A stretch of DNA of 64,000 bases, from assembly GCF_903969135.1 (NCBI RefSeq), contig NZ_LR824569.1, positions 3,431,001 through 3,495,000 on the forward strand. The letters run 5' to 3'. The notes beneath the pieces were generated by a model. It was given only the letters and a program-made list of their open reading frames with translations, was not told where the DNA came from and did no database searches. Source of the stretch: Chryseobacterium sp. JV274 (GTDB taxonomy: Bacteria > Bacteroidota > Bacteroidia > Flavobacteriales > Weeksellaceae). Position 1 is the stretch's first letter, and each line of letters opens with the position of its first letter. The position numbers and the translations under genes were made by a program. This document shows, one piece after another, positions 1-64,000 of the stretch.

Positions 1-557
1 CTGAAATTATGTACTGGCTTGAACTTAAAGATTATTTTTCAAAAATTAATATTCCGTTCCCTATACTTATTCCAAGAAACTCGATGCTCTTCCTGAAAGA
101 AAAAACATTAGGGAAAATTGAGAAACTGGATCTTAAAATAGAAGACTTTTTCCAGAATTTTACCGTACTCACCAATCATAAAATTTTAAAAGACAATCCG
201 ATTTTACAATTACTCAACGAGAAAGAGGAGTTGCTGATCAGCAGTTTTTCAGCGTTGAGAACTTCGGCAGAAACCACTGAGAAGTCATTTGGAAATATGG
301 TGAAGGCAGAAGAAGTGAGACAATTGAAGTCTTTCAAAAGAATGAAAAAACGTCTGCTCCATGCTGAGAAAATAAAACAAAATGAGTTACTGGAAAGACT
401 TGAAAATCTGTTTTTAGATGTTCATCCAGCTAAAACATGGCAAGAGAGAGTCTATAATTTTAGTGTATTCTTTTCAGATTATGGTTATTCGTGGCTTGAA
501 AATTGTTTGGAAGAAATGGTGGTTCAAGATTCCAAATTAATAATTGTTGCCATTTAA
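1..557 (+). CDS. bshC: Bacillithiol biosynthesis cysteine-adding enzyme BshC, C-terminal part
   Basis: The frame is open from the window edge (first full codon at 3) to the stop at 557, so only about the last 184 residues are present. BshC is thought to add cysteine to glucosaminyl-malate in the last step of making bacillithiol, a low-molecular-weight thiol. The visible part has the EIxYWLELKDYF and FPILIPRNS segments and a charged coiled-coil stretch, both typical of the BshC C-terminal half. The end (ERVYNFSVFF...YGYSWLE) also fits the family. The recognition is by family resemblance from memory. The ATG at 9 is internal and is not the real start. Confidence 0.85.
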   Translation, partial: EIMYWLELKDYFSKINIPFPILIPRNSMLFLKEKTLGKIEKLDLKIEDFFQNFTVLTNHKILKDNPILQLLNEKEELLISSFSALRTSAETTEKSFGNMVKAEEVRQLKSFKRMKKRLLHAEKIKQNELLERLENLFLDVHPAKTWQERVYNFSVFFSDYGYSWLENCLEEMVVQDSKLIIVAI

Positions 558-568
558 TTTTAAAGAAG

Positions 569-576
569 TATTTTTG
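569..576 (+). promoter_or_regulatory. Bacteroidota-type promoter of the LysM gene
   Basis: TATTTTTG at 569-576 matches the -7 consensus TAnnTTTG. A TTG at 547-549 lies 19 bases upstream, the usual -33 spacing. The ATG follows at 596. Confidence 0.6.
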
Positions 577-595
577 TAAATTATAATTATCGAAT

Positions 596-2563
596 ATGAT
601 AAAGAGGTTTTTTATTCTATCCAGTTTATGTATGGTTTTGGGAGTTTCAGCCCAGAAATCACATACGGTTGTGCAAGGTGATAATCCTTACAACATTGCC
701 AAAAAGTATGGAATGACTGTAGATGAATTGCTGAAGCTAAACCCAAAACATAAAGATGGCAAGCTGGCTATCGGAGATGTTTTAACTATAAAATCAGAGA
801 AAGCAGCCACTCCGGTTGTCACAAAAACAGCTCCAGTAGAAAAAGTAACTTCAAATACAAGTACTTCTTCCATGGGTAAAATTGTTTTGCAGCCAAAGCA
901 AACGATCTATGGCATCACAAAACAATACAGAATTTCTGAAACTGATTTGAGAAAACTGAATCCTGACCTGGATTCCCACATGAAAATCGGAGATGAAATC
1001 ACCTTACCTCTTGCAAGCATTAAAAAGTATGGTGGTACTCAACAAGCTGTGACAGTAGAAAAACATGCTGAAGCTCCTGTAGAAAAAACAATAACAACGA
1101 TTACACCTACAGTTGTTACTACTTCTGTAGAGGGAGAATCCTATTTGATTCAGTCTAAAGATAATTATTACAGAATTACAAAACAATTTGGAATCAGCCA
1201 GCAGGATCTTTTTGCTTTAAATCCAGGATTGGAAGAAAAAGGACTTAAACCTGGTGAAACCATTAAAATAAAAACATCCAATAATAACACACATACTGAT
1301 AGTGTTGCTGAGACCGCAAATCCAAAAGCAAAAATGGATTCTGGGAACGAAAAATCAACTACCTCTACCAATGTTGTTGCAGGAGATGATTATGTAACCT
1401 ATACCGTTCAGCAGGGAGATACTGTATTTTCCATCGTGAATAAATTCGGTGTTTCTATAGATGAGCTTATTGCTCTTAACCCGGACCTTTCTCATGGGTT
1501 GAAAACCGGAATGGTTTTAAAGATCAAAAAACAGGATGCAGCATATAGTAAGAAAAATGGTGATGCCCTTAGTGTGATCCTAATGCTTCCATTCGGGTAC
1601 AGCACAAACGAAACGCAGTACAGAGCAATGGCACTTGACTTTTTAACAGGAGCTAAGCTTGCTATTGAAAGGAATGCCAGAGGAGGACAGAAACTGGATG
1701 TCAAAATAGTAGATTCTGGAAATGAAGCATCATTCAAAAATTCTTTGACACAGATTAACCCTGATAATACAGATCTTATTATCGGACCTTTCTTTAAATC
1801 TAATGTAATTGATGTTCTTGATTTTACAAAAAATCAGAAAATCCCGATTGTAGCACCATTTGCCAACACTCCGGAATTATATAACTATAATAATCTTATT
1901 ATCGTTGAAACCAACAATCAGACGTATGCTGATAAGATTGTAGAAGAAGTAAAAGGAATTTATTCTGACCAGAAAATATATGTAGTGGCAGATGCCAAAA
2001 AAGAAAATGCCAATTACATCAAAGCTGGGCTTGAAAAAGCTGTGAAAAATCCTAATATCATTATTGTCAACTCTCCGGCGGATATTCAGCCTGATCAGAA
2101 TATGATGACAGGTCAGTCTGCACCGGTTATTGCTATTCTTGCTAATGATGATAATGCAGCAGGAGATGCTTTTGCCAACAGAATTATTGCTATTTCTAAG
2201 GAAGTACAGGGCGTGAAAGCGTTCAGTATGTTCTATTCTCCAACTTTTGAGAAAAAAGTTGATGAGCTGAGCCAGGCTAGTTTGGTCTATCTGATGGATA
2301 GAAAGATCAATACAGACGGTACCTTTGAAAAAGAAATACTGGCTGCTTACAAAAGCAAATACTGTAAAACTCCACCAAAATATGCTATCGTAGGTTTTGA
2401 TGTTGTCAATGACATGTTAACCAGAGAGAATAAAAAAGGTGAAATCTTTAAACAGATGAATAAAGTTCAGACTCAGCTTGCTACAAAATTTGAGTTTGTA
2501 AAATCTAAAGCTAACGGTGCTTATGTAAACACGGGTTACAGAGTAATCAGACTGGTACCTTAA
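596..2563 (+). CDS. LysM-repeat protein fused to a periplasmic-binding (type I) domain
   Basis: The 655-residue protein has an N-terminal signal peptide ending near VSAQ. Four LysM repeats follow, at about residues 23-66, 95-138, 183-227 and 268-312; each has the motif (I)xxxYgxxxxxLxxLNP and bound peptidoglycan is expected. They are joined by Thr/Val-rich linkers. Residues from about 325 to the end look like a type I periplasmic-binding (amino-acid ABC substrate-binding-like) fold, with segments such as IIGPFF and VIAILAND. In Bacteroidota this architecture is usually annotated as a LysM peptidoglycan-binding protein; a true transport role is unproven because no permease or ATPase gene is adjacent. 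It has its own promoter after bshC. Confidence 0.8.
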   Translation: MIKRFFILSSLCMVLGVSAQKSHTVVQGDNPYNIAKKYGMTVDELLKLNPKHKDGKLAIGDVLTIKSEKAATPVVTKTAPVEKVTSNTSTSSMGKIVLQPKQTIYGITKQYRISETDLRKLNPDLDSHMKIGDEITLPLASIKKYGGTQQAVTVEKHAEAPVEKTITTITPTVVTTSVEGESYLIQSKDNYYRITKQFGISQQDLFALNPGLEEKGLKPGETIKIKTSNNNTHTDSVAETANPKAKMDSGNEKSTTSTNVVAGDDYVTYTVQQGDTVFSIVNKFGVSIDELIALNPDLSHGLKTGMVLKIKKQDAAYSKKNGDALSVILMLPFGYSTNETQYRAMALDFLTGAKLAIERNARGGQKLDVKIVDSGNEASFKNSLTQINPDNTDLIIGPFFKSNVIDVLDFTKNQKIPIVAPFANTPELYNYNNLIIVETNNQTYADKIVEEVKGIYSDQKIYVVADAKKENANYIKAGLEKAVKNPNIIIVNSPADIQPDQNMMTGQSAPVIAILANDDNAAGDAFANRIIAISKEVQGVKAFSMFYSPTFEKKVDELSQASLVYLMDRKINTDGTFEKEILAAYKSKYCKTPPKYAIVGFDVVNDMLTRENKKGEIFKQMNKVQTQLATKFEFVKSKANGAYVNTGYRVIRLVP

Positions 2564-2606
2564 CATGATTTATTGTTCTTTAAAAGAATATTGTTAACAT
2601 TATAGT

Positions 2607-2614
2607 TATATTTG
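2607..2614 (+). promoter_or_regulatory. -7 promoter element for fabD
   Basis: TATATTTG at 2607-2614 matches TAnnTTTG and lies 20 bases before the fabD ATG at 2635. No well-placed -33 TTG was found. Confidence 0.45.
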
Positions 2615-2634
2615 CATAATATTTAATTTAATAC

Positions 2635-3510
2635 ATGAAAGCACTTGTATTTCCAGGGCAGGGTTCTCAGTTCGTAGGAATGGGAAAAGAATTGTATGAT
2701 TCTAGAAAAGATATTAAAGATCTGATGGAATCTGCCAATGAAATTTTAGGTTTCGACATTCTTTCCATTATGTTTAACGGAACGGACGCGGATCTAAAAA
2801 AAACAGAGGTTACCCAGCCTTCAATATTTATACATTCAGTAGCAGCATTAAAAGCCGTAAACGGTCTTGGTGCTGAAATGGTTGCAGGACACTCTTTAGG
2901 AGAGTTTTCAGCATTGGTTGCCAACGGAGTTCTATCCTTTGATGACGGTTTGAAATTAGTTTCCGAAAGAGCAAAAGCTATGCAGGCTGCTTGTGATGCC
3001 AATCCAAGTTCTATGGCTGCTATTTTAGGATTAGATGATGCTAAGGTTGAAGAAATCTGTGCGCAAATCAGTGGAATTGTTGTTCCTGCAAATTATAACT
3101 GCCCGGGACAATTGGTGATCTCAGGAGAAACACCAGCAGTAGAAGAAGCTTGTGCAAAACTGAAAGAAGCAGGTGCTAAAAGAGCATTGTTACTACCAGT
3201 AAATGGAGCTTTCCATTCACCATTGATGCAGCCTGCACAAGAAAGACTGGCAGCAGCTATCGAAAAAACAAAATTCAGAAAAGCAACTATTCCTGTATAT
3301 CAGAATATCACTACAACAGCGGTAACGAATCCTGACGAAATCAAACAAAACCTGATCGATCAGCTTACCGGTCCTGTAAAATGGACGCAGTCTGTTCAGA
3401 ATATGATTAAAGATGGGGCATCCAACTTCGTAGAAGTAGGACCAGGAAAAACCCTTCAGGGACTGATCAAGAAAATTGACGGATCAGTAGATGCTGCTTC
3501 TGCAATCTAA
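2635..3510 (+). CDS. fabD: Malonyl-CoA:ACP transacylase FabD
   Basis: A 291-residue protein, normal FabD length. FabD moves the malonyl group from CoA to acyl carrier protein at the start of fatty-acid synthesis in the cytoplasm. The N-terminus has the FPGQGSQ motif, the nucleophile elbow is GHSLGEFSAL with Ser at about residue 87, and the second catalytic residue is the His of GAFHSPLM at about 195. The C-terminal EVGPGKTLQGLIKKI is also typical. The GHMP kinase gene begins 10 bases after its stop, so the two are probably cotranscribed. Confidence 0.96.
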   Translation: MKALVFPGQGSQFVGMGKELYDSRKDIKDLMESANEILGFDILSIMFNGTDADLKKTEVTQPSIFIHSVAALKAVNGLGAEMVAGHSLGEFSALVANGVLSFDDGLKLVSERAKAMQAACDANPSSMAAILGLDDAKVEEICAQISGIVVPANYNCPGQLVISGETPAVEEACAKLKEAGAKRALLLPVNGAFHSPLMQPAQERLAAAIEKTKFRKATIPVYQNITTTAVTNPDEIKQNLIDQLTGPVKWTQSVQNMIKDGASNFVEVGPGKTLQGLIKKIDGSVDAASAI

Positions 3511-3520
3511 CTAAAAATAT

Positions 3521-4426
3521 ATGAACGCGATATTTTCACCGGGCAAGCTTATGCTTACTTCAGAATATTTCGCAATCGACGGAGCTCTTGTCTTAGCGGT
3601 ACCTACCAAGCTGGGACAAGAGTTTTTCTTTGAAGAAAAAGAAGATGAGAGGTCACTTATTCTTTGGGAGGCTTATCATCAAAACAAATTATGGTTGAAG
3701 GCGGTCATTGATTATAAAAACTGGCAGGTCTTAGAAACCAATATTCCATCAAGCGCTGAATTTATTGTCAAAACATTAAAGAATGTTCAGCAGCTTTCTA
3801 ATACTAAATTCAAATTCAATCTTACTTACCACTTAAAAACTAATCTTCAGTTTCCTGCAGACTATGGTCTTGGTAGCAGTTCTACTTTGATGAACAATCT
3901 TGCAGAATGGGCTGAGATTGATCCTTTTCATCTTAATGCAATTAGTTTAGGAGGAAGCGGATATGATATTGCAGTGGCAAAAGAAAAATCTGCAGTTCTA
4001 TTTCAAAGCAAACCTGAGATTAAATATGAGAAGGTAAATTTCAATCCTTCATTTAAAAATGAACTGATTTTTATTCATTTAAATCAGAAGCAGGATAGCA
4101 GAGAAGGGATCAACTTTTATAAATCAAAAAAGAAGTCTCCTGAATTGATTGAAGAATTTTCAAATATCACAAAAAAAATAATGTTATGCAGTGAATTGGA
4201 AAAATTTTCCGAATTAATGATGATTCATGAGCGTAAAATTGCTGATTTTCTTGAAATATCCACAGTTAAAGAAAAAATATTCTCAGATTGCCCTTCTTTT
4301 GTCAAAAGTTTAGGCGCATGGGGGGGAGATTTTGTAATGAGTGCCAAATTTGGGGACTACAAGAACTATTTTTGGGAGAAAGGTTTTACAACTATTTTTG
4401 AATGGGAAAATATAATTGATTTATAA
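3521..4426 (+). CDS. GYDIA-family GHMP kinase
   Basis: A 301-residue member of the GHMP small-molecule kinase superfamily (galactokinase, homoserine, mevalonate and phosphomevalonate kinases). The N-terminus SPGKLMLTSEYFAIDGALVL is the substrate/ATP entry motif. YGLGSSSTLMNNL (about 120-130) is the Gly/Ser-rich phosphate loop, and GGSGYDIAVA is the motif that gives the family its name. The C-terminus keeps a SLGAWGGDF motif. The phosphorylated substrate is not known from sequence. It follows fabD closely in what looks like one transcript. Confidence 0.8.
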   Translation: MNAIFSPGKLMLTSEYFAIDGALVLAVPTKLGQEFFFEEKEDERSLILWEAYHQNKLWLKAVIDYKNWQVLETNIPSSAEFIVKTLKNVQQLSNTKFKFNLTYHLKTNLQFPADYGLGSSSTLMNNLAEWAEIDPFHLNAISLGGSGYDIAVAKEKSAVLFQSKPEIKYEKVNFNPSFKNELIFIHLNQKQDSREGINFYKSKKKSPELIEEFSNITKKIMLCSELEKFSELMMIHERKIADFLEISTVKEKIFSDCPSFVKSLGAWGGDFVMSAKFGDYKNYFWEKGFTTIFEWENIIDL

Positions 4427-4510
4427 TCAAACCATTACGATCCTGTTTTTTTATTTGTCATTCTGACTTATATCAGTATATTTAAACCACCTTTAACAAA
4501 TAATTAATAT

Positions 4511-4518
4511 TATTTTTG
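4511..4518 (+). promoter_or_regulatory. -7 promoter element for pckA
   Basis: TATTTTTG at 4511-4518 matches TAnnTTTG and leaves an AT-rich leader of about 30 bases before the ATG at 4554. Confidence 0.45.
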
Positions 4519-4553
4519 TTGAAGTCAATAAAGAAATAGAAAATATAAGTAAA

Positions 4554-6170
4554 ATGAAAAACACTAAAATCATCCAGGATTTAGAGAAATTAGGGATTAA
4601 AGGAAACTATGAAGTAGTGTACAATCCTTCTTATGAAGAATTATATCAGGCTGAAGTTTCTTCTGAAAATCAGGGATTTGAGAAAGCTGAACTTACAGAA
4701 TCTGGCGCGGTATCAGTAAAAACAGGGATTTTCACAGGTCGTTCACCTAAAGACAGATATATTGTTCAGGATGATGTTACAAGAGATACAATTTTCTGGG
4801 ATGGTAAAGTAAATTTACCTACATCAGCAGAAATTTTCGGTTCTTGTAAGGAACTAGTGATGAACCAGCTTTCTGAAGCTAAGAAGATTTATGTAGTAGA
4901 TGCTTTTTGTGGAACAAATGCAGATACAAGACTTAAAGTAAGATTTATTGTTGAAGTAGCATGGCAGGCACATTTCGTGACAAACATGTTTATTCGTCCT
5001 TCTCACTACGAACTGGAAAACTTTGGTGAGCCGGATTTCACAGTAATCAACGGATCAAAAACAACAAACCCGAACTGGGAAGCTCAGGGATTAAACTCTG
5101 AGAACTTTATCATGTTCAACCTTACAGAAAAACTACAGATCATCGGAGGTACATGGTATGGAGGTGAAATGAAGAAAGGAATGTTTGCCATGATGAACTA
5201 TTACCTTCCATTAAAAGGTATGGCTTCAATGCACTGTTCTGCAAACGTAGGAGAAAAAGGTGATGTTGCTTTATTCTTTGGTCTTTCAGGAACAGGTAAA
5301 ACTACTTTATCGGCAGATCCTAAAAGATACCTTATCGGTGACGATGAGCACGGATGGGATAACAACGGAGTATTCAACTATGAGGGAGGATGCTACGCGA
5401 AAGTAATTGATTTATCAGAAGAAAAAGAACCGGATATTTTCAGAGCAATCAAGAGAGATGCACTTCTTGAAAACGTTGTAGTGAACAATGGAATAGCAGA
5501 TTATACTGACGGATCTATCACAGAAAATACTAGGGTTTCTTATCCAATTTACCATATCAACAAAATTGTATTGCCTTCTAAAGCAGGTCATGCTAAGAAG
5601 ATTGTTTATCTTTCTGCAGATGCATTCGGGGTACTTCCTCCGGTTTCCATCTTAAATGAAGATCAGGCTCAATACCACTTCCTTTGCGGTTATACATCTA
5701 AATTGGCCGGAACAGAAAGAGGAATCACAGAGCCTCAGCCATCTTTCTCACCTGCATTTGGTGAAGCATTCCTTACATTGCACCCAACAATGTATTCTAA
5801 AACATTGATCGGTAAAATGCAGGAGCACGGAGCTAAAGCTTATTTAGTAAACACAGGATGGAACGGTAGCGGAAACAGAATTTCTCTGAAAGATACCAGA
5901 GCGATCATTGATGCAATCATTGACGGTTCTATTGATAATGCTCCTAAAACTCAGGTTCCAATCATGAACCTTGAGATTCCTACTGAATTACCAAACGTTT
6001 CTACAGGTATTTTAGATCCTAGAGATACTTATGAGAACGCTTCAGACTGGGAAGAAAAAGCAAAAGATCTTGCTTCAAGATATATCAAAAACTTTGAGCA
6101 ATACTGTGATACTGAAGAAGGTAAGAAATTAGTTGCTTCAGGACCTCAGTTACAGGAACAGACTATCTAA
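4554..6170 (+). CDS. pckA: Phosphoenolpyruvate carboxykinase (ATP)
   Basis: A 538-residue ATP-type PEP carboxykinase that turns oxaloacetate and ATP into PEP, ADP and CO2, the first step of gluconeogenesis. The length is typical. Visible motifs are [11 protein letters not shown] near the N-terminus, the PCK kinase-1a P-loop [11 protein letters not shown] (about residue 240-250), the metal-binding GDDEHGWD just after, and ENTRVSYPI. It is a single-gene unit, with a -7 box upstream and a strong terminator directly downstream. Confidence 0.97.
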
Positions 6171-6188
6171 TAGTTCTCTATAACATAT

Positions 6189-6219
6189 AAAAAGCCTCAT
6201 CACAGATGAGGCTTTTTTA
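6189..6219. terminator. Bidirectional terminator between pckA and the 6220 gene
   Basis: AAAGCCTCAT (6191-6200) pairs perfectly with ATGAGGCTTT (6206-6215). A T-run follows on the plus strand and an A-run precedes it, so it can serve both convergent genes. Confidence 0.85.
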
Positions 6220-6657
6220 TTAATATTTTTGACAGCTTTCAATCAATTCATCCTGTTCATCAAGTTTTATGACTGTTGATTTGATTGATTCTTCAGTTAA
6301 ATGTTTTATGATCATAAAATGTTTTGAAGAAAAGTAAGATTCTTCGTCCAATATCTTATCTAAATACTTTGGAGTAGTGAAAGTCATCCAGTATTTTGCT
6401 TTGTTGGAAAAGGTAATAGTTACTTCTATGGCATCAGATTCAATATTTTCTATTGGATCATCTATGTTAATAGAAATTATTTCCGGATCATTGTCTGCAC
6501 TAAAATAAAATTGTGAATACCATCTCAGTTTTCCTTCGTCATTCCAGATTCTTATATTTTCATCATTTATTTCTTCAACGATATAAGATTTTCTCTTCGT
6601 TAATTGCCCGGAATATATGCCAATGCTTTTACAGTAAATCTTATCCTTTATCTTCAT
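6220..6657 (-). CDS. Hypothetical protein, 145 residues
   Basis: The product is a soluble, acidic protein with no signal peptide or membrane segment. It is rich in Asp/Glu/Ile and contains short beta-like stretches (YIVEEINDENIRIWNDEG, IEVTITFSNKAKYWMTF). The first third (SYIVEEI...IRIWNDEGKLRWYSQFYF) resembles small beta-barrel domains, and the rest resembles immunity-like solitary proteins. I do not recognise a named family. It shares the bidirectional terminator with pckA and lies downstream of aroQ on the same strand with a gap of about 70 bases. Confidence 0.65.
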   Translation of the reverse strand: MKIKDKIYCKSIGIYSGQLTKRKSYIVEEINDENIRIWNDEGKLRWYSQFYFSADNDPEIISINIDDPIENIESDAIEVTITFSNKAKYWMTFTTPKYLDKILDEESYFSSKHFMIIKHLTEESIKSTVIKLDEQDELIESCQKY

Positions 6658-6728
6658 AAATTATTCTCTTTTTATACATAATTATCTGTGAGAATCTGTG
6701 CTATCTGTGGGAAAATATAGACTGAAAA

Positions 6729-7136
6729 TTACTTCAGGCTCAATAAAGCCAATCTGTACCCATCCATTCCAAAGCCGGATAAAACAGCATCTGTATTCGC
6801 TGCCGTTACAGATTTCTGGCGGAATTCTTCTCTTTTGTATATATTGCTGATATGTACTTCTACTTTTGGCTTGCGGATATTCTTTAAACAATCAGCGATA
6901 GCATAAGAATAATGGGTAAATGCTCCCGGGTTAATTACCACTGCATCAAAATCATCCTCCTGAAGTCTGTTGATAAGCTCGCCCTCAATATTGGACTGAT
7001 AATACTGTATTTCATGAGACTGAAACTCGGATTTTAAATTTTCCAAATAACTTTCCATGGAAACATTTCCATAAATTTCCGGTTCCCGCGTGCCCAAAAG
7101 ATTGAGATTAGGCCCATTTATAATCAAAACTTTCAT
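6729..7136 (-). CDS. aroQ: Type II 3-dehydroquinate dehydratase
   Basis: A 135-residue type II dehydroquinase, which dehydrates 3-dehydroquinate to 3-dehydroshikimate in the shikimate pathway. The family is usually 140-150 residues and dodecameric. It begins IINGPNLNLLGTREPEIYG, which holds the catalytic Tyr and Arg on the active-site lid. QSNIEGELI replaces the more usual QSNHEGxLI. INPGAFTHYSYAIAD and EVHISNIYKREEFR carry the catalytic His and Arg. The ending GFGMDGYRLAL is typical. The QSNI substitution is a small departure from consensus, but the catalytic set seems complete. Confidence 0.93.
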   Translation of the reverse strand: MKVLIINGPNLNLLGTREPEIYGNVSMESYLENLKSEFQSHEIQYYQSNIEGELINRLQEDDFDAVVINPGAFTHYSYAIADCLKNIRKPKVEVHISNIYKREEFRQKSVTAANTDAVLSGFGMDGYRLALLSLK

Positions 7137-7357
7137 CCTATAAAATTAAAAAGTTTTTTCAATTAATAATACAAAAATTAAGATGTCCTCAAATATTTGT
7201 TCCATTGAATTATTAATAATGATATTTGTCATGTTTGAATAAATGGTAACGGCTACAACTCCTTATTGTAATGAGTTTTATTAAAATTTTATGTTAATTA
7301 TTAAAAATTTATCATGAAAAATAAATAAGTCTACTTGTTTTGTAGACTAAAAGTTTT

Positions 7358-7365
7358 TAGCTTTG
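7358..7365 (+). promoter_or_regulatory. Promoter of the SAM riboswitch / susCD transcript
   Basis: TAGCTTTG at 7358-7365 matches the -7 consensus. A TTG at 7335-7337 lies 20 bases upstream. Transcription would begin just before the riboswitch aptamer at about 7383. Confidence 0.6.
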
Positions 7366-7382
7366 CAAACATATTTCGATCG

Positions 7383-7480
7383 GCTTATAAAGAAAGATGG
7401 AGGGAACTGACCCCGTGAAGTCTTAACAACCTACCCATTGGGCAAGGTGTTACGTTCAGCCTTTTAAGGAAAAATAAGCA
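7383..7480 (+). promoter_or_regulatory. SAM-I (S-box) riboswitch aptamer
   Basis: The stretch holds the S-box core in order: GATGGAGGGAACTGACCC (7397-7414), then GTGAAG, CAACC, and AAGGTGTTACGTTC. The closing P1 helix is GCTTAT (7383-7388) with ATAAGC (7474-7479). SAM-I aptamers bind S-adenosylmethionine and usually shut off expression when it is plentiful. A hairpin at 7504-7531 follows and can act as the expression platform. Confidence 0.85.
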
Positions 7481-7503
7481 TTTGGTTTATCGTATTTATC
7501 GAT

Positions 7504-7540
7504 GCCCTTTGCTGACTTTTCTGCAAAGGGCTAAATTTTA
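7504..7540 (+). terminator. Riboswitch expression-platform terminator
   Basis: GCCCTTTGC (7504-7512) pairs perfectly with GCAAAGGGC (7523-7531) and is followed by a T-rich stretch. It lies between the SAM-I aptamer and the susC start, the right place for a ligand-controlled attenuator. The T-run is imperfect (TAAATTTTAA). Confidence 0.6.
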
Positions 7541-7563
7541 ATATATGATAAATAAAATTGATT

Positions 7564-10497
7564 ATGACTAGTAAAACTTTATTTAATTCTAAAGCTTGGA
7601 TACCTCCGGTTGCTGCTTTTTTTCTGGGAATTACCAGTGTAAATGCACAGAATTCCAAGCCGAAAAAAGATAGCCTTCATGAAAAAGAGATTGATGAAGT
7701 AGTAGTGGTAGCTTACGGAAAAGCGAAAAGAAACAGCTATACCGGTTCCGTGGCTACAATTTCCAGCGATAAAATCAATAACAGACCTGTAACGAATATT
7801 ACGAAAGCATTAGAAGGACAGGTTGCAGGGATTCAGACTACCAGTGCATCAGGCCAGCCAGGTGCGGTTTCCACGATCCGAATCAGAGGAATTGGTTCAA
7901 TAAGCGCTTCCAGCGATCCGTTATATGTAGTGGATGGAATTCCTTTTGATGGAAATCTGAACTCTATCAGTCCCAGCGATATCGAATCTATAAGTGTTCT
8001 GAAAGATGCTACAGCAAGTGCTTTGTATGGTTCAAGAGGAGCAAATGGGATTATCATCATTACTACAAAATCAGGTAAGAAAGGGGAAGCGAAAGTTAAT
8101 TTTAATATCAGTCAGGGATTCTCCGGAAGAGCGGTAAAAGACTATGAGCAGGTAAATACAGATCAGTATTTTCAACTTTACTGGGAAGCATTGAGAAATG
8201 GATATCAATCCGGGAAAGTTTCTTCTCAGCAGGCAGCTCAGATGGCAACAGACAACCTTGTTTCTTCATTAGGGATTAATCCATATGGGACAGCTTATCC
8301 AAAGCCGGTAGGTACAGATGGAAAACTATTACCTGGCGCATCACCACTTTGGAATGATGACTGGAGAGATATCTTGCAGAGAGTGGCTTCAAGAAATCAG
8401 GTGGATCTTGATATCAGCGGAGGAAGTGAGAAAAGTAATTATTTCTTCTCTCTGGGGTATCTGGATGATAAAGGAATGGCAATTGAATCAGGATATAAAA
8501 GATATAATACCCGATTGAAAATCAATTCTGAAGTAAAAAAATGGCTGAATGTTGGGGTGAACTTAAGTTATACAAACAGTATTCAGCAGGCACCTACTTC
8601 TTCGGATTCCAAGGCCAGTAACATCATCAATGCGGCAAGATTTATTCCTTCATTCTATCCTTATTATGAAAGAAATGCTGACGGAACTTATATTTTGGAT
8701 GCTGATGGAAACCCGATTTATGATTTTGGAAAATACAGACCCACGAATGCGCTTCAGAATCAAAATGCCGCAGCAACCTTACCATTAGACAAAAACGAAA
8801 ATAAAGAGGACAACTTTTCAGGGAAAGGATTTATGGAATTTACTTTCTTGCCGGAGTTAAAATTCAAGACGAGCTTCTCTGTGGATTTGGTGAATTATAA
8901 CGGACATTATTATTCAAATCCATTATTGGGGCAAGGCGCAGAGATTGGAGGATCGGTGACGAAAACCAATACCAGAACGCTTTCTTATACAACAAGTAAT
9001 ATTCTGACGTATGATAAAAAGTTTGGAAAACATCATGTCAATGCATTAGCAGGGCACGAATTTTATAAATATGATTATCAGACAATCTCCGGAACAAGAA
9101 GTCAGTTCTCACTGCCTTACTATTATGAGCCGGATGCCGCTTCTTTACTGGGAAGTTTCAGCGGAAACAGTAATAAATTGAGTTTATTGAGTTTCCTTGG
9201 AAAAGTAGAGTATGATTACAACAATACCTATTTCTTATCTGCATCAGGAAGGGCAGACAGTTCATCGAGATTTGCAAAAGATAACAGATGGGGAAGATTC
9301 TGGTCAGTAGGAGGTTCATGGAAAATTTCAAACGAAGAATTTGTCAAAAGTTTAAATGTTTTCAATCAATTGACATTGCGTGCCAGCTATGGAGGACAAG
9401 GAAATGATAAACTGCTTAGACCAAACGGACAGCCGCTTTATTATGCTTATCAGGAGTTGTACAGATTTATCAGCCTTGGTGGAGAACCGGGAACAACACT
9501 GGAAAAAACGTCTACCAATAATGTGAAATGGGAAACCAACCTTAATTTAAATGTAGGATTGGAATTCGCAATTCTGAATAACAGAATTAAAGGGAATATC
9601 GAATATTTTAAAAGAAAAAGTCAGGACCTTTTGTTTAATATGCCTGTAGCACCATCATTGGGAATCAGTGATTATCCGGCGAATATCGGAACCATTCAGA
9701 ACACAGGATTTGAATTTTCATTATTCACAACACCCATTAAGAATGATAATTTCCAATGGAATGTAGATGTGAATCTGAGTACTTTAAACAATAAGGTAAC
9801 GAAATTACCCGGAGGTTCTCTTGTGGTAGGAACTAAGTTGTTGACAGTAGGAGGTTCGGTATACGACTTCTTTATTCCGGAGTGGGCTGGAGTTGATCCA
9901 AGCAATGGAAAGCCTTTGTGGAAAACAGTTGCTACCGATGCCAGCGGAAATTCAGTAGAAGGAACGACTTCGGAATATTCAAAAGCCACAAAGTTGTTAC
10001 AAGGTTCAGCTTTGCCTAAGCTGACAGGAGGAATCAGTACAAGTATTACTTATAAGAATTTTGATTTTTCAGGATTACTGACATTCAAAATCGGAGGAAA
10101 AATTCTAGATACGGATTATACTTCCATTATGCATAACGGAAGTGCGGGAGGACGTGCATGGAGCGCTGAAATGTTAAACAGATGGACTCCGGAAAATCCA
10201 TATACGGATGTTCCTGGATTAAGTACAACAACGAATAACTGGACCTCAACCTCTTCAAGATTCCTTTACTCCGGAACGTATGCAAGACTTAAAAATGTAA
10301 GCTTAGGATATACCCTTCCCGAGGATTATTTTGAGAAAATAGGACTTAAGAAATTCAGAATTTATATCCAGGCAGAAAATCTTCTGACCTTCTATAAACA
10401 TAAAGGGATGGATCCTGAACAGGCTTTGGACGGAACAACGTATTACAGATATCCGGCAATGAGAACAATTACTTTTGGTCTTCAGGCAACTCTTTAA
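7564..10497 (+). CDS. SusC/RagA-family TonB-dependent outer-membrane transporter
   Basis: A 977-residue TonB-linked receptor expected to import a small or oligomeric nutrient across the outer membrane with its SusD partner. After a signal peptide ending near VNAQ it has the TonB-box-like EIDEVVVVAYG, then the plug domain with GSVATISSDKI, IRIRGIGSI, PLYVVDGIP, VLKDATASALYGSRGANGIIIITTK, and a long beta-barrel ending TFGLQATL. The N-terminal carboxypeptidase-regulatory-like domain common in SusC proteins is missing. I chose the ATG at 7564 over the TTG two codons earlier. It follows a SAM-I riboswitch, which suggests the substrate relates to methionine or sulfur metabolism; that is inference. 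Confidence 0.92.
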   Translation: MTSKTLFNSKAWIPPVAAFFLGITSVNAQNSKPKKDSLHEKEIDEVVVVAYGKAKRNSYTGSVATISSDKINNRPVTNITKALEGQVAGIQTTSASGQPGAVSTIRIRGIGSISASSDPLYVVDGIPFDGNLNSISPSDIESISVLKDATASALYGSRGANGIIIITTKSGKKGEAKVNFNISQGFSGRAVKDYEQVNTDQYFQLYWEALRNGYQSGKVSSQQAAQMATDNLVSSLGINPYGTAYPKPVGTDGKLLPGASPLWNDDWRDILQRVASRNQVDLDISGGSEKSNYFFSLGYLDDKGMAIESGYKRYNTRLKINSEVKKWLNVGVNLSYTNSIQQAPTSSDSKASNIINAARFIPSFYPYYERNADGTYILDADGNPIYDFGKYRPTNALQNQNAAATLPLDKNENKEDNFSGKGFMEFTFLPELKFKTSFSVDLVNYNGHYYSNPLLGQGAEIGGSVTKTNTRTLSYTTSNILTYDKKFGKHHVNALAGHEFYKYDYQTISGTRSQFSLPYYYEPDAASLLGSFSGNSNKLSLLSFLGKVEYDYNNTYFLSASGRADSSSRFAKDNRWGRFWSVGGSWKISNEEFVKSLNVFNQLTLRASYGGQGNDKLLRPNGQPLYYAYQELYRFISLGGEPGTTLEKTSTNNVKWETNLNLNVGLEFAILNNRIKGNIEYFKRKSQDLLFNMPVAPSLGISDYPANIGTIQNTGFEFSLFTTPIKNDNFQWNVDVNLSTLNNKVTKLPGGSLVVGTKLLTVGGSVYDFFIPEWAGVDPSNGKPLWKTVATDASGNSVEGTTSEYSKATKLLQGSALPKLTGGISTSITYKNFDFSGLLTFKIGGKILDTDYTSIMHNGSAGGRAWSAEMLNRWTPENPYTDVPGLSTTTNNWTSTSSRFLYSGTYARLKNVSLGYTLPEDYFEKIGLKKFRIYIQAENLLTFYKHKGMDPEQALDGTTYYRYPAMRTITFGLQATL

Positions 10498-10514
10498 CCT
10501 TTAAAATTGAAACA

Positions 10515-12008
10515 ATGAAAAAATTAAAATATCTATCATTTGCTGTTATCGGATTTTTGTCACTGACAAGCTGTGAAAGTGAACTGGATACCGCTCCAAC
10601 TGATCAGGCTAGCAGTGTAGAAGTTTTCAAAACAGCTGAAAGTGCAGAAACTGTAGTAAACGGTACGTGGGCAAAATTTAATAACGACGGAACAACGTAT
10701 GCCAATATTGGGTATTCTACAGTTTTAAGAGCCAGTGATGCGATGGGAAGTGATGTGGCTGTATTGACTAATAAATATGGTTTTGCTTCAACCTATGCAT
10801 TTACTGAAATGGTAAACAGTACAGCAAGCAGACCTTTATTTATCTGGACGATGTTGTATTCCACCATCAATAATATGAATAATGTGATTACAAGAATTGA
10901 TGGAACGGAAGGCAGTCAGGAGAAAAAGAATCAGGTGAAAGGTCAGGCTAAAGCATTGCGTGCTTTCTGTTATCTGAATCTGGCAAGCTTTTATCAGTTC
11001 AGCTATCTGAAAGATAAGTCAGCTTTGACAGCTCCCATTTATACTGAACCTTCCACAACAAGTACAGTAGGGAAGAAGAGAGCAAGTCTTGAAGAAATTT
11101 ATACTTTGATTAAAAGTGATCTTACCGAGGCAGATAACCTGTTGAAAACTTATACGAGAAATAACAAAGATAAGATCAACCGTGCTGTAGTGAACGGTCT
11201 TTTGGCAAGAACTTACCTGAATACCGGGGAATGGAGTAAGGCTTCAGCATCTGCAAAAATTGCAAGAGAAGGTTTTCCGTTGATGGCTCCTGAAAAATAC
11301 AAAGATGGTTTTAATGACATCAATAATGCAGAATGGATCTGGGGACACGGGCAAACGCAGGAACAGTCTGATGCAAGTTATGCCTTCCATTATCTGGATG
11401 TGTCTTCATCAGGAAGTTATTATTACAGTTTTATGGCAGATCCTTATTTTAAAGATCTCTTTGATGCCAATGATATCAGATCTCAGTTATTTTCATGGGA
11501 TGGACAAAAAGGAAGGGAAGGATTGTTGAGGTATGCTAAGTTTAAATTTAAACCAACCCTTATTGCAGATATCGTTTATATGAGAGCTGCTGAAATGTAT
11601 CTGATTGAAGCTGAAGCTGAAGCCAGAACTGGAAATGTCTCTCAGGCGGTAGCCGTTCTTAATCAGTTGAAATCTGCCAGAAATGCCAATATTTATAATG
11701 GTTCATTATCACAGAATGAGGTTGTAGCAGCAGTTCTGGTTGAAAGAAGAAAAGAATTGTTTGGAGAAGGCTTCTCCCTTTCAGATATTATCAGAACGCA
11801 GGGTACGGTGGTAAGAAAACCGTTTGTAGATGCTGATGGTAAACCGATAAAAGTTCAGATTACTACACCGGACGGAACCGTGAAAATAGTAGACGGTAAA
11901 GGACATTCTGTTCTTGATTTTCCGGATAAATCTGCTTTCACAGCCAACAGTAATTATTATTTATTCAGTATTCCACAAAGAGAATCTGAAAACAACCCGA
12001 ATTTATAA
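10515..12008 (+). CDS. SusD/RagB-family nutrient-binding lipoprotein
   Basis: A 497-residue surface lipoprotein. The signal ends with LTSCESE, and Cys20 is the lipidation site. It has SusD features: an N-terminal TPR-like helical region (GQAKALRAFCYLNLASFY, LLARTYLNTGEWSKA), a central variable part, and the C-terminal block ADIVYMRAAEMYLIEAEAEAR with VERRKELFGEGF. It lies 17 bases after the SusC stop and ends at a strong terminator, so it is the second gene of the SAM-riboswitch operon. SusD proteins cap the SusC barrel and bind the substrate. Confidence 0.92.
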   Translation: MKKLKYLSFAVIGFLSLTSCESELDTAPTDQASSVEVFKTAESAETVVNGTWAKFNNDGTTYANIGYSTVLRASDAMGSDVAVLTNKYGFASTYAFTEMVNSTASRPLFIWTMLYSTINNMNNVITRIDGTEGSQEKKNQVKGQAKALRAFCYLNLASFYQFSYLKDKSALTAPIYTEPSTTSTVGKKRASLEEIYTLIKSDLTEADNLLKTYTRNNKDKINRAVVNGLLARTYLNTGEWSKASASAKIAREGFPLMAPEKYKDGFNDINNAEWIWGHGQTQEQSDASYAFHYLDVSSSGSYYYSFMADPYFKDLFDANDIRSQLFSWDGQKGREGLLRYAKFKFKPTLIADIVYMRAAEMYLIEAEAEARTGNVSQAVAVLNQLKSARNANIYNGSLSQNEVVAAVLVERRKELFGEGFSLSDIIRTQGTVVRKPFVDADGKPIKVQITTPDGTVKIVDGKGHSVLDFPDKSAFTANSNYYLFSIPQRESENNPNL

Positions 12009-12040
12009 GAGGACATACTTATAATTAGATTTGATTTTTA

Positions 12041-12066
12041 GCCACTGCTTTTGCGGTGGCTTTTTT
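12041..12066 (+). terminator. Terminator of the susCD operon
   Basis: GCCAC (12041-12045) and GTGGC (12056-12060) form a short stem extended by GC/GC, followed by six T at 12061-12066. Confidence 0.8.
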
Positions 12067-12071
12067 GCTTA

Positions 12072-12107
12072 AAAAAAGAGACTGCCTTAAAAGACAGTCT
12101 CTTTTTT
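12072..12107 (-). terminator. Terminator of the RHS operon
   Basis: A 13-base perfect stem, AAAAAAGAGACTG (12072-12084) with CAGTCTCTTTTTT (12095-12107), begins two bases after the stop of the minus-strand lipoprotein gene and gives a T-run on that strand. Confidence 0.85.
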
Positions 12108-12108
12108 A

Positions 12109-12573
12109 TTAATAATTTTTAAATTCAACCTTGTTTTCTTTTATATGCATATGATTATCGTTACCCTCCTTGTGGAATTTGCTTAAGCTTATATCTATAC
12201 TGTCATATAATTTATTGGTGAGTATTTCCTGTTTGGTTTTCCTCAGATTCTCTCTCTTAATAAAATAAAATATTAAAGTCTTATAAACCTTATTGTTATC
12301 ATAATCTCCTAAAGGAAAAAATAATGTTTTGTTTGTATACATCGTAACATATTCGGGCTTTAAGTAAGGTCTAATTTCTTTTGTATTGGAACTATCATAA
12401 CCATATGAAAATATCTCAAAGGGTTTGGAAAGGTCTGTATTATCAAAATGAAATTTGTCTATGATAAAAATATCAGAATTTGTTTCATTGTATATAGTCA
12501 TTTCTGCACCTTCCTTAATTTTGGATGTGCAAGAAAAAACGACAAGGCATATTGCTAATAAAAAAAGTTTCAT
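12109..12573 (-). CDS. Small lipoprotein downstream of the RHS gene, candidate immunity protein
   Basis: A 154-residue protein starting at the ATG 12573, which gives a clean lipoprotein signal MKLFLLAICLVVFSC with lipidation at Cys15. An in-frame ATG further upstream (12606) would put residues before the signal and overlap the RHS gene, so it was not used. The mature part is Lys/Asp/Tyr-rich, with no family I recognise. It starts 14 bases after the RHS stop and shares its terminator, the position where polymorphic toxins keep their immunity gene. The immunity role is inferred only from position, envelope targeting and size. Confidence 0.7.
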   Translation of the reverse strand: MKLFLLAICLVVFSCTSKIKEGAEMTIYNETNSDIFIIDKFHFDNTDLSKPFEIFSYGYDSSNTKEIRPYLKPEYVTMYTNKTLFFPLGDYDNNKVYKTLIFYFIKRENLRKTKQEILTNKLYDSIDISLSKFHKEGNDNHMHIKENKVEFKNY

Positions 12574-12587
12574 AATTTTTACATTTA

Positions 12588-15500
12588 TTATGGGTTGGTA
12601 TTCCATGATGTTGGAATCGGTATTCCCTTTATTAATAGATATTTAGTGAATATATCAATGTATTTTTGTGCAAGAGGACTCGCTAAATTTTCCCAGACAT
12701 TAAAAGATAATCCTCTATTGGTAAAATAATCATAAGACAATTGATTTGCCCAGGTTTCTGTCCAAAATTGGTTGTGCCCTAAATATGTGTTTTTTGATGC
12801 ACTGTAAATACTACTTGGTGCTATTATTTCATAGAAAGCCGCCTCCCCAACTTTTTTCGCTTGTAATACATGTCCATATTCATGAGTAAATAAATCATAG
12901 GTTCCAGATTTTCCAAATATATCTTTTAAAGCAAAGGCTCCTTTGCCAACAACCATTTGATTTGGTGGTAAGGTTAATCCTCCAGATTGAGCGCCGTTAC
13001 CAAATCCAACAGATGATTCATAAACATTTACACCTCTATATTGTCCAACATATTTTGCTTGAATTTTACTGTTTAAAACTTCAGTATCAACACCATGTGC
13101 TCCAAAACCTTTTGATAAATCTAGCTCTGCTTTGCCACTCCAGAATTTTGCTCCAGCTTGTTTACCTCCTGTTTTTGAATAAAAACCAATTGTATAAGAA
13201 ATTGCTGCTGTCGCTCCACCAATTACAGCACCTTTCAAAACACCCTCAAGAAAATTATCTCCGTTAATTAATGATGTTACTCCGCCGGTTCCAGCTCCTG
13301 CCAAAGCTCCATTGCCAATAGAAGACCAGAAACCACCTGCGCTAAAAACCTGTCCTAAGCCTGCCGAGACCGCTCCGGTAATAGATCCTACTAGTATGGA
13401 TTTCGCAAAACCTCCCCAACTCCAGTTTCCAGAAAATGCTGCGTTTAGTGCATAAGAAGCGGCACCTATTGCTGCTCCTATGATAGCTCCTGTTGCTACT
13501 GTTCCCCAGAAAATAGGTAAGGCTGCAAATATGGCAAATACAAACTCTCCACTTGGGTCATTAAACATCAGTGGATTATTCAGTACATACCCATACTTAT
13601 TATAGTTTTGGGTATTGAATTTATCCTGTATATTTTCATCTGCATTTAAGAATCTTCTTAATAAAGGATCATATAGCCTTCCATTCATGTGGATGATTCC
13701 TAGTTCTGCAAAATGCTCATGGCTGGTATAACCACGATCTATTATCAGATCCTTCGACAAGCTCAGGATGGCATTTTGATCGGTGATAATAGCTTCGTTT
13801 CCAATCTGAAGATGGGTGAAATTACCCCAGGCATCGAAGTGCCTTTGTTCTAATTTGTTTCCAGCTTCATCACTGATTGCTAAGATGCTTCCAATATAAT
13901 CTTTATGCAAAAATTTATAAGAACCACTACTCTCCGTAAAGTTTTTTAAATATACAATATTTGAGTCATAAGGTGTTCCGCCAATATAAAGAATGTGCTT
14001 TTCTTTTCCGGTTGTATTATCTTTTACTACTTCATAGCTTCCATCTTCACTGTAAAATTTAGTAAACTTACCTTCTCCATCGGTATTGAAATTACCTCCA
14101 TAGGTTACTCTCTGTCTCATTGAAGTTAAGCCATACTGGAAGACTGCATCTCCTTTCATTCCGTCAATGAATACCGGGTCATTGTTCTCATTATAGGTAA
14201 TGCTTTGTATTAAATCATTATTATAATTCTGTTCTCCGGCAGCATTAAGGGTCATGCCTGTAGCCTGATAAATCTTAGTAGCATTTTCAAACTTGATTGT
14301 TCCTACCTGATCATTTTGGGTAATTCTTCCTTTGATGTCATAAACATTTCTGTTGGCTGTTGGTTTGATTCCGGTTATAGGATTTGTCCAGTTGACTAAA
14401 CGATTATTATCATCATAATCAAAAGACTCATTAATGTTAAAATCTCCTCCGGTAGTTCTACTCTTCAATTCATTTTTTATAGCATCGAATGAATAAGAAA
14501 TTTGCAGGATACTTGGTTTTACTGCTGAGGAATGATTCACGTTTGTCAGAAAACCATTGGTACCATAGGTATTATTGATATCTGCAGCTCCCAGTTTAGT
14601 TTTTAGTACCTGTCCTTTGGCATTGGTTTCTTTAAGTTCCCACAATATCTTACCTGTTACCTTATCCTTAATCTGATACAGTTCACCATTCCAAGCACTG
14701 TAAACGTTCTCAATTTGAACTTTAGTAAGGATACCGGAAGAATAGAGCTGCTTTTCATAAGAGCTTACTCTTGCTTTATCATCATAGGTAATTCCTTTGT
14801 GGATAAAATATTTACCATTACTGCTTTCGGATGAAGATAAGAGTCTTCCCTGTGGATCATATGTCACATTAGAGCTGTAAGCCTTTCCTTTAGATGTTCC
14901 TGATTTGGAAATAATTCTGCCTTTATTATCGTATGAATACGAAATTATTTTATTGGTCGCCTGTCCTCCGTCTGTCGTTGAAATTTCTATCTGAGAAATA
15001 AGCTGGCCTAAATTATTATAATTAAATTCTTTGGTCCCTTTTGGGCTGATTGTTTTTTTCGGCTGGCCAAGCCCATCATATTCATATTTGTAAATACCAT
15101 TGGACGGATCATTAAACTCTGATTTTCTACCCCAGGAGTCGTACTTAGTAGACACCATGTTTTCAGCATATTGTGCTTTTATCTGTTCACCTGCTGCATT
15201 ATAACTAAACTGAATTTTTCCACCTTTGTCTGTAGAAGAGACTGTATTACCTAAGACATCATTAGTTTTTGAAGTCGTTCTGCCATAGCCATTAATTTCC
15301 CTTACAGTTGTTGTTAAACCAGAAATAGAGGTCTCCATTTGTTTGCCATTGAATGAGGCTGCCGTGACTTTAGTAGGAAATACCGTATCATCATAAACAA
15401 TGGTATTCCACATATTGGCAGTTTGCCCTTCAAAGTAAGGCTCAGACTCTTTGGTCTTTCTTCCTAGTACATCATATTGAGTTTCCTGAGAAATATATTG

Positions 15501-18500
15501 CCCCTGACCAAATGCTTTGGTAGAAACTTTATATTGCTGTCCTAATCTATTGGTGTATTTTTTTGAAATATCTCCATTCGGATTATACTGTGTAACAGTG
15601 ATGTTAGAATTGTTGTCTCTGTTATACTGATAAGTTGTTGTACCTCCAATATTGGTTTTAGAAGTCGATAATGTCCCCCAACCATCGTATACGTTAACAA
15701 GTGTATTTCCTAAAGCATCAGTTTGTTTTTTTATCTGTCCCCAATCATTATATTCAATATTGGTTTCTAATCCTAAATGATCTGTTTTCTTTACAACGAA
15801 TATTCCCTTAGGATCATACAGAGTTCCATTTGTTTGGCTTTGGGAGTTCACACTATTACTGATTGTCTTCTGGGTTATATTTCCAAAATCATCATAATTG
15901 TATGTTTCAAGCAAATATCCCGTATTATCCCGATTCCAGGTTTTTAATGTTTTTAGCAGGTTATTTTCATAGGTGTATTCTTCTTTGGAAGATTTTGTGT
16001 CACCATAAACTTGAAGTGTTTCTGTTTTGCTTTTTGGACGTCCTGCAAAATAATCAGAACCTGCTGCTGATATATTATGAATGTATTCAAAATCAGAAGT
16101 GGTTACAGCATAACCATTATTTACATTGGTTACTGTCTGTTTCGGAAGATAATAATCTCCATAAATAATAGAGCTGCTTGCTATTGCTCCAGTGAGGAAA
16201 TCCTTAGTTTTAGTGCTTTTTGGAACGGTAGCTGTAACAATTTTCGATTTATCGGCATCGGAAACAGGAGTGTTTGTCACCTGTCCGTTTAGCAATTTAT
16301 AAACCTCATATACAGTGGATTTAAAGCTTAATAACAGGGAATTGTTCTCAGAAATATCTGTAGGAAAAATATTACTTTCATTATTCGTTCTGATGCTCCA
16401 TTCTTTTACAGGGGCCCCATCAAAAAGAGGGTCAATCTCTACTCCTGACCATATTTTAGTATTTTCAAATCCATCAGCATACCATGAGCTGCGGGCAGAC
16501 TGATGATAGCCCATCATTCCTTTGCCCTGTAAATGTCCTGTTATTCCTCTGTAACGGAAGTCTTGTTTTCTTCCTTCCTGTCTAAGCTGAGCTATAGCAT
16601 AGGATTGGTCTGCTCTGCTTAAAGAAAAATAAGGATAATATTCTTTTTTTACTTTTTGATAGAAATTAGGAAGTACCGGATTATTGGGAATCACCTCCAA
16701 ATAATCTGCTGATGTAACGATGTCACCTTGGGTAATAGTTTGTACTAGAGATAATGTTCCGACAGGTGATGGAGATTTAAGTTTATGCATCCTTTCTTTC
16801 CAGAACAATAAGATATCGTAATAATTGTTGTTGGATTTTACCTGTGAAGTAATTGGAGAGAATAAAGCAAATTCACCATTACCGGTTACATAATTATTTT
16901 CTCCATAATTATAACTGGTATAGAAATCAGGGCTGCCATTTGTCGTGGCTCCATTAGCAGTATAAACAGCAATAGTATACCCATAATATCTCTTAAGTAT
17001 AACTCCGCTGGAATTTACCACCCCTGCTTTATTAAAAGAGTTGATGTGCACAATATCAGACTTGCCATCCCTATTAATATCTGATGTGGTGTAAAAATTC
17101 CTGTAAATATTAAAAGTCGGATAGTTGCTGTTTTGATAGTCATCGGGCTTTCTATATTTCAAAAAGTCTGTTTTTAAAATATTGGAAAACCCTTTTCCTG
17201 TGCCCATATAAAACCTCCAGTTATCTTTTTCCTGAGTATCTGTGGTAGGGATTGTAAAGTCAAGGTTTCCATCACCATTGAAATCTCCAAACAACACAGG
17301 AGATTCTTGTGCTTTTGTTTCAGCTAAACTACCTGTGAATTTTATCTTTTTAAGATACTGGTTAGGAGATGTTTTTATAAACTCAAATACAGTGTAATCA
17401 GTATTGGATATGTTGATAATATCAACCTTTCCATCATGATCTATATCCAGATATTTTTGATTTGTATAAAAACTTTCATGCCAACCCCTCTCTTGGGAAT
17501 ATGTAGAGATAGGATTGGTTGAATTTTTCAGGTCTATGATAAATTTATCAGTAAATCCATTGGTTGAACTAGAGCTTGTTAAATTAAGGAAAATATCTGA
17601 GATCCCATCTCCGTTAATATCACCTTCATTCAAGGTAGCATCGCATACAGTACATACAGTTGGGGATATTGCCTTTTCAAATACCTTAACAAAAGTATTA
17701 TTTCTAAATATATAACCTAATACTTTGCCGTTCTCATATTGAATTATCCCATTTCCATTATGAATCTGTCCTTCTTCATCTAACAATGTGTTAATAACTT
17801 TAGCCTCTGTATTAAAAGTTTTACCAGTAGAAATATCAGTAAAGGTATTATTGAGGCCGCCAAGCTTCACTACACCACTATTCAGGGAGAAATCCAAATA
17901 TCCATCACCGTTAAAGTCTCCAGTTAATTTTACATTGTCAAAACTCTCTAAATTATTGTCTGAAAATTCTAAAACAGGCTGTGTAGGAGTTGGATAGGTA
18001 AAAGAGGCAGGATTGGCAGCATTGTTCTCGCTATTATACTCAGTTATTTTATCAACGATCTCATAATTCGTTCCGTTTTTTAGATAATTAACTGCATATC
18101 GTTTAAATGGATTTCCATTTGAATTGACTTTAATTTCAGATAATAATTGAGTTTGTAGGAAACGAATGCCTCCTGCGTAAGAATCCTCTATTAGACTTCT
18201 ATCAATATAGGTAAAATCTATTCTGTTAAAATGAGATTTATTCAAAGTCTCATTTCCTCCCCATTGAATGCTTGAAATAATGGCTACATTAGAAACTCCT
18301 GCTTGTAAATAGTCATAAGTAATATAATTACTTTTAATATCTTTCCATTTTACAATATTATATTCAATAGGAGTTCTGGCATTACTGAGTCCAGAGCCTG
18401 TTGCTCCATACCAGGCCTGAGATCCATCCTCAAAAATTACTTCCCAATATTCGGGGCCTTGCCAAGCTTGTCCGGTAATCGATCCAATAGATTTTATTTT

Positions 18501-19127
18501 AATATTAGAGTATTTTTCCGTTACATATTCTGCTCCATCCTTACCGTATTCTCCTGATTTTAAAATTAATCTTTGACCATTAAAGCTATAAGTATCTGAA
18601 TAGTCTAATTGAGTACCTTTAGCTTCTGCATCTTTATCAATTGTTTTTCCCGATCTTGAAATAGAAGTAATTCCTGAAATATTCCAACCATACCCTGCTA
18701 TTCCATTGCCTGTACCACTGGTATATACCAAATTGAATTGTGGTCCTACACTTTTCACCCCTGGAGGTAAAGAAATGGGTAAAGTAAACTGCAATTGTCC
18801 AGTTCCATTCACCTCAATATTCCCTCTGGTATCATGAAAGCTCTTTCCAACAGGTACAGTTGTCCCCGATGGATTAGTTGCTCCTGCATTTGAATCGGCA
18901 GTACCACCGCCCGGATTCTCCGTTGCAGGACCAATTTTAGCTATAAATGGATTTGATGAGCTGGAAGACGCTCGAAATCCTGGCGCCAGCACCACTGTTT
19001 GTGGATCCTGAACCGTTCTTGAGGTACTCTCTGCCTGATACAGTATGGTCTGTGAAAAGCCCAATACCGAACATAAGGACAGTATGAATGATGAAAATAT
19101 CTGTATTTTCTTATCGCAAAGTTTCAT
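12588..19127 (-). CDS. SpvB/RHS-repeat protein with HEXXH metallopeptidase-like C-terminal tip
   Basis: A 2179-residue secreted protein. The signal peptide ends near LGFSQ. Residues about 95-260 resemble the SpvB N-terminal domain (GxxxFTLPISLPPG, FNLVYTSGTGNGIAGYGW). FG-GAP/VCBS-like repeats with FNGDGxxD-type calcium loops follow (about 390-750), then many YD repeats. The RHS core motif ends with LYDPLLRRFLNADE and the conserved DPSGEF at 1857-1862. Next is a Gly/Ala-rich membrane-like segment to about 1985, then a unique tip. The tip has HEYGH at 2082-2086 and ETWAN downstream, a zincin-like arrangement. The family forms a cocoon that delivers a C-terminal toxin. No T9SS domain is seen on the protein itself. 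The gene is third of a four-gene operon. Confidence 0.85.
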   Translation of the reverse strand: MKLCDKKIQIFSSFILSLCSVLGFSQTILYQAESTSRTVQDPQTVVLAPGFRASSSSSNPFIAKIGPATENPGGGTADSNAGATNPSGTTVPVGKSFHDTRGNIEVNGTGQLQFTLPISLPPGVKSVGPQFNLVYTSGTGNGIAGYGWNISGITSISRSGKTIDKDAEAKGTQLDYSDTYSFNGQRLILKSGEYGKDGAEYVTEKYSNIKIKSIGSITGQAWQGPEYWEVIFEDGSQAWYGATGSGLSNARTPIEYNIVKWKDIKSNYITYDYLQAGVSNVAIISSIQWGGNETLNKSHFNRIDFTYIDRSLIEDSYAGGIRFLQTQLLSEIKVNSNGNPFKRYAVNYLKNGTNYEIVDKITEYNSENNAANPASFTYPTPTQPVLEFSDNNLESFDNVKLTGDFNGDGYLDFSLNSGVVKLGGLNNTFTDISTGKTFNTEAKVINTLLDEEGQIHNGNGIIQYENGKVLGYIFRNNTFVKVFEKAISPTVCTVCDATLNEGDINGDGISDIFLNLTSSSSTNGFTDKFIIDLKNSTNPISTYSQERGWHESFYTNQKYLDIDHDGKVDIINISNTDYTVFEFIKTSPNQYLKKIKFTGSLAETKAQESPVLFGDFNGDGNLDFTIPTTDTQEKDNWRFYMGTGKGFSNILKTDFLKYRKPDDYQNSNYPTFNIYRNFYTTSDINRDGKSDIVHINSFNKAGVVNSSGVILKRYYGYTIAVYTANGATTNGSPDFYTSYNYGENNYVTGNGEFALFSPITSQVKSNNNYYDILLFWKERMHKLKSPSPVGTLSLVQTITQGDIVTSADYLEVIPNNPVLPNFYQKVKKEYYPYFSLSRADQSYAIAQLRQEGRKQDFRYRGITGHLQGKGMMGYHQSARSSWYADGFENTKIWSGVEIDPLFDGAPVKEWSIRTNNESNIFPTDISENNSLLLSFKSTVYEVYKLLNGQVTNTPVSDADKSKIVTATVPKSTKTKDFLTGAIASSSIIYGDYYLPKQTVTNVNNGYAVTTSDFEYIHNISAAGSDYFAGRPKSKTETLQVYGDTKSSKEEYTYENNLLKTLKTWNRDNTGYLLETYNYDDFGNITQKTISNSVNSQSQTNGTLYDPKGIFVVKKTDHLGLETNIEYNDWGQIKKQTDALGNTLVNVYDGWGTLSTSKTNIGGTTTYQYNRDNNSNITVTQYNPNGDISKKYTNRLGQQYKVSTKAFGQGQYISQETQYDVLGRKTKESEPYFEGQTANMWNTIVYDDTVFPTKVTAASFNGKQMETSISGLTTTVREINGYGRTTSKTNDVLGNTVSSTDKGGKIQFSYNAAGEQIKAQYAENMVSTKYDSWGRKSEFNDPSNGIYKYEYDGLGQPKKTISPKGTKEFNYNNLGQLISQIEISTTDGGQATNKIISYSYDNKGRIISKSGTSKGKAYSSNVTYDPQGRLLSSSESSNGKYFIHKGITYDDKARVSSYEKQLYSSGILTKVQIENVYSAWNGELYQIKDKVTGKILWELKETNAKGQVLKTKLGAADINNTYGTNGFLTNVNHSSAVKPSILQISYSFDAIKNELKSRTTGGDFNINESFDYDDNNRLVNWTNPITGIKPTANRNVYDIKGRITQNDQVGTIKFENATKIYQATGMTLNAAGEQNYNNDLIQSITYNENNDPVFIDGMKGDAVFQYGLTSMRQRVTYGGNFNTDGEGKFTKFYSEDGSYEVVKDNTTGKEKHILYIGGTPYDSNIVYLKNFTESSGSYKFLHKDYIGSILAISDEAGNKLEQRHFDAWGNFTHLQIGNEAIITDQNAILSLSKDLIIDRGYTSHEHFAELGIIHMNGRLYDPLLRRFLNADENIQDKFNTQNYNKYGYVLNNPLMFNDPSGEFVFAIFAALPIFWGTVATGAIIGAAIGAASYALNAAFSGNWSWGGFAKSILVGSITGAVSAGLGQVFSAGGFWSSIGNGALAGAGTGGVTSLINGDNFLEGVLKGAVIGGATAAISYTIGFYSKTGGKQAGAKFWSGKAELDLSKGFGAHGVDTEVLNSKIQAKYVGQYRGVNVYESSVGFGNGAQSGGLTLPPNQMVVGKGAFALKDIFGKSGTYDLFTHEYGHVLQAKKVGEAAFYEIIAPSSIYSASKNTYLGHNQFWTETWANQLSYDYFTNRGLSFNVWENLASPLAQKYIDIFTKYLLIKGIPIPTSWNTNP
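13749..13769. repeat. REP-like palindrome inside the RHS coding frame
   Basis: ATCCT (13749-13753) and AGGAT (13765-13769) flank TTCGACAAGCTC. The CCTTCGACAAGCTCAGGAT core looks like a short dispersed palindrome that I associate with intergenic regions of Bacteroidota genomes. Here it is read in frame and encodes SLSKD in a loop just before the RHS core motif. Confidence 0.5.
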
Positions 19128-19133
19128 GGTTAT

Positions 19134-19601
19134 CTATCGTTTGGTAATGTTTTTACTGAAAACTCTGCCGTCTTTTAGGGTAAAGCGCACAACATACACT
19201 CCCCAGTCATAACCCGTCATATTGATCTTAACCTGGCGGTTTAAGTCTGGGATATTCTGTTGTTGGAATTTCCAGTGGACGGTACTGTGTTGATACAATG
19301 AAACAGATTCTATTAATCCATCTACTTTTTCTGTCCAGTCTATGGTAAGATAGTCGTTGACAGGAACGGGGTAAAGGCGTATTTGTTTCAAGAATGTTTT
19401 CTCATCAATAACAGGAGCTTGTCTAGTGACGGCTGTTACTTTTGATTCTTTTGAAACAATCTCTTCAGCCTTTTTACCAGCAGCGTCGATTCCTCTGTAT
19501 CTCTGATTTCCAGCTTCGTCATATTTGAAATAAACTTCGGTTTGGGAAAAGCCGAAGAATCCTATCATCAGGGATGATAGTGAGAGTAATTTTCTTTTCA
19601 T
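19134..19601 (-). CDS. Small secreted protein with one YD-repeat-like motif and a T9SS sorting domain
   Basis: A 155-residue protein with a signal peptide ending near GFSQ. Just after it comes YFKYDEAGNQRYRG, which matches the YDxxGNxxR unit of RHS/YD repeats. The last 80 residues look like a type A T9SS C-terminal domain: LYPVPVNDYLTIDW, GLIESVSLYQ, GVYVVRFTLKDGRVFSKNITK. The stop lies 6 bases before the RHS start, so the two genes are translationally close. Type IX secretion would place it on the cell surface. Its partner role with the RHS protein is inference. Confidence 0.75.
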   Translation of the reverse strand: MKRKLLSLSSLMIGFFGFSQTEVYFKYDEAGNQRYRGIDAAGKKAEEIVSKESKVTAVTRQAPVIDEKTFLKQIRLYPVPVNDYLTIDWTEKVDGLIESVSLYQHSTVHWKFQQQNIPDLNRQVKINMTGYDWGVYVVRFTLKDGRVFSKNITKR

Positions 19602-19607
19602 TTGTGG

Positions 19608-20474
19608 TTATTTTTCTGTTGATAATAATTTCTGAACCTGCTGCTCGAGCTTTTCAATTTTAGCAGATTGGGCTTTTAAAACTTCATTTTCATCCTTAAG
19701 ATGTTTCAGCTGTTCTGCCTGTTTCTTTATTTGTTTATTCTGATCAATTGAGTACAATGTAAGTTCTTCTATTTTTTGTAATAGTTTAATCTGGAATTCA
19801 CCCACATTCACACCCTCTTTTTCCATTACTTTAGCAGAAGCAATTTCAGGAAGGTGTTTTTTCTCTTTGATGTGTTTTTCAACTTCTTCTAATTTTGGGA
19901 GATCGTATTTTTCCTCAAATACAAAATCAGCAGTAGGAGTTAGAGTCACTTTTACTTCTTTGGCTTCAAACTTACCTTGTAATGAGGCATTTCCATTGGG
20001 TGAGATTGCCATTTGTACTTTTTTGTTTGTAATAAAATTAATTGCTCCAAAACCTGGTGAAGTTTCATTTTCAATATTAAAATCACCATAAGTTCCATAT
20101 CTGAATCCATTGCCTGTGTATGTGGAATTGACTTCCAGATTAGCAGTAGTACTATTATATACTAAACGAACTATTGCAGTACCTCCAGTTGCTCCGATAG
20201 ATGAAAACTTTCCTAAGACTAAATTTTGATCATTAATATTATCCTGAACTATATGCAATCTAGCATCGGGACTTGTAATTCCTATTCCCACATTCCCATT
20301 AGGCTTAATTCGAAGACCTTCAATATTATTAGATTTCAAAACTAATGGCTGGTTATCTGTAGTCCCAATAAAGTTGTTGGATGAATTGGTTCCTGTATTT
20401 CCTGCAAGATTCCAACTTTGTGCAAAGGTGAATGATGACACTAGCAGTGCAATCGAAAATAATTGTGTTTTCAT
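19608..20474 (-). CDS. Secreted S74-like (tail-fibre chaperone-like) coiled-coil protein
   Basis: A 288-residue protein with signal peptide MKTQLFSIALLVSSFTFA. The middle has the LRIKPNGNVGIGITSPDARLHI segment seen in secreted tail-fibre-like proteins of Bacteroidota. The C-terminus has YDLPKLEEVEKHIKEKKHLP-type residues and GVNVGEFQIKLLQKIEELTL, the remnant of the peptidase S74/endosialidase chaperone region, then a heptad coiled coil to the end. No autoproteolysis Ser/Lys pair could be confirmed. It is the first gene of the RHS operon, 6 bases ahead of the next gene. It probably trimerises on the cell surface. Confidence 0.7.
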   Translation of the reverse strand: MKTQLFSIALLVSSFTFAQSWNLAGNTGTNSSNNFIGTTDNQPLVLKSNNIEGLRIKPNGNVGIGITSPDARLHIVQDNINDQNLVLGKFSSIGATGGTAIVRLVYNSTTANLEVNSTYTGNGFRYGTYGDFNIENETSPGFGAINFITNKKVQMAISPNGNASLQGKFEAKEVKVTLTPTADFVFEEKYDLPKLEEVEKHIKEKKHLPEIASAKVMEKEGVNVGEFQIKLLQKIEELTLYSIDQNKQIKKQAEQLKHLKDENEVLKAQSAKIEKLEQQVQKLLSTEK

Positions 20475-20824
20475 AATTATTAATTAATTTTTTTTGTAAA
20501 ACTATAATCAGGTAGCGACAAATTACGTCGTATTTAATAATAGTTTTATTGTTTCTAAAATAGTTATTTGATATTTGCAAATTTACAAAAAAATCAATGT
20601 TGTTTTGTTGATATTTTTCAATATTAATATTTTTTAATAAAAAGTATTTGATTTTGTGTTTTATTTAGTGGATATTTCGTTTTATTGTTTTTTTATTATG
20701 GTAATTGCTCATATGGTGAATATTTTTAGTTAGAATCCTTTATAAAAAATGAATTTGAAGGTAAAAATTATGCTTTTCAGATCAAGTTATATGAGAGATA
20801 GATCTCGACTTCAGAAAAAATCTC
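20475..20824. other. Divergent intergenic region, about 350 bases
   Basis: Very AT-rich with poly-T tracts. No coding region. It must hold the promoter of the minus-strand RHS operon, but I found no exact TAnnTTTG on that strand (the nearest is TAATTTG-like). Near the plus-strand promoter there is an inverted repeat GAGAT (20795-20799)/ATCTC (20802-20806). Confidence 0.4.
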
Positions 20825-20832
20825 TACCTTTG
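20825..20832 (+). promoter_or_regulatory. Promoter for a near-leaderless mRNA of the 20838 gene
   Basis: TACCTTTG at 20825-20832 ends only 5 bases before the ATG at 20838. With the usual start point a few bases downstream of the box, the transcript would have little or no 5' leader. Confidence 0.55.
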
Positions 20833-20837
20833 TAACA

Positions 20838-21161
20838 ATGAACCTCTTAAGATGGATACTTGCATTTTATTTCATGGCGTTATCATTGATGCCATGTGAA
20901 GACACGTCCCATCCGTTGAATTCAGGAGATAATAAGATCTCATTAAGTATTCACGGCGTTCATTCTACAGAAAAAGGAGATATCTGTTCTCCACTGTGTG
21001 CATGCAGCTGCTGTCAGATGACGGTTTCAGCATTTAAAATGGATCCTTTATTGGAGATTCCTGAGCAGATTCCGGCTTACTTTTCAAAGAAGATCTTATT
21101 TCACAAAAATGACTTTGCTTACCAGATCTACGACCCTATCTGGCAGCCTCCTAAAATTTAA
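20838..21161 (+). CDS. Small Cys-cluster membrane/secreted protein, DUF6660-like
   Basis: A 107-residue protein with a hydrophobic N-terminus (LLRWILAFYFMALSLMPC) and a dense Cys cluster CSPLCACSCC at about residues 51-60. The C-terminus is YDPIWQPPKI. It resembles small Bacteroidota proteins named DUF6660 that lie next to CusA/CzcA genes, though I cannot run that search. A metal-binding or metal-sensing role is inferred from the Cys cluster and from the efflux pump that begins 146 bases downstream. It shares its build (hydrophobic start, Cys motif, terminal xPPxx) with the proteins at 32108 and 34486. Confidence 0.7.
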   Translation: MNLLRWILAFYFMALSLMPCEDTSHPLNSGDNKISLSIHGVHSTEKGDICSPLCACSCCQMTVSAFKMDPLLEIPEQIPAYFSKKILFHKNDFAYQIYDPIWQPPKI

Positions 21162-21217
21162 TTTTTATTGACTTTTAGAAAGTTATGCTTTCTAATATTT
21201 AACTGTGCTTGAAACTT

Positions 21218-21232
21218 TGCAATACCATTGCA
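21218..21232. promoter_or_regulatory. Putative Fur-family operator upstream of czcA
   Basis: A perfect 6-3-6 palindrome: TGCAAT, ACC, ATTGCA. It lies 13 bases before the -7 box at 21246. The same palindrome, at the same distance from a -7 box, is found upstream of the P-type ATPase (29302-29316), and the similarity extends 10 more bases upstream (CTTGAAAxTT). Confidence 0.7.
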
Positions 21233-21245
21233 GAGGTTTTCAGGA

Positions 21246-21253
21246 TATTTTTG
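21246..21253 (+). promoter_or_regulatory. -7 promoter element for czcA
   Basis: TATTTTTG at 21246-21253 matches TAnnTTTG. The right half of the operator (ATTG, 21227-21230) occupies the -33 region, so a bound repressor would block polymerase. Confidence 0.6.
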
Positions 21254-21307
21254 CTGCAGTATTTTATGCTGTGTGCATTCATTTTCAATAAAAATTACCT
21301 AAAAATC

Positions 21308-24300
21308 GTGTTAGATAAAATCATAAAATTCAGTATTAAAAATAAGGTGATCATTGGGTTGATGACTCTGGTACTGATCATCTGGGGAACGTGGAGTGCC
21401 ACCAGATTGCCAATAGATGCTGTGCCGGATATCACCAACAATCAGGTGCAGATCATTACCGTATGTCCTACATTGGCGGGACAGGAAGTAGAACAGCTGG
21501 TTACTTTTCCCATTGAGCAAAGTATTGCCAATGTTCCCGATATTCAGGAGACAAGAAGTATTTCAAGATTCGGGCTCTCTGTGATTACAGTGGTGTTCAA
21601 AGAAAATGTAGATGTGTACTTTGCAAGACAGCTCATTAATGAACAGCTGAAAAATGCAGTGGAAGAAATTCCAAAAGGAGTAGGAACTCCTGAGCTGGCT
21701 CCTGTAAGTACAGGTCTTGGGGAAGTATATCAGTATATTCTTCACCCTAAAAAAGGAAGCGAAAAGAAATACAATGCCAAAGAACTCCGAACCATGCAGG
21801 ACTGGATCGTTCGAAGACAGCTGAACGGAACACCAGGCGTTGCAGAAATCAACAGTTTTGGAGGAGAATTAAAACAATATGAAGTGGCTATTGATCCCAA
21901 TCGTTTAAAAGCAATGGGAACAAGTATTACTGAAATATTTACTGCGCTTGAAAAAAACAATCAGAATACAGGAGGAGCTTATATTGATAAAAAGCCCAAT
22001 GCTTATTTTATCCGTGGGATAGGGTTAGTAACCTCCCTTGAAGATATCAAAAACATAGCCGTTAAAAATGAAACTGGAAGCGTTCCGATATTTATCAAAG
22101 ATGTCGCTGATGTTCGTTTAGGAAGTGCCGTTCGTTACGGTGCATTAACCTATGACGGAAAAGTAGATGCCGTAGGTGGAGTAGTGATGATGCTGAAAGG
22201 AGCGAACAGTAATGAAGTCGTAAACAATATCAAAGCAAAAATTCCTACCATTCAGAAATCTCTTCCCAATGATGTTATTATAGAGCCGTTTCTGGACAGG
22301 ACAGACCTTGTAGACAGAGCCATCAATACTGTACAGAAAAATCTTGTTGAAGGAGCACTGATCGTTATTTTCGTACTTGTAATTTTCCTTGGAAACCTTA
22401 GGGCAGGGCTTATCGTGGCTTCTGCCATTCCGCTTTCCTTATTGTTTGCGCTGGGAATGATGAATGTTTTTGGAGTAAGTGCCAATCTGATGAGCCTTGG
22501 GGCAATAGATTTCGGTTTGATTGTGGATGGTGCGGTAATTATTGTAGAAGCCACTTTGCATCATTTAGGAGTAAGGAAATCTGCCCGTGCATTAACGCAG
22601 TCTGAGATGGATGAAGAAGTATTTCTTTCCGCATCCAAGATCAGAAGCAGTGCAGCCTTCGGGGAAATCATTATTCTTATCGTATACATCCCAATTCTTA
22701 CTTTGGCTGGTGTGGAAGGGAAAATGTTTACTCCAATGGCAAAAACAGTAGGATTTGCCATTTTAGGAGCTTTAATTTTATCCCTGACCTACATTCCAAT
22801 GATGAGCGCCCTGTTTTTATCTAAGAAAATATCTCATAAAGAAACGTTCTCTGATAAAATGATGAATAGCCTGCAAAAGATTTATCAGCCATTATTGCAG
22901 AAATCAATAAAAGTGAAATATGCAATGGTTTCAGCAACGGCTGTAGTCTTTCTTATCTCTGCTTTTATTTTTAAAAATATGGGTGGTGAGTTTATTCCTC
23001 AGCTGCAGGAAGGAGATTATGCATTTCACTGTATTTTACCGCAGGGAAGTTCATTGAGCCAGAGTATAGAAACCTCCATGCAGGCATCAAGAATTATCAA
23101 ACAGTTTGATGAGGTGAAAATGGTGGTCGGGAAAACCGGTTCTGCTGAGGTTCCTACAGACCCGATGCCGCCTGAAGCAACCGATATGATTGTGGTATTG
23201 AAACCACAAAGTGAATGGAAAACCAAGAAATCTTATGACGAACTGGCAGATGAGATTAGTGAAAAACTGGAAACGATTCCGGGTGTATTCTTTGAGAAAA
23301 ACCAGCCTATCCAGATGCGTTTCAATGAATTGATGACAGGGATCAGACAGGATGTTGCTGTAAAGATTTTCGGAGAGAATCTTGATTCATTAGCCGTGTA
23401 TGCAGATAAGGTGGGAAAAATTATTCAGACAGTAGATGGGGCTACCGCGCCTCAGATTGAAAGAGTGAGCGGTCTTCCGCAGATTAATGTTCAATATGAC
23501 AGAACAAGAATCGCCAATTATGGATTGAATATCGAAGATGTCAATAATGCCGTAAGTACGGCCTTTGCAGGAAAAGCTGCCGGACAGGTTTTTGAAAATG
23601 AAAGACGTTTTGATCTCGTAGTCCGTCTGGATAGCCTTCACAGAACCGATATTTCGGATGTAAATAACCTGATGATCACCTCCAGCACCGGAGCGCAGAT
23701 TCCATTGTCACAAGTGGCTAACATCAGTTATAAATTAGGTCCGGCACAGATCAGTCGTGAACAAGGAAAACGTAGAATAGTTATCGGATTTAATGTAAAA
23801 GATCGTGATGTAGAAAGTGTAGTGAAAGATATTCAGGCAAAACTGGATAAAGTGAAACTGCCTTCCGGATATTACTTTACCTATGGTGGACAGTTTGAAA
23901 ACCTTCAGGAAGCAAGCAAACGTCTGATGATCGCTGTTCCGGTTTCATTGCTTCTTATTTTTATGCTGTTGTATTTTACTTTCCGCTCATTCAAACAGGC
24001 TGCATTAATTTTTACTGCGATTCCTATGAGTGCTATTGGTGGAGTATTTGCCCTTTTAATAAGAGATATGCCATTCAGTATCAGTGCAGGAATTGGATTT
24101 ATTGCCCTTTTTGGAGTGGCAGTATTGAACGGAATTGTTTTGATAGGAACATTCAACCAGTTAGAAAAAGAAGGCGAAACAGATATTCTGAAAAGAGTAT
24201 TTGAAGGAACAAAAACCAGATTAAGACCTGTATTAATGACCGCTACAGTGGCCTCATTAGGATTTTTACCGATGGCTATTTCCACCGGAGCCGGAGCAGA

Positions 24301-25669
24301 AGTACAGAAACCTTTGGCAACTGTAGTGATTGGTGGTCTGGTAACAGCTACATTCCTTACACTATTTGTTTTACCGATGCTGTATATCATTTTTAACACG
24401 AAAATTTTGAAAAGAAAAAGTAATAATACGGGAATGTTTACGGCGGTTCTTGTTGTAGGATTTATGATGCTGGGACAGACTTTTAAAGCACAGTCCAGAC
24501 CTATTTCTGTAGAACAGGCGGTAGAGCAAGCAGTGAATAATAATTTAACCCTGCAGTCAAAAGACTTAAGTATTAAGTCTGCTGAAGCTTTAAGGGCAAC
24601 CGCAAAAGAACTCCCGAAATTAAGCCTTGAAGCTCAGCTTGGACAGTATAATAGCCCAAAGTTTGACCAGTCGTTTGCAATCTCACAGAGTATTCCTTTT
24701 CCAACACTTTTTAAAGCAAGAAAAGACTTAATCAATGAGAATATTAAAAGCAAACAGATTGATAAGGAAATTACAGCGAATGAACTAGTAAAACAGGTGC
24801 GTACTTACTATTATCAGATTGAATATTTACAGTATAATAAAGCTCAGTTGACGAGGCTGGACAAATATTATGAGGAATTCATCAGAATTGCAACCGTAAG
24901 ATTCAAAGCGGGTGATATCAAAAAGATAGAAATCAGTACTGCAGAAACCCAAAAAGGAGAAATTGATCTGCTGCTCAGACAAAATGAAGTCTTTCTGAAT
25001 AATGCCTATAAGAATTTAAAGACCCTTATGAATACGTCAGAAAATCTTGAAGTTCCGTTTAACAAAGATTATGTTCCTTTAAAAGCAGAAAATGTACTCG
25101 ACAGTGCAGTGGTAGCCAACAATCCGTCTGTAAGAGCCTTTTACCAGGAAATGGAAATTGCTGAGAAAAATAAGAAAGTTGAAAAATCTCTTGGACTCCC
25201 TGATTTCAGCTTAGGATATACCAACCAGTCTTTGATTGGTCTTCATACCATCAACGGGCAGGAGAATTTTTATAACTCAGGGAAACGTTTTCAGTCGGCA
25301 ACGGTAGGAGTGGCTATTCCTTTGACTTTTGGAGCGACAAAAGCTAGGATTCAGGCTCTGGAATATGACAGACAGGTTGCAGAAACTAATGCGAAAATGC
25401 GGCAGAAACAACTTTCCGCACAGTTGGACAATGCGTTCAGTCAATACCAGCAGGATATTCAGCAGTATGATTATTACATAAGTCAGGCGTTGCCAAATGC
25501 TGAGAAAATTGTAAAAGCGGCCCAGTTAGGCTATAAAACAGGAGAGATCTCCTATGTTGAATATCTTTTTGCCCTGCAGACGGCTACAAACATTCAGCTG
25601 AAATATCTGGAATCTATCCAGCAGGTGAATCAATCTGTAGTAACTATTAATTCAATCATTAATAAATAA
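21308..25669 (+). CDS. czcA: CzcA/CusA heavy-metal RND pump fused to a TolC-like outer-membrane factor
   Basis: A 1453-residue fusion. Residues 1-1040 are a heavy-metal RND pump: VPDITNNQVQIIT near the N-terminus, the DFGLIVDGAVIIVEA stretch in TM4, and pairs of large periplasmic loops. Residues from about 1065 to the end are a TolC/CzcC-like factor (two OMF repeats with NNLTLQSKDLSIKSAEALR). Between them lies KRKSNNTGMFTAVLVVGFM...FKAQ, which looks like a signal peptide. I chose the GTG at 21308 because the protein then starts LDKIIKFSIKNKV as in homologs; an ATG at 21266 is possible, and the longer reading from TTG 21209 would start inside the operator. The pump would export divalent metal (Zn, Co or Cd) or Cu using proton flux. 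Confidence 0.88.
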   Translation: MLDKIIKFSIKNKVIIGLMTLVLIIWGTWSATRLPIDAVPDITNNQVQIITVCPTLAGQEVEQLVTFPIEQSIANVPDIQETRSISRFGLSVITVVFKENVDVYFARQLINEQLKNAVEEIPKGVGTPELAPVSTGLGEVYQYILHPKKGSEKKYNAKELRTMQDWIVRRQLNGTPGVAEINSFGGELKQYEVAIDPNRLKAMGTSITEIFTALEKNNQNTGGAYIDKKPNAYFIRGIGLVTSLEDIKNIAVKNETGSVPIFIKDVADVRLGSAVRYGALTYDGKVDAVGGVVMMLKGANSNEVVNNIKAKIPTIQKSLPNDVIIEPFLDRTDLVDRAINTVQKNLVEGALIVIFVLVIFLGNLRAGLIVASAIPLSLLFALGMMNVFGVSANLMSLGAIDFGLIVDGAVIIVEATLHHLGVRKSARALTQSEMDEEVFLSASKIRSSAAFGEIIILIVYIPILTLAGVEGKMFTPMAKTVGFAILGALILSLTYIPMMSALFLSKKISHKETFSDKMMNSLQKIYQPLLQKSIKVKYAMVSATAVVFLISAFIFKNMGGEFIPQLQEGDYAFHCILPQGSSLSQSIETSMQASRIIKQFDEVKMVVGKTGSAEVPTDPMPPEATDMIVVLKPQSEWKTKKSYDELADEISEKLETIPGVFFEKNQPIQMRFNELMTGIRQDVAVKIFGENLDSLAVYADKVGKIIQTVDGATAPQIERVSGLPQINVQYDRTRIANYGLNIEDVNNAVSTAFAGKAAGQVFENERRFDLVVRLDSLHRTDISDVNNLMITSSTGAQIPLSQVANISYKLGPAQISREQGKRRIVIGFNVKDRDVESVVKDIQAKLDKVKLPSGYYFTYGGQFENLQEASKRLMIAVPVSLLLIFMLLYFTFRSFKQAALIFTAIPMSAIGGVFALLIRDMPFSISAGIGFIALFGVAVLNGIVLIGTFNQLEKEGETDILKRVFEGTKTRLRPVLMTATVASLGFLPMAISTGAGAEVQKPLATVVIGGLVTATFLTLFVLPMLYIIFNTKILKRKSNNTGMFTAVLVVGFMMLGQTFKAQSRPISVEQAVEQAVNNNLTLQSKDLSIKSAEALRATAKELPKLSLEAQLGQYNSPKFDQSFAISQSIPFPTLFKARKDLINENIKSKQIDKEITANELVKQVRTYYYQIEYLQYNKAQLTRLDKYYEEFIRIATVRFKAGDIKKIEISTAETQKGEIDLLLRQNEVFLNNAYKNLKTLMNTSENLEVPFNKDYVPLKAENVLDSAVVANNPSVRAFYQEMEIAEKNKKVEKSLGLPDFSLGYTNQSLIGLHTINGQENFYNSGKRFQSATVGVAIPLTFGATKARIQALEYDRQVAETNAKMRQKQLSAQLDNAFSQYQQDIQQYDYYISQALPNAEKIVKAAQLGYKTGEISYVEYLFALQTATNIQLKYLESIQQVNQSVVTINSIINK

Positions 25670-25715
25670 TATAAAAGCGCTGAAATACAGTATCAGACAA
25701 AATACATTCTTAGAT

Positions 25716-26945
25716 ATGAAACTCAAATATAATATCATACCCCTTATCCTGATTTCACTATTACTGACAAGTTGTGGAAAAAAAGAAGCTTCAGAAGAAA
25801 AAGCTCCTGAGAAAACAGAACAGAAAGAACAGGCACATGAAGAAGCTCGACAAACTATAGCCTCACTCACAGAAGAACAGATGAGGTCTGTAGGAGTGGC
25901 TTTGGGAACCGTAGAAATGAAAGAGCTGACATCAACGATAAAAGCCAACGGTTTGCTCAGTGTACCGAACAGTAATAAAGCAACCATCACTTCCCTGTAC
26001 GGAGGAATTATCAAAACCATCAATATCCAGGTAGGAAGTATCGTGAAAAAAGGACAAGTCATTGCAACCATTGCCAACCCGGAATATATCCAGCTTCAGG
26101 AAGATTATCTGACTACCAACAGCAGAATAACCTATGCAGAACAGGAATACAGAAGACAAAGAGAGCTTTTTGATAATGATGCAGGAGCCAAGAAGAACCT
26201 TCAGAGTGCCGATGCAGAACTGAAAACCTTAAGAACAAAAAGAGCTTCCCTGTTGAAACAGCTTCAGATGATGGGAATAAGCCCTGGAAAAGTAAACAAT
26301 GGAAATATGAAATCCGGTCTGGTGATCACAGCACCTATCAGTGGAACGATCAGCAGTATTACAGCACAGATCGGAAGCTATGTAGATATCTCTTCTCCCG
26401 TAGCTACAGTGATTGATAACGGCTCCATCCATCTCGATCTTCAGGTGTTTGAAAAAGATCTTCCTAAAATGAGAGTGGGGCAGATTGTTCATTTTAAACT
26501 GACCAACAATCCGGAAACCGAATATGATGCAAGAATTTACAGCATAGGATCTTCTTTTGAAAATGAAAGTAAAACTATTTCCATGCATTGCGAAGTGATC
26601 GGAAACAAATCCGGACTGATTGACGGAATGAATATCACCGGAATTGTAAGCCTTGATAAAAGTACAACCCCGGCAGTTCCTACAGAAGCCATTGTAGAAG
26701 CAGACGGGAAATATTTTGTATTTGTTCAGACCGATAAAAAAGCGGAAGAAGAGCATGAAGAAAAAGGCAAACCACATCCGAAAACCTTAAACTTTGAAAA
26801 AATAGAAATAGTGAAAGGAACATCTGATATGGGATATACCGCGATAACCCCGGTGGGGAATATTCCTGACAATGCAAAAATAGTAGTGAAAGGAGCATTT
26901 TTCGTGAATGCCAAACTGGTTAATTCAGGAGAACACGAACATTAA
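25716..26945 (+). CDS. czcB: RND efflux periplasmic adaptor lipoprotein (CzcB/CusB type)
   Basis: A 409-residue membrane-fusion protein with lipoprotein signal ILISLLLTSCGKK (Cys20) and a Glu/Lys-rich linker. It has a biotinyl-lipoyl half (GGIIKTINIQVGSIVKKGQVIATIANPEY), an alpha-hairpin with QREL and TLRTKRASLLKQLQ, the second lipoyl half (APISGTISSITAQIGSYVDISSPV), a beta-barrel and a C-terminal membrane-proximal part. A His/Glu-rich insert (EEEHEEKGKPHP) and the GEHEH end may bind metal. It lies 46 bases after the pump gene and bridges pump and outer-membrane factor. Confidence 0.9.
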   Translation: MKLKYNIIPLILISLLLTSCGKKEASEEKAPEKTEQKEQAHEEARQTIASLTEEQMRSVGVALGTVEMKELTSTIKANGLLSVPNSNKATITSLYGGIIKTINIQVGSIVKKGQVIATIANPEYIQLQEDYLTTNSRITYAEQEYRRQRELFDNDAGAKKNLQSADAELKTLRTKRASLLKQLQMMGISPGKVNNGNMKSGLVITAPISGTISSITAQIGSYVDISSPVATVIDNGSIHLDLQVFEKDLPKMRVGQIVHFKLTNNPETEYDARIYSIGSSFENESKTISMHCEVIGNKSGLIDGMNITGIVSLDKSTTPAVPTEAIVEADGKYFVFVQTDKKAEEEHEEKGKPHPKTLNFEKIEIVKGTSDMGYTAITPVGNIPDNAKIVVKGAFFVNAKLVNSGEHEH

Positions 26946-27077
26946 TGAAAGTAGCCGGAACTAGTAAAATATCGATTTTTATCCTTAAATTAGAGCTGTT
27001 TACGTAATTTTTATTGAATGAAAACGGTTGGGGAAAACTCAAGATAACCTCACCGAATTTTAATAAATAACCCAATT

Positions 27078-27959
27078 ATGTTATTAAACAAAAAAATATC
27101 AGTCTGGTATTTCATCCGTGAAATAAAAAGCCAAATCCTGTTTATCGGAATGTTTGCCATAGCCATTGGCCTTTTGGACGAACTGCCATGGTTTCGCAAG
27201 ATCTCACTGCCGTTGAATATTCCTGCTTTGCTGGGAACGGCTGTATCATTGCTTCTGGCATTCCGTACTTCCCAGTCCTATGAAAGATGGTGGGAAGCCA
27301 GAACTGTTTGGGGGGCAATTGTTAACGATTCCCGGACTTTTGTAAGGTTGATTATTCAGTTTATGCCGGTGGGAAATGACAAAATAATAAAAGATTTTGC
27401 CGAAAGACAAATTACCTGGACGTATGCACTTGGGGAATCTTTGAGAAAACTGCCGTTTTCTGAAAAAGTTCAGCAATATTTGGATCAGCATCAGATCAAA
27501 GGAACCAATATTCCCAATGCAATTCTGGACGAACACTCCAGACAGCTGAAAGAAATTGCAGCTTCCAAAGGATTGACCGATTTTCAGCAGATGCAGCTGA
27601 ATGATATCATCACAAGGCTCTGCGACAGTATGGGGAAATGTGAAAGACTGAAGAATACGGTTTTTCCACGTTCTTACAGTGTTTTAGTTCATATTTTAAT
27701 CTATGTTTTTGCGGCAATTCTTCCCTTTGGACTTGATGATTCACAGCTGTTGGTAGAAATTGCCATTACTTTCCTGGTTCCGGTGACATTCATTGCTATT
27801 GAAAAAACATCCATCATCATGCAGGATCCGTTTGAAAATGGTCCTGTAGACACTCCGATGACTTCCCTGGCGCAGACCATAGAAATCAATATCAGGCAAA
27901 TGATCGGTGAGCAGAATGTTCCCCCTAAAAAAGAAAATACATCTTATTATGAAATGTAA
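27078..27959 (+). CDS. Bestrophin-family (UPF0187) channel-like membrane protein
   Basis: A 293-residue membrane protein. It carries the bacterial bestrophin signatures: hydrophobic segments at about 18-36 and 45-60, then RTSQSYERWWEARTVWGAIVNDSR, and a second hydrophobic pair at about 200-245. The C-terminal DPFENGPVDTPMTSLAQTIEI is the conserved belt segment. Bacterial bestrophins are pentameric ion channels; selectivity varies, so the ion cannot be assigned. It sits between the RND adaptor and the CDF exporter (17 bases before the latter), an unusual partner for a metal island. Confidence 0.88.
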   Translation: MLLNKKISVWYFIREIKSQILFIGMFAIAIGLLDELPWFRKISLPLNIPALLGTAVSLLLAFRTSQSYERWWEARTVWGAIVNDSRTFVRLIIQFMPVGNDKIIKDFAERQITWTYALGESLRKLPFSEKVQQYLDQHQIKGTNIPNAILDEHSRQLKEIAASKGLTDFQQMQLNDIITRLCDSMGKCERLKNTVFPRSYSVLVHILIYVFAAILPFGLDDSQLLVEIAITFLVPVTFIAIEKTSIIMQDPFENGPVDTPMTSLAQTIEINIRQMIGEQNVPPKKENTSYYEM

Positions 27960-27975
27960 TTAAACCATACACCAT

Positions 27976-28872
27976 ATGGAAAGCACACCAACACAAATTG
28001 TTTCTGCAGGAAGCAGACATAAAAAGAACCTCCTGATCGTACTCTGCCTTAGCGGAACCTATCTCATTGCTGAGGTAATAGGAGGAATTGTTACCAACAG
28101 TCTGGCGTTATTGGCTGATGCAGCCCATATGCTGACAGACGTTGTAGGATTGTTACTGGCATTTATCGCCATCAAAATTGGAGAAAGAAAAGCAGATCCT
28201 TCAAGAACATATGGGTATTACAGGACAGAAATATTGGCAGCCGTAATCAATGCGGTGGTTTTACTGGCTATTTCGATCTATGTTTTATTTGAAGCTTACA
28301 AGCGGTTTCAAGATCCGCCGGAAGTACAAAGTAAATCCATGCTGATTGTAGCAGGAATCGGATTAATCGTCAATATTGTCGGAATGATGATTCTGAGAAA
28401 AGACTCAGAAAGCAGCTTAAATATGAAAGGCGCGTATTTTGAAGTACTTTCAGACATGCTGACCTCTGTAGGAGTGATGATAGCAGGAGTGATTATGCTC
28501 ACAACAGGCTGGTACTACGCCGATCCGTTGATCTCAGCCGCAATTGGATTACTGATCTTCCCAAGAACATGGAGACTGTTGAAAGAAGCCATTAATGTGT
28601 TGCTTGAAGGAACTCCTAAAGAAGTGGATATTCATGAACTTCGTAAATCTCTGGAACAAGCTCCGGGAGTGAAAAATATTCATGACCTGCATGTATGGTC
28701 ACTGACATCAAGCGTCAATGCTATGAGTGCTCATGTGGTAAAAGAAGCAGCATATTCTCAGAATCAATTGTTAAAAATATTGACGGATACTACTGTGAAT
28801 AACTTTAAAATCAGTCATACAACTTTTCAGATAGAAGATGAAGGCTATGAAGAAAATGAAGTCCATCTGTAA
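27976..28872 (+). CDS. czcD: Cation diffusion facilitator (CDF) Zn/Co/Cd exporter
   Basis: A 298-residue CDF with six predicted membrane segments. The metal-site motifs are DAAHMLTDVVGL (HxxxD in TM2) and EVLSDMLTSVGV (SDxxxS-type in TM5), which fit Zn-type members. The cytoplasmic C-terminal domain has HDLHVWSLTSSVNAMSAHV. It exchanges cytoplasmic metal for protons. It lies 17 bases before the regulator gene and probably belongs to the same transcript. Confidence 0.93.
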   Translation: MESTPTQIVSAGSRHKKNLLIVLCLSGTYLIAEVIGGIVTNSLALLADAAHMLTDVVGLLLAFIAIKIGERKADPSRTYGYYRTEILAAVINAVVLLAISIYVLFEAYKRFQDPPEVQSKSMLIVAGIGLIVNIVGMMILRKDSESSLNMKGAYFEVLSDMLTSVGVMIAGVIMLTTGWYYADPLISAAIGLLIFPRTWRLLKEAINVLLEGTPKEVDIHELRKSLEQAPGVKNIHDLHVWSLTSSVNAMSAHVVKEAAYSQNQLLKILTDTTVNNFKISHTTFQIEDEGYEENEVHL

Positions 28873-28889
28873 AAAATTAAAAACTTACA

Positions 28890-29309
28890 ATGAAAAAAGA
28901 TATAGAACACAAACTCATTGATAAAAATACCAAACCTACCAGTATGAGGATTTTGGTATATGATTTTTTAAGCTCTCAGGAAGCGGCTTTATCCCTTTCT
29001 GAAATAGAAAATTATTTTGACAATGCTGACAGAATTACCATCTACAGAACATTGAAAACCTTTGAAGAAAAAGGAATTGTTCACAGCATTCAGGAAAATA
29101 CAACCACAAAATACAAATTATGCGAAGACGATTGCGATGAAAAAACACATAAAGACTGGCACCTGCATTTCTATTGTAAAATATGCAAACAAACCACCTG
29201 CAAAGAAGATATTTCCTTTCCTGAAAACATACAGACCAATTTCAGGATTGATGAAATACGACTCTTTGCCAAAGGAATCTGCGAAAACTGTCTTGAAAGT
29301 TTGCAATAG
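28890..29309 (+). CDS. Fur-family metal-responsive transcriptional repressor
   Basis: A 139-residue Fur-family protein. The N-terminal winged helix includes PTSMRILVYDFLSSQEAALS and ADRITIYRTLKTFEEKGIVH. The dimerisation part has HLHFYCKICKQTTCKED with the CxxC pair and CENC at the end for a structural zinc. It is small and Zur/PerR-like in size. The gene lies between the CDF and P-type ATPase genes, and its last codons overlap the palindrome at 29302-29316, so the gene's own end carries a candidate operator. Metal specificity cannot be told from sequence. Confidence 0.9.
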   Translation: MKKDIEHKLIDKNTKPTSMRILVYDFLSSQEAALSLSEIENYFDNADRITIYRTLKTFEEKGIVHSIQENTTTKYKLCEDDCDEKTHKDWHLHFYCKICKQTTCKEDISFPENIQTNFRIDEIRLFAKGICENCLESLQ

Positions 29310-29316
29310 CATTGCA
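29302..29316. promoter_or_regulatory. Putative Fur-family operator upstream of the P-type ATPase
   Basis: Palindrome TGCAAT, AGC, ATTGCA at 29302-29316, perfect in both arms. It overlaps the last codon and stop of the Fur-family gene. The distance to the following -7 box (29330) is 13 bases, the same as in the czcA copy. Confidence 0.7.
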
Positions 29317-29329
29317 TCAGTCTCATCTT

Positions 29330-29337
29330 TACATTTG
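29330..29337 (+). promoter_or_regulatory. -7 promoter element for the P-type ATPase
   Basis: TACATTTG at 29330-29337 matches TAnnTTTG and lies 16 bases before the ATG at 29354. Confidence 0.6.
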
Positions 29338-29353
29338 TATAAAAATATCAGTT

Positions 29354-31336
29354 ATGGAAAAATGCTGTAGTACAACCCCGGAAAAGCCCGATACAAAAGG
29401 GCACAAACATAACCATTCAGAAGGAGATGGACATGACCACGATGGCCATGATCATTCTCACGATTCCGCAGATCAGACGGTCTTTCAGATGTTTCTTCCT
29501 GCAATTATATCCTTTGCGATCTTATTATTGGGAATTGCCTTTGATAACTATATAAAACCCTTATGGTTTACTGGCTGGGTACGTTTGGTATGGTTCCTGG
29601 CGGCTTATATTCCCGTAGGATTCCCTGTATTGAAAGATGCCTATAAAAGTATCATCAAAGGAGATGTGTTTTCAGAATTCTTTCTGATGAGCATTGCAAC
29701 CATTGGGGCTTTTGTCATTGGAGAATACCCGGAAGGAGTAGCGGTAATGCTCTTTTATGCCGTAGGAGAAGTATTTCAGTCTATGGCAGTGACCAGAGCC
29801 AAAGGAAATATAAAAGCACTATTGGATCAGCGTCCTGATGAGGTAACCGTGATGGAAAATAATCAGCCTAAAACAATGAAAGCTAAAGAAGCTAAAATTG
29901 GAGATATTATTCAGCTGAAACCCGGTGAAAAACTGGCTCTGGATGGAGAACTGCTTTCAGATTCAGCTTCATTCAACACGGCGGCCTTAACAGGAGAAAG
30001 TAAACCTGATACCAAAAATAAAGGCGAAGTCGTTCTTGCCGGAATGATAAACATGAACAGTATTGCTTTGGTTAAAGTAAATACGGCCTATGAAGACAGT
30101 AAATTGAGTAAAATTCTGGAACTGGTTCAGAATGCCACAGCGCAGAAAGCTCCTACCGAATTATTCATCAGAAAATTTGCTAAAGTATATACCCCTATTG
30201 TAGTATTTCTTGCCATAGGAATCTCTTTACTGCCCTATTTCTTTGTGAGCGATTATCAATTCAGAGACTGGCTGTACAGAGCATTGATTTTCCTTGTCAT
30301 TTCTTGTCCTTGTGCATTGGTAATCTCTATTCCGTTAGGGTATTTCGGAGGAATCGGAGCCGCAAGCCGAAACGGAATTTTATTCAAAGGAAGTAATTTC
30401 CTGGACAGCATTGCAGAGATTCAGAATGTCGTGATGGATAAAACAGGAACGATGACAGAAGGTGTATTCAAAGTTCAGGAAGTAAGCATGAACCCTGAAT
30501 TTAACAAAGAAGAAATCCTTCAGATGGTCAATGCCCTCGAAAGTAAAAGTACCCATCCGGTAGCAACAGCTATTCACAATTATGTAGGAGATATCAATCA
30601 CGCCATTCCTTTAGAAAATGTAGAAGAAATTGCCGGTCACGGACTGAAAGCGACTGTTAACGGTAAAGAACTTCTGGTAGGGAATTTTAAGCTGATGGAT
30701 AAATTCAGTATCAGTTACGATACCAACCACTCCAGTATTGTTTACACCGTGATCGCAGTAGCTTATGACAAAAAGTTCGTAGGGTATATCACGATTGCTG
30801 ACAGCATAAAAGAAGATGCTAAAGAAACCGTAGACAATCTGCATAAAATGAATGTAAAAGCTACGATGCTGAGCGGTGATAAAGGAACCGTGGTGAAATA
30901 TGTAGCAGATCAGCTGGGAATTGACAATGCATTTGGAGATCTGCTGCCTGAAGATAAAGTAAATAAGGTTAAAGAAATCAAAGCTAAAAACCAAACGGTA
31001 GCTTTCGTAGGAGACGGAGTGAATGACGCACCTGTAGTTGCTTTAAGTGATGTGGGAATTGCGATGGGAGGTTTAGGAAGTGATGCCACTATTGAAACAG
31101 CTGATGTCGTGATTCAGGATGATAAACCGAGTAAAATTCCAATGGCAATCAACATCGGGAAACAAACGAAAAAGATCGTTTGGCAGAATATCATTCTTGC
31201 CTTCGCGGTAAAAGCAGTTGTTCTTATCCTGGGAGCAGGAGGGTTGGCAACCATGTGGGAAGCTGTTTTTGCAGATGTGGGAGTCGCATTGCTGGCAATT
31301 TTAAATGCAGTGAGAATTCAGAGGATGAAATTTTAA
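29354..31336 (+). CDS. zntA: Heavy-metal translocating P1B-type ATPase (Zn/Cd type)
   Basis: A 660-residue P1B-type ATPase. I chose the ATG at 29354, which gives MEKCCSTTPEK; the longer reading from 29312 would start inside the operator. The N-terminus has a His/Asp-rich stretch (HKHNHSEGDGHDHDGHDHSH) instead of a ferredoxin-like HMA domain. Eight membrane segments are expected. The metal-site motif CPC is at 318-320, the phosphorylation site DKTGT starts at Asp362, the HP locus is STHPVATAIH, and GDGVNDAP lies near the end. CPC without an HMA domain, plus the CDF neighbour, favours Zn/Cd export. It is probably controlled by the operator just upstream. Confidence 0.92.
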   Translation: MEKCCSTTPEKPDTKGHKHNHSEGDGHDHDGHDHSHDSADQTVFQMFLPAIISFAILLLGIAFDNYIKPLWFTGWVRLVWFLAAYIPVGFPVLKDAYKSIIKGDVFSEFFLMSIATIGAFVIGEYPEGVAVMLFYAVGEVFQSMAVTRAKGNIKALLDQRPDEVTVMENNQPKTMKAKEAKIGDIIQLKPGEKLALDGELLSDSASFNTAALTGESKPDTKNKGEVVLAGMINMNSIALVKVNTAYEDSKLSKILELVQNATAQKAPTELFIRKFAKVYTPIVVFLAIGISLLPYFFVSDYQFRDWLYRALIFLVISCPCALVISIPLGYFGGIGAASRNGILFKGSNFLDSIAEIQNVVMDKTGTMTEGVFKVQEVSMNPEFNKEEILQMVNALESKSTHPVATAIHNYVGDINHAIPLENVEEIAGHGLKATVNGKELLVGNFKLMDKFSISYDTNHSSIVYTVIAVAYDKKFVGYITIADSIKEDAKETVDNLHKMNVKATMLSGDKGTVVKYVADQLGIDNAFGDLLPEDKVNKVKEIKAKNQTVAFVGDGVNDAPVVALSDVGIAMGGLGSDATIETADVVIQDDKPSKIPMAINIGKQTKKIVWQNIILAFAVKAVVLILGAGGLATMWEAVFADVGVALLAILNAVRIQRMKF

Positions 31337-31373
31337 AAAGCAAATAATAAGCACAACTAAATTATATTCAATA

Positions 31374-31404
31374 AAGGCTCTGCTGAATTTCAGCAGGGCT
31401 TTTG
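31374..31404 (+). terminator. Terminator of the metal-efflux island
   Basis: A hairpin built on CTGCTGAA (31380-31387) and TTCAGCAG (31389-31396), extended by flanking GC pairs and followed by TTTTGTTTT. Confidence 0.75.
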
Positions 31405-32080
31405 TTTTAAATTATACATCATACCATTGAAATCCATATTATGCTATTGAGACTTCTATGGAGTGACAATGAGACTGCCTTCGCTTTCCGTATAAACTAT
31501 GACTGACAATTACAACTAGTATAAAATGATACCCATAGTTTGTCATTCTGTAAGAATCTAATGATCAGTCTCATTATTATCAGTTTTAAATTTTATCGCA
31601 GATAAAATCTTCGCGTCTTAAAACAGTAAGCATTTTAAAAAAAACTTGCGTCTTTGCGTTTCCAACATCACATCAAAACTTAATTTAGAAAGGTAAATAG
31701 GTTTTTTGTTGGATAAACGCAAAGGTGCAAAGAAGATAAAAATTGTGTTATTTTTAAGGGCGCAAGAAAATCAAAGATTTTCAGCTAGTTTACTTCTTAA
31801 TTGAATGTCTTATTCAAAAACATTAAGTATTCGGAAACATTTTTAGCGCCTTTATTATTTCAACAAAATAAAAAAGCTCTGCCAAAAACATCAGCAAAGC
31901 TTTTATCAACAAGATTAAATTGAATATAAAGAACTAAATTTTAGTTTAGGTCTAAAGTTTCAATCAAAGTTCGGGATAATATTATATCGGTGACAGGCAC
32001 AGTTTTGTAATTTTTATGGGTAACAGTAAACAACCATAATGACATTCATCATAAATCTATTATAAAACAATTTTGAAGTA
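31405..32080. other. Non-coding region of about 680 bases between two metal islands
   Basis: No open frame of useful length. It holds an inverted repeat at 31646-31730 (see repeat entry) and a hairpin-like GCTCTGC...GCAAAGC at about 31874-31904. AT-rich filler otherwise. Confidence 0.6.
31646..31730. repeat. Imperfect inverted repeat, dispersed-element style
   Basis: The arm at 31646-31667 (TTGCGTCTTTGCGTTT, CCAACA) is complementary to 31707-31730 (TGTTGGA, AACGCAAAGGTGCAA) with a few mismatches. The GCGTCTTTGCGTT core resembles dispersed non-coding repeats I associate with Chryseobacterium genomes. Confidence 0.5.
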
Positions 32081-32081
32081 G

Positions 32082-32089
32082 TATATTTG
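32082..32089 (+). promoter_or_regulatory. -7 promoter element for the 32108 gene
   Basis: TATATTTG at 32082-32089 matches TAnnTTTG, 18 bases before the TTG start at 32108. Confidence 0.5.
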
Positions 32090-32107
32090 TAACAGAGAAC
32101 TAAAACA

Positions 32108-32470
32108 TTGAGGTTATTCATTTCCATATTTATCATTTTTACCGTTGCAGTACGTCCCGTTTTGCCATTGGTAAACTATGCTGTGAACTATGATTATATT
32201 GTGAAAAACCTTTGTGAGAACAGAAACGTACCCCAATCAACATGTAAGGGAAAATGCTACGTGGAAAAAGAACTGTCAAAAACAGAAAAACAGTCCAATA
32301 GCTCCCAAACAATAAAGATTGCAGGATTAGATGTTTTTATTTCTCATGATATCCTTTCTTTTTCTTCTCTTTTGAATTCGGAATCTCTTTCTGAAATTCC
32401 TGATTCAAGCTATTTTAATTCTCACTCTTCAGAATACTTTTCAAGGATATTCCATCCTCCGTTGGCTTAA
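32108..32470 (+). CDS. Small Cys-motif membrane/secreted protein, copy 1
   Basis: A 120-residue protein read from a TTG start. That start gives the same N-terminus as its paralog at 34486 (MxLFxSI...VxRPxxP), so I trust it despite the rare codon. A hydrophobic N-terminus (1-22) is followed by YAVNYDYIxKxLC and a C-x9-C-x3-C motif (Cys 36, 46, 50) within STCKGKCYVEKEL. The C-terminus is IFHPPLA. Function unknown. The KGKC motif and the copper-type neighbours (YHS, SCO, MbnP/MbnH) suggest metal binding. It has its own promoter. Confidence 0.7.
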   Translation: MRLFISIFIIFTVAVRPVLPLVNYAVNYDYIVKNLCENRNVPQSTCKGKCYVEKELSKTEKQSNSSQTIKIAGLDVFISHDILSFSSLLNSESLSEIPDSSYFNSHSSEYFSRIFHPPLA

Positions 32471-32679
32471 TTTCTATTATAAACTATGTTTTTAGTTGAT
32501 GAAATAGAAGTGCTTAAAACTTTTATTAATAAGTCATTAAAGATATATTCTACAATTAAAATGAATAATTGTAAGCTGTTAGAATACACTATTTCTTTTT
32601 GAAGAATTCTGTGTTTTTTCAGACTTATGCATTGTGCCATAATTTTATTTAACATTATTAATTTCAATTTAACATTAAA

Positions 32680-32955
32680 ATGAAATCTCTCATTATTATG
32701 ACTGCCCTGCTGTCCATATCAATACTGTCGTGTGCCAAGGAAACGCCTCAGGTAAAGCATGCAAGCCATATGGACTCTTCAGGAAAGAAAATAGAAAATG
32801 TACTGGTCGTAAATGAAGAAGATCCGATCTGTCACATGAAGACTGCCGGATCTCTTAAAGATACAGCAGTATATAAAAATAAAACGTATGGTTTTTGCAG
32901 TGTTTACTGCAAGGATGAATTCAAAAAAAGCCCTGAGAAATATGCCCAAAAATAA
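32680..32955 (+). CDS. YHS-domain lipoprotein
   Basis: A 91-residue lipoprotein with signal MTALLSISILSC (Cys18). The body is a YHS domain: EEDPICHMKTAGSLKDTAVYKNKTYGFCSVYCKDEFKKSPEKY. The Cys residues of DPICHM and GFCSVYC are the conserved metal or iron-sulfur type ligands. YHS domains occur in copper P-type ATPases and metal-handling proteins. Its stop overlaps the SCO start by 14 bases, so the two are coupled. Role: probable periplasmic metal binding or delivery, inferred. Confidence 0.85.
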   Translation: MKSLIIMTALLSISILSCAKETPQVKHASHMDSSGKKIENVLVVNEEDPICHMKTAGSLKDTAVYKNKTYGFCSVYCKDEFKKSPEKYAQK

Positions 32956-33619
32956 AAAAACCAATAATAAAAGTAAGGTAATCATACCGATCGCATTATT
33001 TGCATTGCTTTTTCTGGGAATAGGGATAGGAATGGGGTATTTTAAAAAGAACCTTTATACCGTGATGAAAGTTCCCGATTTTGAACTGACGGATCAGAAC
33101 AGCAAAAAAATCACTAATAAAGATATGTTGGGTAAGGTATATCTTGTAGAGTTTTTCTTCAGCAAATGTCCTACAATATGTCCGGTGATGAATACCAATA
33201 TGAAGGCTATTCAGAACCAGGTCAATGATCCCAACTTCGGCATCATTTCCATCAGCATTGATCCGGAAAATGATACCCCTGAAGCTTTAAAAGAACATGC
33301 TAAAAGAATAGGGGCGACATCTCCCAACTGGCATTTCCTGACAGGAGACCGTACATACATTGGTGATCTTGCTGATAAATTTAATATCTACGTAGGTGAC
33401 AAGGAAGATGAAGGAGAAAGCCTGAACCACAGCGGAATGATTGCCCTGGTAGATCAGAATGGAAATATCAGATGCAGATATAACAAAGAAAATATGCCGA
33501 TTCTGTATTATTCAGGATTAAATTATGGAGATCCGGAAGGTAAAACACCTCTGCTGACGGGAAAGTATCACCCTGACAGAGAAATCCTGATTGAGGATAT
33601 TAAGAAATTATTGAAATAA
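32942..33619 (+). CDS. SCO1/SenC-family copper chaperone
   Basis: A 225-residue membrane-anchored thioredoxin-like protein. The start at the ATG 32942 gives MPKNKKTNNKSKV and then a single membrane segment (about 15-35), which fits a periplasmic anchor; an ATG further upstream (32888) lies inside the YHS gene. The copper site is CPTICPVM (CxxxC) plus the His in LNHSGMIALV. SCO proteins load copper on cytochrome oxidase CuA or act in periplasmic redox. The coding region overlaps the end of the YHS gene by 14 bases. Confidence 0.92.
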   Translation: MPKNKKTNNKSKVIIPIALFALLFLGIGIGMGYFKKNLYTVMKVPDFELTDQNSKKITNKDMLGKVYLVEFFFSKCPTICPVMNTNMKAIQNQVNDPNFGIISISIDPENDTPEALKEHAKRIGATSPNWHFLTGDRTYIGDLADKFNIYVGDKEDEGESLNHSGMIALVDQNGNIRCRYNKENMPILYYSGLNYGDPEGKTPLLTGKYHPDREILIEDIKKLLK

Positions 33620-33770
33620 GGGAGATGGGAGCGCGAAGCTGGAAGCTGGAAGTTCTTCCAGACGGTAAAGCTGTAGCGGTTTTTAGATAGCTATAGAAGT
33701 AAATAGAAGTTGAAGGATTTATACTTTAATGCCAATTACTTCCAGCCTCCATCTCCCATCTTCCAGCTTA
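33620..33770. repeat. Inverted repeat of GGAAGCTGGAAGT / CCATCTCCCATC type
   Basis: The element starts directly after the SCO stop with GGGAGATGGGAGCGCGAAGC and GGAAGCTGGAAGT, and ends with ACTTCCAGCCTCCATCTCCC then ATCTTCCAGC, largely the reverse complement. An in-frame ATG at 33729 lies in the right arm, so the apparent longer N-terminus of the dismutase frame is repeat-derived. It looks like a dispersed non-coding element. Confidence 0.6.
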
Positions 33771-33806
33771 GCAAAAAAACATTGTTCAACCATAAACAAA
33801 AACGTT

Positions 33807-34481
33807 ATGAAGATTTTGAAAATAGCTGCTGTAACTGCAGTTTTCGCGGCCCAGTTTACACTGGCTCAGTTTAAGCAGACACCTCTGCCATACGCTTATA
33901 ATGCTCTGGAAGGAAATATTGATGCCCAGACTATGGAAATTCATTATTCAAAACATGCGGCAGCATATGTAGCTAACCTGAATAAAGCAATTACAGGAAC
34001 TCCACAGGAAAAGGAAACGTTGTTTCAGATTCTTTCCAATGTTTCAAAACTGCCTGTTGCAGTAAGAAATAATGCGGGAGGACATTATAACCATGAACTG
34101 TTCTGGACTGTTCTGACCCCTCAAAAAAATACACAGCCTTCTGCAAAATTAGCAAAAGCCATCACTGAAACTTTCGGAAGTATAGATGCTTTTAAAGAAA
34201 AAATGGCTAAAGCCGGAGCGGATCGTTTCGGTTCAGGATGGGCCTGGCTTTCTGTAGGAAAAGATGGAAAATTGTTTGTTTCCTCTACTCCTAACCAGGA
34301 CAACCCTTTGATGGATGTGGTAGAAGAAAAAGGAACTCCTATTTTCGGAATTGATGTCTGGGAACATGCTTATTATTTAAAATATCAGAACAAAAGAGCA
34401 GATTATCTTACCGCTATCTGGAACGTGACGAACTGGAAAGAGATCAGCAGAAGATATGACGAAGCTTTAAGTAAGAAATAG
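33807..34481 (+). CDS. Secreted Mn/Fe superoxide dismutase
   Basis: A 224-residue Fe/Mn-type superoxide dismutase with a signal peptide ([20 protein letters not shown]). The start at 33807 follows the end of an inverted repeat; an upstream ATG at 33729 was rejected because it lies in that repeat. The metal ligands sit in [22 protein letters not shown] and [21 protein letters not shown] and TPNQDNPLM favour the manganese type. An exported SOD is less common than the cytoplasmic form and would deal with superoxide outside the inner membrane. It lies 4 bases before a Cys-motif gene. Confidence 0.9.
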
Positions 34482-34485
34482 TCTG

Positions 34486-34857
34486 ATGAAATTATTTTAC
34501 AGCATACTTTTTACTTTATATATGGTGCTAAGACCTTTGGTGCCAGTGGTAGAGTATGCTGTAAATTATGATTATATCATTAAAGTTCTCTGTGTGAATA
34601 AATCCAGGCCAGAAATTCACTGCAATGGAAAGTGTTACTTGAGCAAAGAGCTGGCAAAAGCCAATAACGAGACAGAGTCTACTCCTTTCAATAAAATAAA
34701 AAACTCAGGACAGAAAATTCTTGATATATATACATTGCCTGAGATAACAGAGGTTATCATTACTGGAAAAATTATACTTTCCAATTTCAACTTTATCTAT
34801 GAAACAGCATATTCTTTTCTGTTTCTGACTCACATTTTCAAACCACCGGTTTTTTAA
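34486..34857 (+). CDS. Small Cys-motif membrane/secreted protein, copy 2
   Basis: A 123-residue paralog of the 32108 product. Both have the same Cys spacing (36, 46, 50), the block YAVNYDYIIKVLC, the CNGKCYLSKELAK stretch and an IFKPP end. By eye the two match at roughly a third of positions overall and most positions in the first 60 residues. The gene starts 4 bases after the SOD stop, so the two are probably cotranscribed. Function unknown; a metal-binding role is only inferred. Confidence 0.75.
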   Translation: MKLFYSILFTLYMVLRPLVPVVEYAVNYDYIIKVLCVNKSRPEIHCNGKCYLSKELAKANNETESTPFNKIKNSGQKILDIYTLPEITEVIITGKIILSNFNFIYETAYSFLFLTHIFKPPVF

Positions 34858-34876
34858 GTTAAACCATCACTATTCA

Positions 34877-35002
34877 ACCACAAAAGTCACAAAGCTTACA
34901 TCAATTAAAAATCAAAGATTTAAAAAAGTGTAAGTGTTCTTATTGTGCATAAAATCTATCACTTAAAAACTTAAGTGTAGGAACTTTTGTGCCTTTTGTG
35001 GT
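34877..35002. repeat. Inverted repeat of ACCACAAAAG type
   Basis: ACCACAAAAGTCACAAAG at about 34877-34894 pairs with CTTTTGTGCCTTTTGTGGT at 34984-35002 (reverse complement, a few mismatches). Inner sequences (CTTACA...GTGTAAG) also pair. It fills the gap before the MbnP-like gene and looks like a dispersed element. Confidence 0.6.
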
Positions 35003-35055
35003 AAAAAAGAATGTTTTCACATTACATAATTAGTATTCAACTTAAAAAATCAACA

Positions 35056-35886
35056 ATGAAAATCTATAAATTTTTATCACTATTCTTTATTGCCTTTACT
35101 TTATTCTCTTTTGCAGCCTGCGAAAGTAGCAGGGATGCCGAAAATCCACAGGATACCACACCCGGAAAACTTCAGATCAAATTTGAAAACGGATTTAATA
35201 ATGTAGGAGATGTTGTTTTAAATCAGACGGTTCAGACTTCTTCTCAAGGACAAAAACACAATTTTTCGGCTTTAAAATATGTCATTAGTAACATATCACT
35301 GATAGACGAAAACGGAAATGAATTTAAATACAATGAAAACAATCCTGATAAAGGCGCTTTCATAGTAGATCAGGCGGATGCGGTAGCCGGAATTATATAC
35401 CTGAATCTGGATGGTATTCCGAAAAACAATTATAAGAAAATAAAATTCGGATTGGGAATCAGCCAGAAAGCCTACTTACTGGGACAAGATGGTCAAGCGG
35501 AATTCTGGACAAAAGCCAAGCAGAAAGGGCTGACGTGGTCATGGGCTGCCGGGTATATTTTTGTGAAACTGGAAGGGAAATATGGAAATGATGCCCCTTC
35601 AAAGGAATTTATGAATCATACAGGAAATATGGGAAATGTTACCGCTAATGAACAGGCTGACCTATACCGTGAAATCACATTGGATCTTCCGACAACAGCA
35701 AGAGTGACGGGACAAATTCGTCCTTCTGTCCATATTCTTGCGGATCTGAATCAGTTTTTGAGTGGAGATAAAGCGCTTACCCTTACTACAACTAATGATA
35801 TGTTGATGGGCTCAAACCAGCATTTGGTAGACGTTACCAATAACCTTACCAAAATGTTTAAAGTAGACCACGTTCACAATGATTAA
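35056..35886 (+). CDS. mbnP: MbnP-family copper-binding lipoprotein
   Basis: A 276-residue lipoprotein; the start at 35056 gives signal KFLSLFFIAFTLFSFAAC and lipidation Cys; the longer reading from 35011 adds 15 residues before it. It has the MbnP pattern: beta-rich body, LKYVISNISLIDENG, and KGLTWSWAAGYIFVKLEG with Trp161 and Trp163. In characterised MbnP proteins the partner MbnH oxidises a Trp to kynurenine, which makes a copper site. The gene overlaps the MbnH-like gene by 8 bases, so the pair is likely coupled. The modification here is inferred from the family, not seen. Confidence 0.88.
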   Translation: MKIYKFLSLFFIAFTLFSFAACESSRDAENPQDTTPGKLQIKFENGFNNVGDVVLNQTVQTSSQGQKHNFSALKYVISNISLIDENGNEFKYNENNPDKGAFIVDQADAVAGIIYLNLDGIPKNNYKKIKFGLGISQKAYLLGQDGQAEFWTKAKQKGLTWSWAAGYIFVKLEGKYGNDAPSKEFMNHTGNMGNVTANEQADLYREITLDLPTTARVTGQIRPSVHILADLNQFLSGDKALTLTTTNDMLMGSNQHLVDVTNNLTKMFKVDHVHND

Positions 35887-36928
35887 TTTTCTTATTAAAA
35901 GGATGTTGGTTCTGCTTGTATTGATTATGAGCTGTATTTCCTGTTCTGATGAGGTGATTCAGCCACTGGAAAAAGATGAAGCATACAATCTGCAGTTTCC
36001 TTCTTATTTTCCGGAAATGACTTTCGATAAATCAATCAATCTGGTAACCAAAAACGGAGTAGAGCTGGGCCGAAAATTATTCTATGAAGGAAGACTTTCC
36101 CGAAACAATACCATTTCATGCGGCTTCTGCCATATTCAGGAAAATGCTTTCACCCATCACGGACATACCGTAAGCCATGGTGTGGATGACAGAATAGGAA
36201 TCAGAAATGCGCCACCCATTCAGAATATGGCTTTTTTGAAAAGATATATGTGGGACGGTGTTATTCATAACCTCAATGAACAACCGATAAGCCCTATTAC
36301 AGATGTCAATGAGATGGACAGTTCTATACCGGAAGCCATTTCAAAAATAAAAGATGATCAGAAATATAAAAAACTTTTCAGGGAAGCGTACGGAGATGAA
36401 ACCATTACCGGAGAAAGAATTCTAAAAGCACTGTCACAGTTTATGGCTTCTTTAATTTCTGCAGATTCAAAATATGACAGGTTCAGGCAGGGAAAAGAGC
36501 AGTTTACTTCTACAGAATCTCAGGGAATGGCTTTGTTCGGACAGAAATGTGCCTCTTGCCATAGCGGAGAATTATTTACCGATGAAAGCTTCCGTAATAC
36601 AGGAATGTATTATAACACCGAGTTCAAAGATGCAGGGCGTTACAGAGTTACTCTTAATCAGGTAGACTGGATGAAATTCCGTGTTCCAAGTTTGAGAAAC
36701 GTAGAATATACAGCACCTTATATGCATGACGGAAGGTTTTACACATTAGATGCTGTACTCAATTTCTATTCAGATCAGGTGGAAGATAATGCGAATCTTG
36801 ATCCTCAGCTGAAAAAGAATGGTCATACAGGAATAGCCATGAATAGTCAGGAAAAACAGTCGATTATTGCTTTCCTGAAAACATTGTCCGACAAAAGTTT
36901 TATATCCAATCCAAAATTTGCAGAATAA
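35879..36928 (+). CDS. mbnH: MbnH-like di-haem cytochrome c peroxidase
   Basis: A 349-residue protein with a lipoprotein-like signal (VLLVLIMSCISC). It has two CxxCH haem sites: C81GFCH and C224ASCH. GRKLFYEGRLSRNNTISC and APYMHDGRFYTLDAVLNFY are typical of the MauG/MbnH di-haem family. The start overlaps the MbnP-like gene end by 8 bases. MbnH uses peroxide to convert a Trp of MbnP to kynurenine. The neighbouring MbnP makes this assignment better than a plain peroxidase, which is the alternative. Confidence 0.87.
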   Translation: MINFLIKRMLVLLVLIMSCISCSDEVIQPLEKDEAYNLQFPSYFPEMTFDKSINLVTKNGVELGRKLFYEGRLSRNNTISCGFCHIQENAFTHHGHTVSHGVDDRIGIRNAPPIQNMAFLKRYMWDGVIHNLNEQPISPITDVNEMDSSIPEAISKIKDDQKYKKLFREAYGDETITGERILKALSQFMASLISADSKYDRFRQGKEQFTSTESQGMALFGQKCASCHSGELFTDESFRNTGMYYNTEFKDAGRYRVTLNQVDWMKFRVPSLRNVEYTAPYMHDGRFYTLDAVLNFYSDQVEDNANLDPQLKKNGHTGIAMNSQEKQSIIAFLKTLSDKSFISNPKFAE

Positions 36929-36940
36929 TTTATAGAAAAC

Positions 36941-37888
36941 ATGAAGAAGATTATATTGATACTAAGTTTGATCCTGTTTAATCAGTATCAGGCAAATACC
37001 ATTAGAGACAGTGTTTATAGCGCTCCGGATACCTTTAGCAGATTCGATTTTGATGATGACTGTGATGCATGCGGTTGTGCGGCCGGTAACGGATCATCCG
37101 GTTTTGAATCTTTGCTGAATCCACAGTTTATCGGAATCAAATATTTTGCACAGCATTACAAAGCAAAAGAAAATTTATTTGTAAAAGATCTTACACAGGA
37201 TCAGTATTTTAATACCTTACAGCTTTGGGGAAAAATTCCATTGACTAAAAAACTAAGTGTATATGCAAGTCTGCCATTTCATTTTCATGAAAAAAGGACT
37301 ATGCAGGGAGATATCAAAATCAACGGAATCGGAGATCTGAACCTGATGGGAATCTATCAGCTAATGAGCTCTAAAGATAATTTCCATCACGTGAGCGGAG
37401 GTTTGGGCGTGAAAATTCCTTTGGGAAAGTTTGATGAAAAAGGAGCATCCGGAGTCAATCCGAGTTTTCAGTTGGGAACAGGAAGCTGGGATTATCAGGC
37501 GGCTTTGAATTATAAATTTCAAAAGAATAAAGTAGCTGTATTGGTCAATACAGACTATACAATCAAAACGGAAAATAAGAAGAATTACCATTTCGGAAAC
37601 CAGTGGAACTACGCTGCAACAGGATTTTATCAGGTTGCAGGAAATGAAAAATCTATCTTTTCTGTAAAAACCGGAGTGCAGGGAGAAGTGTATGCTCAGA
37701 ACAAGCAGTTTGATGAAGCCCTGCCCAATACAGCCGGAAGTGCATTGTATGGGAAGATTGGGTTTGAAGCCTCTTATAAAAAACTGAGCCTGGGAAGTGA
37801 ACTCATGCTTCCTATGTATACCCATTTGGCTGGTGGTGATATTGAAGCAAAATCCAGATTTAGTATTTTCCTGAATATCGGAATTTAA
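36941..37888 (+). CDS. Outer-membrane beta-barrel protein with a Cys-rich N-terminus
   Basis: A 315-residue secreted protein. Signal peptide MKKIILILSLILFNQYQANT. The mature N-terminus has an acidic Cys patch (DFDDDCDACGCAAGNG, about 39-50). The rest has alternating hydrophobic beta strands (KLSVYASLPFHF, GLGVKIPLGKF, FSIFLNIGI at the end) as in a transporter-type outer-membrane barrel. It lies 12 bases after the MbnH-like stop and ends at a terminator. Transport or copper binding at the outer membrane is inferred from position and the Cys patch. Confidence 0.75.
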   Translation: MKKIILILSLILFNQYQANTIRDSVYSAPDTFSRFDFDDDCDACGCAAGNGSSGFESLLNPQFIGIKYFAQHYKAKENLFVKDLTQDQYFNTLQLWGKIPLTKKLSVYASLPFHFHEKRTMQGDIKINGIGDLNLMGIYQLMSSKDNFHHVSGGLGVKIPLGKFDEKGASGVNPSFQLGTGSWDYQAALNYKFQKNKVAVLVNTDYTIKTENKKNYHFGNQWNYAATGFYQVAGNEKSIFSVKTGVQGEVYAQNKQFDEALPNTAGSALYGKIGFEASYKKLSLGSELMLPMYTHLAGGDIEAKSRFSIFLNIGI

Positions 37889-37910
37889 ATAAAACCCCTT
37901 TTTAATCATG

Positions 37911-37934
37911 TTAAAGCTCCTTCGGGAGCTTTAA
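37911..37934 (+). terminator. Terminator of the MbnP/MbnH operon
   Basis: TTAAAGCTCC (37911-37920) pairs with GGAGCTTTAA (37925-37934); a weak T-rich tail follows. Confidence 0.7.
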
Positions 37935-37979
37935 TTGTTTATGAATCATGATTTTAATTGGGGGTTAGGAATAATTTTT

Positions 37980-37987
37980 TATCTTTG
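37980..37987 (+). promoter_or_regulatory. Promoter of the cobalamin riboswitch transcript
   Basis: TATCTTTG at 37980-37987 is an exact -7 element and TTG at 37958-37960 sits 19 bases upstream. Confidence 0.65.
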
Positions 37988-38165
37988 CCGAAATTTGGTG
38001 AGCCCTAAAAAGCTCTTAAAAGGGAATCCGGTGAAAATCCGGAACAGACCCGCTGCTGTAAGCTCCGCACCAAGATTTTTGAAGAATATATCCACTGTTT
38101 TTTAATGGGAAGGATTTCAAAAATGGAGTAAGTCAGAAGACCTGCCAGAAAATAATCGTTTGACG
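37985..38165 (+). promoter_or_regulatory. Cobalamin (B12) riboswitch
   Basis: It has the B12-box elements in order: GGGAATCCGGTGAAAATCC, GGAACAGACCCGCTGCTGTA near 38040-38060, and AGTCAGAAGACCTGCC at 38131-38146. The aptamer lies directly upstream of a BtuB-like receptor gene, as expected for repression when cobalamin is plentiful. Confidence 0.93.
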
Positions 38166-38272
38166 CTTTCGTGGAATAAAGCTTAGGACATCAATGATTC
38201 TGTGCAGTGACAGCTGTGCTTTGTCGTTGTATTCTTATATCCATTAGCGTCTTCATTATCCTAAATGAGCTA

Positions 38273-40303
38273 ATGGCGGCAAAATTAACTATATCTGCAA
38301 TTCATAAAGCTGTTTTCACAATACTGGTGTTAACATTTCATCTTTTGTCTTCTCAAACCAAAAAAGACAGTGTTCAGGAAGAATCAATCAAAGGGATCAA
38401 CCTTTACAAGAAAAACTTCAAAGAAATTCTTCCGGCACAAACCCTGCAGGGCGAGCAGCTGGAAAGACTGAACAGTCATTCTGTAGCAGATGCTCTTCGG
38501 TATTTTTCCGGTGTTCAGATCAAAGACTATGGAGGGATTGGCGGATTGAAAACCATTAATGTCCGAAGCCTCGGAAGTCAGCATGTAGGCGTTTTCTATG
38601 ATGGAATTCAACTGGGAAATGCACAGAACGGACTGGTAGATCTGGGAAGATATTCTTTGGATGATCTGGAAGAAATATCATTGTATAACGGGCAGAAAAG
38701 CGAGATTTTTCAGCCGGCAAAAGATTTCGGTTCTTCGGGATCTATCTATTTACAGCCTAAAACGCCTGTATTTAAAGGAATAAAGAAAACCAATCTTGTG
38801 ATAAGAGCAAAAAGTGCCTCCATAGACCTTTTTAATCCGTCATTCCGATTGGAACAGAAAATTTCAGACAGAACTTCTGCCAGCTTCAGTGGAGAATTTC
38901 TGCAAAGTGATGGGATTTACAGATTTCGGTATGCCAAGAAATATCCTGATGGACAGCAGGCTTATGATACGATTGCAAAGAGGCAGGACTCAGATATCAA
39001 AGCGAAACGTTTTGAAACTTCGTTAAACGGAACTTTAAATAACGGAAGCTGGAATGTAAGAGGCTATGGTTATATTTCAGACCGTGGAATGCCGGCTCCT
39101 ATTGTGAATGGCCGTTTTGGAGGAAGAGGAGCAAGACTTTCTGATGAAAATTATTTCGTGCAGGCCAATCTTCGGAAAAAACTGTTTCCCAGATTTGAAA
39201 CTCAGCTGAAAGCAAAGTTTGCCTACGATTACACTCATTTTATGGATACTGTTCGCTCACAGTCTATTATTCATACCGATAACACCTATATCCAACGAGA
39301 GCTCTATCTTTCCTCATCCAATATCTATTCTATCACATCCAATTGGGATGTCAGTCTGAGCGGGGATTTTCAGTACAATAATCTGGATGCCAATCTGGAT
39401 AACTTTTCTTATCCTACACGTTACACTACATTGGTTGCATTGGCAACAACGTATCAGTGGAACAGATTCAAGATCCTGGGCAGCCTTTTAGGAACTTTTA
39501 CTTTTGAAGAAGTAAGAAAAAATAAAAGACCCGGAGACAGCAGAGAATGGACCCCCGCTGTATTTATGAGCTACCAGCCTGAAATAATTCCTGAACTTAC
39601 TTTAAGAGCTTTCTATAAAAGGATTTTCCGACTGCCAACCTTCAATGATCTGTATTACACTAATATCGGAAATACTTACCTGAAGCCGGAATTTACCAAT
39701 CAGTATGATGTAGGATTTACGTATCAGAAGAATTATAAAAACCGATTCTTTACATCCTTTTATGCTAAAGTAGACGGTTATTACAACAAAGTACAGGATA
39801 AGATTGTTGCAGCCCCTAACGGAAGTATGTTCCGCTGGCTGATGATGAACCTTGGACGGGTTGAAATCATAGGTGCTGACGTGAATGTTCAGGCAGAAAT
39901 GCAGTTAGGAAAAGTAAAACTGAGACCCTTGCTTTCCTACACTTACCAAAGTGCAAGAGATATGACAGATCCGGAGGATACATTCTACCGAAATCAGATT
40001 CCTTACACACCATGGCATAGTGGCTCCTTCACCCTGATGGCGGACTATAAAGACTGGAGTTTCAATTACAGTGCGATGTATGTAGGAGAAAGGTATGATG
40101 TGAACCAGGACAACATTCAATACAATTATGTACAGCCTTGGTATACCCATGATCTGTCTGTTCAGAAAAAATTCAACTGGGCGAATCATCAATTTAAAGT
40201 AAGCCTTGAGATGAATAATATTTTCAACCAATATTATGATGTAGTGATCAATTATCCGATGCCGGGCAGAAACTTTAAACTTATTCTAAACTTTACCTTA
40301 TGA
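38273..40303 (+). CDS. btuB: BtuB-like TonB-dependent vitamin B12 receptor
   Basis: A 676-residue TonB-dependent receptor. The ATG at 38273 gives a usable signal peptide (LTISAIHKAVFTILVLTFHLLSSQ); a GTG at 38207 would add 22 residues before it. The plug has QGEQLERLNSHSVADALRYF, IKDYGGIGGLKTINVRSLG and GVFYDGIQLGNAQNGLVD, and the barrel ends YPMPGRNFKLILNFTL. It follows a cobalamin riboswitch, which supports B12 or a corrinoid as substrate. Its stop overlaps the next ATG in ATGA, so the two are translationally coupled. Confidence 0.9.
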   Translation: MAAKLTISAIHKAVFTILVLTFHLLSSQTKKDSVQEESIKGINLYKKNFKEILPAQTLQGEQLERLNSHSVADALRYFSGVQIKDYGGIGGLKTINVRSLGSQHVGVFYDGIQLGNAQNGLVDLGRYSLDDLEEISLYNGQKSEIFQPAKDFGSSGSIYLQPKTPVFKGIKKTNLVIRAKSASIDLFNPSFRLEQKISDRTSASFSGEFLQSDGIYRFRYAKKYPDGQQAYDTIAKRQDSDIKAKRFETSLNGTLNNGSWNVRGYGYISDRGMPAPIVNGRFGGRGARLSDENYFVQANLRKKLFPRFETQLKAKFAYDYTHFMDTVRSQSIIHTDNTYIQRELYLSSSNIYSITSNWDVSLSGDFQYNNLDANLDNFSYPTRYTTLVALATTYQWNRFKILGSLLGTFTFEEVRKNKRPGDSREWTPAVFMSYQPEIIPELTLRAFYKRIFRLPTFNDLYYTNIGNTYLKPEFTNQYDVGFTYQKNYKNRFFTSFYAKVDGYYNKVQDKIVAAPNGSMFRWLMMNLGRVEIIGADVNVQAEMQLGKVKLRPLLSYTYQSARDMTDPEDTFYRNQIPYTPWHSGSFTLMADYKDWSFNYSAMYVGERYDVNQDNIQYNYVQPWYTHDLSVQKKFNWANHQFKVSLEMNNIFNQYYDVVINYPMPGRNFKLILNFTL

Positions 40304-41433
40304 GAAAACTAAACTTTTACTTTTTATTTCTTGTCTTAGCTTTTCTTAGTTCATGCCGTACGGATGATATTATTGTCCGCCAGGAAGTGGTAGAGGGACT
40401 TCCATCAGAAAATACAGCAATCAAAGGTTTCTACATGCTGAATGAAGGAAATATGGGAAGCAACAAATGTACCTTGGACTTTTTTGATTATACCAAAGGA
40501 ACCTATTACAGGAACATCTACGCGGAGATTAATCCGAATGTTGTAAAAGAGCTGGGAGATGTTGGAAATGATATTAAGATCTACGGAAGCAAGCTGTATA
40601 TTGTTGTCAATGTTTCCAACAAGATTGAAGTGTTGGATGCCAAAACAGCCAAACGTATTACTTCTATTCCATTACAGAACTGCCGTTATTTAACCTTTAA
40701 AGGAGGGAAAGCTTATGCCAGCAGCTATGCAGGTCCGGTAGCGGTTAATCCAAAAGCACCCAAAGGAAAAATTGTGGAAATTGATACAGTTTCTCTTTCC
40801 ATCCAGCGTGAAGTGGTAGTAGGGTATCAACCGGAAGAAATGGAAATTGTAGGGAATAAATTATTTGTGGCCAATTCCGGAGGATACAAAGCTCCTGATT
40901 ACGACAATACCGTTTCTGTAATAGACCTGAACACTTTTACTGAAATCCAAAAATTAAATGTTGCGATTAATCTTCACCACATTAAAAAAGATAATTACGG
41001 TGATCTGTACGTGAGTTCAAGAGGAGATTATTATAACGTTCCTTCCAGCCTATACCTTATAGATGCAGCAACAGGAATTGTTAAAAAAGATTTCCACCTC
41101 GCAGTGAGTGAAATGACAATCGTTAATGATAAACTCTATTTCTACGGAAATGAATTCAATTACAACACGCACAGCTATAAGAAGAGCTTTGGGATCATTG
41201 ATGTAAAAACAGAACAAATTATTGCCAACAGCATTTTTGACAAAGAATACGAAACTGCGATTAAAACACCTTACGGAATTGCTGTAAACCCAATCACAGA
41301 AGATATCTATATGACAGATGCCAGAAATTATGTTTCTATGGGATTTGTCTATTGCTTTGATAAAAACGGACATTTTAAATGGAAAACAGAAGGCGGAAAT
41401 ATCCCTGCCCACTTTACCTTTTTATACAAATAA
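40300..41433 (+). CDS. YncE/BtuG-like beta-propeller surface lipoprotein
   Basis: A 377-residue lipoprotein with signal LFLVLAFLSSC (Cys19). It is made of beta-propeller repeats with typical blades: VGNDIKIYGSKLYIVVNVSNK, IEVLDAKTAKRITSIPL, VIDLNTFTEIQKL. In Bacteroides the BtuG lipoprotein is such a propeller that binds B12 with very high affinity and caps BtuB. The gene overlaps btuB by 4 bases behind a B12 riboswitch, which makes the BtuG-like role likely. Sequence alone cannot prove B12 binding. Confidence 0.78.
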   Translation: MRKLNFYFLFLVLAFLSSCRTDDIIVRQEVVEGLPSENTAIKGFYMLNEGNMGSNKCTLDFFDYTKGTYYRNIYAEINPNVVKELGDVGNDIKIYGSKLYIVVNVSNKIEVLDAKTAKRITSIPLQNCRYLTFKGGKAYASSYAGPVAVNPKAPKGKIVEIDTVSLSIQREVVVGYQPEEMEIVGNKLFVANSGGYKAPDYDNTVSVIDLNTFTEIQKLNVAINLHHIKKDNYGDLYVSSRGDYYNVPSSLYLIDAATGIVKKDFHLAVSEMTIVNDKLYFYGNEFNYNTHSYKKSFGIIDVKTEQIIANSIFDKEYETAIKTPYGIAVNPITEDIYMTDARNYVSMGFVYCFDKNGHFKWKTEGGNIPAHFTFLYK

Positions 41434-41447
41434 CCAAACTTTAAGAA

Positions 41448-42641
41448 ATGAAGAGAAATACCTTTACTTATTTAAAAATCGGAGTTTTATCATGTTTCCT
41501 GGCAGGTGTAATAGCCTGTAAGCACGATGATGAAGAGGAGTTTACCTTTAACGGTCTTGATGATTCTTATTCCATTGAACGTTTAAAGGTTTTGAGTATT
41601 CCAACCAATGCTTCAGGATCGGTTACGTGGAGTATCAATGATTCTATTATCTCTCAAAATTCAGAACTTGAATTTATCAGCCCAACAGCAGATGCTTATC
41701 CGCTGACTTTAAAAATTAATAACAAAGGAAACGAACAGGTTTATCATTCTAAAATCATTGTTACCAAAGAGAAAACACCTTACAGTAAATATATTGCTAA
41801 AGTATTGGAATTCCGTCCTGCTGTAGGACAGTTCATGAATGAAATTCCGGAATATATGCCTGGAAATACCGCTGCAAATATGCTTCAGAAAGCAAACGAA
41901 TCGTTGGTGGGAGGTAATTCTACCATGATCAGTCTGGGCGGATATGGCGGATATGTGGTTTTCGGTTTTGATCATACCATTCCGAATTTGAACGGAAGGG
42001 ATTTTAAAGTGTTAGGAAATGCATTCTTTGGAAATGATGCCAGTGATCAACGTTCAGGATCATGTGAGCCGGGAATTATTATGGTAGCCTACGACAGAAA
42101 CAAAAACGGAAAACCTGATAATGATGAATGGTATGAAATTGCAGGCAGCGAATATTTTAAAAACGCAACAGTAAAAGAGTACAGTATAACGTACCATAAA
42201 CCTGATGAAAATAAAACACCTGTAGCCGGAACCGAATTCTGGCAGACCGATGTAGAATATATCAAGTGGAATGATAATCTGGGGAATCAAGGTTTTAAAA
42301 CAAAAAATACGTTCCATGCACAAAGCTATTATCCTTTATGGTTTACCGATAGTTCTTACGGCTTTTCGGGAACAAGACTGGCAAACAATTTTTACGATCA
42401 GAATGGTGACGGATCGTATTGGGTAGGAAAGTCATATGATTTCGGATACGCTGATAATGCTCCGAATAATGACGAAGCTTCCAATATTGATATTTCATGG
42501 GCTGTAGACAGAAACGGAAAATATGTGAAACTTCCCGGGGTAGATTTTATGAAAATATATACAGGAGTCAATCAGGAAGCTGGCTGGCTGGGAGAAGTTT
42601 CTACAGAAGTGGCAGGAGCCTACGATTTACATTTCAAATAA
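41448..42641 (+). CDS. PKD-like surface lipoprotein in the B12 operon
   Basis: A 397-residue lipoprotein with signal GVLSCFLAGVIACK (Cys24). Residues about 40-105 look like a PKD/Ig-like fold (LKVLSIPTNASGSVTWSINDS). The remainder has YGGYVVFGFDHTIPN, DWEYEIAG-like segments (NDEWYEIAGSEYF) and a GDGSYWVGKSYDFGYADNAP stretch, seen in 'cell surface protein' genes of Bacteroidota B12 loci. The 14-base gap to the previous gene suggests one transcript. Probably a surface corrinoid-handling protein; the exact role is unknown. Confidence 0.72.
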   Translation: MKRNTFTYLKIGVLSCFLAGVIACKHDDEEEFTFNGLDDSYSIERLKVLSIPTNASGSVTWSINDSIISQNSELEFISPTADAYPLTLKINNKGNEQVYHSKIIVTKEKTPYSKYIAKVLEFRPAVGQFMNEIPEYMPGNTAANMLQKANESLVGGNSTMISLGGYGGYVVFGFDHTIPNLNGRDFKVLGNAFFGNDASDQRSGSCEPGIIMVAYDRNKNGKPDNDEWYEIAGSEYFKNATVKEYSITYHKPDENKTPVAGTEFWQTDVEYIKWNDNLGNQGFKTKNTFHAQSYYPLWFTDSSYGFSGTRLANNFYDQNGDGSYWVGKSYDFGYADNAPNNDEASNIDISWAVDRNGKYVKLPGVDFMKIYTGVNQEAGWLGEVSTEVAGAYDLHFK

Positions 42642-42669
42642 TAATTCAATCTATTTAAATTAATAAAAA

Positions 42670-44928
42670 ATGAAAAAGTTTTACCTTTTTATGATGCTTT
42701 TTCTGTTTGCATGTCTATCAAATGCACAGATAAAAGTTCAGGGCGTACCCAGAAATGATATTTCGGGGATCAGCAAGCTTAATACCACCACAATCAGTTT
42801 TTCTGATATTCAGTATTGGGTAGGATCAGGAGCTAACCAAGCTGCTTTTGTAGTGCAGTGGAACGACAGTAAAAACCCTGACGCTATGGTTTGGGGATTC
42901 AAATGGGACGGGAATGCTACAGGTGAAGATATGCTTAAAGCTATTGCTAAAGCAGATCACAGACTTTACACATTGCTGTATCAGGGAACACAATTTGGGT
43001 CAGCAGTAGGAGGAATAGGTTTTGACATAAACGGTCAAGGTACCAATGCACTGATCAAAAGCGGAAATGCCACTTATCCGTTATATCCGGTGAATGGTTT
43101 CGTTAATACAACAGCTTATGATTTTGACAGTTATACCATCGTAGATGCTGCCAACGATCACTGGCAGTCCGGATGGACGGTTAACGGGTATTGGTCTTAT
43201 TGGGTAAAAAACCCTGCAGATGCTGATTTCGGATATTCCAGCGTAGGAGCTTCTTCACGTGTATTAGAAAACGGCTCATGGGATGTCTGGAACTTTAACG
43301 TAGGCTTTAATTCTACCCCAATTTCATCTACGCTTACCCCTGTTTCTCCTTATGTAGCATCCAATAACTTTACCAACGGATATTTCATGGTGAACGAAGA
43401 ATGGTTTGGTCATACCAACGGTTCTGTGAACTTTATTGACAATAACGGTCAGATCAATTACCGTGTGTACAGTAATGCAAACAACAACCAGGCTTTCGGT
43501 GCAACTACACAATATGGAACCATCTATGGAGACAAATTCTATTTTGTATCAAAACAGGCTGCCGATGGAGGAGATACTCAATATACTCCGGGAGGAAGAC
43601 TTGTTGTAGCTAATGCACAGACTATGCAGAAAATTGCCGGGTTTAATAACATTGGAGGCGGTGATGGAAGGTCATTTGTAGGAGTAAATGAGCACAAAGG
43701 ATATATTGGTACTTCTACCGGAATTGTTCTTTTCAACATTGATAATTTACAGGTAGGTTCTTTAATTGCCGGAACTGGCGGCAGCGGACAGATTGGAAAT
43801 ATGATCCGTACTTCACAATATGTATTCGCAGTGAAGCAGGGAGTAGGAATTTTAGTAATTAATCCTAATACAGATACGGTAGTGAGTACCATTGCCGGAG
43901 GTTTCTATTCTGTTGCTCAGGCTAAAGACGGAAGCGTATGGGGAATTCAGGATCAGAAGCTGATCAGCATCAATCCCACTACTTTTGCCACACAGGTTTA
44001 CAATATCCCAACAACGAAATATATTGGAGATTGGGGAGCATGGAATGCTGGTAAATTTTCAGCAAGTAATAAAGAAAATGCCTTATACTGGATCAATTCA
44101 ATCAGCAGCTGGAGTTCAGGAACACAGATTGTAAGATTTGACGTTACAACGAAAACATTTAACGAAAACTTTGCCGCAATTCCAGGGCAGACAGGACAAT
44201 TTAAGCAGATTCCTTACGGTGCGGCTCTTCGTGTAAATCCTGTTACCGGTGAACTTGTTCTGAACACAACAGAAAGCGGATACGGAGCACACTATCAGAA
44301 AAACTGGATCCATACTTATAATATGGCCGGAGCTCTTATCAGTACAAAAACTTTGAATGATTACTATTGGTTCCCGGCATTAACGGTATTTACCAATAAC
44401 TCAGCTCCTGTTGTGAGTAACGTTTTACCTTCACAGGTTACAGCAGGAAATACTACTGCGATTGATTTGAAATCAATAGTTTCTGATGCAGACAATATGA
44501 CTGTTTCAGTTGTGAAGTCTATCAAATCAAACAGTAATCCTACAGCAGTTTCTGCAGTAATTAATGATAATGATGAGCTGGTTTTAACACCACTTGTTGC
44601 AGGTACATCTGATATCGTGATCAAGTTTAACTCAAATGGTAAGTTAGTAGAAAAAACGCTTACAGTAAACAGTACTACTTCAACTTTGGCAACTGCTGAG
44701 GTTAAGAAACTTGAATTTGGTATTTATCCGAATCCGGTTACTGATATTCTTACCATCAAAACACAGGAGAAAATCCAGAATGTTTCTATGTATGATGCTT
44801 CAGGAAGAATGTTTAATGCGCAGCTGAACAACGGACAAATCAATGTAAGCGCGCTTCCAAAAGGTATTTATATTTTGAAAGCCATTACAGATAAAGCGGT
44901 ATATCAGCAAAAAGTAATTAAAAACTAA
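42670..44928 (+). CDS. Large T9SS-secreted surface protein with DUF5074-like propeller
   Basis: A 752-residue protein. The signal peptide ends near CLSNAQ. The N-terminal part has a WxxGSGANQAAFVVQWND motif and VWGFKWDGNATGEDML. The middle resembles a DUF5074-like beta-propeller (GDKFYFVSKQ, GIVLFNIDNLQVGS, VINPNTDTVVSTI). Then come an Ig-like region and a type A T9SS sorting domain (LEFGIYPNPVTDILTIKT, LPKGIYILKAITDKAVYQQKVIKN). It follows the PKD-like lipoprotein by 28 bases and closes the operon. Release on the surface by T9SS suggests it captures ligand for the BtuB-like receptor; this is inferred. Confidence 0.75.
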   Translation: MKKFYLFMMLFLFACLSNAQIKVQGVPRNDISGISKLNTTTISFSDIQYWVGSGANQAAFVVQWNDSKNPDAMVWGFKWDGNATGEDMLKAIAKADHRLYTLLYQGTQFGSAVGGIGFDINGQGTNALIKSGNATYPLYPVNGFVNTTAYDFDSYTIVDAANDHWQSGWTVNGYWSYWVKNPADADFGYSSVGASSRVLENGSWDVWNFNVGFNSTPISSTLTPVSPYVASNNFTNGYFMVNEEWFGHTNGSVNFIDNNGQINYRVYSNANNNQAFGATTQYGTIYGDKFYFVSKQAADGGDTQYTPGGRLVVANAQTMQKIAGFNNIGGGDGRSFVGVNEHKGYIGTSTGIVLFNIDNLQVGSLIAGTGGSGQIGNMIRTSQYVFAVKQGVGILVINPNTDTVVSTIAGGFYSVAQAKDGSVWGIQDQKLISINPTTFATQVYNIPTTKYIGDWGAWNAGKFSASNKENALYWINSISSWSSGTQIVRFDVTTKTFNENFAAIPGQTGQFKQIPYGAALRVNPVTGELVLNTTESGYGAHYQKNWIHTYNMAGALISTKTLNDYYWFPALTVFTNNSAPVVSNVLPSQVTAGNTTAIDLKSIVSDADNMTVSVVKSIKSNSNPTAVSAVINDNDELVLTPLVAGTSDIVIKFNSNGKLVEKTLTVNSTTSTLATAEVKKLEFGIYPNPVTDILTIKTQEKIQNVSMYDASGRMFNAQLNNGQINVSALPKGIYILKAITDKAVYQQKVIKN

Positions 44929-44959
44929 TACTATTTTAGATAGCAAATCTTGTTAATAT

Positions 44960-44988
44960 AACCCTGGCCAGTTTTGGTCAGGGTTTAT
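44960..44988 (+). terminator. Terminator of the B12 operon
   Basis: CCCTGGCCA (44962-44970) pairs with TGGTCAGGG (44975-44983), with one G-T pair, and is followed by a T-rich tail. Confidence 0.75.
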
Positions 44989-45045
44989 TTATGAAGTGAT
45001 AGAGATTTTTTTATCATGAAAAATAGTAACACATTATTCCTAATA

Positions 45046-45080
45046 AAAAACCCGGCAAGCTTGAAAAGCCTGCCGGGTTT
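45046..45080 (-). terminator. Terminator of the 45098 gene
   Basis: AAACCCGGCA (45048-45057) pairs perfectly with TGCCGGGTTT (45071-45080); the minus strand gets a T-run. Confidence 0.85.
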
Positions 45081-45097
45081 GATCTGTTGTGGATCTT

Positions 45098-45886
45098 TTA
45101 TTTGATGATTACCTTTTTAGAGTAAGTTTTTCCTTCTTTCGTAGTAAGGTTCATGATGTATACTCCTTGTGGCTGCTTTGTTTCAAATGTATTTGATGTT
45201 AGCTTGGAACGGAATACTTCTTTTCCTGAAGTATTGGTAAGACTAACCTCCGAACCTTGTGTAGAAATATTTTTGTCAAGAGTAAACTGTCCATTCTGAC
45301 TGTGAGCCATGAAATTGATGAACGGATCTTTGTACTGATATCCATAGTATACTCTAAGCTCACCACCAATATTTAGTAATCCTGAATTCACATTGATTTT
45401 GATACGGTCAAAAGGAATGTTCATGGTAAGTTCAATCTCACCTTTGCTTGGGTCTCCAGCTCCAAGGTTGAGCAGGCTGGTACTAAGATTTTGGCGATCG
45501 TTGTTGGAAACATCTCCATTGAATGTCTCAATTGATACACCTCCCAATACCTGAGCAGATAGTGGAGTACCATTTGAACCAATTCCAATGACAAGCTTAT
45601 TGGTGTTATTGGCGATATTGGTCGTTGGGAAGATCAATGTCTGTTCCGTTCTCGCCAAAAGGCCTACTGAAACCTGGATAGTAGAGTAGTCAGTTTCGTT
45701 ACTTCCTACTGCATTTTGAGGATTCAATACTCCGCAGCCTAAGCATACTCCCAATACCTGGTTGGTTTGGCTGCTTACATAGGTTTTCACAATCTGTGCA
45801 AAAGACATTGTGCTTGTTAAAAATAGGAATGATGCCAAAACTGCAGCTTTCATGGTGCGTTGGCCAAGTAATAAATAAGTTTTCAT
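45098..45886 (-). CDS. T9SS cargo protein, tandem copy 1 (CLGCG form)
   Basis: A 262-residue protein with a long signal peptide (MKTYLLLGQRTMKAAVLASFLFLTSTMSFAQ). The mature start has VCLGCGVLNPQNAVGSNETDYST, a Cys-pair segment found in many Bacteroidota surface proteins. The core is beta-rich. It ends with a T9SS sorting domain (GSEVSLTNTSGKEVF, PQGVYIMNLTTKEGKTYSKKVIIK). It is a paralog of the next gene, with which it shares order, length and most C-terminal residues. Function unknown. Confidence 0.78.
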   Translation of the reverse strand: MKTYLLLGQRTMKAAVLASFLFLTSTMSFAQIVKTYVSSQTNQVLGVCLGCGVLNPQNAVGSNETDYSTIQVSVGLLARTEQTLIFPTTNIANNTNKLVIGIGSNGTPLSAQVLGGVSIETFNGDVSNNDRQNLSTSLLNLGAGDPSKGEIELTMNIPFDRIKINVNSGLLNIGGELRVYYGYQYKDPFINFMAHSQNGQFTLDKNISTQGSEVSLTNTSGKEVFRSKLTSNTFETKQPQGVYIMNLTTKEGKTYSKKVIIK

Positions 45887-46106
45887 ATGTAGAAAAATTT
45901 TGGGTTTTAGTTTCGTGTAAATTTATAAATAAAATGATTATGTTGCTTATTTTATTTCATATTTATGTGATTTGTTAATAATTTATTGATATTTATAATT
46001 ATGAATTTATTTTTACTTAATAATTTGTTTTTGTATTTCGCTGAAAATGAATGCAAAAAAATACGGTAGTTAAAAGTCTACCGCATGTATCATATCGCTT
46101 ATTTTA

Positions 46107-46880
46107 TTATTTAATTAAAATTTTTCTGGAATATGTTTTTCCTTCTTTAGTCTGCACATTCATTATATAAACTCCTTCAGGCTGTCTCGGTTCAAAAGTG
46201 TTTGATTGTAATGTAGAACGAAATACTTCTTTACCAGAAGTGTTGAATAATGTGACTTCTGAGCCTTCTGCCGGAACATTTCCTCCAAGTGTAACCTGTC
46301 CGTTTTGACTGTGGGCCATAATGCTGATCAATGGATCCTGATAAGCATAATAAATTCGGAATCCGCCGCCAAGACTCAGTACACCTCCCGTTAAGCCTAT
46401 TCTTATTCCGTCATAAGGTTTTGTCGGCTTGAATTCTACTGTTCCTCTGTTTGGTATTGCTCCCAGTTTAAGAAGACTTACATCTATCGTTCTGCGGTCC
46501 TCATTAGAAGTGCCTCCATTCATAGTTTCAAGAGTTACTCCACTTAATAACTGTACAGATAATGGAATGTTGTCTGTACCAATTCCTACAACCAGTCTTG
46601 TGTCTGATCTTAGGTCAGGAAAAATCAGTGTTTGTTGAATTCCACCCAACAAAGCTGTTCCCAATACCATTGTTGAATAGTCATCTTCGTTATACCCAAC
46701 TGCATTCAAAGGATTCTCGATGTGACATCCCAGGCAGGCTACACCAAATACACCTGAGCTTTGAGCGTGTGCATAAATTCTGTTTTGTGCAAAAGATAAT
46801 GTGCTGGTTGAAAATAGAAATAAAGCCATTAATCCGGCCTTAAAAGAGAATCGGTTTCCCAGAAGTAAATTAATTTTCAT
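46107..46880 (-). CDS. T9SS cargo protein, tandem copy 2 (CLGCH form)
   Basis: A 257-residue paralog of the 45098 gene. The signal peptide ends near LSFAQN. The Cys-pair segment reads ACLGCHIENPLNAVGYNEDDYST. The core and T9SS sorting domain (GSEVTLFNTSGKEVF, PEGVYIMNVQTKEGKTYSRKILIK) align with copy 1 without large gaps. The two genes are separated by about 220 AT-rich bases, so each probably has its own promoter. The resemblance of CLGCH to a haem c site is discussed and rejected elsewhere. Confidence 0.78.
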   Translation of the reverse strand: MKINLLLGNRFSFKAGLMALFLFSTSTLSFAQNRIYAHAQSSGVFGVACLGCHIENPLNAVGYNEDDYSTMVLGTALLGGIQQTLIFPDLRSDTRLVVGIGTDNIPLSVQLLSGVTLETMNGGTSNEDRRTIDVSLLKLGAIPNRGTVEFKPTKPYDGIRIGLTGGVLSLGGGFRIYYAYQDPLISIMAHSQNGQVTLGGNVPAEGSEVTLFNTSGKEVFRSTLQSNTFEPRQPEGVYIMNVQTKEGKTYSRKILIK

Positions 46881-47187
46881 GTTATTTATTTTTATTGTGA
46901 ATAGTTTTAGCCAAATTTAAGGATTAATAGACCAAGTAAAAAATAATATTTCCATTATTGGTGATGTTTTTAATGAAATTTAATATGGTCTTGTTATCGG
47001 ATGACAAAGACTATTGATTCTTTGGATTGTATAAGAGGAAGATGCAAAAATTGAAGAGTATCTTTTGTTGGGTATAATTCAATGGAGGATTCCCAAAATG
47101 ATAGGGTAGTGTGGTAATTTAGGAGATCCGGTGATTAAATAAGTAAGATACTGCCGGGTAAAGATGGTCCGAATGTATGTATAAAAC
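46881..47187. other. Non-coding region, about 310 bases
   Basis: No open frame or strong repeat. It lies between the start of a T9SS gene and the end of the tRNA cluster, and I see no specific signals apart from the terminator at 47188-47216. Confidence 0.5.
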
Positions 47188-47216
47188 AAAAAAAGGACTT
47201 TCGAAAAAATCCTTTT
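47188..47216 (-). terminator. Terminator of the rpsT / tRNA-Glu cluster
   Basis: AAAAGGA (47191-47197) pairs with TCCTTTT (47210-47216); the minus strand gets a long T-run right after the last tRNA. Confidence 0.75.
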
Positions 47217-47217
47217 G

Positions 47218-47289
47218 TAGCCCGTAGGGGAATCGAACCCCTCTTACCAGAATGAAAATCTGAGGTCCTAACCGATAGACGAACGGGCC
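47218..47289 (-). tRNA. tRNA-Glu (UUC), copy 1
   Basis: A 72-base cloverleaf: acceptor GGCCCGT/ACGGGCT, D-arm GTCT...GGAC, anticodon loop TTTTCAT with TTC, T-loop TTCGATT. The three copies at 47218, 47356 and 47510 are identical. CCA is not encoded. Confidence 0.95.
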
Positions 47290-47355
47290 CTCTATCTTCC
47301 ATTACCGAAATAATGTGTTAGTTTTTGTTTTTATAAGTATCAACTCTTAATCTTG

Positions 47356-47427
47356 TAGCCCGTAGGGGAATCGAACCCCTCTTACCAGAATGAAAATCTG
47401 AGGTCCTAACCGATAGACGAACGGGCC
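47356..47427 (-). tRNA. tRNA-Glu (UUC), copy 2
   Basis: Identical in all 72 bases to the copies at 47218 and 47510, with the same TTC anticodon loop. Confidence 0.95.
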
Positions 47428-47467
47428 GGTTAGATTTATTTTATATATAGCTTTTCTACTGTGATCT

Positions 47468-47501
47468 TTATAAAACCACCGTTATTACAGTGGTTTTATA
47501 A
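47468..47501. repeat. Perfect 12-base inverted repeat between tRNA-Glu copies
   Basis: TTATAAAACCAC (47468-47479) pairs with GTGGTTTTATAA (47490-47501), loop 10 bases. It could be a processing or termination hairpin in the rpsT-tRNA transcript. Confidence 0.6.
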
Positions 47502-47509
47502 GATGTAAG

Positions 47510-47581
47510 TAGCCCGTAGGGGAATCGAACCCCTCTTACCAGAATGAAAATCTGAGGTCCTAACCGATAGACGAACGGGCC
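47510..47581 (-). tRNA. tRNA-Glu (UUC), copy 3
   Basis: Identical to the other two copies of the array. It lies 10 bases after the rpsT stop on the same strand, so it is probably processed from the rpsT transcript. Confidence 0.95.
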
Positions 47582-47591
47582 AGCTATATTT

Positions 47592-47846
47592 TTACGCTAA
47601 TTTATTAACGTGCTTTGTCAATTTGCTTTTCAAGTTAGCCGCTTTGTTCTTGTGGATAATATTTTTCTTAGCTAATTTATCCAATAAAGCGATAACTTTT
47701 GGCAGTTGTTCTGTAGCAGCAGCTTTGTTCTCTTCATTTCTTAAAGCTTTTAAAGCTGTTCTAGCAGTCTTGTGGTAATATCTGTTACGAAGTCTTCTAG
47801 TTTCGTTTTGTCTGATTCTCTTTAGTGCTGATTTATGATTTGCCAT
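47592..47846 (-). CDS. rpsT: 30S ribosomal protein S20
   Basis: An 84-residue basic protein that begins [21 protein letters not shown] and ends [13 protein letters not shown], typical of S20, which binds 16S rRNA early in small-subunit assembly. The start at 47846 was chosen because S20 begins MANxKSA; an upstream ATG at 47867 would add MHSHLND. A -7 box (TAGTTTTG, minus strand, 47865-47872) lies just upstream. Three tRNA-Glu genes follow 10 bases after the stop. Confidence 0.96.
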
Positions 47847-47864
47847 ATCGTTTAAATGTGAGTG

Positions 47865-47872
47865 CAAAACTA
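47865..47872 (-). promoter_or_regulatory. -7 promoter element for rpsT
   Basis: TAGTTTTG on the minus strand (plus strand 47865-47872) matches TAnnTTTG, 18 bases before the rpsT ATG. The longer reading from 47867 would place the start codon inside this box, which supports the shorter protein. Confidence 0.55.
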
Positions 47873-47912
47873 TAAACTTTTTTTAAAACTACCAAATTTA
47901 TTTTCAAAAATT

Positions 47913-48233
47913 TTAATTTTCTTCTGAAAGGTACTTTCTTAGTTTATTTATTGCTTGTTCTATTTTTAAATTTTCTTGTTCTTTTTCTAATTTTTTGATC
48001 GTATTTCCCAGCATGATCAATGCATTGTTCCATTCTCCAGTGGTGTTGGTGAAAGTGAGTCCATCAATTGTTACTTCAAAAGCAACCCTCTCTCCAGTCC
48101 TGTAAAGTCTGAAACTGATTTTATCATCTCTGCCTGTAATCCCGTCTTCATTGATTTGTAAATCGTAACTTTTTGGGTTAGAGTGGATTTTCTTAAAAAG
48201 CAATTTCGCTTCTTGTATTTTTAAATCCGGCAT
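47913..48233 (-). CDS. Hypothetical protein, 106 residues
   Basis: A small soluble protein: an N-terminal helix (MPDLKIQEAKLLFKKIHSN), a central beta part (GRDDKISFRLYRTGERVAFEVTIDGLTF), and a C-terminal coiled-coil-like helix (LEKEQENLKIEQAINKLRKYLSEEN). No signal peptide. I do not recognise the family. It lies upstream of rpsT on the same strand, about 66 bases away. Length and codon use fit a real gene. Confidence 0.65.
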   Translation of the reverse strand: MPDLKIQEAKLLFKKIHSNPKSYDLQINEDGITGRDDKISFRLYRTGERVAFEVTIDGLTFTNTTGEWNNALIMLGNTIKKLEKEQENLKIEQAINKLRKYLSEEN

Positions 48234-48565
48234 GATATAAAATTTGGTAGCCTGTAGAAAACTACAAACAATGATTTATCAATATTATTTTTCATCAGTG
48301 CTGCCATATTTGGGTGACCAATCATGGCTAAAATTTTTGCAAATATAATGCTTTTGTGACATATAACATAAATGGAATGAATTTTTACGATAAAAGTAAA
48401 AGCCCTATATTATAATGATATTAATTTTCAGGTTGTTAGAATATTGCAATTGCTAATAAATTTTGTCAGAGCATTGTAAAAATCTGGAGAATATTAATTT
48501 TAAAAAGAGTTCTCAGAAAATATTCAAGCTGGTTTTGAAAGTAAAATACAGTATAAAATAAGCCA
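48234..48565. other. Non-coding region before tRNA-Glu copy 4
   Basis: About 330 AT-rich bases between a hypothetical gene and the tRNA terminator. I see no open frame and no strong signal. Confidence 0.5.
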
Positions 48566-48597
48566 TAAAAAAACCTTTAACGGATTCGTTAAAGGTT
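48566..48597 (-). terminator. Terminator of tRNA-Glu copy 4
   Basis: AACCTTTAACG (48572-48582) pairs perfectly with CGTTAAAGGTT (48587-48597); the minus strand has a T-run. Confidence 0.85.
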
Positions 48598-48607
48598 GAT
48601 AAGTTTG

Positions 48608-48679
48608 TAGCCTATAGGGGAATCGAACCCCTGTTGCAAGAATGAAAATCTTGAGTCCTGACCACTAGACGAATAGGCC
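48608..48679 (-). tRNA. tRNA-Glu (UUC), divergent copy 4
   Basis: A 72-base cloverleaf with acceptor GGCCTAT/ATAGGCT, anticodon stem CAAGA/TCTTG, loop TTTTCAT with TTC. The body differs from the identical trio in the acceptor, D-loop, anticodon stem and variable region. It has its own terminator. Confidence 0.94.
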
Positions 48680-48738
48680 AAATTTTGAGGTTGCAAAAGT
48701 AATCATTAACTTTTTAACTTCAAAATTATTTTTTTTAA

Positions 48739-50025
48739 TTATTTATAGACTTTCTGTATCACCGTGTTTTTGATACCTTTAGCTTCAAGCTCCTTTTGAA
48801 GTTTTGCTGCATCTTCCAACGTGTATACTTTTCCATAAGTGTAATAAAAAACGCCATTGTCTTTCTCTCTTTCCACATCTTTCAGGTTCTGAAGAATGTA
48901 AGAATTTCCATTCAGTTTATCACCCGAATATACTTCTATGGTGTAGTATCCCATATTAATCCTTTGATTAGGCATAAATCCTACTGCAAAAGCATTTCTA
49001 AAACCTGCATCCTTGGCTGTTTTAAGATTAATATCTTTTACAGAGGCCATATTGGTTACAGCATAGTAATACTTGTACTGTCCGTTTTCTTTAAGAGTAA
49101 GAATATAGTTCAGGCCTTTCAGAGCCGGATCATTTTCATTGTATTTCGTAGGAGAACTCATGAGTAGAATTCTGAAATCATTTTTCAAAGGAACTTCTGC
49201 AGGTTTTTCAGGCTCTGGTTTTCTGACTGCAATAGAACCTCCCGATTTTCTGTCAACTGCTTTTTTATAATCAATAATAGCATTGTAAATACTTTCTGCA
49301 ATTTCAGTCTGCCCTTTATCCGAAGCAATATAATGGCTTTCCTCAGGATGGTTGATGAAGCCTGTTTCTATCAGTACAGATGGCATGGCATTCATACGGA
49401 GAACGTGAAGGTTCTTTTGGAAAACACCTCTTGAGGAACGCTTGTCTTTATTTACAAAGTTATCCTCTACCAATCCTCCCAAAAGAAGACTGGACTCCAG
49501 ATATTTGTTCTGCTGAAGTTTTAAGGCAATTAATGACTCCGGAGAGTCAGGATTATAAGATCCGAAGGTCTGCTTATCTTTTTCATCCAGGAAGATCACG
49601 TCATTTTCCCTTTTGGCTACCTCAAGATTTTCGTTATTCTGGTTAGGTCCCTGTACATATGTTTCTGTACCATAAGCTGTAGGTCTTTGGGAGGAATTAC
49701 AGTGGATAGATACAAAAAGATCTGCTTTGCTCCTGTTGGCCAGATTGGTTCTGTCAGATAGAGAAGGATACTCGTCAATTTTACGGGTATATATAACTTT
49801 GAAATCTCTGTTTTTCTCTAACATTGAGCCTACTTTTAACGTAATGGCAAGTGTAATGTCTTTTTCAGCGACTCTTCCAATATCGGAATAGGTCCTGTTG
49901 GCCCCATGATCACTTCCTCCGTGTCCCGCATCCAGAACGATAGTAAACTTCTTCTGAGAGAAAATAAAGTTGCTGGTCAGGATAAGGAGAAATGATAAAA
50001 TTATTTTAAAATTTTGTTTGTGCAT
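48739..50025 (-). CDS. N-acetylmuramoyl-L-alanine amidase (Amidase_3)
   Basis: A 428-residue secreted protein. Signal peptide MHKQNFKIILSFLLILTSNFIFSQ. The Amidase_3 domain has zinc ligands in VLDAGHGGSDHG, VAEKDITLA, SIHCNSS and the catalytic Glu in VLIETGFINH. The C-terminal third (about 290-428) has a SPOR-like pattern (YTLEDAAKLQKELEAKGIKNTVIQKV). It cleaves the amide bond between muramic acid and the peptide during cell division. The gene runs head to head with lptD, with a 53-base gap. Confidence 0.92.
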   Translation of the reverse strand: MHKQNFKIILSFLLILTSNFIFSQKKFTIVLDAGHGGSDHGANRTYSDIGRVAEKDITLAITLKVGSMLEKNRDFKVIYTRKIDEYPSLSDRTNLANRSKADLFVSIHCNSSQRPTAYGTETYVQGPNQNNENLEVAKRENDVIFLDEKDKQTFGSYNPDSPESLIALKLQQNKYLESSLLLGGLVEDNFVNKDKRSSRGVFQKNLHVLRMNAMPSVLIETGFINHPEESHYIASDKGQTEIAESIYNAIIDYKKAVDRKSGGSIAVRKPEPEKPAEVPLKNDFRILLMSSPTKYNENDPALKGLNYILTLKENGQYKYYYAVTNMASVKDINLKTAKDAGFRNAFAVGFMPNQRINMGYYTIEVYSGDKLNGNSYILQNLKDVEREKDNGVFYYTYGKVYTLEDAAKLQKELEAKGIKNTVIQKVYK

Positions 50026-50078
50026 CTTACAGTTATAAAAATTATATTAATTTTGGGCCTTAATTATATATAATAAAA

Positions 50079-52664
50079 TTGGCCAAAACCGTCCTCAAAA
50101 ATATATTACAAATTTTAATTATCCTAATTTTTAACAATTTTTTAGCACAGAAAACTCCTGAAAAATTGCCTAAAAATGCGGTTAATGATACTATTTCCAA
50201 AAAGGATACCATAGTTGTAAAAAAAGAAACTTTGGATGATGTTCTTCGCACAAAAGCTGATGATCAGAGAAGAGATGTCCCTAAAAAGATGACTTTTCTG
50301 AACAAAAATGCGCAGGTGAAGTATCAGGATATGCAGATTGATGCAGACTATATTTCCATAGATGATAATAAAAATCTGATCTACGCCAGAGGAAAACAAG
50401 ATTCTTTAGGAAAAATTATTGAACCTGTAATTACAACACAGGCCGGGAAAAAATACGAAACCAACGAATTCAGCTATAACACAAAAACCAAACAGGCAAT
50501 TGCTTTCAATGCAAGAACAGAAGAAAGTGAAGGGGTAATTATAGCGCAGAAGACCAAAAAATATAACGACTCCGTATTCGCGATGAGAAAAGCGGATTAT
50601 ACCACGGATGATTATTTCATTAAGAAAAAAGATACCGCCGCGGATTATTTTATGAGAGCTTACAATATTAAGCTGATTAAAACCAAAACCAAATCCCAGA
50701 TCGTTACCGGGCCTATCCAGATGTTTATTGAGCAGGTTCCTACACCTCTTTACCTTCCTTTTGCTATTTTACCGTTTTCAGATAAAAGGGCAGCGGGTAT
50801 CCTGATTCCGAGTTTCGGGGAAAGGGAAGATGTAGGGTTTTTCCTTAATGGAATAGGGTATTACCAGCCAATTGGGGAACACTTTGACGTGAAGATTCTT
50901 GCTGATATTTATACCAAAGGAAGCTGGAATTTACGGCCTCAGGTAAATTATCAGAAGAAGTACCGTTATTCCGGAAACTTTACAGCGGATGTTGGAACCA
51001 TGGTAAGAGGTATTAAAGGTTTAGATGATTATACAAAGAACAGTACTTATAGAATAAACTGGACGCACTCCCAGGATTCTAAAGCCAATCCTTTTCTTAC
51101 ATTCAGTGCTTCTGTGGATATCGTAAGTACAAAGTTTTATAATAATCCTCTTAACAACAACTATATTTTCAACCAGAATGTATTGAATACCCAGCAGAAC
51201 TCTACGGTAACCCTTACCAAAAGATTTCTGAAACTTCCGGCAACAATTACAGGAACGGCTTCTTATTCACAAAACTTTGCAACAGGATTGGCAGACCTTC
51301 GTCTTCCACAGATGAACGTAGCAATTAACCAGTTTTATCTGTTTAAATCAAGAACGGGAATAAGACAGGGACTTCTTGAAAATATTACAGTGAATACAGG
51401 TTTCAACCTTACCAATTTTGTTAATACTCAGGAGAACGAACTGTTTAAAAAAGAAATGTGGGACAAAATGCAGACAGGTCTTAAAAACAATATTGCATTG
51501 GCTACCAATACCACAGTGGCAAAATATTTCACTTTCAGTTTAAGTGCGAATATCGACAATGCATTGACTACAAAAACATTGAACAGATTCTATGATCCGG
51601 TAAAGAATGTAACAGTAGATGAGATCAATAAGAACTTTACAGGATATTCTACATTCTCTACTTCTGCCAGTCTTCAGACCACCCTTTTCGGGATGATGAA
51701 ATTTAAAAAAGGATCTGCAGTAGAAGCAGTAAGACATATGATGACTCCAAGTGTAAGCTTCACCTATTCTCCGGATTTTTCAAGTCCTAATTTCGGATAT
51801 TATAAAAATTATTACAATGCAACCGGAGCGTTGACTCCTTATTCTATTTTCGAAAAAGGGATCATAGGAAGCCCGTCAAGTGGAATGCAGGGTGCTTTAG
51901 GTTTCAATATCGGTAACAATATCGAGATGAAAGTAAAGTCTAAGAGTGATTCCACAGGAGTGAAAAAAATCAAGATATTTGAATCTTTAAACCTTTCAGG
52001 AAGCTATAATTTCGCTGCTAATGACCACCCTTGGTCTGTATTCTCAATCAACGGACAGTCTTCATTCTTCAATAATAAACTTACGGTAAATACCAGTCTT
52101 GCGCTGGAGCCTTATAAAATAGATTTCTCTTCTGGTCAGGATTCAGGGGTAAGAACAGAACAGTTCGGGCACTTCAGTGTACAGGGATTCAATGTTCAGT
52201 TATCTTATCCTTTAAGCAGTGAGATTTTTGGAGAGAAAACAGATTATGCTAAAAAATATTCTTCAAAAGGAGAGATCCGAAATGAAAATTATTATTTTGA
52301 TGATGATCATTACGCCCATTTTGATCAGGCATGGACTTTAAACATCAGTGCTAATTATGCCTACTCAAAAGGACTGAGCAGATTTGCCAACAAAATTGCG
52401 TCCATAGGATTAGACGGGAGCCTTAAGTTGACTCCTTTCTGGAATATTACAGGAAGTACGCATTATGATATGGTAACAAAAGAATTGGCGTATACAAGAA
52501 TTGGTTTCTCAAGAGATCAGCGAAGTTTTACCATCAATTTCAACTGGGTGCCTTTCGGACAGTATAAAGTGTATGACTTCTTTATTGGTATAAAAGCCAA
52601 TATCTTAAGTGACGCACTGAAGTACAAAGACAGAAGCTTTACCCAGCCTAATGCACCTTTCTAA
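50079..52664 (+). CDS. lptD: LPS-assembly outer-membrane protein LptD
   Basis: An 861-residue LptD-type protein. The start is a TTG at 50079: it gives a signal peptide (AKTVLKNILQILIILIFNNFLAQ), and the next in-frame Met is about 70 residues in. The periplasmic OstA-like part includes NAQVKYQDMQIDADYISIDDNKN and ARTEESEGVI. The barrel ends YKVYDFFIGIKANILSDALK. LptD inserts lipopolysaccharide into the outer leaflet of the outer membrane. Divergent from the amidase; a RidA operon follows. Confidence 0.9.
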   Translation: MAKTVLKNILQILIILIFNNFLAQKTPEKLPKNAVNDTISKKDTIVVKKETLDDVLRTKADDQRRDVPKKMTFLNKNAQVKYQDMQIDADYISIDDNKNLIYARGKQDSLGKIIEPVITTQAGKKYETNEFSYNTKTKQAIAFNARTEESEGVIIAQKTKKYNDSVFAMRKADYTTDDYFIKKKDTAADYFMRAYNIKLIKTKTKSQIVTGPIQMFIEQVPTPLYLPFAILPFSDKRAAGILIPSFGEREDVGFFLNGIGYYQPIGEHFDVKILADIYTKGSWNLRPQVNYQKKYRYSGNFTADVGTMVRGIKGLDDYTKNSTYRINWTHSQDSKANPFLTFSASVDIVSTKFYNNPLNNNYIFNQNVLNTQQNSTVTLTKRFLKLPATITGTASYSQNFATGLADLRLPQMNVAINQFYLFKSRTGIRQGLLENITVNTGFNLTNFVNTQENELFKKEMWDKMQTGLKNNIALATNTTVAKYFTFSLSANIDNALTTKTLNRFYDPVKNVTVDEINKNFTGYSTFSTSASLQTTLFGMMKFKKGSAVEAVRHMMTPSVSFTYSPDFSSPNFGYYKNYYNATGALTPYSIFEKGIIGSPSSGMQGALGFNIGNNIEMKVKSKSDSTGVKKIKIFESLNLSGSYNFAANDHPWSVFSINGQSSFFNNKLTVNTSLALEPYKIDFSSGQDSGVRTEQFGHFSVQGFNVQLSYPLSSEIFGEKTDYAKKYSSKGEIRNENYYFDDDHYAHFDQAWTLNISANYAYSKGLSRFANKIASIGLDGSLKLTPFWNITGSTHYDMVTKELAYTRIGFSRDQRSFTINFNWVPFGQYKVYDFFIGIKANILSDALKYKDRSFTQPNAPF

Positions 52665-52694
52665 TATCAGATTGGCATTTGAGAATATAAATTT

Positions 52695-52702
52695 TATATT
52701 TG
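52695..52702 (+). promoter_or_regulatory. Promoter of the ridA operon
   Basis: TATATTTG at 52695-52702 is a -7 element and a TTG at 52672-52674 lies 20 bases upstream. Two tiny overlapping frames follow before ridA. Confidence 0.55.
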
Positions 52703-52720
52703 CAATCAAAATAAACTCTA

Positions 52721-52788
52721 ATGAAATCACTGCTGACAGGATTTTCTTACTGGCAAAAGTGATGGCATATGACCTTAGAAAAAAATAA
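52721..52788 (+). other. Two tiny coupled upstream ORFs before ridA
   Basis: ATG at 52721 encodes MKSLLTGFSYWQK then TGA (52760-52762). That TGA overlaps an ATG at 52762 that encodes MAYDLRKK then TAA (to 52788). Ten bases later ridA begins. The frames could be regulatory leader peptides or chance. No ribosome-binding evidence could be examined. Confidence 0.3.
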
Positions 52789-52797
52789 ATATCCGCT

Positions 52798-53178
52798 ATG
52801 AAACAAATAATCAACACAGTTAATGCACCTGCAGCTATCGGTCCTTATTCACAAGCTAATATGGCAAACGGAGTTTTGTATATCTCCGGACAGATTCCTG
52901 TAGATCCTGCAACTGGTAAATTGGTAGAAGGAATTGAAAAAGAAACACACCAGGTAATGAAAAACCTTGAGGCAATTCTTACTGAAGCCGGAATGACTTT
53001 CAAAAACGTTGTAAAAGCTACCATCTTCCTTAAGAGCATGGATGATTTTGCTGTAATGAATGATATCTATGCTTCTTACTTAGATTCAGAAAGCTATCCT
53101 GCCCGTGAAACAGTACAGGTTTCTTGCCTGCCTAAAAATGTGGATATCGAAATTTCTATGATCGCACATCAGGATTAA
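52798..53178 (+). CDS. ridA: RidA-family enamine/imine deaminase
   Basis: A 126-residue RidA/YjgF protein, normal length. It hydrolyses reactive 2-aminoacrylate-type enamines made by PLP enzymes. Visible motifs are AAIGPYSQANMANGVLYISGQIP, GIEKETHQVMKNLEAILTEAG, and SYPARETVQVSCLPKNVDIEI, with the active-site Arg in PARETV and the Glu in DIEIS. The stop overlaps the next ATG (TAATG), so the next gene is coupled. Confidence 0.95.
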   Translation: MKQIINTVNAPAAIGPYSQANMANGVLYISGQIPVDPATGKLVEGIEKETHQVMKNLEAILTEAGMTFKNVVKATIFLKSMDDFAVMNDIYASYLDSESYPARETVQVSCLPKNVDIEISMIAHQD

Positions 53179-53633
53179 TGAATTTTATAAGAAATACAAT
53201 TGCGGTTCTGGTAGGTCTTGGCATTGCAGGGCTTATTATTACTCTTGGTATAAGGGTTTTTCCGCAATGGGTTACTTTTGAGGCTTTTGCTCCGTTTGAG
53301 CACTGGCAGAGGTTTCTTTTCAGTATGAAAGATGATCAGGCGTTTTTTGGCTTCCTGTTGTTTATTTCCGGATTGGGAACTACTATTGGGGGCGTTGCAA
53401 CAGCCATCATCGTTAAATATGCTAAAGTAGCTTATGCTATTCTGATTGGTTTTATTATGCTCTTTATTGCTATGCTGGATGTGATTATATTTCCTTACCA
53501 TCCTACATTTTATAAGATCTCTATTTTCCTTACTTTTTTTCCGTTTTCCTGGATTGGAGGTAAGATTGTAGAAGTTATTTATGAGCGGAACAAGCAGAAA
53601 AGAATTGCTGAAAAAATGAATAAACCTAAATAA
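53178..53633 (+). CDS. Small four-helix membrane protein
   Basis: A 151-residue integral membrane protein with hydrophobic stretches at about 5-27, 56-78, 84-104 and 110-132, and a basic C-terminal tail (ERNKQKRIAEKMNKPK) that should face the cytoplasm. No family recognised. It is coupled to ridA by the overlapping stop/start TAATG. A role in the same pathway is not indicated by the sequence. Confidence 0.7.
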   Translation: MNFIRNTIAVLVGLGIAGLIITLGIRVFPQWVTFEAFAPFEHWQRFLFSMKDDQAFFGFLLFISGLGTTIGGVATAIIVKYAKVAYAILIGFIMLFIAMLDVIIFPYHPTFYKISIFLTFFPFSWIGGKIVEVIYERNKQKRIAEKMNKPK

Positions 53634-53640
53634 ATAATAA

Positions 53641-53670
53641 AAAACGCTGCAGATCTCTGCAGCGTTTTTT
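53641..53670. terminator. Bidirectional terminator after the ridA operon
   Basis: AAAACGCTGCAG (53641-53652) pairs perfectly with CTGCAGCGTTTT (53657-53668), loop 4 bases, with T-runs on both strands, so it also serves the minus-strand htrA gene. Confidence 0.85.
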
Positions 53671-53701
53671 GTTGATATGAAAAACTAATTTTGTCTTCTG
53701 A

Positions 53702-55237
53702 TTAAGGCATTTTGAATCCTCTCTGGTAATTTCTTCCGTAGTCGTCCATATATTTTATTTGTATAGTTCCTGTGAACTTATTCAATAAACTTTCCACATC
53801 TTTCTGTGAATTTACAGGTTTACCATTGATTTCTGTAATGATATAACCGTCTACAATTCCTGCTTTGGCCATTTCGCTTCCTTCTAAAACGTTTTTAGCA
53901 ATCACTCCGCTAGTTAAGCCGTAATATGCTTTCGTTCTTTCGTCAATGCTTTGGAATTCAGCTCCGATTTTTTCAGTTACGCTAAGATCTGCTTTTGTTC
54001 TCGTGGAAGTACCTCCTTTCTGGTCTCTAAGCGTTACAGTAGCCGTACCGTCTTTACCATTTCTGGAATAGGTTACCTGAACTTTATCACCAGGACGCTT
54101 GCTTCCGATTGACATTGAAAGATCAGCAAAGTCTGTGATATCGTAGTTGTCTACTTTGGTAATAATATCTCCTTTTTTCAATCCTGCATCTTCAGCACCA
54201 CTATTGTCACCAAATCCTGTAATATAAATTCCTGAACCTACTTTCAGACTCGTTTTAAACTGTTTGTTGTATGAAGTTACCAATTGGTCATTGGAAAGGT
54301 CCAGAGACTGAACGCCCAGGAATCCTCTCTGTACAATTCCGAATTTCTTGATATCCTCAACAATTTTTCTGGCTAAGTTAGAAGGAACAGCAAATCCGTA
54401 TCCCTGATAATATCCTGTAGTAGACTGGATCGCAGAGTTGATTCCGATAAGCTCCCCGTTAGTATTCACCAAAGCTCCTCCTGAGTTACCCGGGTTGATT
54501 GCAGCATCCGTTTGAATGAAACTCTCAATAGGATTAGTTGCTTTTCCCTGGCCTCCTAAAATTCCGATACCTCTTCCTTTTGCAGAAACAATACCTGCTG
54601 TTACCGTAGAATTTAATCCAAGTGGATTTCCTACTGCAAGTACCCATTGTCCTACGTCAATATTATCAGAATTTGCAAAATTTAAGTAAGGAAGACCTTT
54701 TTCTTCAATCTTTAGTAGTGAGATATCCGTATTTGGGTCAGTTCCTACCAGAGTTGCGATATATGATTTTTTATTGCTTAATACTACTTCCAGCTTATTG
54801 GCACCTGCTACCACGTGATTATTGGAGATGATGTACCCATCCGGAGAGATGATGACACCTGAACCCATTCCTGATGGCATATTGTCCGGGGTCTGTTGCT
54901 GCTTCTGTCTCTGCTGGCCCTGGCCTCTTCCCCCGAAAGGGTCTCCGAAGAAAAAGTCGAACAAGTCTTGTTCTGAAGCTCTGCTTGCTGTTCTGCTTTG
55001 GTAATTTTTGATGGTAACTACAGCCGGAACGGTTGTTTTGGCTGCCTTTACAAAATCGTCACCTACTGCCCCCGTATTCATTCCTGCGAATGAGGTGTTA
55101 GGTGCTGACGTTGTGAAGTAAGATTGATCTCCATTGTTGGAGCTGTGTCCTAAATATTGTATGGCTCCAACGGTAGTAGCTCCGGAAATAACTCCTACTA
55201 CTGCAAATGGTAATAGTTTTTTTAAAGTACTCTTCAT
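53702..55237 (-). CDS. degP: HtrA/DegP-type periplasmic serine protease
   Basis: A 511-residue HtrA protease with an N-terminal signal/anchor (PFAVVGVISGATTVGAIQYLG). The catalytic triad lies in ISNNHVV (His), NTDISLLKI (Asp) and INPGNSGGALVN (Ser). A Gly/Gln-rich loop (GRGQGQQRQKQQQ) sits before the protease domain. Two PDZ domains follow (about 320-415 and 430-510), with GFGDNSGAEDAGLKKGDIIT and MAKAGIVDGYIITEINGKPV. It handles misfolded envelope proteins. It ends at the bidirectional terminator. Confidence 0.95.
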   Translation of the reverse strand: MKSTLKKLLPFAVVGVISGATTVGAIQYLGHSSNNGDQSYFTTSAPNTSFAGMNTGAVGDDFVKAAKTTVPAVVTIKNYQSRTASRASEQDLFDFFFGDPFGGRGQGQQRQKQQQTPDNMPSGMGSGVIISPDGYIISNNHVVAGANKLEVVLSNKKSYIATLVGTDPNTDISLLKIEEKGLPYLNFANSDNIDVGQWVLAVGNPLGLNSTVTAGIVSAKGRGIGILGGQGKATNPIESFIQTDAAINPGNSGGALVNTNGELIGINSAIQSTTGYYQGYGFAVPSNLARKIVEDIKKFGIVQRGFLGVQSLDLSNDQLVTSYNKQFKTSLKVGSGIYITGFGDNSGAEDAGLKKGDIITKVDNYDITDFADLSMSIGSKRPGDKVQVTYSRNGKDGTATVTLRDQKGGTSTRTKADLSVTEKIGAEFQSIDERTKAYYGLTSGVIAKNVLEGSEMAKAGIVDGYIITEINGKPVNSQKDVESLLNKFTGTIQIKYMDDYGRNYQRGFKMP

Positions 55238-55558
55238 TGTATATCTTTCTTGTTTATTAATTAATTTCTATTTTATGTTTTTGAGTAAACAAATTTAATG
55301 TTAAATAAGTAAGCAATTAGTATGCTATGTTTCAATTTTAACTAAAATTTAACGGCTATTATGTCATTTTATGTCTTATGTCATAATTGTTAATGTCAAG
55401 GTTAACAAAACTTAAAAAAATATTAAAGAAAAAATGTCAGTTTGTAGGGTGTAAAATACATTCTGTTTTCCATTATTTATTACTAATTATTCAATGCTGG
55501 CCGCTCATTATTCATTACCTGTGATTTGTGTCATAAAGATACTTAATTCAAAAATGAT
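55238..55558. other. Non-coding region between htrA and trhO
   Basis: About 320 AT-rich bases. It must hold the htrA promoter (minus strand) but I found no exact TAnnTTTG for it. A -7 element for trhO is at 55559-55566. Confidence 0.5.
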
Positions 55559-55566
55559 TATCTTTG
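55559..55566 (+). promoter_or_regulatory. -7 promoter element for trhO
   Basis: TATCTTTG at 55559-55566 matches TAnnTTTG, 34 bases before the ATG at 55601. Confidence 0.55.
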
Positions 55567-55600
55567 CAAAAATTTTATTCTCACTTAAAACGTTTATAGC

Positions 55601-56962
55601 ATGCAACTGTATAACACCTTAAGCGCAGAAGAAAGAGCTCAACTTATTGATGAAGCCGGTAAAGACCGTCTTACTTTGTCTTTCTATGCGTATGCCAAAA
55701 TTGAAGATCCCAAAAAATTTCGCGACGAATTATTTATAGCCTGGAATGCCCTTGATGCACTTGGCCGTATTTATGTAGCAAAAGAAGGAATTAATGCTCA
55801 GATGAGTGTTCCTGCAGATCAGTTTGAGGCTTTTCGAAATACGCTTGAAGTTTATGATTTTATGAAAGGAATCCGTTTGAACGTCGCTGTTGATCAGGAT
55901 AACTATTCTTTTTTAAAATTGACAATTAAGGTTAGAAATAAAATTGTTGCTGACGGTTTGAACGACGAAACTTTTGATGTTACCAATAAAGGAATTCACT
56001 TAAAAGCACAGGAGTTCAATAATTTACTTGAAGATCCGAATACAATCGTTGTAGACTTCAGAAATCACTATGAAAGTGAAGTAGGACACTTTGAAGGAGC
56101 TATTACTCCGGATGTGGAAAACTTCAGAGAAAGCTTACCGATTATCAATGAACAGTTACAGGATTTTAAAGAAGATAAAAACCTTTTGATGTACTGTACC
56201 GGAGGTATCCGTTGCGAAAAAGCAAGTGCTTACTTCAAACATCAAGGCTTTAAAAATGTCTACCAATTGGAAGGAGGAATCATTGAGTATACCCGCCAGA
56301 TTAAAGAAGAAGGAATAGAGAGTAAATTTATAGGTAAAAACTTTGTATTTGACCACCGTTTAGGGGAAAGAATTACAGATGATATTATTTCACAGTGCCA
56401 CCAGTGTGGAAAACCTTGTGATAACCATACCAACTGTGCTAATGATGCATGCCACCTTCTGTTTATCCAGTGTGATGAGTGTAAAGCAATAATGGAGAAC
56501 TGCTGTTCTACAGAATGTCTGGATACTATACATCTGTCTTGGGACGAACAGGTGAAGCTAAGAAAAGGATTACAGGTTGGAAATAAAGTATTCAGAAAAG
56601 GGAAGTCTGATGCCTTGAAATTTAAAAATTCAGGTGATTTATCTGATAAACCTTTAGCAAAAGCAGAAACAAAGAATATACGCCAAAAAATTGCGGTTAA
56701 AAAAGAACTGATTGGAAAGGCAGAGCATTATTTCTCAAAATCAAAAATTGCACAGTTCTTAATTGAACATAAAGATTTGTCAGTTGGAGATAAAGTATTA
56801 ATTTCAGGTCCAACAACTGGAGAACAGGAAATTACTATTACTGAAATTTATGCAAATGGAGGTCCTTGTGAAATAGCAAAAATTGGAGATCAGATCACTT
56901 TCGAACTTCCATTCAGAGTTCGTTTATCTGATAAACTGTACAGAATTGTGCAAAACGCATAG
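55601..56962 (+). CDS. trhO: tRNA uridine-34 hydroxylase TrhO with an extra C-terminal domain
   Basis: A 453-residue protein. Residues 1-330 are TrhO (YceA), which hydroxylates tRNA U34 in an oxygen-dependent way: an N-terminal acylphosphatase-like part (FYAYAKIEDPKKFRDEL, YVAKEGINAQMSV), then rhodanese with the active loop CTGGIRCEK at Cys199-Lys207, then a Cys/His-rich zinc-like region (CHQCGKPCDNHTNC, CDECKAIMENCC). E. coli TrhO is about 350 residues. The extra ~100 residues contain VGDKVLISGPTTGEQEITITE and CEIAKIGDQITFELPF, which resemble the beta-barrel at the C-terminus of U32 peptidases such as TrhP. It has its own promoter. Confidence 0.9.
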   Translation: MQLYNTLSAEERAQLIDEAGKDRLTLSFYAYAKIEDPKKFRDELFIAWNALDALGRIYVAKEGINAQMSVPADQFEAFRNTLEVYDFMKGIRLNVAVDQDNYSFLKLTIKVRNKIVADGLNDETFDVTNKGIHLKAQEFNNLLEDPNTIVVDFRNHYESEVGHFEGAITPDVENFRESLPIINEQLQDFKEDKNLLMYCTGGIRCEKASAYFKHQGFKNVYQLEGGIIEYTRQIKEEGIESKFIGKNFVFDHRLGERITDDIISQCHQCGKPCDNHTNCANDACHLLFIQCDECKAIMENCCSTECLDTIHLSWDEQVKLRKGLQVGNKVFRKGKSDALKFKNSGDLSDKPLAKAETKNIRQKIAVKKELIGKAEHYFSKSKIAQFLIEHKDLSVGDKVLISGPTTGEQEITITEIYANGGPCEIAKIGDQITFELPFRVRLSDKLYRIVQNA

Positions 56963-57033
56963 TCAGGAATAAACGATAAAGCTGTGAAAGCTTGTCCGGT
57001 AAAAATTATTTCAGTTCTAAAAACTTAATAATT

Positions 57034-57609
57034 ATGCTAAAAGCTGAGCTTAGAAAAAAATATACCCAAAAAAGAAAAGCCTTGTCTTCTGATGAGGCTT
57101 TCTTGTTATCTGAAAAGATTTTTGAAAATTTTATTGATCACTTCAATCCTCAGGAAGGGGAAAAAGTACATGTTTTCATCCCAATTCCTGCAAGAAAAGA
57201 AATTGATACCCAAATCTTCATTCAGTATTTTTTGGCGAAGAATATACGTGTTTATGTTCCTAAAATTGTGGGTGATAGGCTTATTAGTATTGAAATCTTT
57301 GAAAATACTGTTTTTGAAACCAACAGCTGGGGTATTTCGGAGCCTGTTTCCAATGAAGATTCAGGTGAAAATAATTTTCAATATGTGATTACACCATTGC
57401 TGTACTGTGACAAAAATGGAAATAGAGTAGGATATGGGAAAGGTTTTTATGATGGATTATTCCAGCATATATCAGCATATACCAAAAAAATCGGAGTCAA
57501 TTACTTTGACCCCGATGAATATGTGGATGATGTCTGGGAAAATGATCTTCCTGTAGACTATTTAATTACTCCTACTGAAGTACTGTCTTTCTTAATCGGT
57601 GGGGAATAG
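57034..57609 (+). CDS. 5-formyltetrahydrofolate cyclo-ligase
   Basis: A 191-residue protein; the start at 57034 gives MLKAELRKKYTQKRKALS, while a TTG at 56992 would add an unlikely tail. It makes 5,10-methenyl-THF from 5-formyl-THF with ATP. The family motifs are LRKKYTQKRKAL, VFIPIPARKEIDT and the ATP/Mg region with PLLYCDKNGNRVGYGKGFYDGLF. Length is typical. The last 52 bases overlap the 3' end of the minus-strand lipoprotein gene, a tail-to-tail overlap. Confidence 0.92.
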   Translation: MLKAELRKKYTQKRKALSSDEAFLLSEKIFENFIDHFNPQEGEKVHVFIPIPARKEIDTQIFIQYFLAKNIRVYVPKIVGDRLISIEIFENTVFETNSWGISEPVSNEDSGENNFQYVITPLLYCDKNGNRVGYGKGFYDGLFQHISAYTKKIGVNYFDPDEYVDDVWENDLPVDYLITPTEVLSFLIGGE

Positions 57610-58139
57610 AAATCTAAAAAGTAGAATTTAAACTCTTTTTTGAGCTTGGAAGTAGACAGCAGTATATATTGTGCATTTTTTTCAAAGCTTCCCAGAGATC
57701 TGTTTTTATTATCAAAATATTCCACATTAAACTTGGCATAGTCCAGTGTGTCTTTTTTATAGAATTCTTTATAAACATTCAGGTTGCTCACCTTTGCTGT
57801 TTTTACTTTCATGCTATCCAGTTCTTTCAGTAATCTTTTAAATGTCAAAGAATCCGGTTTATGGAAATAACTTTCCATTTGTGAATAAATAACGGTATCT
57901 ATTTCTGTATTTCTGTTTCCGGACAGATAAAGAGTAGAAAGGTCAAAAAGTTCCTGAACTTTCTGTTTGGTAATAGAATTGATCGCCTGCATGCTGTCCA
58001 TCTGTACTGCAGGATAACTCTTTTCATTGTTGCTGTTTCGTAGCTTATCGAGGTCGCTTACCTCTGAGGTTTTATTATTACAAGCAATAAATAATGTCAG
58101 AAGTACGGTGAAAATTAAAAAATTACTTATTCTTTTCAT
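57558..58139 (-). CDS. Hypothetical lipoprotein, 193 residues
   Basis: A lipoprotein read from the ATG at 58139, giving signal MKRISNFLIFTVLLTLFIAC (Cys20); an ATG 11 codons upstream would place charged residues before the signal. The body is helical with many Asp/Lys/Ser and no family I recognise. Its start overlaps the stop of the upstream 58123 gene by 17 bases, so the two are translationally coupled. Its 3' end overlaps the folate gene by 52 bases. Confidence 0.7.
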   Translation of the reverse strand: MKRISNFLIFTVLLTLFIACNNKTSEVSDLDKLRNSNNEKSYPAVQMDSMQAINSITKQKVQELFDLSTLYLSGNRNTEIDTVIYSQMESYFHKPDSLTFKRLLKELDSMKVKTAKVSNLNVYKEFYKKDTLDYAKFNVEYFDNKNRSLGSFEKNAQYILLSTSKLKKEFKFYFLDFYSPPIKKDSTSVGVIK

Positions 58140-59304
58140 TTGTGGTAGCAATTTTAAATTTGATGGATACAATTTTACCTTTGTTATCCTTTTTCATTTC
58201 TATTACATTCAGATTTTTCAGTGAAGTTGTAGGAGTAGTGACCAGAGTGATGTATTTCTGTTTATCCAGTCTTTCTATTCCATAGGTGTCATTGTCATAT
58301 ACCTGATAAATTACAGCATTGCTGCTGATCAGGTTTTCCAGCTGATTTCTTTTCTGCTTGATAAGGGCAACCTGTTCATCCGGATTTCCTCCTTTGATGT
58401 CTTTTATCGAGAAATAGTACACGGCCATCTTGTAATCGTCCGGCTTTAGTTCTATTTTTTCCTCTTCAGGTGCATTCTCAAGGTTTCTGTTGACTTCCAG
58501 AGGCTCGTAGAAAGGAGCGCTGATACGCATTTTTAAATTTTTATCCTTAGTAGAATAATAAAAACACTCACCAGGTTTTATTTTATACATCAATGGAGAT
58601 TCGTTTTCCTTCACCACCATTATTTCTAAAGTGTTGATTACAGAAACTCCTCTATCTTTATCGATAAAACAATATTTATAAGTTTTCGAAAAAAGAACAT
58701 CTTTAAATCCCAAAAGACCGGTGATCGTAATTAAAACGGAAGTAACGAATGCCCAGGCGTTCTTTTTGAAGAAATTTTTCTTAGGTGGAACGGATGAAAT
58801 TTCAATTTTCTGAGCGGTATTGTTATTTTGGTTAACTTGCTGGTTATCAGTATTTGATTTTTGTAAATCAATGTTTTCTTGGGTGGTGTTTTCGGTTTTT
58901 CTAGGCTGAAATTCAGTTTTTGGAATATCAGGAGCTGTAGAAACTGTTTTTTCAAGTTCACTAAGATCTTCTTCTTCAGAATTTTCATTTTCCTGTAGCA
59001 ATTCACCCGCAAAAAGATGCAGCTTTTTGAACTCATACCAAGAGTCGTAACCTGCATAAATACTCAATAAATTGAGCATGTCTATCCTTGGTAATTTAGT
59101 AACCGGTGAACTTTTGAAATAGGTGTAAAATGACTTTTCACTGATGTTCCCTTTCGCTTTTTTACGCAGGTCTTCCTGAAAATATATAATATCAATACCC
59201 TTCCACTTGGATATATCATCCTGCGAAGGGGTATGTTCTTTTAAGTATTGACCCTGAACATCCTTTTTTAGCTGCTCAAAGTGTAATAGATCTAAATCTG
59301 TCAA
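58123..59304 (-). CDS. Membrane-anchored protein with HTH-like N-terminal and extracytoplasmic C-terminal domain
   Basis: A 393-residue protein that must start from TTG at 59304; an in-frame TAA lies a few codons upstream and the next Met is about 77 residues in. The N-terminal region (about 1-100) is a compact helical domain (DISKWKGIDIIYFQEDLRKKAKG, SFYTYFKSSPVTKLPRIDML) that may be a helix-turn-helix or scaffold. A Gln/Asn-rich linker (about 140-170) and one membrane helix (NAWAFVTSVLITITGLLGF, about 190-208) follow, with the rest outside. It is coupled to the downstream lipoprotein gene. Function unknown. Confidence 0.68.
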   Translation of the reverse strand: MTDLDLLHFEQLKKDVQGQYLKEHTPSQDDISKWKGIDIIYFQEDLRKKAKGNISEKSFYTYFKSSPVTKLPRIDMLNLLSIYAGYDSWYEFKKLHLFAGELLQENENSEEEDLSELEKTVSTAPDIPKTEFQPRKTENTTQENIDLQKSNTDNQQVNQNNNTAQKIEISSVPPKKNFFKKNAWAFVTSVLITITGLLGFKDVLFSKTYKYCFIDKDRGVSVINTLEIMVVKENESPLMYKIKPGECFYYSTKDKNLKMRISAPFYEPLEVNRNLENAPEEEKIELKPDDYKMAVYYFSIKDIKGGNPDEQVALIKQKRNQLENLISSNAVIYQVYDNDTYGIERLDKQKYITLVTTPTTSLKNLNVIEMKKDNKGKIVSIKFKIATTNEKNK

Positions 59305-59410
59305 TTTTTCAAAAAATAATTAAATTGTTGATTATCAGCTATGTTTTTTTGTAAAACTATTTTACAAAGGTATTACAATTATTTTTCATAAACAAATTTT
59401 CTAACTGCTA

Positions 59411-59418
59411 TACCTTTG
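59411..59418 (+). promoter_or_regulatory. -7 promoter element for the alanine-rich lipoprotein
   Basis: TACCTTTG at 59411-59418 matches TAnnTTTG, 69 bases before the ATG; the AT-rich leader is longer than usual here. Confidence 0.5.
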
Positions 59419-59487
59419 TCTTGTTCAAATAACAGAACAGAAGAAAATTTTATAAAACAATATTAACAAAATTAAATTTAATTTATT

Positions 59488-59829
59488 ATGAAAAAGTCAT
59501 TATTCGTAGCTGCTATCGCTGCAATCTCTCTAGTTGCTTGTAAAAAAACTGAAGCTACTTCTACTGAAGGAACAACTGATTCTGCTGCTGCTACTGTAGC
59601 TGATTCTGCTGCTGTAGTTTCTGACTCTGCTGCTAAAGTTGTTGATTCTGCTGCAACTACTGCTGTAGAAGCTACTAAAGATGCTGCTGCTGCTACAACT
59701 GCTGCTGGTGCTGAAGTTGCTAAAGATGCTGCTAAAGGAGCTGGAGAAGCTGCTAAAGGAGCTGCTGATGCTGCTAAAGGTGCTGCTGACGCTGCTAAAG
59801 ATGCTGCAAAAGACGCTGCTAAGAAATAA
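59488..59829 (+). CDS. Alanine-rich, LEA-like lipoprotein
   Basis: A 113-residue lipoprotein with signal LFVAAIAAISLVAC (Cys18). The remaining ~95 residues are repeats of Ala/Lys/Asp/Glu, first DSAA-type units and then about eleven-residue units such as AAKGAADAAKG and DAAKDAAKDAAKK, which resemble group 3 LEA or apolipoprotein-type amphipathic helices. Codon use is very biased to GCT, which suggests high expression. The role is probably envelope structure or stress protection, inferred only. The terminator follows 26 bases after the stop. Confidence 0.85.
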   Translation: MKKSLFVAAIAAISLVACKKTEATSTEGTTDSAAATVADSAAVVSDSAAKVVDSAATTAVEATKDAAAATTAAGAEVAKDAAKGAGEAAKGAADAAKGAADAAKDAAKDAAKK

Positions 59830-59855
59830 TTCTAGCATACGCTTAACAATAAAAG

Positions 59856-59885
59856 AACCGTTTCACTCAGTGAGACGGTTTTTTT
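59856..59885 (+). terminator. Terminator of the alanine-rich lipoprotein
   Basis: AACCGTTTCA (59856-59865) pairs with TGAGACGGTT (59871-59880), one G-T pair, followed by five T. Confidence 0.85.
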
Positions 59886-59957
59886 ATGCTTAGTCTTTGC
59901 CGAGCCCAAGGCGAAGCAACCTCATTGAAAATAAAGCCCAGCTTTATCAGACTGTAT

Positions 59958-60725
59958 TTATCCTTTCTTTTGTTTTAAAGATTCATAGCAGGTAATAGCT
60001 ACTGCATTACTCAGATTTAAAGAATCAATACTTCCGGCCATAGGAATCAGCGTGTTTTTTCCTTTTCCAATCCAGAAATCACTCAATCCGGAATGTTCAG
60101 TACCGAATAATACGGCAGAACGTTGTCTGAAATCTCTCTTATAAAGGTCTTCAGCACTTTCATCCATAAGGGTAGTATAAATATTGAAGCTGTTTTTTTG
60201 CAGAAATTCCAATGTTTCTTCATTTTCAGCCTGATATACTTCCATTCCAAAAAGACAGCCCACACTGGATCTGATCACATTAGGATTGTAGAAATCAGTT
60301 TTCCCGTCAGCAACAATCAGTGCATCTACTCCAAACGCTTCACAACTTCTTAAAATAGCGCCAAGGTTTCCCGGTTTTTCTACTCCTTCAACAATAATTA
60401 CCGTAGAATTTTCTTTAGGAACAAATGATGAAAGAGGAGTTTCCTTTGCGTGGTAGATCCCGATAATTCCTTCTGAACTTCCTCTGTAAGCTATTTTTTC
60501 ATATAATTTTTCAATTACATGATGGATTTTTCCCTCTGGAAGGCTTCCTTTAAAGATATTTTCACAGATAAAGAATTCCAGTGGTTCAAAATGATACTGC
60601 ATAGCTCTTTCATTTTCCTGCTGGCCCTCTACTACAAAAACTTTTGATTTTTTACGAAACCTGTTGTCAGTAAGGAGCTTAGTGACATTTTTTATTTTTT
60701 CGTTTTGAAAACTTTCTATCAACAT
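59958..60725 (-). CDS. SpoU/TrmH-family RNA 2'-O-methyltransferase
   Basis: A 255-residue SPOUT methyltransferase. It has an N-terminal substrate-binding part (NVTKLLTDNRFRKKSKVFVVEGQQE). The knotted catalytic part shows VVIVEGVEKPGNLGAILRSCEAFG, the VIRSSVGCLFGM segment, VLFGTEHSGLSDF and the SAM-binding IPMAGSIDSLNLSNAVAIT. It probably methylates a ribose in rRNA or tRNA; the exact site is not shown by sequence. It starts 20 bases downstream of the CPBP gene on the same strand. Confidence 0.92.
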   Translation of the reverse strand: MLIESFQNEKIKNVTKLLTDNRFRKKSKVFVVEGQQENERAMQYHFEPLEFFICENIFKGSLPEGKIHHVIEKLYEKIAYRGSSEGIIGIYHAKETPLSSFVPKENSTVIIVEGVEKPGNLGAILRSCEAFGVDALIVADGKTDFYNPNVIRSSVGCLFGMEVYQAENEETLEFLQKNSFNIYTTLMDESAEDLYKRDFRQRSAVLFGTEHSGLSDFWIGKGKNTLIPMAGSIDSLNLSNAVAITCYESLKQKKG

Positions 60726-60745
60726 TCCGCAAAATTATGCAAAAT

Positions 60746-61537
60746 TTATGATTGAACTTCTCTGGTTTTGATAAAAAGGTTTTTCCACGTGATCTCAAAG
60801 GGGAGTTTATTTTTTCTTTTTGCATAAATAACAATGACCGTTATAGCAACAATGGAAACTAATTTATATAGATTTCCATAAAAATTACCGGAAACATTTT
60901 CCGAAACAGTAAAGATTTCCCAGTACAGATTCATCAGGAAATGCAGAAATATAGCTGTCCATAGATTATATTCAGATTCAAAATACACCCAGGCAAAGAA
61001 TAAAGACCCAAGAAATGTAATCGCGAATATTTCCATAAGCTCTGTTATATTCTGGCTCTGGTATAAATGTACCTGTGCAAACAGTAAAGATCCGAATAAG
61101 GCTGATGATAAAAAACCAAGTCTGGTAAACCGGTATATTGTGCCTATAAGAAAAGCCCGGAATATGATTTCTTCAAAAAATGCTGAAGATAATGTATTGA
61201 TAAACAGGGTTTCAAAATATATTTTATTAACTGCTTTAAAGTGAATCATATATCCAATAAGCATGGGGAGAGTTCCTGTAAAAGCTAATGTAAATCCTTT
61301 GAAAATGGGTTTGTTTAAAGAAAGAAGATCCAAAATATTTCTTTTGGGTAACAGAATTTTTAAAGTGATGATCAAAGGAATTAAAGTTATCAGATAAGCG
61401 GTTACATGTGCTACGGCTTTGCTGTGGCTTAGGTTTTTTGAAAATGTCTGAATGCTTTTAAAAAAGAAAGCATCAAAGAAATAATAGGCTGTAAATCCCA
61501 GAATAAAGATTAAAAAGAAGCGGATATTCTTACTCAT
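60746..61537 (-). CDS. CPBP-family intramembrane metalloprotease
   Basis: A 263-residue multi-pass membrane protein with about seven hydrophobic segments. The CPBP signature is there in order: FFEEIIFRAFLIGTI (EExxxR), FAQVHLYQ and FLHFLMNLYW (His/Asn ligands). These are Abi/CAAX-type proteases, with roles from signal processing to bacteriocin self-immunity. No bacteriocin genes are nearby, so the target is unknown. Confidence 0.9.
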   Translation of the reverse strand: MSKNIRFFLIFILGFTAYYFFDAFFFKSIQTFSKNLSHSKAVAHVTAYLITLIPLIITLKILLPKRNILDLLSLNKPIFKGFTLAFTGTLPMLIGYMIHFKAVNKIYFETLFINTLSSAFFEEIIFRAFLIGTIYRFTRLGFLSSALFGSLLFAQVHLYQSQNITELMEIFAITFLGSLFFAWVYFESEYNLWTAIFLHFLMNLYWEIFTVSENVSGNFYGNLYKLVSIVAITVIVIYAKRKNKLPFEITWKNLFIKTREVQS

Positions 61538-61628
61538 GTTAGTTAAATTTTGAGCAAAAATGTGGTTTTAAATCTATGCTTTCAAACTAATGTGATGAAT
61601 AGCAAAGAATAGTGACGAATGACAAGAT

Positions 61629-62468
61629 TTATGGATTCTGCTGCTGTAGTTGAGGAATAATTGAAGGAATAAAACTTCTTGAAACAGGGATTTCAAAATC
61701 AATTTCCGGGAGAATTAATTTATATCCCTGAGCATTTCCTTTAAGATTTTTGACCTTTGTAAGATTGACAATATAAGAACGGTGGCATTTTTTGACAGAA
61801 CCGTTTTCGATTTGTTGTAGAGCACTGGATAAACTGATTCTGACCAACACTTTTTTTAAAATATTATTCTCTAAAAAGTAAAACGTACAATAGTTTTCCA
61901 TTGACTGAACGCATAGGAAATTGCTTTCGCTGATGATAAGTTCTGAATTCTGTGCGGATATTTTCAATAGATTTTGCTGTAATTCCGGAATAGAAACCGG
62001 AAGGTGTTGAGAAATATTCCGGGCTGTATTTTCGTGAAGATTCTTTAAATAGATATATCGCGATAAAATATATATGATAGAAATTGGAATGCCAACGGCC
62101 AGAGAATAAAGGAACATATAAAAATAATTGCCCAAATCAAGTTTTACATGGCTCAGAAATAATGAATTGTAAAAGTAGGATAGAATTGATCCAACGAATA
62201 GAATGAAAATTATTTTTAAAAGCTCTGCCCCCATATTCCAGTTGCTGAAACGGGAAGTCATAAGATTGGCAATAAAAAATGCTGTTCCAAAAATAATGCA
62301 ATAGGGGAAAAGTAGTAAAAACTTGTAGGGATGCAGAAAGTTTTCTGTACCAAAAGGCTGAAAAATAATCAGAAACAGGTATACAGAAACTCCTGCTCCC
62401 AAAGAAGAAACGAAAATTTCTTTGAAGGATTCGGATTTTGGGTAAGGATATGATGCAAACGAAAACAT
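61629..62468 (-). CDS. LytTR-type regulator with membrane segments
   Basis: A 279-residue protein. The first half has four hydrophobic segments (about 22-36, 48-66, 84-100, 118-140), which would anchor it in the inner membrane. The second half is a LytTR DNA-binding domain (LLKISAQNSELIISESNFLCVQSMENYCTFYF, GSVKKCHRSYIVNLTKVKNLKGNAQGYKL). Such membrane-bound LytTR proteins are common in Bacteroidota and act as one-component regulators. It lies 5 bases before the stop of the RmuC gene on the same strand. Confidence 0.9.
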   Translation of the reverse strand: MFSFASYPYPKSESFKEIFVSSLGAGVSVYLFLIIFQPFGTENFLHPYKFLLLFPYCIIFGTAFFIANLMTSRFSNWNMGAELLKIIFILFVGSILSYFYNSLFLSHVKLDLGNYFYMFLYSLAVGIPISIIYILSRYIYLKNLHENTARNISQHLPVSIPELQQNLLKISAQNSELIISESNFLCVQSMENYCTFYFLENNILKKVLVRISLSSALQQIENGSVKKCHRSYIVNLTKVKNLKGNAQGYKLILPEIDFEIPVSRSFIPSIIPQLQQQNP

Positions 62469-62473
62469 ATCAT

Positions 62474-63979
62474 TTAGCTTTCTGATGGTTCAATAAGGTT
62501 ACTATTGTCTATAAGACTTTGAGGCAGATCTTTTTTATTTTTAATTCCTAATGACTTCAGCTTTTGAGTTTGAATCACAAGGTTGTCATTTCCGGTATGA
62601 AGCTGTTTGTAAGCATCATTGTATACATTTTTAGCCTGATCTAGGTTTCTGCCTACTTTTTCCAGATTATCCACAAAACCTACAAATTTATCATAAAGTC
62701 TGGCTCCGCGTTCTGCAATTTCTACGGAATTTCGGTTTTGATATTCACGTTTCCAAAGATCAGCAATCAGTTTAAGGGAAGTAATCAAGTTACTTGGATT
62801 AAGCAAAAGAATTCTTCTTTCATAGGCATAGTTCCAAAGGTTCTGATCTGCCTGCATGGCTGCAATATAAGCGGGTTCACTAGGAATAAACATCATCACG
62901 AAATCCAGTGATTTTCCGTAATCATCATATGCTTTCTGGCTTAGCTGTGTGATATGGTTTTTGATAGATCCAAGGTGTTGGCTAAGTTTTATAGCGTAAA
63001 CATCAGCGTCGGTTTCATCTACCAATTCTGTAAAAGCAGTTAAAGATACTTTAGAATCAATGATGACATTTCTTTCATCCGGATATTTTACAACGGCATC
63101 AGGACGCATTTTCTTTCCTGAGAATTCTGAGAATAAAGCTTTATTGTCTTCATCCCGTAATTCATGTTCCAGAAAATATTCTCTTCCTTTTACCAATCCA
63201 GATTTTTCAAGGATACTTTCAAGAATCATTTCGCCCCAATTTCCCTGGGTTTTACTTTCCCCTTTCAGTGCACGGGTCAGTTTTTTGGCATCTTCGGAAA
63301 TCTGCTGGTTCAGTTCTGCCAGTTCTTTCACTTTTTCAGCAAGGGAGAAGCGTTCTTTATTTTCCTTTTCATAGGCTTCGTTGACTTTGTTTTTTAAATC
63401 AGCAATTTTTTCCTGAAAAGGCTCAAGGATATTTTTTAAGTTATTTTGATTTAAAGTGGTAAACTTTTCTGTCTTTTCTTCTAAAATTTTATTGGCAAGG
63501 TTTTCAAACTGAAGTTTGGAGTCTTCCTGGATCTTAATAATTTCTTCTTTCTGGGTATCAAGCGATTGTTGAAGACCTTCATTTTTTGCAGAAAGTTCAG
63601 AATTTTTAGCAAAAAGAGTCTGCTTTTCAAGAATGTGGGTTTCTATCTGAGAATTCTGTCTTTGATTGATTTGCTTTAATTCCTGGAACTGAATGTTTAA
63701 AGAAGAATATTCGGCGGAGATTTTAGAAAATTCATTTTTCAGGTCATCCAGAAGATCCTGTTGCTGCATATTGGCTTCTTTCTCTTTGCTGATATTCTGA
63801 TGAAGTTCCTGAATCTTCAGGTTTGAATTTTCAAGATCAGACTGCGTTTTTATAGATAAGGTGTTCAGCGAGTCATAAGAGCTTCTTGAAACCATTGACG
63901 ATTTCAGTGCAAAATATAATATAACCGCGCCAAGTACACCACCGGCAATCAACCCAATAATTAAGTATATCATCTCCAT
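62474..63979 (-). CDS. rmuC: DNA recombination protein RmuC
   Basis: A 501-residue RmuC protein. One N-terminal membrane helix (IYLIIGLIAGGVLGAVILYFAL) is followed by a long coiled coil (about 35-200). The nuclease-like domain has NWGEMILESILEKSGL, MRPDAVVKYPDERNVIIDSKVSLTAF, and DFVMMFIPSEPAYIAAM. It is linked to limiting inversion-type recombination. The LytTR gene follows 5 bases downstream. Confidence 0.95.
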   Translation of the reverse strand: MEMIYLIIGLIAGGVLGAVILYFALKSSMVSRSSYDSLNTLSIKTQSDLENSNLKIQELHQNISKEKEANMQQQDLLDDLKNEFSKISAEYSSLNIQFQELKQINQRQNSQIETHILEKQTLFAKNSELSAKNEGLQQSLDTQKEEIIKIQEDSKLQFENLANKILEEKTEKFTTLNQNNLKNILEPFQEKIADLKNKVNEAYEKENKERFSLAEKVKELAELNQQISEDAKKLTRALKGESKTQGNWGEMILESILEKSGLVKGREYFLEHELRDEDNKALFSEFSGKKMRPDAVVKYPDERNVIIDSKVSLTAFTELVDETDADVYAIKLSQHLGSIKNHITQLSQKAYDDYGKSLDFVMMFIPSEPAYIAAMQADQNLWNYAYERRILLLNPSNLITSLKLIADLWKREYQNRNSVEIAERGARLYDKFVGFVDNLEKVGRNLDQAKNVYNDAYKQLHTGNDNLVIQTQKLKSLGIKNKKDLPQSLIDNSNLIEPSES

Positions 63980-64000
63980 CTTCCAAAATTATGAAAAAAG

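Follow-up and report, generated by a model that had tools for sequence, protein, structure and literature searches.

A dedicated Fur-family protein is predicted to run a metal-efflux regulon in this Chryseobacterium genome. From sequence comparison, we hold it slightly better than even that the 16-bp palindrome TTGCAATNNNATTGCA is bound by the Fur-family protein whose gene lies within the window (the whole 64,000-nt stretch of DNA analyzed; Table 1) and that the metal-loaded form of this protein switches predicted export genes on. In the proposed scheme, excess metal, probably Zn or Cd, would load the protein, the loaded protein would bind over the -33 region of the promoters of czcCA, the P1B ATPase gene, and a CzcN-like gene, and binding would turn these predicted export genes on.

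Table 1. Operators, promoter elements, and genes of the proposed regulon (unprefixed positions are those of the window)
Feature	Position	Strand	Basis
Small Cys-rich DUF6660 protein, encoded ahead of czcCA	20838..21161	+	
Operator 1, TTGCAATACCATTGCA, upstream of czcCA	21217..21232	+	palindrome scan
-7 box TATTTTTG, 13 nt past operator 1	21246..21253	+	
CzcA-type RND permease fused to outer-membrane OEP domain	21308..25669	+	TIGR00914, PF00873, PF02321
CzcB-type periplasmic adaptor	25716..26945	+	
Bestrophin-like membrane protein	27078..27959	+	PF25539
CDF cation efflux protein	27976..28872	+	PF01545, TIGR01297
Fur-family regulator, 139 aa, proposed reader of the operator	28890..29309	+	PF01475
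Operator 2, TTGCAATAGCATTGCA, covers the final two codons and stop of fur	29301..29316	+	
-7 box TACATTTG, 13 nt past operator 2	29330..29337	+	
P1B-type heavy-metal ATPase, CPC motif, His-rich N-terminus	29354..31336	+	TIGR01525, TIGR01512
Zur-like paralogue; neighboring sites TGCAACAAAGTTGCT and TGCAACAAAGTTACA	C1:562725-563111		

Operators 1 and 2 each contain a perfect TGCAAT-N3-ATTGCA (21218-21232 and 29302-29316 in a window scan), and the longer form TTGCAAT-N3-ATTGCA stands exactly 13 nt upstream of TAnnTTTG in front of both czcA and the P-type ATPase gene. The perfect palindromes and this spacing are as a first-pass annotation of this DNA had described. Its count of two differences over about 25 bases was reproduced by comparison of the two 25-mers, CTTGAAA[C/G]TTTGCAATA[C/G]CATTGCA. 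The upstream CTTGAAA, within the ten further bases that it had listed as shared with one mismatch, is not counted here as part of the module, since at the ATPase copy it belongs to the fur reading frame and the third (ICMT) site lacks it. The overlap of the ATPase copy with the end of fur was likewise confirmed; there, the fur 3' end reads TTG CAA TAG (Leu-Gln-stop). In the czc operon, the GTG at 21308 was taken as the probable czcA start, the listed open reading frame beginning at TTG 21209. The ATPase scored above the cutoff of the Cd-family model in a profile search.

No third perfect 15-mer palindrome was present within the window, in line with the earlier annotation. Its view of the regulon as local did not stand, because a third perfect copy lies at C1:348890-348904, 13 nt upstream of a one-mismatch -7 box, GAAATTTG, and upstream of an unlinked CzcN-like (ICMT/PEMT) gene 3 Mb away. 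The whole-genome scan that it had proposed gave no crowd of copies in unrelated places: the 5.23-Mb genome contains three perfect copies of the 15-mer (reversed control, 0). For the full 37-bp module, three sites had 0 to 1 mismatch and three had 3 mismatches, and the reversed control gave one match at ≤3 mismatches. In the window, the 15-mer at ≤2 mismatches was found 7 times against 6.16 expected, which is chance level, so only near-perfect copies count as evidence. Single-mismatch palindromes in the genome were rejected as extra targets, since for all 14 the -7 box position at 13 nt had ≥3 mismatches, whichever strand was read, as was a second czc homologue at C1:494810, whose best upstream palindrome had 3 mismatches.

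The module and the Fur-family gene were jointly present in 66 of 70 genomes of the genus and jointly missing in the remaining 4 (fur at E ≤1e-20; module at ≤1 mismatch), and a reversed control pattern gave 0 in all 117 genomes. When the fur 3' end was scanned without a match being required, 65 of 67 fur copies had the module (0 to 1 mismatch) at the same offset. Among 80 named loci fetched by protein, the 16-mer with 0 to 1 mismatch followed fur in 77, and the fur stop codon lay inside the site in 68 (TAG in 66 of them). An exact -7 box stood at 13 nt in 63 of these 77 protein-fetched sites and at 12 nt in 2; none was found at any other distance from 3 to 29 nt, and 12 sites had no exact box throughout. 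The operator-to--7 spacing is nearly constant (13 nt, rarely 12 or 14); the fetched loci share species with the genome set and mostly have a common cluster ancestry, and the fixed spacing is partly inherited, with the same genes recurring. The co-occurrence, the position after fur, copies of the site before fur itself in two genomes, and a fur stump beside a decayed site (both below) support, by comparison, the earlier suggestion of a Fur-family protein in control of pump and ATPase alike.

Across the 80 named loci, the gene downstream of the site changes between lineages while the site stays. The gene types behind the site were few, and all 36 sites with 0 to 1 mismatch in 31 hand-picked loci lay upstream of one of seven: ICMT (16), CzcCA (9), P1B ATPase (5), DUF6660 (2), fur itself (2), CDF (1), and transglutaminase-like (1). 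The 36 do not include four further rows with 2 to 3 mismatches, at least two of which are listed sites read on the reverse strand, and five more unlinked sites, in G016, G023, G037, G054, and G069, were not among the fetched loci. In two genomes with the nearest czcA elsewhere, a copy of the site stands upstream of fur itself. The site in G048 was considered as an exception and rejected, because 11 of the 80 named loci have, after the site, a gene resembling its transglutaminase-like gene (by comparison of N-termini, with a Pfam check on G048 and on L301, one of the 11). DUF6660 genes have the operator in some relatives. If the proposal is correct, the CzcN-like methyltransferase, the transglutaminase-like protein, and DUF6660 would be tied to metal export.

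By profile, the window regulator is a member of the Fur family (PF01475; 29.1 bits, cutoff of 23.1). The top fold matches of its structure model, which is of modest confidence (pLDDT, 72.6), were Fur-family structures (best E, 1.2e-07; TM, about 0.5). A paired CxxC structural zinc site was found at C96/C99 and C131/C134, with C96 kept in 65 of 66 aligned regulators and C99, C131, and C134 in 66 of 66. Some Fur family members lack such a site. The closest solved relative by sequence was a Zur (4mtd; E, 2.8e-05), and the NCBIfam Zur model gave 32.5 bits against a cutoff of 167. No Nur chain occurred among sequence matches to solved structures at E ≤1e-3, nor was a Nur among the best 50 of 58 fold matches at E ≤0.001. 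Judged by its three perfect sites, which precede czcCA, the P1B ATPase gene, and the ICMT gene, the regulator shows neither the Zur trait of repressing zinc-uptake genes nor, with no peroxide genes behind those sites, the PerR trait of a peroxide regulon. The operator does fit the Nur box, since TTGCAA-N5-TTGCA agrees with the consensus tTGCaa-N5-ttGCAA reported for Streptomyces, although Nur is described there as a nickel-specific regulator of superoxide dismutase genes (PMC3919588). Similarly, a solved Fur-family complex, Magnetospirillum MgFur on the feoAB1 operator (4rb3, among the fold matches), contains TTGCAA-N5-TTGCAA, although MgFur is reported as an iron regulator and the crystallized DNA had been brought close to a perfect site by three changes (PMC4506495).

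The best-known role of Fur proteins is to turn metal uptake off, and the earlier annotation had called Fur-family control of efflux unusual. That part is contradicted by precedents, in which metal-loaded Zur or Fur is reported to activate an exporter (PMC5472717, PMC9993123); what is unusual is a Fur-family member whose perfect genome sites all lie upstream of predicted export genes. At zitB of Streptomyces coelicolor, Zur likewise targets the gene of a cation exporter by way of a palindrome at the promoter, and metal-loaded activation is the model favored here. The Streptomyces protein, however, is described as a repressor of uptake genes as well, with a box situated upstream of -35, whereas here the box lies on -33 and the three perfect sites are at export-assigned genes (PMC5472717). 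At pfeT of Bacillus subtilis, Fur and PerR control a P-type ATPase exporter, with Fur as an activator, but the reported metal is iron and the regulators are global ones that also act on other genes (PMC9993123). The third target has a counterpart in CzcN/NccN of Cupriavidus, a membrane methyltransferase of the ICMT type whose gene belongs to a czc cluster, although no Fur-family regulator figures in the system as described (PMC7563307). By titles and the starts of abstracts, none of the open-access literature matches listed gave an account of the present regulator-operator system. If the proposal is true, the protein would be a likely metal-excess sensor, now named, for Chryseobacterium, Sphingobacterium, and relatives and a natural example of a Fur-family protein turned from uptake guard to efflux driver, and its operator could be used for regulon prediction.

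The genome also encodes a Zur-like paralogue (Table 1) that could conceivably read the same site. Its Cys/His pattern is similar to that of the window regulator, and its own sites, of the form TGCAAC-N3-GTTGCA beside a CobW-type gene, are one symmetric base away from the export form TGCAAT-N3-ATTGCA, plus one further mismatch each. The paralogue was found in 48 of the 70 genus genomes (E ≤1e-30), but all 18 genomes with the window's fur and without the paralogue have the module, and the gene that adjoins the operator is the window's fur rather than the paralogue; control by this or another regulator is therefore improbable. Only the site pair at 563119/563159 backs a Zur regulon for the paralogue; a larger one was rejected, as the site at C1:1439156 falls within the gene of an ABC transporter ATPase and no uptake gene was seen near the one at C1:1965276. 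With the sites of two paralogues one symmetric base apart, the way operator specificity evolves would become open to direct test.

The sign of control is a closer matter. We favor activation by the metal-loaded protein because of the rigid spacing, a center near -33, a -33 slot free of TTG, and the many imperfect -7 boxes. The operator covers -41 to -26. Among other sampled promoters of these genomes, the slot richest in TTG was at a gap of 19 (14/143), and TTG occurred in that slot in 0 of 115 sites, a set that includes loci picked by the 13-nt pattern. The T at -12, nearly invariant in Flavobacterium johnsoniae promoters (PMC6847099), was missing in 12 of 17 ICMT promoters (16 from the picked loci plus that of the genome itself). 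F. johnsoniae promoters have a weak -33 element (PMC6847099), so its absence at the sites says little.

A bound protein with its center at -33 could just as well obstruct polymerase. The main rival accordingly keeps the regulator and operator and reverses the sign, with repression on -33 in low metal and release by excess metal or cysteine oxidation; the -33 region is a classic spot for repression by steric hindrance, most Fur proteins act as repressors, and ArsR-type efflux regulators work by release. We give this perhaps one chance in three, since Fur-family proteins are reported to bind DNA when metal loaded (PMC9993123, PMC4222909) and repression needs neither rigid spacing nor a TTG-free slot. 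The four furless genomes bear on the pairing of regulator and site as well as on the sign. Three still have recognizable, weaker sites: G060, G064, and G067, the last with a fur stump adjoining its decayed site. A one-mismatch operator upstream of czcCA in G067, equal in quality to those of fur-bearing G028 and G055, counts against the pairing but is read as a relic. The -7 box has also decayed in G064 and G067, whereas a promoter freed of repression would be expected to keep one; G060 keeps the form CATCTTTG, which is found in fur-bearing genomes too.

More broadly, and as a conjecture we would put at somewhat under even, Bacteroidota may have a dedicated Fur-family metal-efflux activator that mirrors Zur, the paralogue pair having been split by one symmetric operator base. 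The export protein might then replace the missing -33 element, and the operator in the regulator's stop codon might weld the regulator to its first target through gene swaps and lineage transfer.

A dispersed repeat or a chance likeness with no regulatory role is a very improbable account of the palindrome. In its favor, four intergenic copies lie in distant G113 in a region without a match to Fur or metal reference proteins; however, each of the three perfect copies in the 5.23-Mb genome precedes a predicted metal-export gene, and the -7 spacing and gene set are kept across genera. In the genus, 18 perfect 16-mers that are not part of the module were examined: 12 fall within open reading frames, 2 are ICMT promoters (14-nt spacing or a weak -7 box), and 4 lie elsewhere. 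At the thresholds used, no site was found near distant fur relatives (about 31 to 48% identical) in G076, G082, G085, G092, G093, G107, and G110, and the pairing thus weakens with distance. In G085, one site stands upstream of a CDF gene on a different contig from the fur relative, and a site does lie near fur in G100 and near the third fur of G032.

Both perfect palindromes of the window, placed by the first-pass annotation 13 nt ahead of a TAnnTTTG -7 box at czcA and at the P-type ATPase, proved real when the two copies were checked. The own genome (5,227,721 bases, one contig) contained three perfect copies of TGCAATNNNATTGCA, and the reversed control had 0 copies across the same 5,227,721 bases. 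The earlier finding of no third copy holds within the window, and the proposed local regulon has to be widened by the third copy, which lies beyond the window, is followed after 13 nt by GAAATTTG, and stands just upstream of a gene for a 203-aa PEMT/ICMT-family protein. Since PMC7563307 classes CzcN, from the Cupriavidus czc cluster, as an ICMT-type protein, this third site, too, points to metal export. The link is backed independently of the operator by the genus genomes G060 and G053, both without the regulator, in which an ICMT gene (~42% identical) lies within the czc-ATPase cluster.

Of the 70 genus genomes, the own genome counted, 66 had both the regulator (at E up to 1e-20) and the 37-bp module (at most one mismatch), and at these thresholds both were absent from G053, G060, G064, and G067, which carry other Fur-family genes (two in G060, one in each of the others). 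The count is partly trivial, because the regulator gene overlaps the ATPase copy of the module, and the four exceptions and the unlinked sites were therefore looked at separately. Weaker sites persisted in three of the four exceptions: before czcCA in G067 (one mismatch each in operator and -7 box) and G060 (two operator mismatches), and before the ATPase in G064 (two operator mismatches, -7 box lost); none was found in G053, and neither a full fur nor the P1B ATPase of the window was found in G067. These weak sites are read as decay after loss of fur. The czcCA operator of G067 equals in quality those of the fur-bearing genomes G028 and G055, which counts against strict pairing of regulator and site.

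In 31 loci chosen for sites that seemed unlinked or atypical (five further sites of this kind were left out), all 36 sites with 0 or 1 mismatch preceded one of seven gene types, of which the transglutaminase and CDF types were assigned by Pfam. G028 and G055 have their own operator copy upstream of fur, with the nearest czcCA elsewhere, and in G032 a second cluster carries a separate fur (76% identical) and sites of its own. Among the matches listed for the genus, 18 perfect 16-mers outside the module were examined: 12 lay within ORFs, 2 preceded ICMT genes but had 14-nt spacing or a weak -7 box, and 4 were elsewhere. This regulator and this operator very probably belong together. In G021, ~2.2 kb separates fur from its operator, which remained with the ATPase (locus L220).

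Coordinates of features in the own genome and in compared loci
Feature	Location	Remark
Third perfect palindrome	C1:348890-348904	
RND permease with outer-membrane OEP domain	window 21308-25669	single chain, ~1,450 aa
Zur-like Fur paralogue and divergent genes	L229:2223-4244 = C1:562722-564743	
fur stump, G067	L194:8623-8697	25 C-terminal codons, beside a decayed operator (two mismatches)
Third, distant fur (37%), G032	L136:6336-6790	adjoins DUF6660-CzcCA-CzcB; palindrome spacing 12 nt
Transglutaminase-like protein, recurrent in the predicted regulon	L301:6471-7187; L129:1026-1727	
17-mer copies, G113	L357: 4930, 7427, 7460, 13597	

A single scan of named genomes with the regulator alignment gave at least 587 loci, of which the best 80 were taken; these share species with the compared genomes, so that the two sets are not independent. 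The genera among them included Chryseobacterium, Epilithonimonas, Kaistella, Flavobacterium, Paenimyroides, Avrilella, Salegentibacter, Apibacter, Vaginella, Sphingobacterium, and Parapedobacter, with some metagenome bins, and the Chryseobacterium panacisoli regulator was 100% identical to that of the window. Within these best 80, the 16-mer followed fur with 0 or 1 mismatch in 77 loci, the exceptions being L270 (two mismatches), L296, and L313, and the fur stop codon lay inside it in 68 (TAG in 66, TAA in 2). The first gene past the 77 sites matched the P1B ATPase in 57 loci, ICMT in 3, CDF in 3, and DUF6660 in 1; the other 13 were unmatched to references, 11 beginning like a transglutaminase-like protein, one PEMT/ICMT-like by Pfam (L306), and one a short ORF ahead of an ATPase (L279). 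An apparently dedicated Fur-family efflux regulator whose operator is built into its own stop codon would be a new form of Fur-family metal control.

Profile and fold matches place the window regulator in the Fur family, and among solved structures the nearest to it in sequence is a Zur (4mtd; E 2.8e-05). All 66 aligned regulators (from 65 genomes, plus one second copy) share C78, C82, H87, H91, H93, C99, C104, C131, and C134, and 65 of them have C96; by inference, this sulphur-rich set suits Zn or Cd. The own genome has two further Fur-family genes. A Zur-like paralogue is divergent from a short membrane protein gene and a gene that we take, from its sequence, to be of the COG0523/CobW type, and between them lie two TGCAAC-AAA-GTT-type sites (TGCAACAAAGTT-type), differing from the operator studied by one symmetric base. 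In 18 genomes, the window fur and the module were present and the Zur-like paralogue was absent (E up to 1e-30), so the distribution of the module is not tied to that paralogue.

With the T of TAnnTTTG placed at -12 (PMC6847099), the operator covers positions -41 to -26. Of the 77 sites from these best 80 loci, 63 were followed by an exact -7 box after 13 nt and 2 after 12 nt; 12 had none between 3 and 29 nt, and the inspected members of these had a one-mismatch box at 13 nt (12 nt in L307). Among 143 sampled promoters, TTG upstream of TAnnTTTG peaked at gap 19 (14 promoters; no other gap from 10 to 31 exceeded 8), the slot taken by the operator centre, which was never TTG in 115 sites, a set including loci chosen by the 13-nt pattern. 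An activator contacting polymerase, in the manner of PhoB or MotA, would fit the rigid spacing, the missing -33 element, and the imperfect -7 boxes. Fur-family activation like that proposed here has been published for metal-loaded Zur at zitB (PMC5472717) and for Fur at pfeT (PMC9993123). Repression also has some probability, since the -33 elements of F. johnsoniae are weak (PMC6847099); activation is moderately preferred. The compared genome G113 has four perfect intergenic copies of a 17-mer, TTGCAAT-N3-ATTGCAA, in a region without a match to any Fur or metal reference protein.
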